From NCBI GenBank assembly GCA_902812415.1, contig CADDZJ010000020.1, positions 1-45,615 of the forward strand: DNA of 45,615 nt, given 5' to 3'. The notes beneath the pieces are model-generated. The model did no database searches and was not told the DNA's origin. It saw only the letters and a program-made list of their open reading frames with translations. Origin of the DNA: Acidobacteriota bacterium (GTDB lineage Bacteria > Acidobacteriota > Terriglobia > UBA7540). This document shows, piece by piece, positions 1 through 45,615 of the stretch; the first letter of the stretch is position 1; each line of letters starts with the position of its first letter. The position numbers and the translations under genes were made by a program.

Positions 1-134
1 TGGCGCTTCGTGATGCAGTTCTCGCGCCTGTTGTATGCGCCTGCTCTTCCACGACGATGGAACGTCGGATGCATTGGCGTGGAGTGAGGGTGTAGCCGCA
101 GTCAGGTTTTTCCTGACCGTTCGTCTTTCATTGT
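1..134. other. Left edge, no supported gene
   Basis: The first 134 bases hold no gene I can support. One plus-strand frame is open from base 1 to a stop at 86-88, so the tail of an upstream gene is possible, but the residues do not suggest a family. A short stem-loop GTCAGG-TTTTT-CCTGAC lies near 108-119 and could be part of a terminator for whatever precedes the window. Confidence 0.3.
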
Positions 135-253
135 TGAGGTTCACAAATTATAGTGCCAGCATTTTCTGTAGCGCCGGTGTCCTCACCGGCGTTTTTCGGC
201 GCTGAGGACAGCGCCGCTACAGTCCGCGTTGTCACTATAATTTGTAAACCTCA
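135..253. repeat. Palindromic MITE-like element with 21-bp inverted ends
   Basis: Terminal inverted repeats of 21 bp (135-155 and 233-253) match at 20 of 21 positions when one is reverse complemented. Between them lies a nested GC-rich palindrome built from TGTAGCGCCGG... and its complement ending ...GCGCCGCTACA. There is no coding capacity. The size (about 119 bp) and the terminal repeats fit a non-autonomous miniature element, or a REP/BIME-type palindrome. It sits about 90 bp upstream of the SDR gene and could form a strong hairpin in any transcript that runs through it. I cannot identify a parent transposase from this window. Confidence 0.6.
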
Positions 254-342
254 GTAGGAGAACAATCAGGTGAACCCCACAACCGGTTGACCATGGCTAC
301 CGGCTCGCTATCCAAATCCCATACAGAAAGGAGACAAAATCG

Positions 343-1098
343 ATGCCTGATCAAAAACTCAAGGGTAAGATAGCCGTTGTGGGTGGCGCTTCGAGGAACC
401 TCGGAAGCCTGATCTGTAAGACCTTGGGAGCCGAAGGTGCGTCTGTCGTTGTCCACTATAACAGCAACTCGTCCAAAGGGCCTGCGGAAGAGACGGTGAA
501 AGCTGTCAAAGCCGCGGGTGGCGATGCGTTTTCGTTTCAAGCTGATCTGACCAAGGTTCCGGAAGTGGTCAAGCTCTTCGACGAAGCGATCAAACGTTAC
601 AAACAGCTCGATATCGGGGTCCATACAGCGGGCAAAGTGCTCAAGAAACCGATAGTTGACACGACCGAAGAAGAGTATGACCAGATGTTCGCCGTCAACA
701 GCAAGGCGGCATACTTTTTCATCAAAGAGGCCGCCAAACACATGAAGAACGGCGGCAAAATCATCACCATCGTGACCTCGCTTTTGGCCGCCTTCACCGG
801 CCTTTATTCGATATACGAAGGCGCCAAGGCCCCAGTAGAACACTTCACCCGCGCAGCGGCTAAAGAACTCGGGCCGCGCGGCATCTCGGTGAACTGCATC
901 GCGCCCGGGCCGATGGATACTCCCTTTTTCTATCCGGCAGAAACACCGGAGTCCATTGCCTACCACAAATCGCAAAGCATGAATGGTAAGCTCACGGACA
1001 TCAAGGACATTGCTCCTATCGTGAACCTCCTCGTGACTGACGGGTGGTGGATTACAGGCCAGACGATTTTTGCCAATGGCGGCTATACGACAAGGTAG
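343..1098 (+). CDS. SDR family NAD(P)-dependent oxidoreductase
   Basis: A 251-residue classical short-chain dehydrogenase/reductase, likely cytosolic, of the FabG-like size class. The N-terminal Rossmann motif is GGASRNLG (about residues 14-21), a variant of the usual TGxxxGIG. The NNAG position reads HTAG, and the catalytic YxxxK is Tyr158/Lys162 (YEGAK) with Ser a little upstream (TS in IVTSLLAA). The C-terminal part keeps the PGPMDTPFF segment and the ITGQTIFANGGY ending typical of the family. A good Shine-Dalgarno (AGAAAGGAG, 325-333) supports the ATG at 343. The substrate cannot be read from sequence. The altered glycine motif and the HTAG in place of NNAG place it away from canonical FabG. 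It stands alone with no operon partner. Confidence 0.9.
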   Translation: MPDQKLKGKIAVVGGASRNLGSLICKTLGAEGASVVVHYNSNSSKGPAEETVKAVKAAGGDAFSFQADLTKVPEVVKLFDEAIKRYKQLDIGVHTAGKVLKKPIVDTTEEEYDQMFAVNSKAAYFFIKEAAKHMKNGGKIITIVTSLLAAFTGLYSIYEGAKAPVEHFTRAAAKELGPRGISVNCIAPGPMDTPFFYPAETPESIAYHKSQSMNGKLTDIKDIAPIVNLLVTDGWWITGQTIFANGGYTTR

Positions 1099-1222
1099 GA
1101 GAGCGGGTGCGGGTAACGCGTGGCCACAGTTAGAAAAGCCCTGACCGCGGGCCTTTCATTGGGAAAACAAACACGGTCAAACCCAAAATCGGTTGATCGG
1201 AGCTACCGACTGCCAGCATAAC

Positions 1223-1251
1223 TTGACTGAGATAGACTACAAGTGTAGACT
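1223..1251 (+). promoter_or_regulatory. Sigma-70-type promoter with BlaI/MecI-like operator
   Basis: TTGACT (1223-1228), 17-bp spacer, TAGACT (1246-1251). Overlapping the spacer and -10 is the palindrome GACTACAAGTGTAGAC, containing TACA-N2-TGTA (1238-1247), the core recognised by BlaI/MecI/CopY-type repressors. A possible start ATG at 1262 runs into a stop after 12 codons, so the gene this promoter once served appears to be missing or broken. Confidence 0.45.
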
Positions 1252-1727
1252 ACAGTTGAGGATGACGCGTTCGGCTTTTGTTTCGCCGCGCGGCGTTTGA
1301 GGGCTGCACACATCTCAAACCATGGGATGTGTGCGCTATCCTGGATGAGCATGAAACCTTCCACTACAGGAAGAAATCGAAGGGTTGACAAATGCACCAT
1401 CGTCACACTGAAAAAGGCGATCGTCAGGATTGGGAGGTCGGGCATAAACCAGAATTTTTCCCAACGCACCCTAACGAGTATTTGGAATCAATAAAGCGCT
1501 CTTTAATGGAATCTTTTCGGCAGCAAAGTGAGCAGGGCTTTGGAGGAATGAAATTTAACGCATTTTTACGGAACGAACCCTAACTATGTAAATTTGACCA
1601 AGCTAAGTTGCGCTATATGAAATATGTAGTGGATGCTCTGGGCTGAGTAAAAGCACGGAAGCTCGTGATTCTTCCGCCTCGCGTGGCTCGGCGTCAGAAC
1701 GGCAGACCCGTTACCGGGTCTCGAGAA

Positions 1728-1780
1728 ACCCTGCGCTCTGTCATTCTGAGGAGCGAAGCGACGAAGAATCCCCGTATTTG
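1728..1780. repeat. Dispersed intergenic repeat copy
   Basis: Contains GTCATTCTGAGGAGCGAAGC followed by GACGAAGAATCCCCG, preceded by GAGAAACCCTGCGCTC. A closely related copy with the same left flank (AAAAACCCCGCACC) sits at 27884-27936, and inverted or partial copies are at 28858-28889, 29429-29471 and 44465-44500. This is the type of short intergenic repeat seen many times in acidobacterial genomes. Confidence 0.6.
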
Positions 1781-1969
1781 TTCAACTCCGCAGATACCGA
1801 TCTATCGCGCAGTTTACTTTAGGCCAAAATGGAGGGACTCTTCGCTGTCGTCCAGATGGCAGCTCCGTTGCTGCAAAACTCGAGCGACGCCTGGATCAGA
1901 TTATGCTTTATCTTCGCAAAATCGGCGGCGTTTGTCCGGTGGGGCGCGTAATGGATTTTTGAGGGACTA

Positions 1970-1986
1970 CCCGCAGCAGATGCGGG
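1970..1986 (-). terminator. Hairpin just after rpmB
   Basis: CCCGCA (1970-1975) pairs with TGCGGG (1981-1986), immediately beyond the rpmB stop codon on the minus strand. There is no U-run afterwards, so this may be a weak or factor-dependent terminator, or only an mRNA-stabilising stem. Confidence 0.35.
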
Positions 1987-1987
1987 G

Positions 1988-2173
1988 TTACTTGGCGATG
2001 CGACCGCTACGGATGCAGGAGGTGCAGACCACCAGCGTCCTGTGGGCTCCGTTCACCAGGGCCTTAACCCTGCGTAGGTTCGGTTTCCAGCGGCGGGAAG
2101 TTACATTATGGGCGTGACTGATTCGGTTCCCGTAAACGGGTTTTTTGCCACAAATCTCGCACGAACTAGCCAT
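1988..2173 (-). CDS. rpmB: 50S ribosomal protein L28
   Basis: A 61-residue protein beginning MASSCEICGKKPVYGNRIS and continuing through SRRWKPNLRRVKALVNG to the VVCTSCIRSGRI ending, the full-length short form of L28. It keeps the zinc-binding CxxC pair (CEIC and CTSC), so it is a zinc-ribbon L28. It is a structural component of the large ribosomal subunit. A GAGAGG ribosome site precedes the ATG by about 10 bases, and an extended -10 promoter candidate lies 75 bp upstream. The gene is monocistronic here, which is common for rpmB. The frame on the opposite strand is a shadow. Confidence 0.95.
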   Translation of the reverse strand: MASSCEICGKKPVYGNRISHAHNVTSRRWKPNLRRVKALVNGAHRTLVVCTSCIRSGRIAK

Positions 2174-2506
2174 AAATCTTAAACCTCTCGGAGTGATGAG
2201 AACTGGGGAGTTGCAACGGAAAGCCTGAACTCCAGCCCGTAAGTTTTAAGTATAGCAGATTGGCTGGCCGGTTGCTGAAAACTCAAACAGCCTGGCATTG
2301 TTTCGAGGGTCTCGGGACCGTTTTGAGGCAAAAGACCTCGTAAGAAAAACGGTTGAAGATAATAGAAAAAAGAGTCAAATGGCTATGGTTTAGGGCTTGC
2401 AACAAATCGCAGTCTCCATTAACCTAACCCCACCCCTTTCGGGGTGCAGCGAAGTGGCGTACCAGGGTTTCGCGGAATTCAATTGCCACGGCAGGAGAAA
2501 ACCATC
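2174..2506. other. Divergent intergenic region rpmB / AhpD-like gene
   Basis: About 330 bp separating divergent genes. It contains the rpmB extended -10 and, at its right end, the ribosome site of the AhpD-like gene (AGGAG at 2493-2497). A cytosine-rich stretch (CCTAACCCCACCCCTTTCGG) near 2423-2442 has no clear role. I see no RNA gene here. Confidence 0.4.
2249..2257 (-). promoter_or_regulatory. Extended -10 element for rpmB
   Basis: On the minus strand this reads TGCTATACT, a TGn-extended -10 (TATACT). No good -35 is seen at the right spacing, which extended -10 promoters can tolerate. It lies about 75 bp upstream of the rpmB start. Confidence 0.4.
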
Positions 2507-3136
2507 ATGGAACCCATGTTCTTACAGCAAGTGGAGAGGGCGGTGGGCGGCGGTGGATATTCGGAATTGATTCAACTGCTGCGGGGGAATGGATCGGCTA
2601 TCCCGCAAATCCTTCATCTTTTTGCGTTTAAGCCTCAGGCCACCGACTACCTGGCTCGATTCACGCACGAGGTCATGCGCGGCCCCTCGCCTTTAAGCCC
2701 CGCTTTGCGCGAGTTGATCGCGGCCTTTACCTCAACTGAGAATCAGTGCCCTTTCTGAATAGGCTCGCACGCTGCGGTCGCAGCGGAACTCTTTGGGGAC
2801 AAAGATCTGGTGGAATCGGCGCTGCGCGATTACCGCAATTCGCCTTTATCCCAGGCGGAAAAGGCGTTATTGGCCTTCATTCAGAAGGTCAATCGTCATT
2901 CCAACACCATCGGTGCGGAAGACGTTGAGCAGGTGAGGCAGGCAGGCTGGTCTGACGAGGCGCTTTATGACGCCATCACCGTGTGCGCTCTGTTTAACTT
3001 CTACAATCGATGGGTCGATGCCACCGGCGTTCATGGCATGCCTGCGGAAGCCTATGCCATGCAGGCTAAGAGACTTGCCTATCAAGGTTACGGCGCAGTT
3101 AAGTCAGTAAAGGCGGCAGGCGCAACTGAAGCGTAG
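2507..3136 (+). CDS. AhpD-like / carboxymuconolactone decarboxylase family selenoprotein (in-frame TGA read as Sec)
   Basis: Read through one TGA (2756-2758), this is a 209-residue protein of the AhpD-like alkylhydroperoxidase/CMD family. Residues 1-83 end RELIAAFTSTENQCPF. The TGA is codon 84, and the same frame continues IGSHAAVAAELFGDKDLVES to 3136. Family members carry a CxxC(x)GSHAA redox motif, so the TGA replaces the resolving or peroxidatic Cys and gives C81-P-F-U84. The two halves are in one frame with no other stop, and a fdhF-like hairpin follows the TGA. The ATG at 2507 has AGGAG upstream. Likely a cytosolic thiol/selenol peroxidase or redox protein acting on peroxides or reactive carbonyls; the substrate is unknown. 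Known families: CxxU AhpD-like selenoproteins have been reported from metagenomic surveys. Alternative: a nonsense-mutated pseudogene, which the intact downstream frame argues against. Confidence 0.85.
2759..2796 (+). promoter_or_regulatory. Bacterial SECIS element inside the AhpD-like gene
   Basis: Immediately after the TGA. The stem CGCTGC (2770-2775) pairs with GCAGCG (2780-2785) and is capped by the loop GGUC (2776-2779). The first loop G is the 18th base after the TGA. In E. coli fdhF the same GGUC occurs within the AGGUCU loop starting at base 19 after UGA. Bacterial SelB binds such an apical loop with an exposed G and U. The spacing and loop identity match what the family requires. No bulged U equivalent is obvious in the short stem. 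Confidence 0.75.
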
Positions 3137-3210
3137 CACGAAGTCGTAAGCGCGTGCGCGCGCTGTAAACCGGAAGTTGCTAGTGAATTGCCGGAAAGAA
3201 TCAATCACTG

Positions 3211-6200
3211 ATGACGTGGCTGAAAAATAACAGCGGGAGATTGCTTTTAATCGTCGGGCTCGTCCTGGCGTTGAATAGCGCCTATCTCGCCGCCTTTGCC
3301 ACACCTGATCTTTTTTACGTCATCAATAGCCTCCTTCACCCGCTGCTTGGGATCGTTGCGGCGATTTTGTTGGGTCTCTTCATTTCGAGGCGCTGGGATG
3401 ATTTCAAAAACCGGGCCGGCATTGCGCTGATTTTCCTCGCCCTTGCAACCACGGCTTTGGGAATCTTCCTGGCGGTTGTGGGAATGACGCGAGGCCACAC
3501 CCTGGCTCTCTACGTTCATGTAGGCTTTGCGGTGGCCACGCTGTTTGCGACTTTGCTTCTGCTGTGGCAATGGGCGCGGAGGGTGCGTCCAGCGGCGGCA
3601 GCCGGAACTCAGCCAACGAATCCATCCACTTTGGTGGCATGGCGATGGGGCTTTTGGGGGCTGGCCGCCTGCCTGCTTTTTTATGGGGTGGCGGCGGCTG
3701 CTCATCACTTTTTCCAAAATCCCAAATACATCATCCGTAACCCGGCGACGCCGCCCCTCAGCATGAGTCAGGAAGGGGGCGGCTCGAATTACTTCACCTT
3801 CCCAAGCTCCATCCAGACGAATACGGGCAAGCCGCTGCCTGCAAAGTATTTCATGGATGCAAAGTCCTGCCAGCCTTGCCACCCCGATATCTACCGCCAG
3901 TGGTACAGCTCAATGCACCACTACTCCTCCTTCAACAATCAGTGGTATCGCAAGTCGATCGAGTACATGCAGGACACGGTGGGCATCAAGCCTTCGCTCT
4001 GGTGCGGCGGATGTCACGATCAGGCCTTAAGCCTGACCGGAGAGATGCAGAAATACCCCATCCGCCAGATTGAGGATACACCCGCTGGCCAGGCGGGGTT
4101 GACCTGCATTTCATGCCACAGCGTCATCCATGTGGGCAGCACGATGGGCCAGGCGGATTTTGTGATGGAGTATCCCGCGCTGGCCGCTTATGCGGAGAGC
4201 CGGAATCCGGTGGTTCGGTTTCTCCATTACACGGTCGTCCGGCTTGATCCCAAGTCTCACCGCAGCGTCTTTTTCAAGCCTTTCCATTACGAACATCAAC
4301 AGCAAGCGCTGTTTTGCTCGGCCTGTCACAAGGTTCACATGGATGTTGCTGTGAACCATTATCGCTGGGTGCGCGGGTTTGACGAATACGATAACTGGCA
4401 AGCAAGCGGAACGGACTGGCTAGGCGCGCGATCATTTTATTATCCTCCAAAGCCGCAGAACTGCGTGGATTGCCACATGCCGCTGGTGCGGTCCAACGAT
4501 TTTGGCAATACGAACGGCTATGTTCATTCCCATCGTTTCGCGGCTGCCAATACGGCGGTCCCCGCATCCTATGGGGATGAATCACAAATCGCCGCCGTCG
4601 AGCATTTTCTGAAGGGTTCTCTCAGCGTGGATATCTTCGCGCTGGCCGAAGAGCCTTCCGCCAGCAACATGGGGCCGGGCAATGTGAGGGCGGCAGGGAT
4701 GCCGGAGACCCCTCAACTGGCCACCACTTATGCAGTGGGCGAAGAATCCTCTGCGGGCATGCGCTCTTCCGTGATGACCGTAAGCCAGCCTGTCAAGCTC
4801 ATCGCTCCGCTTGGCAGGGCGAAAGCCGTGCTTCATCGCGGGCAAACGGTGCGCGTGGAAGTGGTGGTGCGCACGCTGAAGCTTGGGCATTTCTTCCCTG
4901 GCGGAACGGTGGATGCTTACGATTGCTGGCTGGAGCTTCAGGCGAAGGATAACAAAGGACACGTCATCTTCTGGAGCGGCGCAGTGGCGGATAACGGACG
5001 GGGACCGGTTGATCCCGGAGCGCATTTTTACCGCTCCGAGCAGCTTGATGCGCACGGCAACCTGATCAACAAGCGCAACACGTGGTTTACGCGCGCCGTG
5101 GTTTATACGCACCTCATTCCACCCGGAGCGGCGGATACCGTTCATTACCGGCTGAAAATACCCGAAGATTGCGGGGATGAAATTACGTTGACTGCCAGAC
5201 TCAACTACCGTAAATTCCGGTGGTGGTACACACAATGGGCTTTTGCCGGCGTCCATGATCCTGACAGCGCCCGGTTGGGAACCAGCTATAACTATGACGA
5301 TAGCCGCTGGGATTTTACCGGGAATCTTGCGGAAGTGGCCGCCAAATACAAACAGATTCCGAATGTGCCCATCGTTGTCATCGCGGAGCAAAGCATCACG
5401 GTGCCGGTAGCGGCTGGCGCGGCTAAAGGTGAAACTCCTTTTGTCGAGGATATCGCGCTCAATTCCCGCGACCGTACCCGGTGGAATGATTACGGAATTG
5501 GATTACTGTTGCAAGGCGATCTGAAGGGGGCCGAGCGGGCATTCCGAGTCGTCACGAAACTGGATCCGAACTATGCGGACGGCTGGGCGAACGTGGCCCG
5601 CGCCATGATTCAGGAAGGGAATACAGACGCTGCCAAGCCGCTGCTGGTCAGAGCTTTGAAGCTCGATCCACAACTCGGAAGCGCGCACTATTTTTACGGG
5701 CTTGCGCTCAAGGCGGATGGTGAATACCCGCAGGCGTATGATCAGTTCGCTCTGGCTGCCGAACGCTATCCCTACGACCGCGTGGTGAGAAACCAGATGG
5801 GACGGCTGCTTTTCCTGCAACGCAAATACCGCCAGGCCATCCAGCAGTACGACAAAACGTTGAGCGTCGACCCCGAAGATCTTGAAGCTCACTACAACCT
5901 GATGCTCTGCTATCGCGGCTTGAATGATGATAAACTGGCTGCGCGAGAAGAGAAGCTCTACCTGCGCTTCAAGGCTTATGAGGCCGCAGTGGCGATTACA
6001 GGTCCTTACAAGCTCTCGCACCCGGATGATAATAATGAGGCTCAGCCTATTCACGAGCACACGTCGGTAGCGCTTGCCGGCGTGAATCAGACCGGCGTCG
6101 CGGCGAAGCGCTACACGGCGCGGAATCCTCACGCGCCATCGTCAAAAGTGCGGCGGGTTGCGCGCAAGGCAAAAGAAGCGTCGCTCCGCCGCCAGGCTTA

Positions 6201-6246
6201 TACCGGCCGGTTGAGGTCTTTCCAGGGAGGTCTCCAGTCGTATTGA
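3211..6246 (+). CDS. Membrane-anchored multiheme (5 CxxCH) cytochrome c with C-terminal TPRs
   Basis: A 1011-residue protein with four to five hydrophobic helices in the first ~170 residues. A periplasmic domain follows with five heme c motifs at about Cys220 (CQPCH), Cys265 (CGGCH), Cys299 (CISCH), Cys369 (CSACH) and Cys418 (CVDCH). A beta-rich region comes next, then about four tetratricopeptide repeats (755-925), and finally an unusually Arg/Lys-rich tail. The fold class resembles cytochrome c554/NrfA-like multiheme proteins. Role: inferred electron transfer at the cytoplasmic membrane with a TPR docking platform; the partner and donor are unknown. Its stop overlaps the TTG start of the following CRTAC1 gene by four bases (TTGA), so the two are translationally coupled. 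A second cytochrome-TPR/CRTAC1 pair occurs at 35431-39114. Confidence 0.85.
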   Translation: MTWLKNNSGRLLLIVGLVLALNSAYLAAFATPDLFYVINSLLHPLLGIVAAILLGLFISRRWDDFKNRAGIALIFLALATTALGIFLAVVGMTRGHTLALYVHVGFAVATLFATLLLLWQWARRVRPAAAAGTQPTNPSTLVAWRWGFWGLAACLLFYGVAAAAHHFFQNPKYIIRNPATPPLSMSQEGGGSNYFTFPSSIQTNTGKPLPAKYFMDAKSCQPCHPDIYRQWYSSMHHYSSFNNQWYRKSIEYMQDTVGIKPSLWCGGCHDQALSLTGEMQKYPIRQIEDTPAGQAGLTCISCHSVIHVGSTMGQADFVMEYPALAAYAESRNPVVRFLHYTVVRLDPKSHRSVFFKPFHYEHQQQALFCSACHKVHMDVAVNHYRWVRGFDEYDNWQASGTDWLGARSFYYPPKPQNCVDCHMPLVRSNDFGNTNGYVHSHRFAAANTAVPASYGDESQIAAVEHFLKGSLSVDIFALAEEPSASNMGPGNVRAAGMPETPQLATTYAVGEESSAGMRSSVMTVSQPVKLIAPLGRAKAVLHRGQTVRVEVVVRTLKLGHFFPGGTVDAYDCWLELQAKDNKGHVIFWSGAVADNGRGPVDPGAHFYRSEQLDAHGNLINKRNTWFTRAVVYTHLIPPGAADTVHYRLKIPEDCGDEITLTARLNYRKFRWWYTQWAFAGVHDPDSARLGTSYNYDDSRWDFTGNLAEVAAKYKQIPNVPIVVIAEQSITVPVAAGAAKGETPFVEDIALNSRDRTRWNDYGIGLLLQGDLKGAERAFRVVTKLDPNYADGWANVARAMIQEGNTDAAKPLLVRALKLDPQLGSAHYFYGLALKADGEYPQAYDQFALAAERYPYDRVVRNQMGRLLFLQRKYRQAIQQYDKTLSVDPEDLEAHYNLMLCYRGLNDDKLAAREEKLYLRFKAYEAAVAITGPYKLSHPDDNNEAQPIHEHTSVALAGVNQTGVAAKRYTARNPHAPSSKVRRVARKAKEASLRRQAYTGRLRSFQGGLQSY

Positions 6247-7952
6247 AGCCCGAGTTTAATCTTTCCCGTCGCAACCTTCTGAAGGGCTCTTTGGCCGCGA
6301 TTGTTGCCGGCGGTCTTGAGCAAATTGCCGCTTTCGCAGTTCCTGAAACCCAGCCCATTCGCTATCTTGACGTCACCCGCCAGGCGGGCATCCGCTTCAT
6401 TCACTATACGGGCGCTTTCGGGAAGCGTTATCTTCCCGAAACCATGGGCTCCGGCTGCGCCTTTATCGACTACAACAACGATGGGCTTCCCGATATCCTG
6501 CTGATTCAGGGCAAAGATTTCCCTGGTCATTTCCACAGGCACACCACGCAGAAACTCTATCGCAATAACGGCAATGGCACTTTCACCGATGTCACCGAGC
6601 GCGCCGGTCTTGGCATTGAGATGTACGGCATGGGCGTGGCGGTGGGTGATTATGACAACGACGGCTACGACGATATTTATATCACCGGCCTGGGCGAATC
6701 CCGCCTGCTGCACAACGAACATAACGGCACTTTTAAGGATGTCACGAAGAGCGCGGGAGTGGATAACACCGGCTTTGGAGCAAGCGCCGCCTGGGTGGAT
6801 TACGACAAAGACGGGCGGCTGGACCTTTTTGTGTGCAATTACGTGAAGTGGTCAGAAAAGACCGACATCTATTGCTCGCTGGATGGGCGCAATAAATCCT
6901 ACTGCACGCCGGAAGCCTATTCGGGCGATACGTGCCGCTTGTTTCACAATCTTGGCAACGGACGCTTTGAGGACGTCACCGGCAAGGCCGGCATTTACGA
7001 TCCAACCGGAAAAAATCTGGGCGTTGCCGTGATTGACTATGACAACGACGGCTGGCCAGACGTTGCCGTTTCCAATGACACGCAGCCCACCAAGCTTTAT
7101 CGAAATAACCGTAACGGCACGTTTTCGGAAGTGGCCGTTGAGGCCGGCGTCGCATTCAGCGAGGACGGCATTGCGCGCGGCGCGATGGGCATTGATGCCG
7201 ATGATTTTGACGATTCCGGCCATCCCAGCCTTGCGGTTGGGAATTTTTCAAACCAGATGCTGGGCCTCTACCACAACGAAGGCAATCGCTTCTTCATCGA
7301 TATCGCTCCCTCTTCCGAGGTAGGCCGCGCCAGCCTGCTTTCGCTCTCGTTCGGGCTCTTCTTTTTTGACTACGATCTGGATGGTCTTGAGGATCTCTTT
7401 GTGGCCAACGGCCACATCGAACCCGATATCAATCGCGTGCAACCGCAGGTGACCTACGCCGAGCTCCCGCTGGTCTTTCATAATGAAGGTCACAGCCATT
7501 TTCAGAGCGTCGGCAAGGCGCTGGGCTTTACTCAGAAGCTGGTGGCGCGCGGCGCTGCCTATGCGGATATTAATAACGACGGCGCTCTGGATATTCTGCT
7601 TACCACGAATGGCGGCCCGGCCCGCCTTTATCGCAACGAAGGCGGCGACCGAAACAATGCCATCCGCATCAAAACCGTAGGAACGCGTTCCAACCGCGAT
7701 GGAATCGGCGCGCGTGTGCGCGTGAAAACGCCCACCGGCGTCAACGAACAGCGGGTGCATTCCGGATCCAGTTACTGCTCGCAGAGTGAACTGACGCTGA
7801 CTTTTGGTCTGGGGAGGGAAGATCAGGCGACGGAGGCGCAAATCGAATGGCCCAGCGGCCAACAGGATGAGCTGAAATATCTGAAGGCCAACTCAACCTA
7901 TACCGTTCAGGAAGGCGGCAAAATTCTCTCCGCGAAGCCTTTCAAAAGATAA
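6243..7952 (+). CDS. CRTAC1 family FG-GAP/VCBS and ASPIC/UnbV protein, Tat-exported
   Basis: A 569-residue exported beta-propeller protein. The N-terminus carries a twin-arginine signal (SRRNLLKGS near residues 8-16 followed by a hydrophobic stretch). At least six calcium-type DxDxDG loops follow (DYNNDGLPD, DYDNDGYDD, DYDKDGRLD, DYDNDGWPD, DYDLDGLED, DINNDGALD). The C-terminal 75 residues match the ASPIC/UnbV domain (SNRDGIGARVRV ... IEWPSGQQDELK). Tat export suggests folding, or cofactor or metal loading, before secretion. The start is TTG at 6243, inside the stop codon of the multiheme gene, which implies stoichiometric coupling. The function of CRTAC1-like bacterial proteins is not established; binding to surfaces or partner proteins is likely. 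The pairing with a multiheme cytochrome-TPR is repeated at 37396. Confidence 0.85.
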   Translation: MKPEFNLSRRNLLKGSLAAIVAGGLEQIAAFAVPETQPIRYLDVTRQAGIRFIHYTGAFGKRYLPETMGSGCAFIDYNNDGLPDILLIQGKDFPGHFHRHTTQKLYRNNGNGTFTDVTERAGLGIEMYGMGVAVGDYDNDGYDDIYITGLGESRLLHNEHNGTFKDVTKSAGVDNTGFGASAAWVDYDKDGRLDLFVCNYVKWSEKTDIYCSLDGRNKSYCTPEAYSGDTCRLFHNLGNGRFEDVTGKAGIYDPTGKNLGVAVIDYDNDGWPDVAVSNDTQPTKLYRNNRNGTFSEVAVEAGVAFSEDGIARGAMGIDADDFDDSGHPSLAVGNFSNQMLGLYHNEGNRFFIDIAPSSEVGRASLLSLSFGLFFFDYDLDGLEDLFVANGHIEPDINRVQPQVTYAELPLVFHNEGHSHFQSVGKALGFTQKLVARGAAYADINNDGALDILLTTNGGPARLYRNEGGDRNNAIRIKTVGTRSNRDGIGARVRVKTPTGVNEQRVHSGSSYCSQSELTLTFGLGREDQATEAQIEWPSGQQDELKYLKANSTYTVQEGGKILSAKPFKR

Positions 7953-8042
7953 GCCCGCCGAGAAACAGTCCCATCTTGAATTCAGCATTCCCAATTTCGG
8001 ACTACCGTTTGCGGGATGTTGCATTTGAGATACACTTGCGGA

Positions 8043-8072
8043 TTGACAAAACGGGATGAATCCCAGTACTGT
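8043..8072 (+). promoter_or_regulatory. Promoter of purD
   Basis: TTGACA (8043-8048), 18-bp spacer, TACTGT (8067-8072). A start point about 7 bases after the -10 falls only a few bases before the purD ATG at 8084. No Shine-Dalgarno sequence is present in between, so the mRNA may be leaderless or nearly so. Confidence 0.55.
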
Positions 8073-8083
8073 ATCGCATTTCT

Positions 8084-9427
8084 ATGAAAATTCTGGTCCT
8101 TGGTTCTGGCGGTCGCGAACACGCGCTCAGCTGGAAGCTGCGGCAAAGTCAGTTAACGGAAGAAATCTACTGCGCTCCGGGGAACGCGGGGATTGGGCAG
8201 GAAGCAGAATGCCTTCCAGTCGATCTGTCAAATCCGAGTGAGATGCTGGATTTAGCCAATCGGCTGCAAGCCGATTTGACGGTTGTGGGTCCTGAAGCGC
8301 CGCTGGCCGCAGGCGTGGTTGACGTCTTTGAAAAGGCGGGCTTGGCGATCGTCGGGCCGACTGGAGCCGCAACACGCTTTGAGAGCAGCAAAGTTTTCGC
8401 CAAGCAGTTTATGCATCGTCGTGGCATTCCGACCGCCCGTTTTACGACGACGGAAAAATTTGATGAAGCGATCCAGGCGCTTAAGCAATTCGCCTTGCCC
8501 GTTGTCATTAAAGCAGATGGTCTTGCTGCCGGAAAAGGAGTGGTGGTTGCCAGGACGAATGAAGAAGCCGAGCAGACGCTGGATAACTTCATGCGGCGAA
8601 AAGCGCTGGGCAGCGCGGGCGACTCTGTGGTGATCGAGGAGGCCCTGGCGGGGGAAGAGCTCTCCTTCATTGTGCTCACCGATGGCCGCAGCATTCTGCC
8701 TTTGCCCCCATCGCAGGATCACAAGCCGCTGCTTGATCATGACGAGGGTCCGAACACCGGCGGGATGGGAGCTTTTAGCGATGATGCGCTTCTCGACGAA
8801 GGTCTGCGCGCCGAGATCCTTCAACGCATTGTGCACCCTACCCTGGCGGGAATGACCGAGGAGGGAGTCCTCTTTCGAGGGTTTCTCTACTTTGGCCTGA
8901 TGATCACGCACGAGGGGCCGAAGGTGCTGGAGTATAACGTCCGCCTTGGCGATCCCGAGGCGCAGCCTATTCTCATGCGGCTGCGATGCGACTTGGTGGA
9001 ATTGTTCTCCGCGACCCACGAGGGGACTCTTGGGGCGCACGAAGCACACTGGAGTCCAAACCCGGCCGTCTGCGTCGTTTTGGCTTCCCAGGGATATCCC
9101 GGAAAGCCAGTGGTCGGCAAGACAATTACCGGCTACGATCTGGCCGAGAACATGGGCGGCGTCAAGGTGTTTCATGCAGGCACAGTCTTTAAGGATCATC
9201 AGTTGATCACCACCGGCGGCCGGGTGCTGGGCGTTACGGCAACCGGTGAAGATCTGGCCGCCGCCATTCAACAGGTTTACGCCGCGGTGAGCAAGATCAG
9301 TTTTGAAGGTATGCAATATCGGCGTGACATTGGAGCCAAGGCTTTCCAGCGCCATTCGGGCCTGCTGGGCAGGAGTTCCATCAATCGAGTGGACCCCGCG
9401 GCTCAGAATTCGCAAAAGTATTGCTGA
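8084..9427 (+). CDS. purD: Phosphoribosylamine--glycine ligase
   Basis: A 447-residue GAR synthetase, an ATP-grasp enzyme that joins phosphoribosylamine and glycine in the second step of de novo purine synthesis (cytosol). The diagnostic start MKILVLGSGGREHALSWKL is present. So are the ATP-grasp segments (VVIKADGLAAGKGVVVA; DHKPLLDHDEGPNTGGMGAFS) and the metal/ATP site LEYNVRLGDPEAQPILMRL. It is slightly longer than the usual 420-430 residues because of a C-terminal tail (about 20 residues after the conserved FEGMQYRRDIG block). The tail overlaps the earliest possible start of the next gene. No other pur genes are nearby. The promoter sits very close to the ATG. Confidence 0.96.
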   Translation: MKILVLGSGGREHALSWKLRQSQLTEEIYCAPGNAGIGQEAECLPVDLSNPSEMLDLANRLQADLTVVGPEAPLAAGVVDVFEKAGLAIVGPTGAATRFESSKVFAKQFMHRRGIPTARFTTTEKFDEAIQALKQFALPVVIKADGLAAGKGVVVARTNEEAEQTLDNFMRRKALGSAGDSVVIEEALAGEELSFIVLTDGRSILPLPPSQDHKPLLDHDEGPNTGGMGAFSDDALLDEGLRAEILQRIVHPTLAGMTEEGVLFRGFLYFGLMITHEGPKVLEYNVRLGDPEAQPILMRLRCDLVELFSATHEGTLGAHEAHWSPNPAVCVVLASQGYPGKPVVGKTITGYDLAENMGGVKVFHAGTVFKDHQLITTGGRVLGVTATGEDLAAAIQQVYAAVSKISFEGMQYRRDIGAKAFQRHSGLLGRSSINRVDPAAQNSQKYC

Positions 9428-9468
9428 TCATCGCGCTGAGAGGTCGCCGCGAACCCGCTCCAGGAGCA

Positions 9469-10410
9469 ATGAGCGATTGGCTTGACATCGCCGGATGGGT
9501 GGGCAGGGCATTCAGCGTTCTGGCGCTATGGATCACCGCGAGTGTCTCACTTTTCAGCGCACAAACTTCGGCTAATGTTGATTCCGCCAGCGGCCTTCAT
9601 TTGCTCGTTGCCGACGAGGACAGCCTCCCAGCACTAAGAATCCTCCTGCCAGGTCAACTGGACTCGATCCACGGGATCAAGGTGTTGTTCCCGGAGCATG
9701 TTACTGTCCGAGAACAGGGAAGAGGCGCCGCAGAGCATCTATACCTGTGGCGTCCAGGGCGACAGGAAAACGGACCTGCATGGCGTCGGCTTGGCCAGTC
9801 GCTTGAATACGAAATGGACCTGAAAGGCAACGTGCATCTGATTGCGCGAGCCACCCTTGAGTCAGACGGCGTGCGGTATCGCTTCCGATTCGTGAATCAC
9901 TCCAACATCAACTACGACTCAGTGCAGGCCATATGGGACCCCAGGCTCTACCAATCAGTTTTTCGGGATGTATGGCTGGAGCGAACTTACGTTCATCGCA
10001 AAGAAGGCTTCCAGTTGCTGGCTGTTGATATGCCTGCTCGCCTTGTGATGCCTTTGAATAAATGGCTTCCATGCCGGTATCTGGACTCCTACACATGGCC
10101 AGTGCCTCCTTTGAACAAACGAGTGGTGAAGGAGGAAGGCATCACCTACTTCAACGCATCGCGTCCTGTAGACGAACCATTCATTGCGACGGTTTCTCGT
10201 GATGGGAAATGGGTTGCTGCGACCTGGACCAGCGCGGCGGGAAACGTTTGGACCAATCCGGAGCTAACTTGCCAGCATGCAGACCCAGAGACCTCGTTGA
10301 AAGCAGAAGGAACAGCCAGTCTGGAGGGGAAGACATTTATCTTCAGGGGTACGCTTCATCGAGTTCTGGAAAAAGTGAGGCACGAGCGCCACGATGAATG
10401 TCGTCCTTGA
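9469..10410 (+). CDS. Exported protein of unknown function
   Basis: About 313 residues starting MSDWLDIAGWVGRAFSVLAL. A hydrophobic segment (about residues 12-31) ending near SAQTSA looks like a signal peptide, so the product is probably periplasmic or secreted. The remainder is beta-rich with many Trp and Tyr (for example RFRFVNHSNINYDSVQAIWDP, WLPCRYLDSYTWPVPPL). I do not recognise a family. The open frame also extends upstream to a TTG at 9421 overlapping the purD stop. I prefer the ATG at 9469 because it gives a normal signal peptide, although AGGAG lies only 2 bases before it. It follows purD closely and may be co-transcribed. Confidence 0.55.
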   Translation: MSDWLDIAGWVGRAFSVLALWITASVSLFSAQTSANVDSASGLHLLVADEDSLPALRILLPGQLDSIHGIKVLFPEHVTVREQGRGAAEHLYLWRPGRQENGPAWRRLGQSLEYEMDLKGNVHLIARATLESDGVRYRFRFVNHSNINYDSVQAIWDPRLYQSVFRDVWLERTYVHRKEGFQLLAVDMPARLVMPLNKWLPCRYLDSYTWPVPPLNKRVVKEEGITYFNASRPVDEPFIATVSRDGKWVAATWTSAAGNVWTNPELTCQHADPETSLKAEGTASLEGKTFIFRGTLHRVLEKVRHERHDECRP

Positions 10411-10769
10411 GAAGGTTCAGTGTTTCTGTATGCAAACTTCTGAAATATGATATTAAGCCTTCACAATTCCTGATAGGTCCCCTTCCTTCTTTCGTGAAAT
10501 TTAACCTCTACCTGATTCATCAAAAGCCCGCTCAAGCATGAAACGATCAAGCCCCTGTCTTCACTATTCTGCGGATAGCTAATCCGGAAATTCAGCCCAT
10601 AAGTTGAGCTTGCTGGCAACGCCGCCGGTGACTTCCCGCTGGGCAGCGCCCGTTGTCGTGTGCGCTGTCATTGGATGACTTGTTAGAGGCGTTCGGTGCA
10701 AAAAGGGCGAAGCGTAGCAATGGGCGGGCCGGAAGTGAACCATAAATCAGAAAAGAGGAGAGGAATAAC
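10411..10769. other. Intergenic region before the 734-residue gene
   Basis: About 360 bp. I see no gene, RNA or clear promoter. Its right end carries the strong ribosome site GAGGAGAGGA (10755-10764) of the following GTG-started gene. Confidence 0.4.
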
Positions 10770-12974
10770 GTGGCAAAAACACCGGGCAGGCAAGCATCTA
10801 CGGCGCCCCCTAAGGGGTCGGACAAAATCTCGTTGGCCAAGCTTCCGCCAGAGGCAGCCCGCAAAAGCTTCAAGGCGCTGCTGCTGTCAAACCCAAACTA
10901 TTTTGGAAACTTGAAGGAAAGTGAATTCCAACCCATCCTCAACATCGCAGGCGATACAGCCTATGAGAATATCGGTTGCGTCGGGTTCAATCCTCAACTG
11001 AACCGCCTCGAAGCCGTCGTTTACATCAACCAGGCGACGGGATACGACGGCGACGTTTGCTCGAGTGGGTCACAGGAGTTCGTTCGTTTTTATCTCTCTT
11101 ACGACGGAGGAGCCACCTGGCAGGACCAGGGCCTCACCAGCTTTACGGCCTACGACGTGCCTGGACCCAAGCCTCTGGAATACGACGTCACCGTTTCAAT
11201 CAATCCGTCTGAGAAGTTTTGCTTTTTTCAGAACCTGCCCCTGGCGCGGGCTATCTTATCCTGGAACGCTCCGCCCCCAGCCGGCAGCCCTGACTGGATG
11301 CCGGTGTGGGGCAATGTCGTGGATGCGCAGATTCAGATCGCAGGGTTCGAGCTTATCGTGCTGGGGCAGTTTCTCGCTGACGCCAAAGCAGAGTTGCCTG
11401 CAGAGTATAAGAACGCCGTGGATTTGAGGCAACCCATCCAGGCATCGCCGCCCAAGGCTTTGAGCGCCGCAGATCGGCACACACTTTACAACGGCAAGAA
11501 TGTTCCCGTACACCGGTATTTATTCTCTGAATTGCAGCAGGCGCTTGAAGCGCAAGCTGCAGATCTGCAAGGCGCCCCGTCCGCTCTCGCTGGAATTCCC
11601 GATTTCAGCCTGACCAGCGTCATCGAACAATTGCTCAACACGGACGGCGACACAAGCTACGAGGAACTGAACTGTGTGGGCCTCAATCCGAATCTCGGCC
11701 AGTTAGTGGGGATTATCAATGTCAAACAACCGGCAGGATATTCCGGCGGGCCATGCACCGCCGGCAGCCAGGAGTACGTGGCCTTCTGGGTTGACTGGGG
11801 CAGCGGATGGACTTACGCGGGCACCACGTCCGTCAATGTTCACGACTTCAGCGCGATTCCGGCTGGAGGCTTGCAATACAGCGTGTTTTTGCCCGTCGAT
11901 CTGGCCTCTCATCGACAGCCGTGTGAGGCGGGTCCAAAAACAGCCAAGGTTCGCGCCGTCCTGTCGTGGGACGCTCCTCCTTCGACCACGAACCCTTATG
12001 CTCCCGCCGTCTGGGGGAACAGCGAGGAAACCCAAATCCTCATCGATCCAGGTCCCGCAGTGGCTCCTGGACAGCAAATCCCCTTCCTCAGTCGCGTGGG
12101 CGACATTGACGAATCCTTGATCGATTCCAGCGGTATCATCACAGATGCCTACGCGCTCGAAACCGGGAATCACTATGTGCATGCTCCATTCGGAGGGCGA
12201 ATCACCATTGCGGGCTTCATCTCAAATCCCACTCCAGGGATGAAGTATCGAGTGATGAAAAAACCCCACGGCGCGCCCGACTCAGCCTACGCGCCCATTG
12301 TCAATGAGCCAGCCGGATTGACGCTAACCCTTGACGAGTTCAACGGCTCCACCTGGACTCAAACCGAGCAGACGTTCCACGATCTCGGCGATGGGTACTA
12401 CCCCTACGAGAACTACTCCTGGGCGCACGCGGTAGAAGCCAACATCATGGGAGTGTGGTATACGACAGCCGCAGACAACGGCAACGCGTACGATCTGCGG
12501 ATTGACCTGAGCGTGGATGGAAATCCCGCCGACGACGCTCACAGCAACGGGGTGACCGTCCTGGTGAATCAGGCGGCTCCTGTGGCCGCGCTCGATATCA
12601 ACCTGGGAGGCGGCGCCGAGTGCGGATTCTTCAGCCCGGGAGATACGATCACCGGAAACTATACCGCGAGCTCGGAGTATTTCGGCCGGTTCTCGTTCGT
12701 CATTCTACCTGCCGGGCCCGCCAATGGTGTGCTGCCTGCTCCGCCTGCTGGGGCATCAACCTGGCTTGGCGGCGCCATCGCAGACCCAGGGGTCAGCAGC
12801 GGCGCTTATGCGCTGAACACGGGCGTTAACCCGGGTCCTCCTCCAACGGGACCCATGGCCGCGTGCGGCTATTCCCTCACCGTGCAGGTGTGGGATCGGA
12901 CGAACGTGGACAGCGGCGCGACGACTTATTACAACCAAGCCTCTGTGGGCTTCTGTCTCAACGCAGGGGATTAG
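10770..12974 (+). CDS. Large protein of unknown function with internal duplication
   Basis: A 734-residue protein with a GTG start behind GAGGAGAGGA. There is no signal peptide or membrane segment at the N-terminus. The N-terminal half contains two copies of a ~140-residue unit. Copy 1 (about 49-190) has LNIAGDTAYENIGCVGFNPQ, then GSQEFVRFYLSYDGGATW, then RAILSWNAPPPAGSPDW.PVWGN. Copy 2 (about 275-430) has LNTDGDTSYEELNCVGLNPN, then GSQEYVAFWVDWGSGWTY, then RAVLSWDAPPSTTNPYAPAVWGN. The C-terminal ~300 residues are beta-rich and resemble surface or adhesion-type Ig-like material (FSPGDTITGNYTASSEYFG). Conserved Cys occur in both copies. I cannot assign a function. It is the first gene of a three-gene cluster with a DUF1360-like membrane protein. 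Confidence 0.75.
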   Translation: MAKTPGRQASTAPPKGSDKISLAKLPPEAARKSFKALLLSNPNYFGNLKESEFQPILNIAGDTAYENIGCVGFNPQLNRLEAVVYINQATGYDGDVCSSGSQEFVRFYLSYDGGATWQDQGLTSFTAYDVPGPKPLEYDVTVSINPSEKFCFFQNLPLARAILSWNAPPPAGSPDWMPVWGNVVDAQIQIAGFELIVLGQFLADAKAELPAEYKNAVDLRQPIQASPPKALSAADRHTLYNGKNVPVHRYLFSELQQALEAQAADLQGAPSALAGIPDFSLTSVIEQLLNTDGDTSYEELNCVGLNPNLGQLVGIINVKQPAGYSGGPCTAGSQEYVAFWVDWGSGWTYAGTTSVNVHDFSAIPAGGLQYSVFLPVDLASHRQPCEAGPKTAKVRAVLSWDAPPSTTNPYAPAVWGNSEETQILIDPGPAVAPGQQIPFLSRVGDIDESLIDSSGIITDAYALETGNHYVHAPFGGRITIAGFISNPTPGMKYRVMKKPHGAPDSAYAPIVNEPAGLTLTLDEFNGSTWTQTEQTFHDLGDGYYPYENYSWAHAVEANIMGVWYTTAADNGNAYDLRIDLSVDGNPADDAHSNGVTVLVNQAAPVAALDINLGGGAECGFFSPGDTITGNYTASSEYFGRFSFVILPAGPANGVLPAPPAGASTWLGGAIADPGVSSGAYALNTGVNPGPPPTGPMAACGYSLTVQVWDRTNVDSGATTYYNQASVGFCLNAGD

Positions 12975-12983
12975 CTGCTTGGG

Positions 12984-13023
12984 CCGCAGGGTGGCCGGCG
13001 CTTCGCGCCCGGCAGCCCTGCGG
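12984..13023 (+). terminator. Strong hairpin after the 734-residue gene
   Basis: CCGCAGGG (12984-12991) pairs with CCCTGCGG (13016-13023), enclosing a second stem CCGGCGC/GCGCCCGG. It begins 10 bases after the stop codon. There is no U-tract, so termination would be weak; it may protect the 3' end or separate expression from the DUF1360-like gene. Confidence 0.4.
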
Positions 13024-13134
13024 AGATTCTGAACCAGGCGAGACAGAGGCAAGCGCCTGGCCGCGGCAGGGGGAGGCGAGCTGACGGCAATTCCGCTTCC
13101 CCGCCCCGACCTCGATGTGCAGTCCGGCGGAGAT

Positions 13135-13539
13135 ATGAGTGAACCAGGCTATGAGGTGAAGTTTATCCTCGCCGCCCTCGCCACCTGGCGAGCGACTCAC
13201 TTGCTGGCGAACGAGGACGGTCCGGCAGACGTCATCGCGCGATTCCGTGCGCGTTTGGGGCAAGGACTTGCGGGCCATCTGATGGATTGCTTCAACTGCC
13301 TCAGCCTGTGGCTGTCTGCGCCAGCGGCGTTCTACGTGTCGCGGAGGCCCGCAGACTGGCTGCTGATCTGGCTTGCGGTTTCCGGCGCAGCCTGCCTGCT
13401 TGAGCGCTTCGTCCATGAACCTGTTACCGTTAAACCTGTTCTCCAAACAACAGAAGGAGAGGACCACCATGTGTTGCGGTCAGAAACGCTCGGCGTTGCA
13501 GGGTACAGCGACAGCGCCGGTGACATTGCCAGTCCGTGA
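13135..13539 (+). CDS. DUF1360-like small membrane protein
   Basis: 134 residues from the ATG at 13135 (ribosome site GGCGGAG just upstream; an in-frame ATG also exists at 13117). The segment FILAALATWRATHLLANEDG, followed by a Cys-containing CFNCLSLWLSAP hydrophobic stretch and a second helix (WLLIWLAVSGAACLLER), matches the layout of DUF1360 proteins, whose role is unknown. Two or three membrane helices are predicted. The C-terminal ~40 residues lie over the start of the next gene in another frame. That overlap could mean the real stop is as given and the two genes are translationally linked. Confidence 0.65.
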   Translation: MSEPGYEVKFILAALATWRATHLLANEDGPADVIARFRARLGQGLAGHLMDCFNCLSLWLSAPAAFYVSRRPADWLLIWLAVSGAACLLERFVHEPVTVKPVLQTTEGEDHHVLRSETLGVAGYSDSAGDIASP

Positions 13540-13771
13540 AACCACGCCCGCGATTCTCCCCGTTTCAACCACGCCTCGCCGAAGCCCGCCGCCGGTGCTG
13601 CTCTCACGCCGTGCGGTGAATCTGCGATATCTGCAAAGTCCGCCGATCCGGGCGTTGGGTCCGATCACCGGCAGGCCGTATGAATTTACCGCCTCGCACC
13701 CCGTTCAGCCCGTGGATCCCCGAGATGCTCCAGGTCTTCTGCGCACGGGTCTCTTCGGGAGAACCACATAA
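13469..13771 (+). CDS. Small Cys-N-terminal protein of unknown function
   Basis: 100 residues starting MCCGQKRSALQ, with a strong ribosome site (AAGGAGAGG, 13454-13462). The start lies inside the preceding gene in a different frame (71-base overlap). After a Pro/Thr-rich linker the C-terminal part (VNLRYLQSPPIRALGPITGR ... VDPRDAPGLLRTGLFG) is compact and looks like a small conserved domain. I recall small uncharacterised proteins with the same MCCG start and GPxTGRxY...VDxRDAP ending, but know no function. Its neighbours are also unknown. Confidence 0.6.
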   Translation: MCCGQKRSALQGTATAPVTLPVRETTPAILPVSTTPRRSPPPVLLSRRAVNLRYLQSPPIRALGPITGRPYEFTASHPVQPVDPRDAPGLLRTGLFGRTT

Positions 13772-14182
13772 AGAGTATTTTCTTGGCGCCGCATGAAACG
13801 CCGCACAGGCGAACGTCACTATACCTGTGTAGACAGTGAATCGCGAAAGTCAATGAACTCCCCAGGTAGGAAAGTGGACTGGTTGCGAGATCGCCGCGAT
13901 GAGGGGCGCGGCGCCGCTCCAGGCCACGCTTGCCAGGCGGGCTCCGCTATTGGCCACTTGCGGCGCGGTCGGCTCTCGCGCTCGCAAAGTGGTAGAACCC
14001 TGACACGCCGGTCGAGGGGGAATTTCCGGCGCAGGGTTCAACCTCCAGGGTAGCGGAGCCCTCGGCGGGCCTGCCGTTCAATAAAAAAATGCTGAAGAAT
14101 AATGAGCTGTACGTTAGACCTCCTACCGCAGGGCTTGCCATTGCAAAAGTGATCGTAGCGCAAATCTCCGAAACTGACTTTC
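13772..14182. other. Intergenic region before sigma-factor operon
   Basis: About 410 bp with several GC-rich inverted repeats (for example around 13910-14070) and no gene I can support. The right part (14085-14100) is A-rich. The promoter of the sigma-factor operon should lie here, but I cannot single out a convincing -35/-10 pair. ECF operons are often autoregulated from a non-sigma70 promoter. Confidence 0.4.
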
Positions 14183-14959
14183 ATGGACGACGCCCCCAAT
14201 ACGCAGGCTGAGGTTTTGAATGCGATGAGCCATCACTTCAGGGCGGTAATCCCTTCATTCCCCCAAAATCACGTCCGGGTAAGTACGGCCAGGGCTGCGG
14301 GCGCCAAATCTCGCCAGGCGCACCGTGAAAAGAGTCGCGCACTTGCAACTGCAACTTCGTCACGTCTATACTATGAGCGCTTCGAAAAACACTTGGACAA
14401 CCAGAGTTTCGATGCGGACTATTTGCAGCGGCTCGCAGAGGGCGACCCTTCTGTGGAAGCGCATTTTACTGCCTATTTCGGCAGGCTGCTGATGCTCAAA
14501 CTCCGCAGTCGTTTTCGGGCTGCGCACTCCATTGACGACATCAGGCAGGAGACGTTTTTAAGAGTGCTGCAACACCTCCGCCAGAAAGGGGGCCTGGAAC
14601 ATCCGGAGCGCTTGGGCGCTTTCGTGAATTCTGTCTGCAACAACGTGATCTTTGAGATGTTCCGCTCTCATTCACGATACACCGCGCTTGATGATGCGGA
14701 AGCTGAGCCTGTGGATCGAGTGATCGATCTGGACGGCGCCCTGGTCAATGAGGAACGAAAGCGTTTGGTGGAAAAGGTTCTCAGCCAGCTTTCCAAGACC
14801 GATCAGGAAATCCTGAAAATGCTTTTTTTTGACGAGACCGATAAAGATGAAATTTGCCGGTCGATGGGTGTGGATCGCGACTATTTGCGGGTTCTTGTTT
14901 ATCGCGCTCGATTGCGCTTCAAGACGGCGCTCGAAAAGCTGGAAGTCGCTGTTCCGTGA
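14183..14959 (+). CDS. ECF-type sigma-70 family RNA polymerase sigma factor
   Basis: 258 residues. Sigma region 2 is at about 85-165 (SIDDIRQETFLRVLQHL, then a FVNSVCNNVIFEMFRSHSR segment for -10 recognition). Region 4 is at about 190-255 (LSQLSKTDQEILKMLFFDET ... MGVDRDYLRVLVYRARLRFK, the helix-turn-helix for the -35). The ~65-residue N-terminal extension before region 2 is longer than in typical ECF sigmas. An alternative start at 14225 (Met15) has a GAGG upstream. The next gene encodes a ZAS-type anti-sigma, so the factor is probably held inactive until a signal releases it. The likely targets include this operon with its CHAT effector. Confidence 0.88.
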   Translation: MDDAPNTQAEVLNAMSHHFRAVIPSFPQNHVRVSTARAAGAKSRQAHREKSRALATATSSRLYYERFEKHLDNQSFDADYLQRLAEGDPSVEAHFTAYFGRLLMLKLRSRFRAAHSIDDIRQETFLRVLQHLRQKGGLEHPERLGAFVNSVCNNVIFEMFRSHSRYTALDDAEAEPVDRVIDLDGALVNEERKRLVEKVLSQLSKTDQEILKMLFFDETDKDEICRSMGVDRDYLRVLVYRARLRFKTALEKLEVAVP

Positions 14960-15036
14960 CCTCGAGGGTGATCGAAGCGCAAGGCGCAGGTCATTTCTTC
15001 CCGAGGTTCTGTGATCGGGATTGAACGGATTGGGTT

Positions 15037-15705
15037 ATGAACCACCAGGAAGCGGTTCTCGGTCAGGCCACGGAGCGATACCTGCTCGGTGAAATGGCGG
15101 GCTCCGAGCGCGAGGCGTTCGAGGAGCACTTCTTTGTCTGCGAAGAGTGCGCGGACGCGGTGACTGCGGGCGCCAGACTGGCGGACAATGCGCGGGCCGT
15201 CTTCAAAGAATGGGAACTGCACGGACAATCCAGCGTATCGTTGTGGCATCGACTGAGAGCCTGGCTCAGCGCACAGGCCATGTGGCCGGCATTCGCTGCT
15301 CTGGCTTTACTCCTGTTCGCCGGGTATCTGGAAATCGTAACGATCCCGACATTAGAGAGGCGGCTGGCCAGCGCGACGGCTCCGCAACCGGTTGTCGCTT
15401 TTGCATTGCACGCCGCCTCACGCGGCGCCGCCCAGGTCATCGACGTGCCAAAGGGCGCCAGGTTTTACACAATTTTCATTGATCTTCCTCCAGGCAACGC
15501 TGCGGATTACCAGTGTGAGATTCGGGACGCCTCAGGCGCCGTTCGCGCTTCACTCGTCGTCCCAAGATCTCAGACAAGTGACACGCTGAACCTGTTGCTG
15601 GATACCACGCGTACCCCTGCTGGTGAATATACTCTCGTTGTCCGCACCACGCAGGCCGGATCGGCGGAAATCGGCCGTTACAATTTCACGGTTCAATTCA
15701 AATAG
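15037..15705 (+). CDS. Zinc-finger (ZAS-type) transmembrane anti-sigma factor
   Basis: 222 residues. The N-terminal ~50 residues hold the H-x3-C-x2-C zinc signature (HFFVCEEC, about residues 31-38) within YLLGEMAGSEREAFEEHFF, the classic anti-sigma domain. One membrane helix follows (about 88-108, WPAFAALALLLFAGYLEIV), then an extracytoplasmic beta-rich domain (about 125-222). It should bind the ECF sigma at the membrane and release it when the outer domain senses a signal. The gene starts 78 bases after the sigma gene and is followed by the next gene with only a few bases between. Confidence 0.85.
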   Translation: MNHQEAVLGQATERYLLGEMAGSEREAFEEHFFVCEECADAVTAGARLADNARAVFKEWELHGQSSVSLWHRLRAWLSAQAMWPAFAALALLLFAGYLEIVTIPTLERRLASATAPQPVVAFALHAASRGAAQVIDVPKGARFYTIFIDLPPGNAADYQCEIRDASGAVRASLVVPRSQTSDTLNLLLDTTRTPAGEYTLVVRTTQAGSAEIGRYNFTVQFK

Positions 15706-15713
15706 GAGGCTCC

Positions 15714-16466
15714 TTGGAAAAGCGATTCCTGTATCATGCGCATGCTGCCGGTCTGGCCGGACAGATGACTCTTCCTTTCAACGATCTGATCGAAGTGCAG
15801 GCAGCCAGCGCCCTGCCTCAAACGGGTGGATATTCTTCATCGCGTGTCGAAAATTTCACCTACAAGAATATTCTCTCCTTCCAGTCAGCGACCACCCGGG
15901 CCACGGGAAGTTTCAGCCCGGAGGAAAAGGCCTATAACACTCTGGTTACAGCCACGATCGAGAAGTTGAACATTCTCGATCAGGTGACAGCCGACCGCGT
16001 GGTGGCGCATCTCACTTCGAAACATCCGGAGTCTGGAGGCCAGCCTTCCATCATCCCGCTGGGCAGTTCGTTCGTAAATTTGCGGATTGCGGGTTGTCCC
16101 GTGGATGTCCACCTCGATTCCGCAACTTTCGCCGAGTCTGACACCTACGACAGGATTTGCGAGCGGCTGGAGCGCGACAAGGATTTACGTCACAGACTGC
16201 TTCGGGGTCAGGAGGATCTTTCCGTGCCTCCGCCGCACGGCATTTTGCTTTGTTCCCTTGTGCGCGAGATTCGTCCCCACTGTCCCGAACTCAAGCCGAA
16301 CGGGTGCGCGGTTTCCGTTCCTCAATTTGGCACGGTTCATCTGGCGGAATTCACGATTCAACCTTATGCCCGCACTCTCACGATGCTTCGAGTAGAGCTG
16401 GGGTGTCCCGTCTGCGGGTATCTGACAGCGGCTGTCGTCTCCGGCAACGGGCAAGGCTATCCATGA
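15714..16466 (+). CDS. Unknown protein in sigma/CHAT operon
   Basis: 250 residues with a TTG start directly behind AGGAGGCTCC. There is no signal peptide and no membrane helix. It has a mixed alpha/beta composition with the segments FSPEEKAYNTLVTATIEKL and ILLCSLVREIRPHCPELKPNG, and a C-terminal CPVCGY pair that could form half of a metal site. I do not recognise the family. Its position between the anti-sigma and the CHAT lipoprotein, with tight spacing on both sides, suggests it is part of the same pathway, perhaps an adaptor or substrate. Confidence 0.65.
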   Translation: MEKRFLYHAHAAGLAGQMTLPFNDLIEVQAASALPQTGGYSSSRVENFTYKNILSFQSATTRATGSFSPEEKAYNTLVTATIEKLNILDQVTADRVVAHLTSKHPESGGQPSIIPLGSSFVNLRIAGCPVDVHLDSATFAESDTYDRICERLERDKDLRHRLLRGQEDLSVPPPHGILLCSLVREIRPHCPELKPNGCAVSVPQFGTVHLAEFTIQPYARTLTMLRVELGCPVCGYLTAAVVSGNGQGYP

Positions 16467-16484
16467 GAGAATTTTCGATGCGGT

Positions 16485-19067
16485 TTGCGTAGACCCCGTG
16501 CAAGTTTGACCTTCCGATTTAGTTTGTTGTTCCTGTTGTTATTTGCGACAGGCTGCGTTCGGCATGAGCGCGCCGCACTGGGAGAAGTCTATCGAGAGGC
16601 CCAACTTCTTCAACGGCAGGATGACCCGCAGCGAGCCTTGGTCGTTGCAGACCGGGGTCTGAATCGCGCGCTGAGGGAGCAAAACAACGCTTATTACTGG
16701 AAGTTCCGCCTTCTCAAAGCGGAAGCGCTGCTTGTGAAGGGCGACACAAGCGAGGCCCTGTCCCTCATTGAGGGAACTATCCCTCAAAACGCGAGCGCGG
16801 CTGAACTTCTGGCGCGGCAGCGGCTGGATCGTGGTTGGGCGGAATCCTCCCTCTCCAACTTTCAAAAATCCCTCGCCTCTTACCAGCAAGCCTTAGAGTT
16901 CGCCCGCAGAGCGCAATCCCAGTCCTTAGTCACAGAAATCGAACTCCGGCAAGGCGTCAGCCTTTTACGCCTGGGAAATACGCCTTTGGCTGAAAAGGCG
17001 TTTCTCGACGCCCTGCAACGCGCGCATTGCCAGCAGGATTCTTACTTCGAGGCATCCGCTCTCGGCGATCTTGCGCTTCTCAGGATGAACGACGCCCGCT
17101 ACGACGAAGCGATTGACCGCTTCAAACAAGCCCTGTCCCTTTTTGAAAAAATTCCATCTCGCAGATTGATTGCTCGCACGCTCGATAACCTCGGCTATTG
17201 CGCGCTCCAACTGGGCGAAACAGAAAAAGCGCTCCAGCTTTTCCAGGAAGCCAGCCAGCGGGCAAGCAGCTTAGGTTTGTGGAGCGATCAGCAGGCAAGC
17301 CTCGGGCGGATTGGCGATTGCTATTATGGCAACGGTGATTTGCCCAGCGCGCTGGCCTATTACCAGCGCGCGTTAGACATTGCGCGACGCACTCACGAAA
17401 AGTTTTGGATTGCCAACTGGCTTTATGATCTGGCCGCCACTTCAATTGACATGGGCGACCTTGCGAAGGCTGAAGAATACAACCATCAGGCTCTGGCGTT
17501 GCAAGCGCAGATGCAGAATCCGGTGGAGCAGCTTTATCCTCGTCTGAACGCCGCGCGGCTTGCGGCTTTGAGGAGGAAATTTGACGAGGCCCAAAACGAT
17601 TATCGATCCATTATCGCAGCGGCCCAGGCGCAGTCCGGCATTCGCGATCCGGAGATTATTCTTGAAGCGCGGTCTGGCTTGGCGCGAGTGCTGGCCGAGA
17701 CCGGCCACCCGGCGCAGGCGGAAATCCAATGGCGAAAAACGCTCGCCCTGATTGATACCAATCCCTCTGCGCTGACCGAAGAAGAACATCGGATCACCTA
17801 TCGTTCCAGCCTCATCCATTTTTATCAGGATTACGTGGATTTCCTGGTCACCAAGGGACGCAACGCAGAGGCATTAGAGGTTGCGGAGAGCAACAGAGCC
17901 CGCCTCCTTGCTGAAGGGATGCGCGGCTCTAATCGCCCCCAGGCACGGGTAAGCGTCAGGCAGCTTCAGGATCTCTCCCGGCGCTCTCGCGCCACACTGT
18001 TCGAGTATTGGCTGGCTCCGCGCAGGTCGTTTCTGTGGGTTGTGACACCAGCAGGTCTGACGATGTTTGTCTTGCCTCCGCAACAGAAGATTGCGGATCG
18101 AGTGGAAGCTTACCAGCGCGCTATCGATAATCTCCGTGATCCGCCAGCGACCGGCAGTCCCGCGGGCGATGACCTCTATAAGACCGTGCTCGCTCCCGCC
18201 CGCCCCTTGATGGCGCGAAGCTCGAATGTCGCAATCGTACCGGATGGCGCGCTCTACAACCTGAATTTTGGAACGATTCCCGTCCCCGCGCCAAATCCTC
18301 ACTACTTGATCGAGGATACGACCATTTCGGTCGCCCCCTCGCTCAGCGCGCTGGCGGACCATTCCACATCGGTCAGGCCGAGACCAGCTTCGCTGTTGCT
18401 GATTGGCGATCCTGCCAACCCAGATGAGCAACGATTTCCTAAGCTTCTTAACGCGGGACTGGAAATCAAGCAGATCGGGGAGCAATTCCAATCCGGCTCG
18501 AAGCTGGTGCTCCGAGGCCCCGCGGCGCAACCCGATGCCTACGCTGCCGCTCACCCCGAGCAGTTTTCCTTCATCCACTTTGCCGCACACGCGACGGCGA
18601 ACCGCGAAGACCCCCTCGATTCTGCAATCATCCTTTCGCCACAGGGAATGCATTACAAGCTCTACGCAAGAGATGTGATGCGCATTCCCACTCATGCCTC
18701 TCTCGTGACGATCTCGGCGTGCCAAAGCGCCGGAGCGCGCGCTTATGCGGGGGAAGGACTGGTGGGGTTCGCCTGGGCGTTCCTTCGCGCCGGCGCCCGC
18801 CGCGTCATTGGGGGGTTGTGGGAAGTGGACGACCGTTCCACCGCACAGCTCATGGCAAGGCTTTACGAGGATCTGAGCCGAGGCTTAAATCCCGCAGTCG
18901 CGCTTCGAGATGCCCAGATTTCTCTCCTGAAATCCAATAGCGCTTTCCACAAGCCCTACTACTGGGCCCCTTTTGAAGTATTCACTGATTCGCTTGAATT
19001 GACGGATCACGGGCGGCCAGACCGGGATTTCTCAATACAAACCAAGGGGTATTGCGATCGTCGCTGA
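16485..19067 (+). CDS. TPR-CHAT domain lipoprotein (caspase-like peptidase)
   Basis: 860 residues. The N-terminus has a lipoprotein signal (FSLLFLLLFATGC, acylated Cys at about residue 25), so the protein is probably membrane-tethered outside the cytoplasm. Residues ~40-440 are a long array of tetratricopeptide repeats. Residues ~510-845 form a CHAT (caspase-HetF-associated) domain with the catalytic His702 (FIHFAAHA) and Cys746 (VTISACQSA). An AFLRAGARRVIGGLWEVDD block downstream is also typical. CHAT enzymes are cysteine peptidases activated through partner or TPR sensing. The start shown is a TTG at 16485; an out-of-frame ATG lies just before it, and the signal peptide supports this frame. 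It is the last gene of the sigma/anti-sigma operon and its likely effector. Confidence 0.88.
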   Translation: MRRPRASLTFRFSLLFLLLFATGCVRHERAALGEVYREAQLLQRQDDPQRALVVADRGLNRALREQNNAYYWKFRLLKAEALLVKGDTSEALSLIEGTIPQNASAAELLARQRLDRGWAESSLSNFQKSLASYQQALEFARRAQSQSLVTEIELRQGVSLLRLGNTPLAEKAFLDALQRAHCQQDSYFEASALGDLALLRMNDARYDEAIDRFKQALSLFEKIPSRRLIARTLDNLGYCALQLGETEKALQLFQEASQRASSLGLWSDQQASLGRIGDCYYGNGDLPSALAYYQRALDIARRTHEKFWIANWLYDLAATSIDMGDLAKAEEYNHQALALQAQMQNPVEQLYPRLNAARLAALRRKFDEAQNDYRSIIAAAQAQSGIRDPEIILEARSGLARVLAETGHPAQAEIQWRKTLALIDTNPSALTEEEHRITYRSSLIHFYQDYVDFLVTKGRNAEALEVAESNRARLLAEGMRGSNRPQARVSVRQLQDLSRRSRATLFEYWLAPRRSFLWVVTPAGLTMFVLPPQQKIADRVEAYQRAIDNLRDPPATGSPAGDDLYKTVLAPARPLMARSSNVAIVPDGALYNLNFGTIPVPAPNPHYLIEDTTISVAPSLSALADHSTSVRPRPASLLLIGDPANPDEQRFPKLLNAGLEIKQIGEQFQSGSKLVLRGPAAQPDAYAAAHPEQFSFIHFAAHATANREDPLDSAIILSPQGMHYKLYARDVMRIPTHASLVTISACQSAGARAYAGEGLVGFAWAFLRAGARRVIGGLWEVDDRSTAQLMARLYEDLSRGLNPAVALRDAQISLLKSNSAFHKPYYWAPFEVFTDSLELTDHGRPDRDFSIQTKGYCDRR

Positions 19068-19139
19068 TGACGGACAGCCGCTGATTTTTCCTCCGCCTTT
19101 CCCTCGACAGTCGGAAGAGGGAAGTTATTTCGATGAGCC

Positions 19140-21752
19140 ATGTTTTTCGCTCCCGCAGTGGGGGAAAATGGGGCCATGGGGAGTAGAGAATCTGGCCGAT
19201 TCAGGAAAACGGTAAAAAGTCTGGTATTGCGAAATTATTTCCTGGCAGCAGCGCTGGTGATTTCCATCTGTTCTGCTGGAACCGGCAGCAGTTTTGCTCG
19301 GGTCGTCCAATCCCCCGTTTCGTTGAATGCAACGTGTCAAGCTTTTCCCATGGCCGGGCCTTCCCAAGCAGCGCACGTCCAAAGCAGCCTTGTGGCCAAG
19401 GTGGTCGATGAAGACGGTGTACCCGTTCCTTCGGCACAACTTACTCTTTCCCAGGTCGGGGGACACGCGATCTTCAAAGGGGAAACCGACTACGCTGGTC
19501 TGTCTTCGTTCCTTGGGCTGGATCCGGGTCTCTACCAGCTTCGGGTGGAAAAGGAGGGCTTCTACGCGGCAACGGTAGACCATATCCATGTGGGTGAGAC
19601 AGGAAGCATCGAAGTGACGATGAATCATCAACGCAAGTATGTGGAATCCGTGCGCGTAGCCTATTCGCCGCCTATCATTGATCCCACCCAGACGACTTCC
19701 AGCGAGCAACTGAATAGCCGGGAAATCATCGACATCCCCTACGCTGTGCCGCGTGACATCCGGTACGCGCTTCCGCTCCTTCCCGGCGTGTTGCAGGACG
19801 CAACCGGCCATATTCACATTGATGGGGCTCCCACCAACCAGGTCTATGACGAGCTGGATGGGTTCGACATCACCGATCCGATCACCGGTCTTTTCAACGT
19901 GCGGGTTGCTCCAGAGGCTCTGCGTTCGGTCACCGTTCAGGACAGCCGCTATCCCGTGCAGTATGGGAAGGCCGCGGGAGGAATTCTGGCTCTCGAATCC
20001 GGGATGGGCGATGACCACTTTCGTTTTGCAGGCATCAATTTTCTCCCGGGCTTTGAAGAGCGCCGGGGATTCCACCTGAGCAACTGGACGCCGCGCATGA
20101 CTTTTTCCGGGCCGTTGCATAAAGGCAGGGCGTGGTTTATGGACGGCTTTGACGGAGAATACGAGCTGAACATTGTCAACGAACTCCCGGCTGGAGCCGA
20201 TCAAAACACTGTGCTGCGCTTCAGCAATCTTTCAAAAGCGCAGGTGAATCTGACGCCCTCGAACATTCTCACCAGCAGCTTTTTGATGAATCATTTTCAC
20301 GCTCCGCACCAGGGGCTGTCGCCTTTCAACCCTCTGAAATCCACCATCGATTCAACGGACGCAACATATATCCTGACTCTGAAAGACCAGGCTTTCTTCG
20401 CCGACAAAACACTTGTGGAATTCGGTCTTGGAACGACGCGGCTTCACGACGCCAACCTGCCTCTTGGGAACATGACTTACGTGGAGTCTCCGGGCGTCGT
20501 AAGCGGCAACTATTTTGAAACCTCTCGGGCTGCGGCGAGCCGTGTCGAGGAAATTGCGCGCGCCTTTCTTCCGCTCAGACACTGGGCGGGACAACATGAG
20601 ATCGAGTTTGGAACCGAAGACGACCAGATCAGCTATCATCAGGCCTTGCTGCGAAATCCTTTTCAGATTGACCGCGAAAATGGAAGTCTTCTCCGCCGCG
20701 TGGTTTTTCTTGGCGGGCAGGTATTCGCCATCCGAAATTTTGAAGTCAGCAGTTATGTTGAGGACCGATGGTCTTTGTTGTCGCGTCTGCTGGTTGAGCC
20801 TGGCCTGAGATTCGATTGGGATGACACGATCCACGATCCGCTTTTGTCGCCGCGACTGGCCTTGAGTTACGCTCCAGGCGAACTGGGCGAAACGAAGGTT
20901 GTTGCCGGCATTGGCTTATACAACGCTGCCACCAATCTTTCCTTGATCACTCAACCGCTTGCCGGAGAACGCCTGGACTATTTTTATGATCCCTCTGGCC
21001 TGGTTCAGATAGGGCCTCCGCTTGTCACATCCTTCCAATTATCGCCTCGCCTGCGGGAGCCACGGGTGTGGAACTGGAGTGCAGGAATGGAGCACAAATT
21101 CCCCCGATCCCTCTATCTCCGCGCTGAATACGTGCAAAAGCGCGAAAAAGACGGCTGGGCTTATTTCAATACGATTCCGACACAGCCGGGACTTGTGAGC
21201 GGTCCGTATGAGTTAAGAAACGACCGGAGAGACCGTTATGACGCTGTTCGATTCACTTTCCGCCACCGATTCAAGGGAGACCACATCCTTCTCGCTTCTT
21301 ACACGCGATCGCGGGCGCGTTCCAATGCAGCGCTGGATTTCGGACTGGAGAATCCCATCTTTGCCGAGCAACAAAGCGGGCCGCTGCCTTGGGATTCGCC
21401 CAACCGCGTGATGTCGTGGGGTCTGATTCCCCTATGGAAGAAGTTCGATCTGGCTTATACGCTCGATTGGCGCACGGGATTCCCGTTCAACATGTTCAAC
21501 CAGAATCAACAACTGGTGGGCGCGCCCGGCGCGCGCCGTTTTCCAGCCTATTTTTCCCTGAATGCCGCGCTGGAGCGCAGAATCTCATTGTTCGGCTTCA
21601 AGTGGGATTTGCGCGCAGGCCTCAACGATCTGACGAACCGGCATAATCCGTTTGTGGTGGATAACAATATTGACTCCCCCCACTTCCTTACCTACAGCTC
21701 GCTCCAGGGGCGCACTCTGGAAGGGCAATTCAGGTTGCTGGGAAGGAAGTAA
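19140..21752 (+). CDS. TonB-dependent receptor with carboxypeptidase-regulatory-like domain
   Basis: 870 residues. The signal peptide is around residues 25-53 (YFLAAALVISICSAGTGSSFA). A carboxypeptidase regulatory-like Ig domain follows (about 80-160, VDEDGVPVPSAQLTL ... GLDPGLYQLRVEKEGF). A plug region is at about 170-290 (LPLLPGVLQDATGHIHIDGA, RSVTVQDSRYPVQYGKAAGG), and the outer-membrane barrel runs to the terminal strand LEGQFRLLGRK. It should import a large substrate across the outer membrane using TonB energy; the ligand is unknown. An in-frame ATG at 19176 is an alternative start. It lies between the CHAT operon and the methanethiol-oxidase family gene, and no TonB/ExbBD genes are present in the window. 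It is shorter than the usual ~1100 residues of acidobacterial receptors. Confidence 0.8.
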   Translation: MFFAPAVGENGAMGSRESGRFRKTVKSLVLRNYFLAAALVISICSAGTGSSFARVVQSPVSLNATCQAFPMAGPSQAAHVQSSLVAKVVDEDGVPVPSAQLTLSQVGGHAIFKGETDYAGLSSFLGLDPGLYQLRVEKEGFYAATVDHIHVGETGSIEVTMNHQRKYVESVRVAYSPPIIDPTQTTSSEQLNSREIIDIPYAVPRDIRYALPLLPGVLQDATGHIHIDGAPTNQVYDELDGFDITDPITGLFNVRVAPEALRSVTVQDSRYPVQYGKAAGGILALESGMGDDHFRFAGINFLPGFEERRGFHLSNWTPRMTFSGPLHKGRAWFMDGFDGEYELNIVNELPAGADQNTVLRFSNLSKAQVNLTPSNILTSSFLMNHFHAPHQGLSPFNPLKSTIDSTDATYILTLKDQAFFADKTLVEFGLGTTRLHDANLPLGNMTYVESPGVVSGNYFETSRAAASRVEEIARAFLPLRHWAGQHEIEFGTEDDQISYHQALLRNPFQIDRENGSLLRRVVFLGGQVFAIRNFEVSSYVEDRWSLLSRLLVEPGLRFDWDDTIHDPLLSPRLALSYAPGELGETKVVAGIGLYNAATNLSLITQPLAGERLDYFYDPSGLVQIGPPLVTSFQLSPRLREPRVWNWSAGMEHKFPRSLYLRAEYVQKREKDGWAYFNTIPTQPGLVSGPYELRNDRRDRYDAVRFTFRHRFKGDHILLASYTRSRARSNAALDFGLENPIFAEQQSGPLPWDSPNRVMSWGLIPLWKKFDLAYTLDWRTGFPFNMFNQNQQLVGAPGARRFPAYFSLNAALERRISLFGFKWDLRAGLNDLTNRHNPFVVDNNIDSPHFLTYSSLQGRTLEGQFRLLGRK

Positions 21753-21839
21753 TCTCCGACGGTCGGGAGCAGCAACCCGTAACTTCAGGATTTCGATGCG
21801 CTCTTCAGGGTTTTTAGATGGGCCCACTGCTTAACAAGA

Positions 21840-21868
21840 TAGTCATTTTGAAATTCATCCTGTATGAT
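21840..21868 (+). promoter_or_regulatory. Promoter candidate for the SELENBP1-like gene
   Basis: TAGTCA (21840-21845), exactly 17-bp spacer, TATGAT (21863-21868, five of six consensus positions). It lies about 120 bp upstream of the ATG at 21992, in a locally AT-rich patch. The -35 is weak. Confidence 0.4.
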
Positions 21869-21991
21869 TTAAGATCGCATTTTAAGCTTCATGGCGGCAC
21901 TCACTGAGCAGTGGGAAGCACGGAGTAGACTGCCCCGATGCTACCATCAAAGCGCCGCTTGCGGACTTCATTTCAAGGAGGTGATTTCAAC

Positions 21992-23383
21992 ATGTTGCTC
22001 CGACCCGATCCTACGTTCTATCCCTCAGCGCGTCTTGCGATGCAAGCGCCCCCGGAAACCCTGGCTTACGTGGCCACGTTGAATGCGAACGGCAACGGTC
22101 GCCCGGATGCGCTGGCTGTCGTCGATGTTGATCCCAAGTCTCCAACCTACAGCTCGTTGGTGGGGCGAGTGGAGATGCCGAAAGCCGGCGATGAGCTGCA
22201 TCACTTCGGGTGGAACGCCTGCAGTTCGGCTCTGTGTCCTTATGCGCCTCATCCTCATCTGGAGCGCCGATATCTGATTGTCCCGGGCCTCCGCTCCTCC
22301 CGCATTCACGTGATTGATACGAAGCCTAATCCACGCAAGCCGCAGATTGTGAAGGTGATTGAGCCGGAAGAAGTGGCGGCGCGAGCCGGTTACTCGCGGC
22401 CTCATACGATCCACTGCGGGCCGGATGGCATTTACGTGAGCGCCCTGGGCTCGCCGGAAGGCGATGGGCCGGGCGGCATATTTATTCTGGACCATTACAC
22501 GTTTGATGTGCTGGGTCGCTGGGAAGTGGATCGAGGTCCACAATTCCTGTCTTATGATTTCTGGTGGCACCTGGGTCATGACACGATGCTCACCAGCGAA
22601 TGGGGCACGCCCAATATGGTGGAAGATGGCATCAAGCCTGAACTCCTGTTTGAGGGGAAATATGGCCGTCATGTCCACGTCTGGGACCTGCGCCGGCGGC
22701 GCCAGTTGCAGGCGCTGGATGCAGGCGCAGAGCAGCAGATGGTGCTGGAGCTTCGCCCGGCGCACGATCCGTCGAAGCCCTATGGCTTTGTGGGAGTCGT
22801 CGTCTCTCTGAAGGACCTTTCCGCCTCCGTTTGGCTCTGGCATCGTGAAAATGGCAAGTGGGGGCTGAAGAAGGTTATCGAAATCCCTGCCGAGCCTGCT
22901 GAAGTGGATGCTCTGCCGCCGCTCTTGAAAGGCTTTAAGGCTGTCCCGCCGCTCATTACGGACATCAACCTCTCGCTCGATGATCGCTGGCTCTACGTTT
23001 CATGCTGGGCTACCGGCGAGTTGCGGCAATATGACGTTTCTGATCCGTTTAATCCGAAGCTCACGGGCTCGGTGAGATTGGGAGGAATTGCCAGCCGCGC
23101 AGCGCATCCGCGAAATCCGCAGCGGCAGTTGAACGGCGGCCCGCAGATGGTGGAAGTCAGCCGCGATGGGCGTCGCATTTATTTTACGAACTCGCTCTAT
23201 CGCGCCTGGGATGAGCAGTTTTATCCCGAGGGCATTCGGAGTTGGATGGCGAAGGCGATCGCATCGCCGGAAGGCGGATTGACGATCGATCCGGGATTTT
23301 TCCTTGAGTTTGATGACGTGCGCGCCCATCAGGTCCATCTGGAGGGTGGCGATTCCTCCTCGGATTCCTACTGCTATTCATGA
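21992..23383 (+). CDS. SELENBP1 / methanethiol oxidase family protein
   Basis: 463 residues, close to the ~460-470 of human SELENBP1 and bacterial methanethiol oxidase (MtoX). It shows family landmarks throughout: DELHHFGWNACSSALC (Cys about 77, the conserved CSS segment), PHTIHCGPDGIYVSALG, WWHLGHDTMLTSEWGTPNM, HVHVWDLR and the C-terminal HQVHLEGGDSSSDSY. The His-rich loops fit the copper centre proposed for bacterial MTO. Family reaction: CH3SH + O2 + H2O to formaldehyde, H2S and H2O2. A strong ribosome site (AAGGAGGTG) fixes the ATG at 21992; the longer open frame upstream lacks one. No clear signal peptide. Its stop overlaps the ATG of the next gene (ATGA), so the two are coupled. Confidence 0.9.
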   Translation: MLLRPDPTFYPSARLAMQAPPETLAYVATLNANGNGRPDALAVVDVDPKSPTYSSLVGRVEMPKAGDELHHFGWNACSSALCPYAPHPHLERRYLIVPGLRSSRIHVIDTKPNPRKPQIVKVIEPEEVAARAGYSRPHTIHCGPDGIYVSALGSPEGDGPGGIFILDHYTFDVLGRWEVDRGPQFLSYDFWWHLGHDTMLTSEWGTPNMVEDGIKPELLFEGKYGRHVHVWDLRRRRQLQALDAGAEQQMVLELRPAHDPSKPYGFVGVVVSLKDLSASVWLWHRENGKWGLKKVIEIPAEPAEVDALPPLLKGFKAVPPLITDINLSLDDRWLYVSCWATGELRQYDVSDPFNPKLTGSVRLGGIASRAAHPRNPQRQLNGGPQMVEVSRDGRRIYFTNSLYRAWDEQFYPEGIRSWMAKAIASPEGGLTIDPGFFLEFDDVRAHQVHLEGGDSSSDSYCYS

Positions 23384-24063
23384 GCGCCGGGCAGGCTAAT
23401 TGGCCCTGGATCGCGCTCCTTGCGCTCGGCGCCTACCACGGCGTGAACCCGGGAATGGGCTGGCTTTTTGCCGTGGCGCTGGGGTTGCAGGAGAAGCGCC
23501 GCCGGGCCGTGCTGCAAGCCATCCCTCCGCTCGTCGTGGGACACCTGATTTCCGTGGGCGTGATTGTCGCCCTGGTCGTAGCGCTCGAAGCTGCCGTTCC
23601 TCTTTCCCTCCTGCGTGTTGTCACGGCTATTGTTCTGATTGTCTTTGGCCTGTCTCGCCTCGTTCGCGCGCGGCATCCGCGCTGGGTGGGCATGCAGGTC
23701 GGTTTTCGCGATCTCACGCTCTGGTCTTTCCTGATGGCCTCCGGTCATGGCGCGGGCTTGATGCTGGTTCCCATTATCCTTGCATGGCCCCGCACTGCTT
23801 CTATTGCGCACGCAACATCCGGCGGCATGGAGCATTCCATGCATCTCCCCGCTGGCATTCACGGCGCAGCTTTGGGAAAGCCGACGTTATGGTTGCTGGC
23901 GGTAGGAGTTCATACCTTCGCCTATCTTGCAGTTATGGCGGTGGTGGCATTCCTGGTTTACGCAAAATTCGGCGTTGCAATCCTTCGAAGCGCATGGCTT
24001 AACCTGGATCTGATCTGGGCGATTGTACTCATCACCACCGGTGTGCTGACATTGTTTTTATAA
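23380..24063 (+). CDS. Polytopic membrane protein coupled to SELENBP1-like gene
   Basis: 227 residues with six or so hydrophobic helices. The first helix carries the motif GAYHGVNPGMGW. Later helices carry SGHGAGLML and a His-rich stretch (SGGMEHSMHLPAGIHG), which look like metal-ligand positions. The general architecture (small helical protein with H/G/P motif in helix 1) recalls UreH/HupE-like metal transport proteins, but I cannot assign it. The ATG overlaps the SELENBP1-like stop by four bases, so both are made from one mRNA. An attractive inference is metal (copper) delivery or transport linked to the upstream enzyme. It ends 34 bp from the convergent mnmE. Confidence 0.7.
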   Translation: MSAGQANWPWIALLALGAYHGVNPGMGWLFAVALGLQEKRRRAVLQAIPPLVVGHLISVGVIVALVVALEAAVPLSLLRVVTAIVLIVFGLSRLVRARHPRWVGMQVGFRDLTLWSFLMASGHGAGLMLVPIILAWPRTASIAHATSGGMEHSMHLPAGIHGAALGKPTLWLLAVGVHTFAYLAVMAVVAFLVYAKFGVAILRSAWLNLDLIWAIVLITTGVLTLFL

Positions 24064-24097
24064 GGCGTCACGGTTTCTTCCGGAATCGTCAGCCCCA

Positions 24098-25486
24098 TCA
24101 TTTCCCCACGCAAAACGTTGAAAAAATCACTCCCAGCACGTCATCAGTTGTGGTCGCTCCGGTGATCGTGTCGAGCGAGTGCAAGACTTCGTAAAGATCG
24201 AGCAGCAGCATCTCATGCGGCATGCGATGGACTGCGGCTTCACGCGCTTTTGCAAGCGAACCCAGAGCTTCCTTGAGCGCCTGCCGGTGACGAAGATTGG
24301 TGATGAACTCACCTTCCGGGCGCAGGTTGCGCGCCGGGGCGGCGATCAAGAGAATCTTCTTGCGCAATTGCGGAAGCCCTTCACCGGTGAGCGCTGAAAT
24401 CCAGACCTTTTCTTCCTCAGCGACCACGCCCTGGCTCTCTAACGCCGCTGTTTTGTCTCTATCGTCACTCGGCAACAGATCGCATTTATTGCATGCAATA
24501 AGCGCCGGACCGAGCGGGCGAATCTTTTCAAGCAAGTTGCGATCATCCTCGTTCCAGCCTTGCGAAGCATCGATCACGAGCAATCGCAGGTCAGAATCTA
24601 CAAGGGCCTGATGAGACCTCTCAACGCCCAGCCTTTCCACCGGATCGACAGTATCTCGAATGCCAGCGGTATCGACCAGGCGCAACGGGATGCCGTCCAG
24701 ATTGGCCGTCTCAGTGACTAGGTCGCGCGTGGTCCCCGGGATTTCAGTCACAATGGCGCGCTCTTCATTCAGCAGCCGGTTAAAGAGGCTCGATTTGCCC
24801 ACGTTAGGCCGTCCGATGATAGCCAGGCTTAACCCTTCACGGACGATGCGGCCAAAGCTGTAGCTCTCAACCAGCCTTCCCAGGCCGGCTTGAATCTGAT
24901 CCAGGCCGGAAAGAATCTCCTCCCATCCTGCAATGGAGACATCATCCTCGGCAAAGTCGATGCCAGCCTCCAGCCGGGCGATAAGATTCAGCAGAGTTTC
25001 TTTGTGGGGTTTGAGTCGAGTGGAAACGGAGCCCTCCATCTGTTGCGCGGCCACTTGCGCCTGGAAGAGCGTGCGGGAATCGATCAGATCGCGGATCGCT
25101 TCCGCCTGCGCGAGATCGATGCGTCCATTCAGAAACGCGCGCATCGTAAACTCGCCGGGCTCCGCGGCGCGCGCTCCGCGGTCAAGGCAGCATTTCACCA
25201 GATATTGCAGGATCACCGGCGACCCATGACATGAAATCTCGACAACGTCCTCTCCCGTGTAAGAGCGAGGCTTGCGGAAGCAGGTGACCACCACCTCATC
25301 CAGGATCTTGCCGGAAGCGGGATCAACAAACTCTCCCCGCGTGGCGTGCTGAGTTTTGATGGGATTGTTGGGCAGCCGGATCAGCGCGTGGGCGATTTCC
25401 GTGGCGTAGTCGCCGGAGAGTCGGACCACGCCGATTCCGCCGCGGCCGGGCGGTGTCGCGATCGCCACAATCGTTTCTTCGGTCAT
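24098..25486 (-). CDS. mnmE: tRNA uridine-5-carboxymethylaminomethyl(34) synthesis GTPase MnmE
   Basis: 462 residues from the preferred start MTEETIVAIATPPGRGGIGV (an upstream Met would add nine residues). It has the N-terminal formyl-THF-binding domain, then a central G domain with the P-loop GRPNVGKSS, the switch segments and NKCD, and ends with the invariant C-terminal FCVGK, the CxGK motif needed for tRNA modification. With MnmG it modifies U34 of certain tRNAs in the cytosol. It is the last gene of the rpmH-rnpA-yidD-yidC-jag-mnmE series, a classical order around the chromosomal origin in many bacteria. Confidence 0.96.
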   Translation of the reverse strand: MTEETIVAIATPPGRGGIGVVRLSGDYATEIAHALIRLPNNPIKTQHATRGEFVDPASGKILDEVVVTCFRKPRSYTGEDVVEISCHGSPVILQYLVKCCLDRGARAAEPGEFTMRAFLNGRIDLAQAEAIRDLIDSRTLFQAQVAAQQMEGSVSTRLKPHKETLLNLIARLEAGIDFAEDDVSIAGWEEILSGLDQIQAGLGRLVESYSFGRIVREGLSLAIIGRPNVGKSSLFNRLLNEERAIVTEIPGTTRDLVTETANLDGIPLRLVDTAGIRDTVDPVERLGVERSHQALVDSDLRLLVIDASQGWNEDDRNLLEKIRPLGPALIACNKCDLLPSDDRDKTAALESQGVVAEEEKVWISALTGEGLPQLRKKILLIAAPARNLRPEGEFITNLRHRQALKEALGSLAKAREAAVHRMPHEMLLLDLYEVLHSLDTITGATTTDDVLGVIFSTFCVGK

Positions 25487-25534
25487 AAAACAGCGAGGGG
25501 AGGGAGGGGCCAACCGGCTGAGGTTAAGCAGCCC

Positions 25535-26068
25535 TCACGAATTCCTGGAGGCGGGCAAGATCACAACGTGACGGGCGGCTCCCATGCCTTGGCTTTCTGT
25601 ACGCACGCCTGGCTGGTCCTTCAGGGCCAGATGAATCAATCGCCGGTCGGTGGCGCTCATGGGATTCAGGGCGAAGGGTTCCCCGGACTCCGCGACGCGC
25701 TCGGCGGCCAATTTGGCGGTCAGTTTTAACTCTTCGGCTCGAATTCTGCGATAATTCTGGCAGTCAAAAACAACCTTGCGGTAGAGGTCCTCATCCAGCC
25801 GCACCGCCTTCGAGGCAACGTAGGCCAGGGCGTCCAGAAGCTCGGCGTGCGCTTCAAGCAGCATATCCTGGTCGCGGCCTGCGAAGTCCACCACCCACTC
25901 CGATCCATCCGCGGTCGCCTCTTCATGAGACGCTTTGCGGATGCTCACCGTCAATTGAAGCCGGCTGAGGCGGATGATTTCCCTGAGCACTCCTTCCATC
26001 CTGCGAAGATAATTCTCGATGACCTCAGGCTGAGGCGCGCGGCCAGGCTGCGTGGTTTGTGTTTCCAT
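25535..26068 (-). CDS. Jag / KhpB-type RNA-binding protein (R3H domain)
   Basis: 177 residues. A KH-like central region (about 40-110, SEWVVDFAGRDQDMLLEAHAELLDALAYVASKA) is followed by a clear R3H domain (about 115-177, YRRIRAEELKLTAKLAAE ... LNPMSATDRRLIHLALKDQ). The R3H core Arg-x3-His is in TDRRLIHLAL. Family members (SpoIIIJ-associated Jag, KhpB) bind RNA and influence cell envelope synthesis. It lies directly downstream of yidC and upstream of mnmE, the standard neighbourhood. The N-terminal 'Jag_N' domain of Firmicutes is missing, leaving a short form. Confidence 0.88.
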   Translation of the reverse strand: METQTTQPGRAPQPEVIENYLRRMEGVLREIIRLSRLQLTVSIRKASHEEATADGSEWVVDFAGRDQDMLLEAHAELLDALAYVASKAVRLDEDLYRKVVFDCQNYRRIRAEELKLTAKLAAERVAESGEPFALNPMSATDRRLIHLALKDQPGVRTESQGMGAARHVVILPASRNS

Positions 26069-26128
26069 GATCGTTAATCCGAGTGATAGGTTCGAGTCCG
26101 TGAATTCCCTCCGTGATAAAAAAGCGCT

Positions 26129-27847
26129 TCAGCTTTTCACCGTCGCTGGCTTCCGGGTTCCTGAAGATGCGTTCTGCGCCTTGCCCACCGCCGACGTAGC
26201 CTGCGCCGGATTTTGCGGCGGAGCGACACGGTTGACGATAACTTGCTGGAGGATCGCCACGGCGCTATACACGAAATAGTAGAGCGTCACGCCTGCCGCA
26301 AGTTCAAAGAAGATGAAACCCACCGCCAGGGGCGCAATCATCATCATCCGCTGCTGCGCAGGGTCGGCGGTCGGCATGGGCGTCATCTTCTGCATGATAA
26401 ACGAGAGGACGATAGCAAGAGAAGGCAGAATATACAAATGATCCGGCACGGAGAGGTCTTTGATCCACCAGATCCAGGGAGCGTGGCGCATGGCAATGCT
26501 GGACTCCAGCACTTCGTAAAAGCCGTAAATGATAGGCAATTGCACCACCATCGGCAGACACCCGCCGAGAGGGTTGACGCCGTGCTTCTTGTAAAGCTCC
26601 ATGATCTCCTGGTTCATGCGCTGTCGCCGCGGGTCGTTGAATTTGTACTGCTTGTAACGATTTTGAATTTCCTTCATTTGCGGCGAAATCTTCTGCATAG
26701 CCTGGGCGGAGCGGATGCTCTTGAGCTTCAGCGGGAAGAAAGCCATATTGATGAGCACGGTCAGGATGACAATGGCCCATCCCCAGTTATGGATGGCGTG
26801 ATCGTAAAACCAGCGCATCCCCAGAAAAATGGGCTTGGCGATAAAGCTGAACCAGCCAAAATTCACCAGGTCTTCGAGCGCGGGGTTTTCCGCTCGCAGC
26901 ACATCCAGAACTTTGGGTGCAATAAAAAGCCGGAATGAGAGCGGCCGGGGTTGTGGCGTGCCCAGCATAGCCTCGAGAGTGCGTGGCGGCTCTTTCCCTT
27001 TCCATCCTTCCGGCATCCAGCTTTGGCTGCTGAAGCGGAAGACATCCTGCGGGGAGTCCGGAAGGAAAACCCCCGCGAAATAAAGGTCTTCAAGGCCCGC
27101 AAAGGCGAGAGGGCCCGGAATGGATTGGCTTTCCTTTGCCTTCTTCTCCGCGACGGTCTTAATGCCGTCGCCCTGATCGTAGAAAGCGCGGCTGTATTTA
27201 TTCCTTTCAGCCGGCGGCAACGACTGGTCCCCCACGCCGCCTGGCCATTTCACCGAGAGCGGCAAGTCGTGTTCGCCGTCGAAAACGCTCACTTTGACTT
27301 TCACCTGATATCCGCTGCCAAATGAAAGCTCCTTCTTCACCTGAACTTTCCCATCGCTGTAGGTGAACGTCACATCCTGCGGCGCGCGCAGATCGTCGCC
27401 AGAAGGCTCAACGACGTAGAGAGCCGTGTTGAGCTTTGAGGCGAGCGCGGCGTCCGCCAACTCAAGGCTCAAAGGATAACCCAACTGAGCGAAGGCCGGC
27501 GTATTCACCACGTTAAGTGGTTTGTTTTGCGCATCTTGAAATTTCTTCAGAATCCAACTTTTTATAACCGCGCCCTGGGTGGAGAGCGTCACACGATAAT
27601 TGTCGTTTTCGACGATGATATCGCGCGCTTCGTTGCCTTGCTCAACGGGAAGCGCCTCACGGCGCGGAGGCGACTCAGCTTTTGCCTGGGCGGCGGGTTT
27701 GGCGCCAGCCGCTGGTTTGGCTGCTGCCGCGGTTTTAGGATGCGCAGGCGGGGGAGCAGGTGGAGCGAAATAGGCGCGCCACAGCAACAACACTCCGAAC
27801 GTCAGGATGAGGGTGATGAGCCAGCGCTTTTCCGTATCCATTTCCAT
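26129..27847 (-). CDS. yidC: Membrane protein insertase YidC
   Basis: 572 residues. N-terminal helix (about 9-28, WLITLILTFGVLLLWRAYF), an Ala/Pro/Lys-rich linker, then the large periplasmic domain of Gram-negative YidC (about 70-330). The conserved five-helix insertase core follows (about 350-560), including NPLGGCLPMVVQLPIIYGFYEVL and PMPTADPAQQRMMMIAPLAV. It inserts membrane proteins with or without SecYEG. It follows yidD with a ~130-bp gap that contains a copy of the dispersed repeat. An in-frame second Met (27841) is an equally possible start. Confidence 0.96.
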   Translation of the reverse strand: MEMDTEKRWLITLILTFGVLLLWRAYFAPPAPPPAHPKTAAAAKPAAGAKPAAQAKAESPPRREALPVEQGNEARDIIVENDNYRVTLSTQGAVIKSWILKKFQDAQNKPLNVVNTPAFAQLGYPLSLELADAALASKLNTALYVVEPSGDDLRAPQDVTFTYSDGKVQVKKELSFGSGYQVKVKVSVFDGEHDLPLSVKWPGGVGDQSLPPAERNKYSRAFYDQGDGIKTVAEKKAKESQSIPGPLAFAGLEDLYFAGVFLPDSPQDVFRFSSQSWMPEGWKGKEPPRTLEAMLGTPQPRPLSFRLFIAPKVLDVLRAENPALEDLVNFGWFSFIAKPIFLGMRWFYDHAIHNWGWAIVILTVLINMAFFPLKLKSIRSAQAMQKISPQMKEIQNRYKQYKFNDPRRQRMNQEIMELYKKHGVNPLGGCLPMVVQLPIIYGFYEVLESSIAMRHAPWIWWIKDLSVPDHLYILPSLAIVLSFIMQKMTPMPTADPAQQRMMMIAPLAVGFIFFELAAGVTLYYFVYSAVAILQQVIVNRVAPPQNPAQATSAVGKAQNASSGTRKPATVKS

Positions 27848-27883
27848 TCAAATAATCAGCGCCCGTCAGCAGGTCGCTGAAAA

Positions 27884-27936
27884 ACCCCGCACCCTGTCAT
27901 TCCGAGGAGCCGTCGGCGACGAGGAATCTCGCTTGA
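27884..27936. repeat. Dispersed intergenic repeat copy within the rpmH-mnmE cluster
   Basis: GTCATTCCGAGGAGCCGTC followed by GGCGACGAGGAATCTCGC; matches the copy at 1728-1780 including part of its left flank. It lies in the gap between yidD and yidC, so it is part of the operon's transcript. Confidence 0.55.
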
Positions 27937-27977
27937 TGTCCCGTCCCCGTCTTTATGGCGCCGCTAGAGTCCTGCGG

Positions 27978-28196
27978 CTACCTTCGGGGCGCCGGATCAT
28001 ATCCGTACCCTCCAAAGGGATGACACCTTAAGAGACGCCGCAGAGCAAGCCCCAGACCTCGCCACACTCCCCACTCCTGGACAGCCTCGTAAGCGTACGC
28101 GGAGCATGTGGGTTGAAAGCGGCAGGCAGGGAGAAAAAGAGGCGAGAGGAAGACTTGATAGGCGCGAATGAGCAAAAGAACCGCGATCTGGATCAT
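27978..28196 (-). CDS. yidD: Membrane protein insertion efficiency factor YidD
   Basis: 72 residues starting [20 protein letters not shown], with the signature [16 protein letters not shown] (three Cys) and the C-terminal [16 protein letters not shown] block. This small amphipathic membrane-associated protein assists YidC-dependent insertion. The ATG at 28194-28196 overlaps the rnpA stop by four bases, so the upstream portion of the longer open frame belongs to the antisense-like reading of rnpA and is not YidD. Length is normal for the family. Confidence 0.93.
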
Positions 28197-28576
28197 GCGA
28201 AAGGCTGCCGAGCGGAGTTCAAGGGCGCTTCCTTTGGAAACAAGCGCAGAATCTCGCGCGCCAAGACCGGAAAAGGGAGTTCTGCAACAGCGGGGCGAGG
28301 ATTCAGCACGATATCCCAGCCGGGCGGGATCGCCGACTGGTTCAGGCGAAAAACCTCTCGCAAGCGGCGCCGTATCCGGTTGCGAACCACAGCCTTGCCA
28401 AGTGCCTTTGGCGTCGTAATGCCCAGGCGTGTGCGAGGTAAGCCGTTCGAGCGGTAAAAAATGGTGCATACCCGCGCGCTTCCACGCCGTCCTTCCTCAT
28501 AGACCCTTCGAAATTCTGGTCGGCGCAAAAGCCGCAGCGTTTTGGGAAAGGACTGCGATGGCCGGACCCCCTTCAT
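28193..28576 (-). CDS. rnpA: Ribonuclease P protein component
   Basis: 127 residues. The conserved RNR helix is present ([23 protein letters not shown]), along with the N-terminal [14 protein letters not shown] and TRLGITTPK segments. It binds the RNase P RNA and helps 5' maturation of tRNA precursors. Its ATG overlaps the rpmH stop by two bases and its stop overlaps yidD, giving a tightly coupled operon. Confidence 0.95.
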
Positions 28577-28707
28577 GGAATCAAGCGATGGCGACCTTTT
28601 TGTCGCCGTCGTTTCAGCACATTGCGGCCGCCAGCGGTCCGCATGCGCACTCGAAACCCGTGTGTCTTGGCTCGCCGCCGCCGATTGGGTTGGAATGTCC
28701 TCTTCAA
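28573..28707 (-). CDS. rpmH: 50S ribosomal protein L34
   Basis: 44 residues, [20 protein letters not shown] continuing to [12 protein letters not shown], the complete and typical L34. The start is TTG (28705-28707), preceded by GAGGAT about nine bases upstream; no ATG is available, so ATG-only callers would miss it. It is the first gene of the rpmH-rnpA-yidD-yidC-jag-mnmE operon and is transcribed from the promoter at 28755-28784. Confidence 0.95.
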
Positions 28708-28754
28708 GGATTAATGATCCTCAGTCTCAGGTGCAATCGCTAACGCTAATCACT

Positions 28755-28784
28755 ACGATAGCTTGGGCTCTTGCTTTTCGTCAA
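28755..28784 (-). promoter_or_regulatory. Promoter of the rpmH operon
   Basis: On the minus strand: TTGACG (28779-28784), 18-bp spacer, TATCGT (28755-28760). It is about 47 bp upstream of the rpmH start, a suitable position for a ribosomal-protein promoter. Confidence 0.5.
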
Positions 28785-29242
28785 GCCGATCAGCATCCTT
28801 GCTTTTTCTCGGTTTCTGAGCTGCCGCCCGAGGAAACTAGTTCACCTAAGTTTCGTGTACTGTCCTTCGCTCGCTCAGAATGACAGAGCCTTTGGCTATG
28901 AAGCCAAGCTGTATACCTTGCCCCAAATTGCTTAATTTGGCTCAATTCCACTTCACAAAATGACAAACAATTTTCCGACTTTTCAGTTAAGTCTATGCTT
29001 TTCTGTTGATTACGATAAGACAAACAAATTCAATTAATAAATCATTTATTTTATTTAAGATACAACGACTTTTGGAAATTGTTGGTAAAGGGTGTCTGAA
29101 CAACAAGCCAATAACCTTCCTGCTTTCAATACGATAGATTATTTTTCGTGTTCATCAGAGCTAAACATTCTTTTTTTTCGCAGTTTCCTTGGGGAATCGC
29201 GGCTCTCCAACCTCCTTGCGGCCTCTCTCACGATCCAAGTAG

Positions 29243-29269
29243 AGGCCGCCCCGAAGCGGGACGGCCTTT
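29243..29269 (+). terminator. Rho-independent terminator-like hairpin without an adjacent gene
   Basis: AGGCCGCCCCG pairs with CGGGACGGCCT (one mismatch) around a short AA loop, then TTT and, a little later, TTTTACCTTT. It is oriented for plus-strand transcripts coming from the AT-rich patch to its left. No protein gene precedes it, so a small RNA is possible. Confidence 0.4.
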
Positions 29270-29376
29270 GCCGTTTTACCTTTCGTTTCCGATTCCATTC
29301 TGATATCTCCACCCTCACCAACGACCGTTCAGGGCAGTGGGAGGAAGGGGCAGGCCTCCGGGAAACGCCCTCCTCT

Positions 29377-29400
29377 ATTAGGCTATAATAATAGCCTAAT
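29377..29400. promoter_or_regulatory. Perfect palindrome overlapping a TATAAT box
   Basis: ATTAGGCTAT (29377-29386), spacer AATA, ATAGCCTAAT (29391-29400). TATAAT lies at 29384-29389, in the centre. This is the arrangement expected of an operator over a promoter -10. A GGAGGT follows at 29401, and the only open frame beyond it is 22 codons running into the repeat copy, so the regulated gene may have been lost. Confidence 0.4.
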
Positions 29401-29564
29401 GGAGGTCAAGGCCGAAGTCAAAATGCCGAGATTCTTCACTTCGCTGCGCTTCGTTCAGAATGAATGACAGAGGGAGAATTCAGGATGGCGGGCGAAAGGC
29501 TCGGCTTCAGAATGACAGGCTATAGCATTTTTTCAGCAATCTCTTCAGCAGCCAGGACTGGGAA

Positions 29565-31094
29565 TCAGGGAGGGGATGGGCTGCGGGTTTCGTCGATCAC
29601 GCTGATGGCGTTAACGAGAGCATAATTTATCACAGGTTCGAACTGAAGCATGATCTTTCCCTGGGCGTTCGGTTCAATATTATGAAAGGTTCTGCTGATA
29701 GGCCTTTCAGCTCCCCCAGCCTCTTCATAGATGTCGAAATTTTTCAGCAATATTCTGCCGTTGCAAAACACGTTGAACACCCGCAACCCAACCCCTCCCG
29801 CCACTGACGGCTGCGCTCCAAAATATTGCTCGCTGAAATAAAGGGTTACTGCATACTTTCCGGGGGCTGCCGGAATGGCATAGCTGAAATTCCCAAAGCG
29901 CTCGCCGGAATAAAGCCCCGGATCGAGCGTGCCCATTACTGGAGTCCTGCGTTTTACCAGCCGTCCTGCCAGACAATAACGGTCTGGAACCCACACGTCT
30001 CCGGAATGATCAGTATAGGAAGTGTCGCGGCAAACAATGCGGATAGGGCGCAGTTTTCCCGGGATCCCGGGCACGATCTCGATGGCATTCACCAGCGGGG
30101 CGTCGTTCTGATGCTGGAACGCAATGTGAAGATAGCCGTCTGGATCTGGGTGAATGTCTTTGGAGACGCGCACGTCGGCGATGAAGTTTCCGCCGGCATC
30201 AGAAAAAATATCAAAGTTGTTCAACACAACTTGTCCATTCACCAGCACCCGAAACATGCGGCTTGCGGCTCCGCCGCCAGCATTGGTTCCGGGGCCAAAC
30301 AGCGTTTCCACAAAATAAAGCCACAGCTCGTAGTCGCCCGGTTTCAGAGGAATGTTGTAGGAAAAATCGCCCATACGATAGGTTTGAAACAGAGTGGGGT
30401 CGCCGGTTCGGAGGATGACCGCCCCATCGTTGACGCCTGTCGCGCCGCCGTCAAAATAACGGTCGCCCAGCCAGACGTTTCCGCTGCGATCAATATAATC
30501 TTTTCGAGAGTACCCGGCGATGATGCGCACCCCGGAGTTTGTGCCTGGGAGAGCAGGAGTGACGGTTCCCTGCGCGGGGGAGGCGCTTGTTAAAACCCGT
30601 TCCTTCCGGGTTCGTGGATGCCACAAGGTGACGAGAGAGAATACAACGATAAGCGCCAGAATCGCTCCTCCGGCTGCGATAGGTATCCAATTTCGTTTCG
30701 CTGGAGGATGGGGCAGTGGAGTTGTTACGGGAACCTTGCGGATTTCTTCCTGAGAGATAAATTGCGGAACGTATCGCCCCGACTGAAGTGAAATGACAAC
30801 TTTATGAGCGGCTCCTTCATTTTCGTAGTACTTTCGCAGTTTCTCTCGGAGGCGGTGAACCTCAACCCTGACAATGGCATTGGAGGACGGGTCAAAATCA
30901 GGGGGACGCCCAAGAGCTTCAACCGCCAGCCGATACTCTTTGATCGATTCGATCTCCCCTTCCCAATACCGTTCGCAGATATAGCTTAGAACTTTGGCCA
31001 AGTTCGGGGCTTTAGCAAAGATGCCTGAAGCGAGAACGGCCGCGAGTTCGGCCCTCTCTTCCGATTCACGTTCGCGTTTTCTGGCTTCGATCAT
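29565..31094 (-). CDS. Membrane-anchored regulator with two malectin-like domains
   Basis: 509 residues. The N-terminal ~115 residues (FAKAPNLAKVLSYICERYWE ... IKEYRLAVEALGRPPDFDPS ... VRVEVHRLREKLRKYYENEG ... GRYVPQF) match the helical cytosolic domain found at the head of many acidobacterial membrane regulators, probably DNA-binding. One membrane helix follows at 136-158. Outside are two malectin-like domains (about 185-345 and 350-505), each with an early Asp-Arg-Tyr-Phe/Cys segment (WLGDRYFDGG; WVPDRYCLAG), GDFSYNIPLKPGDYELWLYF or GNFSYAIPAAPGKYAVTLYF, and a terminal VNAIEIV/VNAISVI. Malectin domains bind di- and oligosaccharides. Divergent from a TonB receptor gene, which it may control in response to a glycan. 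This is inference. Confidence 0.75.
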   Translation of the reverse strand: MIEARKRERESEERAELAAVLASGIFAKAPNLAKVLSYICERYWEGEIESIKEYRLAVEALGRPPDFDPSSNAIVRVEVHRLREKLRKYYENEGAAHKVVISLQSGRYVPQFISQEEIRKVPVTTPLPHPPAKRNWIPIAAGGAILALIVVFSLVTLWHPRTRKERVLTSASPAQGTVTPALPGTNSGVRIIAGYSRKDYIDRSGNVWLGDRYFDGGATGVNDGAVILRTGDPTLFQTYRMGDFSYNIPLKPGDYELWLYFVETLFGPGTNAGGGAASRMFRVLVNGQVVLNNFDIFSDAGGNFIADVRVSKDIHPDPDGYLHIAFQHQNDAPLVNAIEIVPGIPGKLRPIRIVCRDTSYTDHSGDVWVPDRYCLAGRLVKRRTPVMGTLDPGLYSGERFGNFSYAIPAAPGKYAVTLYFSEQYFGAQPSVAGGVGLRVFNVFCNGRILLKNFDIYEEAGGAERPISRTFHNIEPNAQGKIMLQFEPVINYALVNAISVIDETRSPSPP

Positions 31095-31550
31095 GTTTTA
31101 TGGAGCCGCTGTCATTCCATCTCGATATCTTTTATGGCTACAAAGCATGAAGCAAGCCCCCGCCTCAGTCAGAACCCTATTGACATTCCATCAATCACAC
31201 TTACACCACAACAAAAGGTCTAAGCCATCAGTTTTACATTTCGAAAATATTATATCGCAAAGTCGCGCTAACATCTGTCGTTAACGGGCACCTAAGCTTA
31301 AGCAAACAAAATGATTAACGGTTAAATAACACCATTTACGTTGACGGGCTGGCATAGCCGGCGGTTTCATGGGTGCGCTTTTGCGAAGGTAAAGAAAGAT
31401 TGAAACACACGCTTTAGTTTAGATGGTTATGGATTTCGCGAAAGAGCAAAGTGAAGGTCATATCTTCAGTTGTCTGGCCGACTTGGAGGAAGGAGGAAAA
31501 GGGAGATCAACCACAAAATCAAATTAACGCTACAAGGGAGGCATCAGGAA
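31095..31550. other. Divergent control region between malectin regulator and TonB receptor
   Basis: About 455 bp, AT-rich in its middle (31190-31350). It should contain both divergent promoters and any operator for the membrane regulator. I see no tRNA, riboswitch or clear -35/-10 pair that I would commit to. A purine-rich stretch (GGAGGAAGGAGGAAAAGGGAG, about 31484-31504) precedes the receptor start. Confidence 0.4.
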
Positions 31551-34500
31551 ATGAAGGGAAGGGTAAATCAGAGTTTCAGTCAAGAATTGGGGAACCGCAT
31601 CGGATATAGAACAGTCATGCTGATGTGCATGGCTTTGGCTTTGCTGGTGTTATCTCAGGGTCGGATTTTTGCCCAGATTGCCACAGGGTCGCTAAGCGGC
31701 ATCGTCATGGACCCCACGGGAGCCGTCATCCCAAACGCCAAGGTGGTTCTGACGAACGAAGCGACGCGCGTCAACTTCACAGCAGTCGCAAACGGCAAGG
31801 GTTATTTCAGCTTTCCCACACTGCAACCGGCAACCTACTCTCTGAGGGTTTCAGCGCAGGGTTTTAAGGCGTGGGAGCAGAGAGGCATTCAACTCCACAC
31901 CGGTGAAAGCCGCACCGTCCCGAACATTGTTCTACAAGTTGGGGCGACGGCGCAGACCATCACGGTCAGTGCGAACACGGCGCTCGCTCCCATCGACACA
32001 GGCGAAAGCAGCACAACCTTGAATCAGCGCATGATCAGTCAACTGATGATTCAGGGCCGAAACGCGGCGGAACTGATGAAACTAATGCCCGGAATGGCCA
32101 TCGATACCGGCGGGCTCGGCCAGCAACCATGGAACAGCCTGACCACCTCCAGCAACAATGGCCCTATTGGAAATTTTTCGGCCAATGGAACGCAGCCCTA
32201 CGGAGGGATGCAGTTGACCCTGGATGGCGGCGTGATTGTGGACACCGGCAATCAGGGCACGCAGATTGCCAACATCGACCAGGACCAGACACAGGAGCTG
32301 ACCATCCGCAATTCGTCATTCGATGCGCAGTATTCTCAAGGGCCGGTGATTGTCAGCGCCGTGAGCAAAAGCGGCACGGCGCAGTTCCACGGCAGCGGCT
32401 ATATCTATGGCCGGAATGGGAGCCTGAATTCGGAAGACTCCTTTTTCAAAGCCGAAGGGCTTGCCAAGCCCATCGATCGATACTGGTATCCCGGGTTTGA
32501 CATTGGCGGGCCGGTGCTCATCCCGGGCACGAATTTCAACCGCCTGAACAAGAAGCTGTTCTTTTACGGCGCTTTTGAATATATGGACCAGCACCCCCAA
32601 GGAAGCCTCGACGAAGTTTTTGTGCCTACCGAGGCCATGAGGAATGGTGATTTCAGCGCAACCTCGCTGGCTCCCGAAGCCAATACCGGCTGGCAAACCG
32701 CCTCGGTTCCCTGCTCAAACAAGTCAGCCTCCAGTTATGTGAACTTCTGCGGCACTCCTGCCGGCGCCCAGATTGTGAACGGGGTCATTCCCACATCGAT
32801 GTTTGATCAGAACGCCGTGGCTTACTCGAAGCTTTTTCCCCAGCCTAACATCGATCCCTCGACGCACCAGGGTTATAACTACGAGTTTCTGAACAATCCT
32901 CCCGTCAACCGTTATGAGATGCGGGTGCGAGGAGACTACGCCGCCACCTCCAACACCCGGATGTATGTTTCCTACGACCGGCAGCACGAGATTGACGACT
33001 TCATCCAGGGGAACCCATGGTGGCAGCCTGCAGGCACGCTTCCATATCCGTCGCCGATGAAGGCCATCCAGATCAGCGATCTATGGTCGGCGAGTGTGAC
33101 GCACAGCTTTACGCCCTCACTCATGAATGAAACAACTTTCAACTACACTTCATTCATCAATCCGCTGCGGCCCACGAATCCGAGCGCGGTCACCCCTTCA
33201 GCGGTAGGGCTCAACCTTCAGCTTCCTTACAACCCGGGCACGGCGCCGGCGATCCCCAACATTTATTCTTACCAGACCTGGGGCAACGGCTCTATGCCGA
33301 TGATCTTTGCCATGGGTATGCCCTCCGGCTTTGACAACGGCGCCTTTGGCGCGCTCAAGCGCGTGCCTTCGCTTTCGGATGATCTGGCCTGGGTGAAGGG
33401 AACGCATACCGCCAAATTTGGTTTTTACTGGGAGCGTGCCGGCAACGAGCAGACCGACGCCGCTTGGAGAGGGAATCAAGCCTTCCCTCAAGGGTCGTTT
33501 GAGTTTGAAAACTATGCGTATTACTCCACCGGCAATCCGATGGCGGATTTCTTCCTCGGCCATGCCCAGTCATTCAACCAGTACAGCCAGGCTCCTGTGC
33601 ATGACATGTGGTACAACAATGTTGCCTTCTACGGTCAGGACCATTGGAAGGTGGCGCGCAAGTTGACGCTGGATTTTGGGTTGCGCCTGGACCATATGGG
33701 CCAGTGGTACCCCTCGGGCAACACGCCGGGGAACATGGTGTGGGATCCGGCATTGTGCTCCGCTTCTTCAACGCCGGGGCCGAAGTGCTCGGGACCGAAC
33801 CTGCCCGGTTTTACATGGCATGCCATCAACAAAAGCATTCCTCTTTCCGGTCTGACTTCCAAACTGGTTTATCCTGATCCGCGCGTGGGCGCCGCCTACG
33901 ACCTATTTGGCAATGGCAGGACGGTGCTGCGCGGCGGATTTGGCGTTTACCGCTATCAGCTTTCCTACAACGACGCTTCGGCCGGGTTGGACGGGCCGCT
34001 GGGCATCCAGACCTTCTCGACCTCGTGCCATCTGTCATCTTGGGCGCAGATTTCAACCGCAGCATGCCTGCCGACCGTGCAGAATGGGGCGTTGCCTGCT
34101 TCCAATCAGAATCTCGGGCAAAGCGCAATGGCTTACGGCGATAACCGGGTGCCTTATACGGAGGACTGGAATTTCCTGGTGGATCAGCGGGGGCCGTTGA
34201 ATTCGCTCTTTGAGATTGAGTATACCGGCAACCGCAGCCGCAACGAACTGATTTCAACCGACCTTTCCAATCCAAACATTCCGGCGCTGGGCGCGTTCTT
34301 CTCGCCCGATCCCATCACCGGGCTGTTATACTGTCAGGCGCCGTTTGTGACCACCAACTGCACGCCTGGCGGCATCCCCAACGCGAACGACTTCCGGCCC
34401 TATAACTACGGTGGGATTCAGGTGATCACCCACGGGAGCTATGCCAATTACAATGCCCTGCAGCTCTCCTGGGAGAAGCAAACCGGACGACTGACTTTCC

Positions 34501-35234
34501 TTGCGAACTACACGTGGGGCAAAGCTATGGGAATCCGAGACGGTGAAACCGACAACGGCAAGGGCAACGGGGCCTTGATTGATCCGTACTGCCTGAGCTG
34601 CAACTACGGTGTGATGGCTTACGACAGGACGCAAATCTTCAACGTGTCCTACGTCATCAATCTCCCGAATCCGGTTCATGGGAACCGATTCCTGGGAGGC
34701 GTTGTCAACGGCTGGGAGCTTTCCGGCGTGACGCAGTTCCAGACGGGTCCGCCGATTCAGCCCAATACCAATGGGACGCTGAACGTATCATGGCCAGGCA
34801 GCGAAAGCACCTATAACATTGTGGGCACAAGCGCCGGAACGTTGACGCCAGTTCTTACCTGCAATCCCACATGGACCACCAGGCCGGGACAGTATTTCAA
34901 CCCGGCTTGCTTCGCGCCGCCCACCACGAAGGGCCAGTACGGCACTATCGTGTGGCCTGACATTACGGGTCCCGGTTATTTTGACAGTGACCTGGGGCTT
35001 TACAAGAACTTCAAAATCGGTGAAAGACAGAATCTCCAGTTCCGTGTAGAGTCCTTTAACTTCATCAATCATCCCAATGCTGACTTCACGCTGAATGGCA
35101 GCGACATTAACCTGAGCTTCATCAATTCAAGCGGCGGACTCAGCATGACGAACACGAACAAGAACACCACCGGCTTACCGCTTTACACCACGGGTCGCCG
35201 TGTGATGGAATTCAGCATCAAGTACAGCTTCTAA
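31551..35234 (+). CDS. TonB-dependent receptor, large acidobacterial (Oar-like) type
   Basis: About 1227 residues from the ATG at 31551, which has GGGAGG nearby; the open frame extends 27 codons further up without a good site. Signal peptide (about 24-42, TVMLMCMALALLVLSQGRIFA). A carboxypeptidase regulatory-like domain comes next (about 45-135, GSLSGIVMDPTGAVIPNAKV). The plug follows with LMKLMPGMAIDTGG and QYSQGPVIVSAVSKSGTAQF. The long beta-barrel ends RRVMEFSIKYSF, with a terminal Phe as expected for outer-membrane proteins. This size class is greatly expanded in Acidobacteriota and often linked to glycan uptake. It is divergent from the malectin-domain regulator, which supports a sugar-related ligand. 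A rho-independent terminator lies at 35382-35406. Confidence 0.9.
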   Translation: MKGRVNQSFSQELGNRIGYRTVMLMCMALALLVLSQGRIFAQIATGSLSGIVMDPTGAVIPNAKVVLTNEATRVNFTAVANGKGYFSFPTLQPATYSLRVSAQGFKAWEQRGIQLHTGESRTVPNIVLQVGATAQTITVSANTALAPIDTGESSTTLNQRMISQLMIQGRNAAELMKLMPGMAIDTGGLGQQPWNSLTTSSNNGPIGNFSANGTQPYGGMQLTLDGGVIVDTGNQGTQIANIDQDQTQELTIRNSSFDAQYSQGPVIVSAVSKSGTAQFHGSGYIYGRNGSLNSEDSFFKAEGLAKPIDRYWYPGFDIGGPVLIPGTNFNRLNKKLFFYGAFEYMDQHPQGSLDEVFVPTEAMRNGDFSATSLAPEANTGWQTASVPCSNKSASSYVNFCGTPAGAQIVNGVIPTSMFDQNAVAYSKLFPQPNIDPSTHQGYNYEFLNNPPVNRYEMRVRGDYAATSNTRMYVSYDRQHEIDDFIQGNPWWQPAGTLPYPSPMKAIQISDLWSASVTHSFTPSLMNETTFNYTSFINPLRPTNPSAVTPSAVGLNLQLPYNPGTAPAIPNIYSYQTWGNGSMPMIFAMGMPSGFDNGAFGALKRVPSLSDDLAWVKGTHTAKFGFYWERAGNEQTDAAWRGNQAFPQGSFEFENYAYYSTGNPMADFFLGHAQSFNQYSQAPVHDMWYNNVAFYGQDHWKVARKLTLDFGLRLDHMGQWYPSGNTPGNMVWDPALCSASSTPGPKCSGPNLPGFTWHAINKSIPLSGLTSKLVYPDPRVGAAYDLFGNGRTVLRGGFGVYRYQLSYNDASAGLDGPLGIQTFSTSCHLSSWAQISTAACLPTVQNGALPASNQNLGQSAMAYGDNRVPYTEDWNFLVDQRGPLNSLFEIEYTGNRSRNELISTDLSNPNIPALGAFFSPDPITGLLYCQAPFVTTNCTPGGIPNANDFRPYNYGGIQVITHGSYANYNALQLSWEKQTGRLTFLANYTWGKAMGIRDGETDNGKGNGALIDPYCLSCNYGVMAYDRTQIFNVSYVINLPNPVHGNRFLGGVVNGWELSGVTQFQTGPPIQPNTNGTLNVSWPGSESTYNIVGTSAGTLTPVLTCNPTWTTRPGQYFNPACFAPPTTKGQYGTIVWPDITGPGYFDSDLGLYKNFKIGERQNLQFRVESFNFINHPNADFTLNGSDINLSFINSSGGLSMTNTNKNTTGLPLYTTGRRVMEFSIKYSF

Positions 35235-35381
35235 GGTGGTGTCCGGCAATTGGCTTGGACCGTCTAGTGCCCCGTCCCAGCGGCGCTTGCCGGCAAGATG
35301 CCGGCGCTGCGGGCGTCCGTCATTATCCATCTGTTTCTTGGACGCTACACAAGACTCATTCCAATTCAGAGTTCACGATCA

Positions 35382-35406
35382 GGGATGGTGAAAGCCATCC
35401 CTTTTT
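35382..35406 (+). terminator. Rho-independent terminator of the TonB receptor gene
   Basis: GGGATGG (35382-35388), loop TGAAAG, CCATCCC (35395-35401), then TTTTT (35402-35406). Perfect 7-bp stem with a U-run; the strongest terminator in the window. It abuts the upstream limit of the next open frame. Confidence 0.85.
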
Positions 35407-35430
35407 GTGTGTCAATGTGCGTTACAATGT

Positions 35431-37236
35431 GTGCCCGTGGTCTTTCGCTTTGACAGCCCGGCATCTGCTTTTTTTTTACTGATGGCCGTCGTGGCGCTTT
35501 GGGCGTCAACAGGATGCCCGGAATCATTTGCGGCGAGGCATCAGCGACTTGATTACGCGAATGCCGCGCCGGGCGTCGGGTATGTGGGCTCCAAGGTGTG
35601 CGCCCGTTGTCACGCCGACATTTACCAGGAGTATTTACGCACGGCGATGGGCCGCTCCATGGCCTTGCCGGATGCCGCATGGCTGCCCAAGCCAGTGAAA
35701 CCGCTGCGGATTCACAATGAAAAGCTGGATCGGGACTACGAGATATTTTGCAAGGGTTCTGAACTTTACCAGAGCGAATCGGAAACGGCTCAGAATGGGA
35801 GCGAAATTTTCCGCGACACGCACCGGATTGTCTACGCGATCGGCACCGGTGAGAACGGCATCGGCTATCTGGCTGAAGAGGGAAATTATCTTGTCGAGGC
35901 GCCGCTTTCCTATTACACTCAGGCCCGCTCCTGGGAACTTTCGCCGGGCTACGAGCTCGGAGACCTGGGCTTCGACCGGCTCGTTCCAATCGCCTGCCTG
36001 GTTTGCCATAGCGGGCGTCCGGAACCGGTGCCGGGACGCGAAGGCTTTTACAGAAATCCGCCCTTTAGGGAATTGGCCATAGGGTGCGAGAACTGCCATG
36101 GGCCAGGCCAACTGCACGTTGAGGAGCGAACGAAGGACGCGCCGGTGCACGGTACTGTGGACCGCTCGATTGTAAATCCTGCCGATCTTCCCTCGCATCT
36201 GGCAAACGACATTTGCATGATGTGCCATGAAAGCGGCGACGCCCGCGTTCTTCAACCGGGGAAAACGTATGCTGACTTTCGACCGGGCACTCCGCTCGAC
36301 CGCACGGTGGCCATCTTTGCGGTCCCTTTCACTCCGCAGTCGCCGCCGCAATCACCCCTGCTTCAGCAATACATGCAGATGTCGCTCAGCAAATGTTACC
36401 GGCGGAGTGATGGCAAACTGGCCTGCATCAAGTGCCATGACCCTCATTTTGAGCCTACAACCGCTGAGACTCCTGCTTACTACCGAAAAAAATGCCTCTC
36501 GTGCCATTCGGAGCAAAGCTGCGGGGTGGCGCTTGCGGAACGGCGTCGGAAATCGCCGCCCGACAATTGCATTGGCTGCCACATGCCGCGTCAGAACCTG
36601 CAGGGGATTTCCCACTCCGCCCTGACGAATCATCGTATTATTGCCTATTCCGGCGAGCCCTTTCCGAGCGCCGCGTTCCACATGACAACGCCAAGTCTGC
36701 GAGGACTTGTATACCTCGATCAAGAGCCGGGAAAAATAAATTCGCCCGTTGATCCCTTGATTTTGTTGCAGGTCTATCGGGATTTGCTTCGGCAACACCC
36801 GGAGTACAGGGCTTCTGAAAGCAGGCTGCTTGATATACTGGCGAAAACTCAGCCAAACAATCCTCAGGTTTTATCAGCCCTTGGGGAGAGGGCGATGCTT
36901 GCCGGCACATTGGAGGGATTCGCTGAGGCACAAAAATATCTGGGCCAGGCGATTGCAGAAGGTTCTACTTCAGCCTCTGATTTTGACCTTTATGCCCGTC
37001 TCCTGATTCATTCTGGCTCAATGGCAGAGGCAGTTACGGTGCTTAAGCGAGATATTGCCTTGTACCCCTATTTGACTGAGCGCTACAAGATGCTGGCTTT
37101 GGCATACCTGAAACTCCACGAGTACAATCTTGCGCTTGAGACGATGAAGCAGGAACTTCGCCTGTTTCCGCAAGATTCTGACATGCGAAAGCTCGTAGCC
37201 CATGTGCAGAGTTCATTGGCCTCTTCGCCGCCATAA
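35431..37236 (+). CDS. Multiheme (7 CxxCH) cytochrome c with C-terminal TPRs
   Basis: About 601 residues from GTG 35431 (uncertain; the frame is open to 35407, right after the terminator). A hydrophobic N-terminus ending in ASTGC suggests a lipoprotein or signal peptide. Seven heme motifs lie near Cys57 (CARCH), 189 (CLVCH), 219 (CENCH), 262 (CMMCH), 332 (CIKCH), 355 (CLSCH) and 380 (CIGCH). The closing ones resemble doubled-CxxCH/c554-type cytochromes. TPR repeats occupy about 440-600. Compared with the gene at 3211 it lacks the N-terminal multi-helix anchor and has two more hemes, but both end in TPRs and are followed by a CRTAC1 gene. Likely periplasmic or outer-face electron transfer; donor and acceptor unknown. 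Translation signals are weak. Confidence 0.82.
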   Translation: MPVVFRFDSPASAFFLLMAVVALWASTGCPESFAARHQRLDYANAAPGVGYVGSKVCARCHADIYQEYLRTAMGRSMALPDAAWLPKPVKPLRIHNEKLDRDYEIFCKGSELYQSESETAQNGSEIFRDTHRIVYAIGTGENGIGYLAEEGNYLVEAPLSYYTQARSWELSPGYELGDLGFDRLVPIACLVCHSGRPEPVPGREGFYRNPPFRELAIGCENCHGPGQLHVEERTKDAPVHGTVDRSIVNPADLPSHLANDICMMCHESGDARVLQPGKTYADFRPGTPLDRTVAIFAVPFTPQSPPQSPLLQQYMQMSLSKCYRRSDGKLACIKCHDPHFEPTTAETPAYYRKKCLSCHSEQSCGVALAERRRKSPPDNCIGCHMPRQNLQGISHSALTNHRIIAYSGEPFPSAAFHMTTPSLRGLVYLDQEPGKINSPVDPLILLQVYRDLLRQHPEYRASESRLLDILAKTQPNNPQVLSALGERAMLAGTLEGFAEAQKYLGQAIAEGSTSASDFDLYARLLIHSGSMAEAVTVLKRDIALYPYLTERYKMLALAYLKLHEYNLALETMKQELRLFPQDSDMRKLVAHVQSSLASSPP

Positions 37237-37395
37237 AAGGTCGTTAAAAAGAGCCGTAGTGTCGGCATCTCATCAGCACGGCCGCCCGGACGGCGGCGCG
37301 GCGATTCTCATGCTTTGCGGGTGTCGGAAGGCGAGATGAACAACTGTGAGATGCTTTTAGGCAGCCCGATCAGAGCGGCGTTTTTCTCGAAATAG

Positions 37396-39114
37396 ATGGA
37401 TCAACGGATAGGAAGACGCGAAATGCTGGCGCTGTTCGGCGCCTCGCTGATGCCTTATCCCAGGGGCTTCTCTTTTTCGCAGGCTCAGCAAATATCCTCC
37501 CGGCTCAATGAAGATTCAACGCGGCCATCTCCGATCCAGTTCTCTCTTGAGTCGCTGCCCTTTCGTCTTGAAACGGATGAAACCCCTGCCACTCCGCATG
37601 CTCCGGCCACGATGGCCGGCGGTGTGGCAATCCTTGACTATAATCGGGACGGCAGGTCTGATATCTTCTTTACGAACGGCGCCAATATTGCTACCCTCAG
37701 CAAGGACTCGCCCAGGTTTTCCAACCGTCTTTTTCGCAACGAAGGTCACGGTGTATTCACCGACGTAACAGAGAAAGCAGGGCTGGCCGGGGCTGGTTAC
37801 GATATGGGCGTGGCCGTGGGTGACTACGACAACGACGGCTACCCGGATTTATTTGTTGCCGGCGTCCATCGCAACACTCTCTATCACAACAATGGCGACG
37901 GAAGTTTTACAGATGTCACTGCCGAGGCTGGACTTAACCGCTGGAACGACCCGGATTTCGGGCCCCTCTGGTCGGTCACCGGCGCGTGGGTGGATGTCAA
38001 CAACGACGGTCTGCTTGACTTGGTTATCGTCAATTACCTGCAATGGAATTTTAAAACCGAGCCGCTCTGCGGATACGACGGCAAATACGACTATTGCAGC
38101 CCGCGCTTTTACAAAGGACTGCCAAACCAGTTGTTTCTTAACAGGGGGGACGGAACGTTCCAGGATGTCTCGGCGGAATGGGGCTTGCGCTCGCACATTG
38201 GAAAGGGCATGGGCGTGGGTGTGGCGGACTATGATCTGGACGGTCGTCCGGACCTGTTCGTAACTAACGATACCTATTACAACTTTCTCTTCCACAACAC
38301 TGGAAAGGGGTTTGAAGAAGTGGCGCTTCGGGAGGGAGTCGCCCTGGTTGAAGACGGAACGTTTGTTTCGGGCATGGGCCTGGATTTCCGAGATATCAAT
38401 AATGATGGTTACCCCGACATCGTGTTTGTTGCTCTCAACAATCAGACCTTTCCGATTTTCCGGAATGAGAGCGGGCAAGGATTTGAAGAAATCACGGATC
38501 GAAGCGGGATGCGCCAATTGAGCCTGCCGATGAGCGGTTATGGCGCCGGCCTCTATGATTTTGACAATGACGGTTGGAAGGATCTGTTCGTTACGCGTGG
38601 GCAGGTGGAATTTTTGCCGAAGCCCGACACAGAAATCGATCAATATAACACCGTATTTCGAAACTTAGGTCCTGGTGGGCGATGGCAAGGCTTGACGGCT
38701 GAGGCGGGCCTGACGGCGAGTCCTCCGGCGCGACATCGCGGCTGCGCCTTCGGAGACCTGGATGGCGACGGCCGAATTGACGTGGTGGCAACCGCGATCG
38801 GAAAACAAGCTGAGATCTGGATGAACCGCAGTGAGGGAGCGGGACATTGGTTGGATGTGACGCTGGAGGGAGTCAAAAGCAATCGTGACGGCATCGGCGC
38901 CATCGTGAAAGTAATTACCAAAGCGGGGACTCAGTACAATCACATGACCACCAGCGTCGGCTACGCCTCGTCGAGCCATGGTCCCGTGCATTTCGGTTTG
39001 GGCGCAGAGGCAGTGGCCGATGTGATTGAGATTCGATGGCCTTCGGGCGTGGTTCAGACCTTCCGTAACGTCCGAGGTAACCGCACGATCAGTGTGAAGG
39101 AGCGCCGGGGCTGA
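37396..39114 (+). CDS. CRTAC1 family FG-GAP/VCBS and ASPIC/UnbV protein
   Basis: 572 residues. N-terminus has a twin-arginine-like signal (GRREMLALFGAS, about residues 6-17), although the h-region is short. At least seven DxDxDG calcium-type loops follow (DYNRDGRSD, DYDNDGYPD, DVNNDGLLD, DYDLDGRPD, DINNDGYPD, DFDNDGWKD, DLDGDGRID). The C-terminal ASPIC/UnbV domain reads SNRDGIGAIVKVITKAGTQY ... IRWPSGVVQTFRNVRGNRTI. It is of the same length and architecture as the protein at 6243. It is 160 bp downstream of the multiheme gene, and its 3' end overlaps the convergent TPR gene by 26 bases. Confidence 0.85.
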   Translation: MDQRIGRREMLALFGASLMPYPRGFSFSQAQQISSRLNEDSTRPSPIQFSLESLPFRLETDETPATPHAPATMAGGVAILDYNRDGRSDIFFTNGANIATLSKDSPRFSNRLFRNEGHGVFTDVTEKAGLAGAGYDMGVAVGDYDNDGYPDLFVAGVHRNTLYHNNGDGSFTDVTAEAGLNRWNDPDFGPLWSVTGAWVDVNNDGLLDLVIVNYLQWNFKTEPLCGYDGKYDYCSPRFYKGLPNQLFLNRGDGTFQDVSAEWGLRSHIGKGMGVGVADYDLDGRPDLFVTNDTYYNFLFHNTGKGFEEVALREGVALVEDGTFVSGMGLDFRDINNDGYPDIVFVALNNQTFPIFRNESGQGFEEITDRSGMRQLSLPMSGYGAGLYDFDNDGWKDLFVTRGQVEFLPKPDTEIDQYNTVFRNLGPGGRWQGLTAEAGLTASPPARHRGCAFGDLDGDGRIDVVATAIGKQAEIWMNRSEGAGHWLDVTLEGVKSNRDGIGAIVKVITKAGTQYNHMTTSVGYASSSHGPVHFGLGAEAVADVIEIRWPSGVVQTFRNVRGNRTISVKERRG

Positions 39115-40351
39115 TGACGCGCGACTGAGCCGCGCGCTGCTGCTCTTCGGTTGTCAGACGGTCAACAATCCGCTTTTCCCGCGCGCCGTCTTCCGGCCGC
39201 TTCATGCGAAAGTACAACGCGGTGAGTTCGACATGGGGAGCGAGCCAGTTCGGATCTTCGCGCTCGGCCGTTTCGAGGTCTTTAACGGCGGGCTCCAAAC
39301 GCCCTTCAGCTTTCTCAACCATGCCGAGTTCGTAATGGGCGAGGGAGGAAGACGGCTGAATCTGAAGTGCGCGGCTGAGGTGGAGGCTTGAATCCGCCAG
39401 TTGGCGCTGCCTGAACAGCAAAGCCCCCAGATGCAACTCGGCCTCGAAATCTTTGCGATTGGACTGGAGGGCTTTTTCAAAGGCAGCTTCCGCGCCTTGG
39501 GGGTCTCCGAAGTCCTCAAGCACGATGCCGTAGACAGTATCAACTCCCGGCAGTTTGGGATTGAGGCGCATGGCGGCTTCAATGTCCTGGCGAGCCAAGT
39601 TAAAGCGCTCCATTCTCAGGTAGGTTCGCGCCGCCAGGAGGTAGGCTTTGCCGCTCTGTCCTTCCTGTGCGACCTTTTCAACTCTTTTCAATCCTTCACG
39701 GGCTTGGCCCGTTCCGATCAATGCGGAACCGAGCGCCCATTCGAGATCGAGATTGTTGGGATCATCCGCCTCAAAAGGGGTAAGAAGCGGGACCACTTCG
39801 GATGTCTTCCCGAGGTTCAGGTCACAATCACTCAAAAGAATGGCGACCCGCTCATTGGTGGGTTCGGTTTGATGCAGCGAGGTGAATAGAGCCGCGGCTT
39901 CCTGCACATCACCCTTCTTGAAGTAAGCCAGCCCCAAATTGAGTTCAAGGGCGTGATTGTCAGGAGACTGATCGAGTGCGGCGCGATACTGCGCAATCGC
40001 CTCATCGAAGCGGCCCAGAGAAATCAAGACTCCAGCCAAATTTGCGTGCGCCGCAGTAATCTCCGGATGAAGTTGGATCAGTTCCTGATACTCTCGCGCC
40101 GCCTGGGCGAGATTCCCACGCTGCTGGTCAGCCAACGCTTTTTCAAAAAGCTGGCGTGGGTTCATGGTTTGCGCCAACGCCACTAGACATAACGCTAAAG
40201 GCAGTAGAGCACGGATTAGAACGAAGCAGGTAGCCGGAAAAACATGCCATACGATCCGGCCCACAGGAAATGCGCCCATCCTGCGTTGCCATAAGCGGCG
40301 CATCCGGGCGCAAACAGGATTCAGGCATCGAGTGAGTCTCGCCACATCCAT
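39089..40351 (-). CDS. Exported TPR protein
   Basis: About 420 residues from Met at 40351 (the open frame goes further up; another candidate start is 40303). A hydrophobic segment (about residues 35-60, CFVLIRALLPLALCLVALAQT) is a likely signal or anchor. About nine consecutive tetratricopeptide repeats follow, each with the usual small-residue pattern (for example AAREYQELIQLHPEITAAHANLAGVL). There are no heme motifs. Convergent with the CRTAC1 gene, overlapping its last 26 bases. It may supply a TPR scaffold to the multiheme/CRTAC1 module, or be unrelated to it. Confidence 0.7.
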   Translation of the reverse strand: MDVARLTRCLNPVCARMRRLWQRRMGAFPVGRIVWHVFPATCFVLIRALLPLALCLVALAQTMNPRQLFEKALADQQRGNLAQAAREYQELIQLHPEITAAHANLAGVLISLGRFDEAIAQYRAALDQSPDNHALELNLGLAYFKKGDVQEAAALFTSLHQTEPTNERVAILLSDCDLNLGKTSEVVPLLTPFEADDPNNLDLEWALGSALIGTGQAREGLKRVEKVAQEGQSGKAYLLAARTYLRMERFNLARQDIEAAMRLNPKLPGVDTVYGIVLEDFGDPQGAEAAFEKALQSNRKDFEAELHLGALLFRQRQLADSSLHLSRALQIQPSSSLAHYELGMVEKAEGRLEPAVKDLETAEREDPNWLAPHVELTALYFRMKRPEDGAREKRIVDRLTTEEQQRAAQSRVISPGAPSH

Positions 40352-40528
40352 TAGTTTAACCTGAGTTGGGCCGTTGGAAGGGCAACTGCGATAAAGCGGT
40401 GACGGAGTGACCTCAGGTTTCCTTCCGGAGCAGAATGTTGGAAGCCGCGCAACGCGGGGTGTTATACTAAAAGCACTGATGATCCAACTGTCTGGACAGT
40501 TCCACAAGCGACTCGCAGGCGCCCTTTT

Positions 40529-41200
40529 ATGAAACCCTGGACGCCCTTTGAAGCCGAACGCCGCCGGATGGTGGAAATCCAGCTACGCCATCGTGGGATT
40601 CACGACGAACGCGTGCTTGAAGCGATGCTCCGTGTGCCGCGTCACGAGTTTGTGCCGCCAGAGTTTCTGGAGCGAGCCTACGAGGATCGGCCGCTTCCCA
40701 TCGGCGGCGCGGGGACCATTTCCCAGCCTTATATGGTAGCTGCCATGACGGACGCTGCCCACGTGGAGCCTGGGGATCGGGTTCTCGAAGTAGGCACGGG
40801 CTCCGGATATCAGGCTGCGGTTCTGGCGTCTCTTGGGGCAACTGTTTATTCGCTGGAAAGAAACGCGCAACTGGCTGACGCGGCGCGCGCAAGGCTCGCA
40901 AGACTGGGATACGGCCAGGTTGAAGTAATCTGCGCGGACGGCAGCCAGGGGTATGCGCTGGCCGCTCCTTACAATAGTATTCTGGTGACCGCAGCTTCGC
41001 CCCGGGTCCCTCCTGCGCTGCTGGAACAGTTGGCAGAGGGAGGACGCCTGATAATTCCCATTGGGGATCTTCAGGTGCAGCGATTGGAGCGGGTGGAAAA
41101 AACCGCTTCAGGCATTTCGACTCGCATGCTGGAAGCCTGCCAGTTTGTTCCCCTCATTGGCAAATACGGCTGGCCTGAGGAAGATTTCCGAGGCCGATAA
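40529..41200 (+). CDS. pcm: Protein-L-isoaspartate O-methyltransferase
   Basis: 223 residues. It carries the SAM-binding motif VLEVGTGSGYQAAVLASLG (about residues 88-106), the N-terminal RMVEIQLRHRGIHDERVLEA and VPRHEFVP segments, the substrate-side ISQPYMVAAM, and the C-terminal GGRLIIPIGDLQVQRL. It repairs isoaspartyl residues in damaged proteins in the cytosol (or periplasm in some forms). Length is normal. Convergent with the BtuB-like receptor gene. Confidence 0.94.
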   Translation: MKPWTPFEAERRRMVEIQLRHRGIHDERVLEAMLRVPRHEFVPPEFLERAYEDRPLPIGGAGTISQPYMVAAMTDAAHVEPGDRVLEVGTGSGYQAAVLASLGATVYSLERNAQLADAARARLARLGYGQVEVICADGSQGYALAAPYNSILVTAASPRVPPALLEQLAEGGRLIIPIGDLQVQRLERVEKTASGISTRMLEACQFVPLIGKYGWPEEDFRGR

Positions 41201-41277
41201 AACGTGTGCCGCGCATGCGGCGGAAGCTTGCGTCACTTCCTTATTCCCGCCGTCGACACCTCTGGCGATTCACCTTT

Positions 41278-43734
41278 TTACTTTCTCTCTCCACCGCCCA
41301 GCGTGAGGCGGACACCGGCGCGAACAGTGAAAGGAAGGGCTGGATAGCCGAACGCGGCCTGGTAATGTTCATCCAGGATGTTTCCCATGCTCGTGTAAAG
41401 CGTGACGTGGCGATGAAGGTCATACCATCCGTTGAAGTCCACCAATTGATATCCTGCCAGCAGGTTCCGGTTCGGCAACAGCATCGTATTGCCGAAAAAT
41501 CCGTCAGTGAGGAACGTGCTGTCGTCTGATCTGCCGGTGAAGTAGCCGTTAAAACTCACTCCAAATTTTCGTTTGGAATAAGTGACGACAAAGCTGGCTG
41601 ATTGAGGCGGGCGGCGAAACGGCCTGTCGCCGACGAGGGGAGCATAGGCTCCGATGGGAATATTGGGAAAGGCCGGGTTAAAAGCAGGGAAGAGAGCGCT
41701 GCTGGCGAAGGATTGGGTGACCACGGCGTCAAGATAAGTATATTCCGTTCGCAGCATCAGATTGCGAGTGAGGCTGACTTCAAGCTCGGCCTCTGCGCCC
41801 CGGCTGCGATAGGAATCGGAATTGATATAAGCGCCGAACGGGACTTCAGCCACGACCGGCGCAGGAACGCCGAGTTCAGGCAAAGCGCTTTGGGGAACGA
41901 AATCAATGAGGTCGTAGAAGCGTTGGTGGAAGAATGTGACGCTCAGAAGCGCTCGTTCATTCCAAAGCCCCTGCTCCACGCCGATGTCGAAACTTCGGCT
42001 GCGCTCGGCCCCGATGGGAGAAATGCCGTAGCGGCGAATCAGATCCGGCCCGTTTGAAAGCGCCGAAATCAAACTGTAGAGCGACGAGCCCTGGTCCAGG
42101 AGGCTTGGTTCCTTAATTCCAGTGCCAAAGTTAAACCGCAGCTTCGTGAGCCCGAAAGCGGAAGCTGAGGATGGACGTCGCAAGTAATAAGCAAGGGAAA
42201 CGCGGGGAGTCACAGCAAATCCGAAGACAGCATTATCCTCAAACCCCACGCCCGCCGTCGCAAATGCGCGTTGCCACAGGTTTCCGCGGCCTTCGAGAAA
42301 GTAATCGTAATTATTCCGCCGGGTGACGGATTTGGGCGAGCCGGAAGATTGTGAGAAACCGTCTTCATGGATATAGTTGAACCCGCCTGTCACGCCGAGA
42401 TCGGGCCGGAAGAAATAATCGGTCTGGCCTCCGACTGATTCGACCGTTGTCTTGGAATTGAAGATCGCCGGATAGGAGCCGCCGAAATCGAGAATCGCCT
42501 GGCCGGTGGCGCAATAATCGTTGGCTCCACAGATGGAGACTTCATCGCCCAGGTAGTTAGCCCCGAAGCCGAAGGGATTGAAAGGGATGCCGGTGGGCGC
42601 CGGGTTATTCAGAAAATAGTGGATGTGGGTTGAGGTGAGCCGCAGCGTGTTATGCCAGCGGGAAGTGGTCTGATTCTGCGCCGTGAGTCCTAGGTAGGTA
42701 TCCTGTTGTCTCTGGAACGAGTCATCCGGCATGCCGTAGAAGTCGAGCGGCCCTGGCAGCCCCAGACCGGTCGCATCGTGATGGATGGTCAAGCGAACTT
42801 CGGTGTTCTGAGCGGGGTTCCAGCCGAAATTTCCAGCGTAGGTTCCATTGTGGAAGGAACTGTTGGGGATGCTGTTTTGCGTGTCAAAGCGCATGAAATC
42901 GGAGTAGTAATCGAACTGCCGGAATACCCCGCCAATTGAAACTTCCTGGCGAAGCGTGTGGAAGTTGCCGCCATCAGCGGAGTATGTGAATTCAGGAGTG
43001 GGCGTGCTCCCGCGGCGGGTTGTAATATTGATGGCGCTCGAGAGCGCATCGCTGCCATAAAGGATGCTGTCGGGCCCGCGGAACACTTCAACGTGATCCA
43101 CGCCGCTGGTTGCCAGATTTGCAAAATCGAATTGCCCGCCGATATCGTTGGCCGGAATTCCGTCAATCAAGACCTTGTTGAAGTCTGAATTTCCACCGCG
43201 CACAAATACGGAGGTGATGCCGCCGCGCTGCCCTTCCTGGACCACCTCGACGCCTGGGACGAGCCGCAAGGCGTCCAGCACATCCAGCTTGTTGAGCGCC
43301 TCAAGCTGGTCGCGGCTTATAACGCTCACGGAGGCGCCCACCTGTGATTGAAGCATCGGCTGCCCTGTGGCTGAAACTACGATTTGCTGGCGCAAGGGGC
43401 CAATCTGGAGACGCAATTCCAATTGAATTGCGCCGCCGGCCTTCAAAAATACAGCCGCGCTCGCTGCAGGCGTGAACCCAGGCGCTTCAGCTTCCACGCG
43501 GTAACGCCCTGTAGGGAGAGAAGAGATTAGAAAGCGGCCTTCCTGATTCGTTCGTGTTTGGCGGATGGGAGAGCCATTCTGAATCAAGTTAACTTTGGCG
43601 TTTGGGACGGGAGCTCCCAGCGGGTCCGTGACTTTGCCTTGAAGAGCGGCTTGGGAAATGCCGAGCGATGCGAAGCCCAGTAGGAATGAGATGACGAACC
43701 ACGCTCGGGTGTGACGAAAAATATGATGAAGCAT
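41278..43734 (-). CDS. BtuB-like TonB-dependent receptor for cobalamin-type ligand
   Basis: 818 residues from the ATG at 43734, where AAGGAGGACACG gives a strong ribosome site; the open frame reaches further into the riboswitch and is not coding there. Signal peptide (WFVISFLLGFASLGISQA, about 10-28), carboxypeptidase-regulatory-like domain, then a plug with RLVPGVEVVQEGQRGGITSVFVRGG ... VEVFRGPDSILYGSDALSSAINI, closely like BtuB/vitamin B12 receptors. The barrel ends in VRAGVRLTLGGGERK. The transcript leader contains two cobalamin riboswitches, so corrinoid uptake is the best assignment. No btuCDF or cob genes are in the window. Confidence 0.9.
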   Translation of the reverse strand: MLHHIFRHTRAWFVISFLLGFASLGISQAALQGKVTDPLGAPVPNAKVNLIQNGSPIRQTRTNQEGRFLISSLPTGRYRVEAEAPGFTPAASAAVFLKAGGAIQLELRLQIGPLRQQIVVSATGQPMLQSQVGASVSVISRDQLEALNKLDVLDALRLVPGVEVVQEGQRGGITSVFVRGGNSDFNKVLIDGIPANDIGGQFDFANLATSGVDHVEVFRGPDSILYGSDALSSAINITTRRGSTPTPEFTYSADGGNFHTLRQEVSIGGVFRQFDYYSDFMRFDTQNSIPNSSFHNGTYAGNFGWNPAQNTEVRLTIHHDATGLGLPGPLDFYGMPDDSFQRQQDTYLGLTAQNQTTSRWHNTLRLTSTHIHYFLNNPAPTGIPFNPFGFGANYLGDEVSICGANDYCATGQAILDFGGSYPAIFNSKTTVESVGGQTDYFFRPDLGVTGGFNYIHEDGFSQSSGSPKSVTRRNNYDYFLEGRGNLWQRAFATAGVGFEDNAVFGFAVTPRVSLAYYLRRPSSASAFGLTKLRFNFGTGIKEPSLLDQGSSLYSLISALSNGPDLIRRYGISPIGAERSRSFDIGVEQGLWNERALLSVTFFHQRFYDLIDFVPQSALPELGVPAPVVAEVPFGAYINSDSYRSRGAEAELEVSLTRNLMLRTEYTYLDAVVTQSFASSALFPAFNPAFPNIPIGAYAPLVGDRPFRRPPQSASFVVTYSKRKFGVSFNGYFTGRSDDSTFLTDGFFGNTMLLPNRNLLAGYQLVDFNGWYDLHRHVTLYTSMGNILDEHYQAAFGYPALPFTVRAGVRLTLGGGERK

Positions 43735-43779
43735 CGTGTCCTCCTTCGCCCTCGGAAGAGCGGACTGAAATGGATTTGT

Positions 43780-43927
43780 GGCTGGACCGGTCTCCTGACT
43801 TTGCGACTCTTTTTCGGAGCCTGCGCCTTCCCACCCTTGAGGGGCAGTGGCGTGTTGCAGGCTTTGCTGGTCGCATACAGTTGCGGGGCAGTGGCGGATT
43901 CTCACCGCGCTTCCCGTTCATCCAGCC
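43780..43927 (-). ncRNA. Cobalamin riboswitch (proximal copy)
   Basis: On the minus strand: P1 5' strand GGCTGGA (43921-43927), GGGAAGCGCGGTGAGAATCC, then the B12-box-like GCCACTGCCCCGCAACTGT (plus-strand 43880-43898 region), a GGGAAGGCGCAGG segment, and the conserved AGTCAGGAGACCGG (plus 43787-43800), closing with TCCAGCC (43780-43786), which pairs with the P1 start. It ends about 45 bases before the BtuB-like ATG, so it likely controls translation or termination of that gene. Confidence 0.9.
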
Positions 43928-44032
43928 AGATTGATTTTCAAGTGCAATTCCCAGCGGTCGAAATTATTCCAACCGTCGGTTCCCTGGCGTGCGGCGCATA
44001 TCGTCGTCGCGTGTCAAGGGATGTCGTCAATC

Positions 44033-44122
44033 GGTAGTGGGTCAGTTTGGGGCGTAGCGGCGGGTTCACCCCGCCATGCGTGGCGGCATCAAGCCGCCTC
44101 TACATCAAACTGATCCACTACC
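44033..44122. repeat. Palindromic MITE-like element between the riboswitches
   Basis: 16-bp terminal inverted repeats (44033-44048 and 44107-44122, one mismatch; GGTAGTGGGTCAGTTT against AAACTGATCCACTACC). Internal hairpins GGCGGGTTCACCCCGCC and GGCGGCATCAAGCCGCC occur with GTAGCGG near one end and CCGCCTCTAC near the other. The internal layout resembles the element at 135-253. It lies between the two riboswitches in the leader of the BtuB-like gene. Confidence 0.55.
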
Positions 44123-44183
44123 CGTCAAGTTATTCCACAGTTCTCAACAGCGGCTATAGGGGTTATCTTAAGCGAATGCTCGC

Positions 44184-44203
44184 CGGCCTCCCGACCGAGG
44201 CCG
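44184..44203 (-). terminator. Hairpin after distal riboswitch
   Basis: On the minus strand CGGCCTC-GGTCGG-GAGGCCG, perfect 7-bp stem with a 6-base loop, 18 bases beyond the distal riboswitch. No U-run follows. It may be part of an expression platform or only structured leader. Confidence 0.35.
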
Positions 44204-44220
44204 ATCTGAGCTGTCGCAGG

Positions 44221-44380
44221 CGTCTGGCCGGTCTCCTGACTTGCGCCTCGTCGCGTCCGGGCTGCCTTCCCAGAATCTCAAAGTCCCAGTGGCTTGCTAG
44301 CCCTGCGCTCCGCGCTCACAGTGGCGGGGCCGTGCCGGATTTTCACCGGTCTTCCCAATTGCAACGGCGTATGCCAGACG
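44221..44380 (-). ncRNA. Cobalamin riboswitch (distal copy)
   Basis: On the minus strand: P1 CGTCTGGC (44373-44380), GGGAAGACCGGTGAAAATCC, the conserved GGCACGGCCCCGCCACTG, a GCCACTGGG stretch, TGGGAAGGC and AGTCAGGAGACCGGCC, closing with GCCAGACG (44221-44228). P1 is a perfect 8-bp complement. All parts of a cobalamin riboswitch are recognisable. A promoter ends a few bases upstream. Confidence 0.92.
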
Positions 44381-44624
44381 AAATCTAATTGTGTATCTCT
44401 CTTTAGCGCAATTGTCAATGGTTGCGGCGAATCGTCAAAAAGCAAAGAAGATAGGGAAATTAGGGATGACTGCGATCCTGAGCGATAGCGAGGATCCCCG
44501 CATTTAGTTTTCAGTGCAATATCGGATGCTTCGCTGCGTTCAGAGCGGCATATTCTATATATTTCTAATAATATCCATAAAATGAATTATTGATGGTATT
44601 GATTACTTTTGATTAAATATCCAT
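44381..44624. other. Divergent spacer between B12 leader and XRE gene
   Basis: Contains the B12 leader promoter, a related copy of the dispersed repeat (about 44465-44505, GATCCTGAGCGATAGCGAGGA form), and an AT-rich stretch (44550-44620) that presumably holds the promoter of the XRE gene. No further gene. Confidence 0.45.
44390..44418 (-). promoter_or_regulatory. Promoter driving the tandem riboswitch leader
   Basis: On the minus strand: TTGACA (44413-44418), exactly 17 bp, TACACA (44390-44395). The predicted start falls within a few bases of the distal riboswitch P1 at 44380, an arrangement that fits a riboswitch leader. Confidence 0.6.
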
Positions 44625-44972
44625 ATGCATGTCGGCAAAAGATTGAAAATGTTGCGTGAAGCTAAGGGACTTTCGCAAGGCGATATTGAGAGAAGATCAG
44701 GTTTGCTTCGTTCTTATATTTCTCGAGTTGAAGGTGGATACACAGCTCCTTCCCTGGTGACATTGGAGAAGTTTGCCAAGGCATTAGGTGTGGAATCTTA
44801 CCAGCTTCTTTTCGTGAACCATGGGCGACCCAAAATCGCAAAGGCGCTTAATCCGATTGTGACGTCGAAATCTCTGAGAAAGCTGATTAAGTTGTACGAA
44901 GGAATGCCCAGCAACCATCGTCGGCTACTTCTGGCTATCGCCACGAAGCTCTCGAAGAGCCAGGCGTTGTGA
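44625..44972 (+). CDS. XRE family HTH transcriptional regulator
   Basis: 115 residues. The helix-turn-helix occupies about residues 3-60 (GKRLKMLREAKGLSQGDIER ... LRSYISRVEGGYTAPSLVTL), the Cro/CI/XRE fold, followed by a basic ~50-residue tail. Probably a homodimeric DNA-binding repressor. It stands alone with an AT-rich upstream region, and its base composition is lower in G+C than neighbouring genes, which may indicate transfer. Its target and ligand are unknown. Confidence 0.85.
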   Translation: MHVGKRLKMLREAKGLSQGDIERRSGLLRSYISRVEGGYTAPSLVTLEKFAKALGVESYQLLFVNHGRPKIAKALNPIVTSKSLRKLIKLYEGMPSNHRRLLLAIATKLSKSQAL

Positions 44973-45051
44973 TTTACCCTGCAGCGCCATGCCGAGCGGT
45001 TTGTAGCAAATCTTCTCTAAAGGTAATCATGAGTTAATGCGAGGCCCCACT

Positions 45052-45441
45052 CTATTTGCAACTTCGCTGCCTTGCGGATGAAAAGCTGCGTAAAAGAGTA
45101 ATTTGAGGGATAGGCCGAAGGTCCGAATTTTGCCGGCCTGATGTCAGATCTTCGGCTGTGGCGCAGGTGTCTGGGCTGATCTTTCCACTGTGCGTTCCCG
45201 GCGGCAGTGTCGATGGCTGAGGTTGGGCGAGGCGCACTGCCAACGGCTCGGCATGGGGTGCGTCGCGGTTGCCCGGGTTCTGCGCGCGGAGGGCGTTGAA
45301 AGCGCCATGACGAAGCTCCAGGATGGCACGGGAAACGCGCAGTAGCGCTTCCCATGCCAACAGAATAGTGGAGCACACGATAAACGCCAGCGTCGCAAAG
45401 ATCGCCAGCGCGAAAACACAGACCAGAATTTCCAGCGCCAT
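45052..45441 (-). CDS. Small membrane protein, unknown
   Basis: About 129 residues from the Met at 45441. One strong hydrophobic segment near the N-terminus (about 3-32, LEILVCVFALAIFATLAFIV) is followed by a Pro/Thr-rich soluble tail. No family recognised. The ribosome site is poor and a different in-frame start is possible, so this is a tentative gene. Confidence 0.4.
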   Translation of the reverse strand: MALEILVCVFALAIFATLAFIVCSTILLAWEALLRVSRAILELRHGAFNALRAQNPGNRDAPHAEPLAVRLAQPQPSTLPPGTHSGKISPDTCATAEDLTSGRQNSDLRPIPQITLLRSFSSARQRSCK

Positions 45442-45615
45442 GTAAATCTTGTGAGGTTCCTCACGGCTTGTACAATCCGCGCCAACTCTTTTATCAATCG
45501 TTGCATAAGTAGTTGCACTAAACCGCATCAGCAGCGTACTTGGTGCCGGGAAGCTGGAAGAAAGACAGAATGAGATCCGGTGTACGTTGGATTGACAGCA
45601 GAATCGAAAAGAGCG

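Follow-up and report, generated by a model that had tools for sequence, protein, structure and literature searches.

Bacterial AhpD-like proteins with a CxxU redox motif, in which U is selenocysteine (Sec), were first reported in 2005 from the Sargasso Sea (PMC1088965), were split in 2008 into AhpD-like 1 (COG2128) and AhpD-like 2 (pfam02627) with the CxxU motif (PMC2398784), and are entered in a 2026 review as 'AhpD-like protein, TIGR01926, CxxU' (PMC13188914). The first-pass annotation of the DNA analysed here, a 45,615-nucleotide stretch from a soil bacterium of the Acidobacteriota (the window), had placed a hidden selenoprotein of this kind at 2507-3136 and called the class known but little-studied. 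The class is indeed catalogued (PMC2398784, PMC13188914), and "little-studied" may hold for its biochemistry; the literature yielded no assay of any member of the subfamily to which the window gene belongs. The window protein resembles the published class, to which accession MCB9421940.1 belongs, in its fold family, in Sec at the second position of CxxC, in having Cys-containing relatives, and in a bacterial SECIS element right after the UGA. By the features considered here, its subfamily differs in being mostly acidobacterial, in an N-terminus of its own type (MEPMFLxxVE) and in a FNFYNRWVDATGVH block that is conserved. Two NCBIfam models of AhpD-related (seleno)proteins, NF041238 (AhpD_rel_CFYUT) and NF053654 (GroundWater_YciW), show domain-level similarity to the window protein, but as its scores lie far under the cut-offs (44.6 bits against 175 and 25 bits against 310, respectively), it is not a member of either. 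The class has thus been known since 2005, and the window gene adds to it a member from a largely acidobacterial subfamily that lacks a curated selenoprotein model of its own.

The gene runs on the plus strand from an ATG at 2507 to a TAG at 3134-3136 (2507..3136), comprising 209 codons through one UGA, and an AGGAG Shine-Dalgarno-like site, recognized by sequence, is located 9 nt 5′ of the ATG (2493..2497, plus strand). The read-through frame contains a single in-frame TGA, at codon 84 (2756..2758), in the motif C-P-F-U-I-G-S-H. The single open frame of 209 residues with a good start, as described in the first-pass annotation, was therefore recovered. Its expectation that automatic annotation would split the gene was also borne out, as standard ORF calling breaks it into 2444-2758 (104 aa) and 2810-3136 (108 aa). 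Reading the locus as a single gene mends an annotation that automatic methods would leave in two pieces or mark as defective.

The read-through protein scored 103.5 bits against TIGR01926 (cut-off 81.8) and 42.7 bits against Pfam CMD (cut-off 23), and its PDB relatives by sequence were 2pfx, 3c1l, 2oyo, 6k40 and 2prr. The AlphaFold2 model (pLDDT 92.6) adopts the all-helical AhpD fold, with 3c1l, 2pfx and 6k40 as the top Foldseek matches. The active-site layout of TIGR01926 is present on the plus strand: Cys81 (2747..2749) and the UGA codon (2756..2758) form CxxU, the upstream Glu is Glu69 (2711..2713), and the downstream His is His88 (2768..2770), the invariant active-site His of the AhpD motif. 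The gene product is a TIGR01926 'peroxidase-related' enzyme of the AhpD/CMD superfamily. The Cys-type proteins 2pfx, 3c1l, 6k40 and 2oyo share the fold (TM-score 0.72-0.75 by query length) and the active-site layout, but are 26-29% identical in sequence and carry Cys where the window protein has Sec84. The corresponding residues of Mycobacterium tuberculosis AhpD are Glu118, Cys130, Cys133 and His137, with Glu118 acting as the proton relay and Cys133 as the peroxidatic residue. By this numbering, the spacing of Glu (C-12) and His (C+7) in M. tuberculosis AhpD (1knc, 1gu9) equals that of the window protein, which has Sec in place of the peroxidatic Cys133; the Foldseek match to 1knc and 1gu9 was weak (E about 0.2-0.9), which points to a different arrangement of the fold.

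Searching 60 related genomes and scanning genome contigs yielded relatives that are 45-63% identical to the window gene. Most are acidobacterial; L091 is the one member labelled Planctomycetota, and L063 the one labelled Actinomycetota. In the codon alignment of 56 sequences, including the window gene, column 84 was TGA in 35, TGC in 17 and TGT in four, with no other codon, so that the TGA takes the place of the second Cys in the AhpD motif, as had been proposed (35 TGA and 21 Cys codons). In a 30-sequence protein alignment (A1), Glu69, Cys/Sec84 and His88 were invariant, column 84 holding Cys or Sec without exception, and Cys81 was nearly so, being replaced by Thr in L055 and L062. These two sequences (L055:1738-2325 and L062:3588-4175), both from one metagenome bin, read T-x-x-C, having lost the first Cys and kept the second; this pattern would fit a one-Cys enzyme and suggests that column 84 is the essential one. 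On a maximum-likelihood tree made without column 84, at least five changes between Sec and Cys were required.

The relatives also bear on whether the stop at codon 84 might come from a pseudogene or from a sequencing or assembly error, a reading for which the breaking of the gene in two by generic ORF calling could be cited. The same TGA occurs in 35 of the 56 sequences, from many independent assemblies, and no frameshift accompanies it. Scattered stops in related strains, which would have spoken for decay, were absent: apart from the TGA at this one column in the Sec relatives, the in-frame stops among the 56 aligned sequences were limited to a terminal TAG in two sequences (L040, L057) and, in the Cys-type sequence L082, a TGA in codon 3, which lies at the edge of the match. 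The TAG of L040 (genome G008) was considered as an amber-encoded Sec and rejected, as it ends the protein naturally at codon 201 and this sequence has TGC in the Sec column. Ten unsaturated pairs among the Sec relatives gave dN/dS values of 0.04-0.22 before the TGA and 0.05-0.30 after it; the low values after the TGA imply that this part is under selection as protein, and the codon comparisons indicate that purifying selection acts on both halves. A pseudogene or an error is accordingly of negligible probability.

A hairpin, CGCUGC-GGUC-GCAGCG (2770..2785, plus strand), was identified by folding and published criteria right after the UGA; the first-pass annotation had not looked for one, and the hairpin is evidence beyond it. 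The stem is a perfect 6 bp, the 4-nt GGUC loop starts with G, the UGA-to-loop spacing is 17 nt, and the energy is -9.3 kcal/mol for the hairpin alone and -10.9 kcal/mol with flanks. The published rule for bacterial SECIS elements asks for a loop of 3-9 nt, a stem of 4-16 bp, G in the first two loop positions, a distance from the UGA of 16-37 nt and an MFE of -7.5 or lower (PMC13188914), and the window hairpin lies within all of these limits. It has no Rfam match. As the H-A-A-V-A-A codons and the hairpin overlap, the latter was compared with random synonymous codons drawn at the codon usage of the family. Sec sequences had a mean energy of -11.4 against -7.8 in this null (sd of the group mean 0.44), and all six pairs formed in 74% of them against 18% in the null, whereas the Cys sequences showed no excess (-6.0 against -6.3, sd 0.52). 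The excess in Sec but not in Cys sequences indicates that the hairpin is kept where the UGA is present and not where Cys is encoded. A compensatory change was found within the family (CGCUGC/GCAGCG and CGCCGC/GCGGCG), and as some Sec relatives (L026, L030) have the hairpin in a shifted register, counts at a fixed register understate the match. With the SECIS in its Sec versions and none in its Cys versions, the subfamily offers a clear-cut natural comparison for working out the advantage of Sec over Cys. It also puts on record selenium-dependent AhpD-like enzymes across a whole lineage of Acidobacteriota that are for the most part uncultured.

The genome of the window encodes the full Sec machinery for which the first-pass annotation had recommended a search: SelA (586.5 bits, contig C53), SelB (372.5 bits, contig C87), SelD (376.9 bits; L020, G000:C37:3685-4617) and a tRNA-Sec with anticodon TCA (72.6 bits, contig C105), all on contigs other than that of the window in a fragmented assembly of 261 contigs. 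SelD itself carries an in-frame UGA at the usual catalytic Sec position (A-A-G-U-A-A-K). A second tRNA-Sec match (C1, 47.7 bits) was rejected, as it is a tRNA-Ser with anticodon TGA. Every one of the 35 Sec-form genomes had SelA or SelB: SelA passed the cut-off in 31, and SelB was present in the remaining four. Among 19 Cys-only genomes, nine had SelA, and the ten with neither SelA nor SelB over the cut-offs were mostly related Acidobacteriaceae; the SelB search covered 19 of the relatives. The association of 'SelA or SelB' with the Sec form gave a Fisher p of 4e-6, a value computed over lineages that are not phylogenetically independent. Four Sec-form genomes with no selA over the cut-off (G001, G068, G071 and G078) were examined as counter-examples and discarded, as SelB passes the cut-off in each; the lack of selA probably reflects the incompleteness of these assemblies.

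A near-cognate tRNA (for Trp, Arg or Cys) might also read through a stop codon of this kind, or the codon might be recoded locally without selenium. Plain read-through is, however, opposed by the alternation of the TGA column with Cys only, by the full Sec machinery in the genome, by the hairpin kept in Sec relatives only and by the use of UGA as a normal stop elsewhere in the window, and is very improbable. Global reassignment of UGA was likewise rejected, because purD, MnmE, SBP56 and YidC in the window end in TGA, and there is thus no global code change. Taken together, the conserved TGA/Cys column, the SECIS hairpin, the Sec machinery and the purifying selection uphold the hidden AhpD-like selenoprotein with CxxU, and on these comparisons the UGA at 2756-2758 almost certainly encodes selenocysteine. 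An AhpD/CMD-fold oxidoreductase with Cys81-x-x-Sec84, Glu69 and His88, Sec being inserted at the UGA, is the best explanation of the locus, and we regard it as very likely.

In the decoding that we propose, SelB and Sec-tRNA(UCA), together with the hairpin right after the codon, would lead the ribosome to insert Sec at 2756-2758. Sec84 would stand where AhpD has its peroxidatic Cys (Cys133 in M. tuberculosis), Cys81 would be the counterpart of the resolving Cys130, and Glu69 and His88 those of the proton relay. The selenolate of Sec84 may attack a hydroperoxide or a similar electrophile to give a selenenic acid, which would form a selenenylsulfide with Cys81; a thiol or dihydrolipoyl donor would then return the enzyme to its reduced state. 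The peroxidase step of this cycle is probable by analogy with AhpD. Of the peroxide or thiol redox enzyme claimed in the first-pass annotation, the AhpD-like family assignment stands, and the enzymatic role is a probable one, drawn from fold and family.

A selenoprotein of this fold might instead have a main job that is not the reduction of peroxides; examples would be reductive dehalogenation, which the AhpD-fold debrominase Bmp8 carries out, disulfide/thiol exchange, and the handling of a carbon substrate that is electrophilic. Bmp8 (6ohj, 6ohi) was among the relatives from the fold search, but is distant (18-20% identity, E about 7e-4 to 2e-3) and far behind the TIGR01926 structures. In other genomes, an MFS transporter gene lies near the AhpD-like gene in 12 loci, directly adjoining it on the same strand in 11 (L033, L035, L037, L038, L039, L064, L071, L075, L076, L078 and L082), and an ORF for a carboxypeptidase-regulatory, Oar/TonB-type outer-membrane protein recurs near it in 15. 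These neighbours hint at uptake or catabolism over stress defence, but neither adjoins the window copy, and a main role other than peroxide reduction is on balance unlikely. The narrower proposal that the Cys-Sec pair serves reductive dehalogenation or the reduction of an imported electrophilic compound, not peroxide reduction, would agree with the genes for transporters and outer-membrane receptors that adjoin many relatives, and is more doubtful still. For the window protein, a peroxidase of the AhpD type is the reading we prefer.

After the window gene come genes for a multihaem cytochrome/TPR protein and an ASPIC/UnbV protein, an arrangement common to few relatives. The cytochrome/TPR gene was considered as a conserved operon partner and rejected, as it adjoins the AhpD-like gene in the window and in L028 only, and no redox-partner gene reliably adjoins the AhpD-like gene in the neighbourhoods of the window and its relatives. 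The neighbouring genes do not settle the function of the enzyme.

Elsewhere in the window, a gene of the SBP56 selenium-binding protein/methanethiol oxidase type (655 bits) is located at 21938-23383, and the ORF immediately after it (23380-24063) has no family match. Two tandem cobalamin riboswitches on the minus strand (44209-44393 and 43768-43940) lie upstream of a TonB B12-receptor-like gene (41278-43905, minus strand); as the second riboswitch overlaps the listed GTG start of this ORF, translation probably begins further in than listed.

In the same genome, one TGA at the second Cys of CxxC is also found in each of three other AhpD-like genes, namely L094 (G000:C16, NRCHYU-IESH), L095 (G000:C2, NHCDYU-LNSH) and L096 (G000:C19, NGCEYU-SRAH), with a strong hairpin directly 3′ of the TGA in each. 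The genome thus totals at least four AhpD-like selenoproteins, including the window gene, in addition to the Sec-type SelD.
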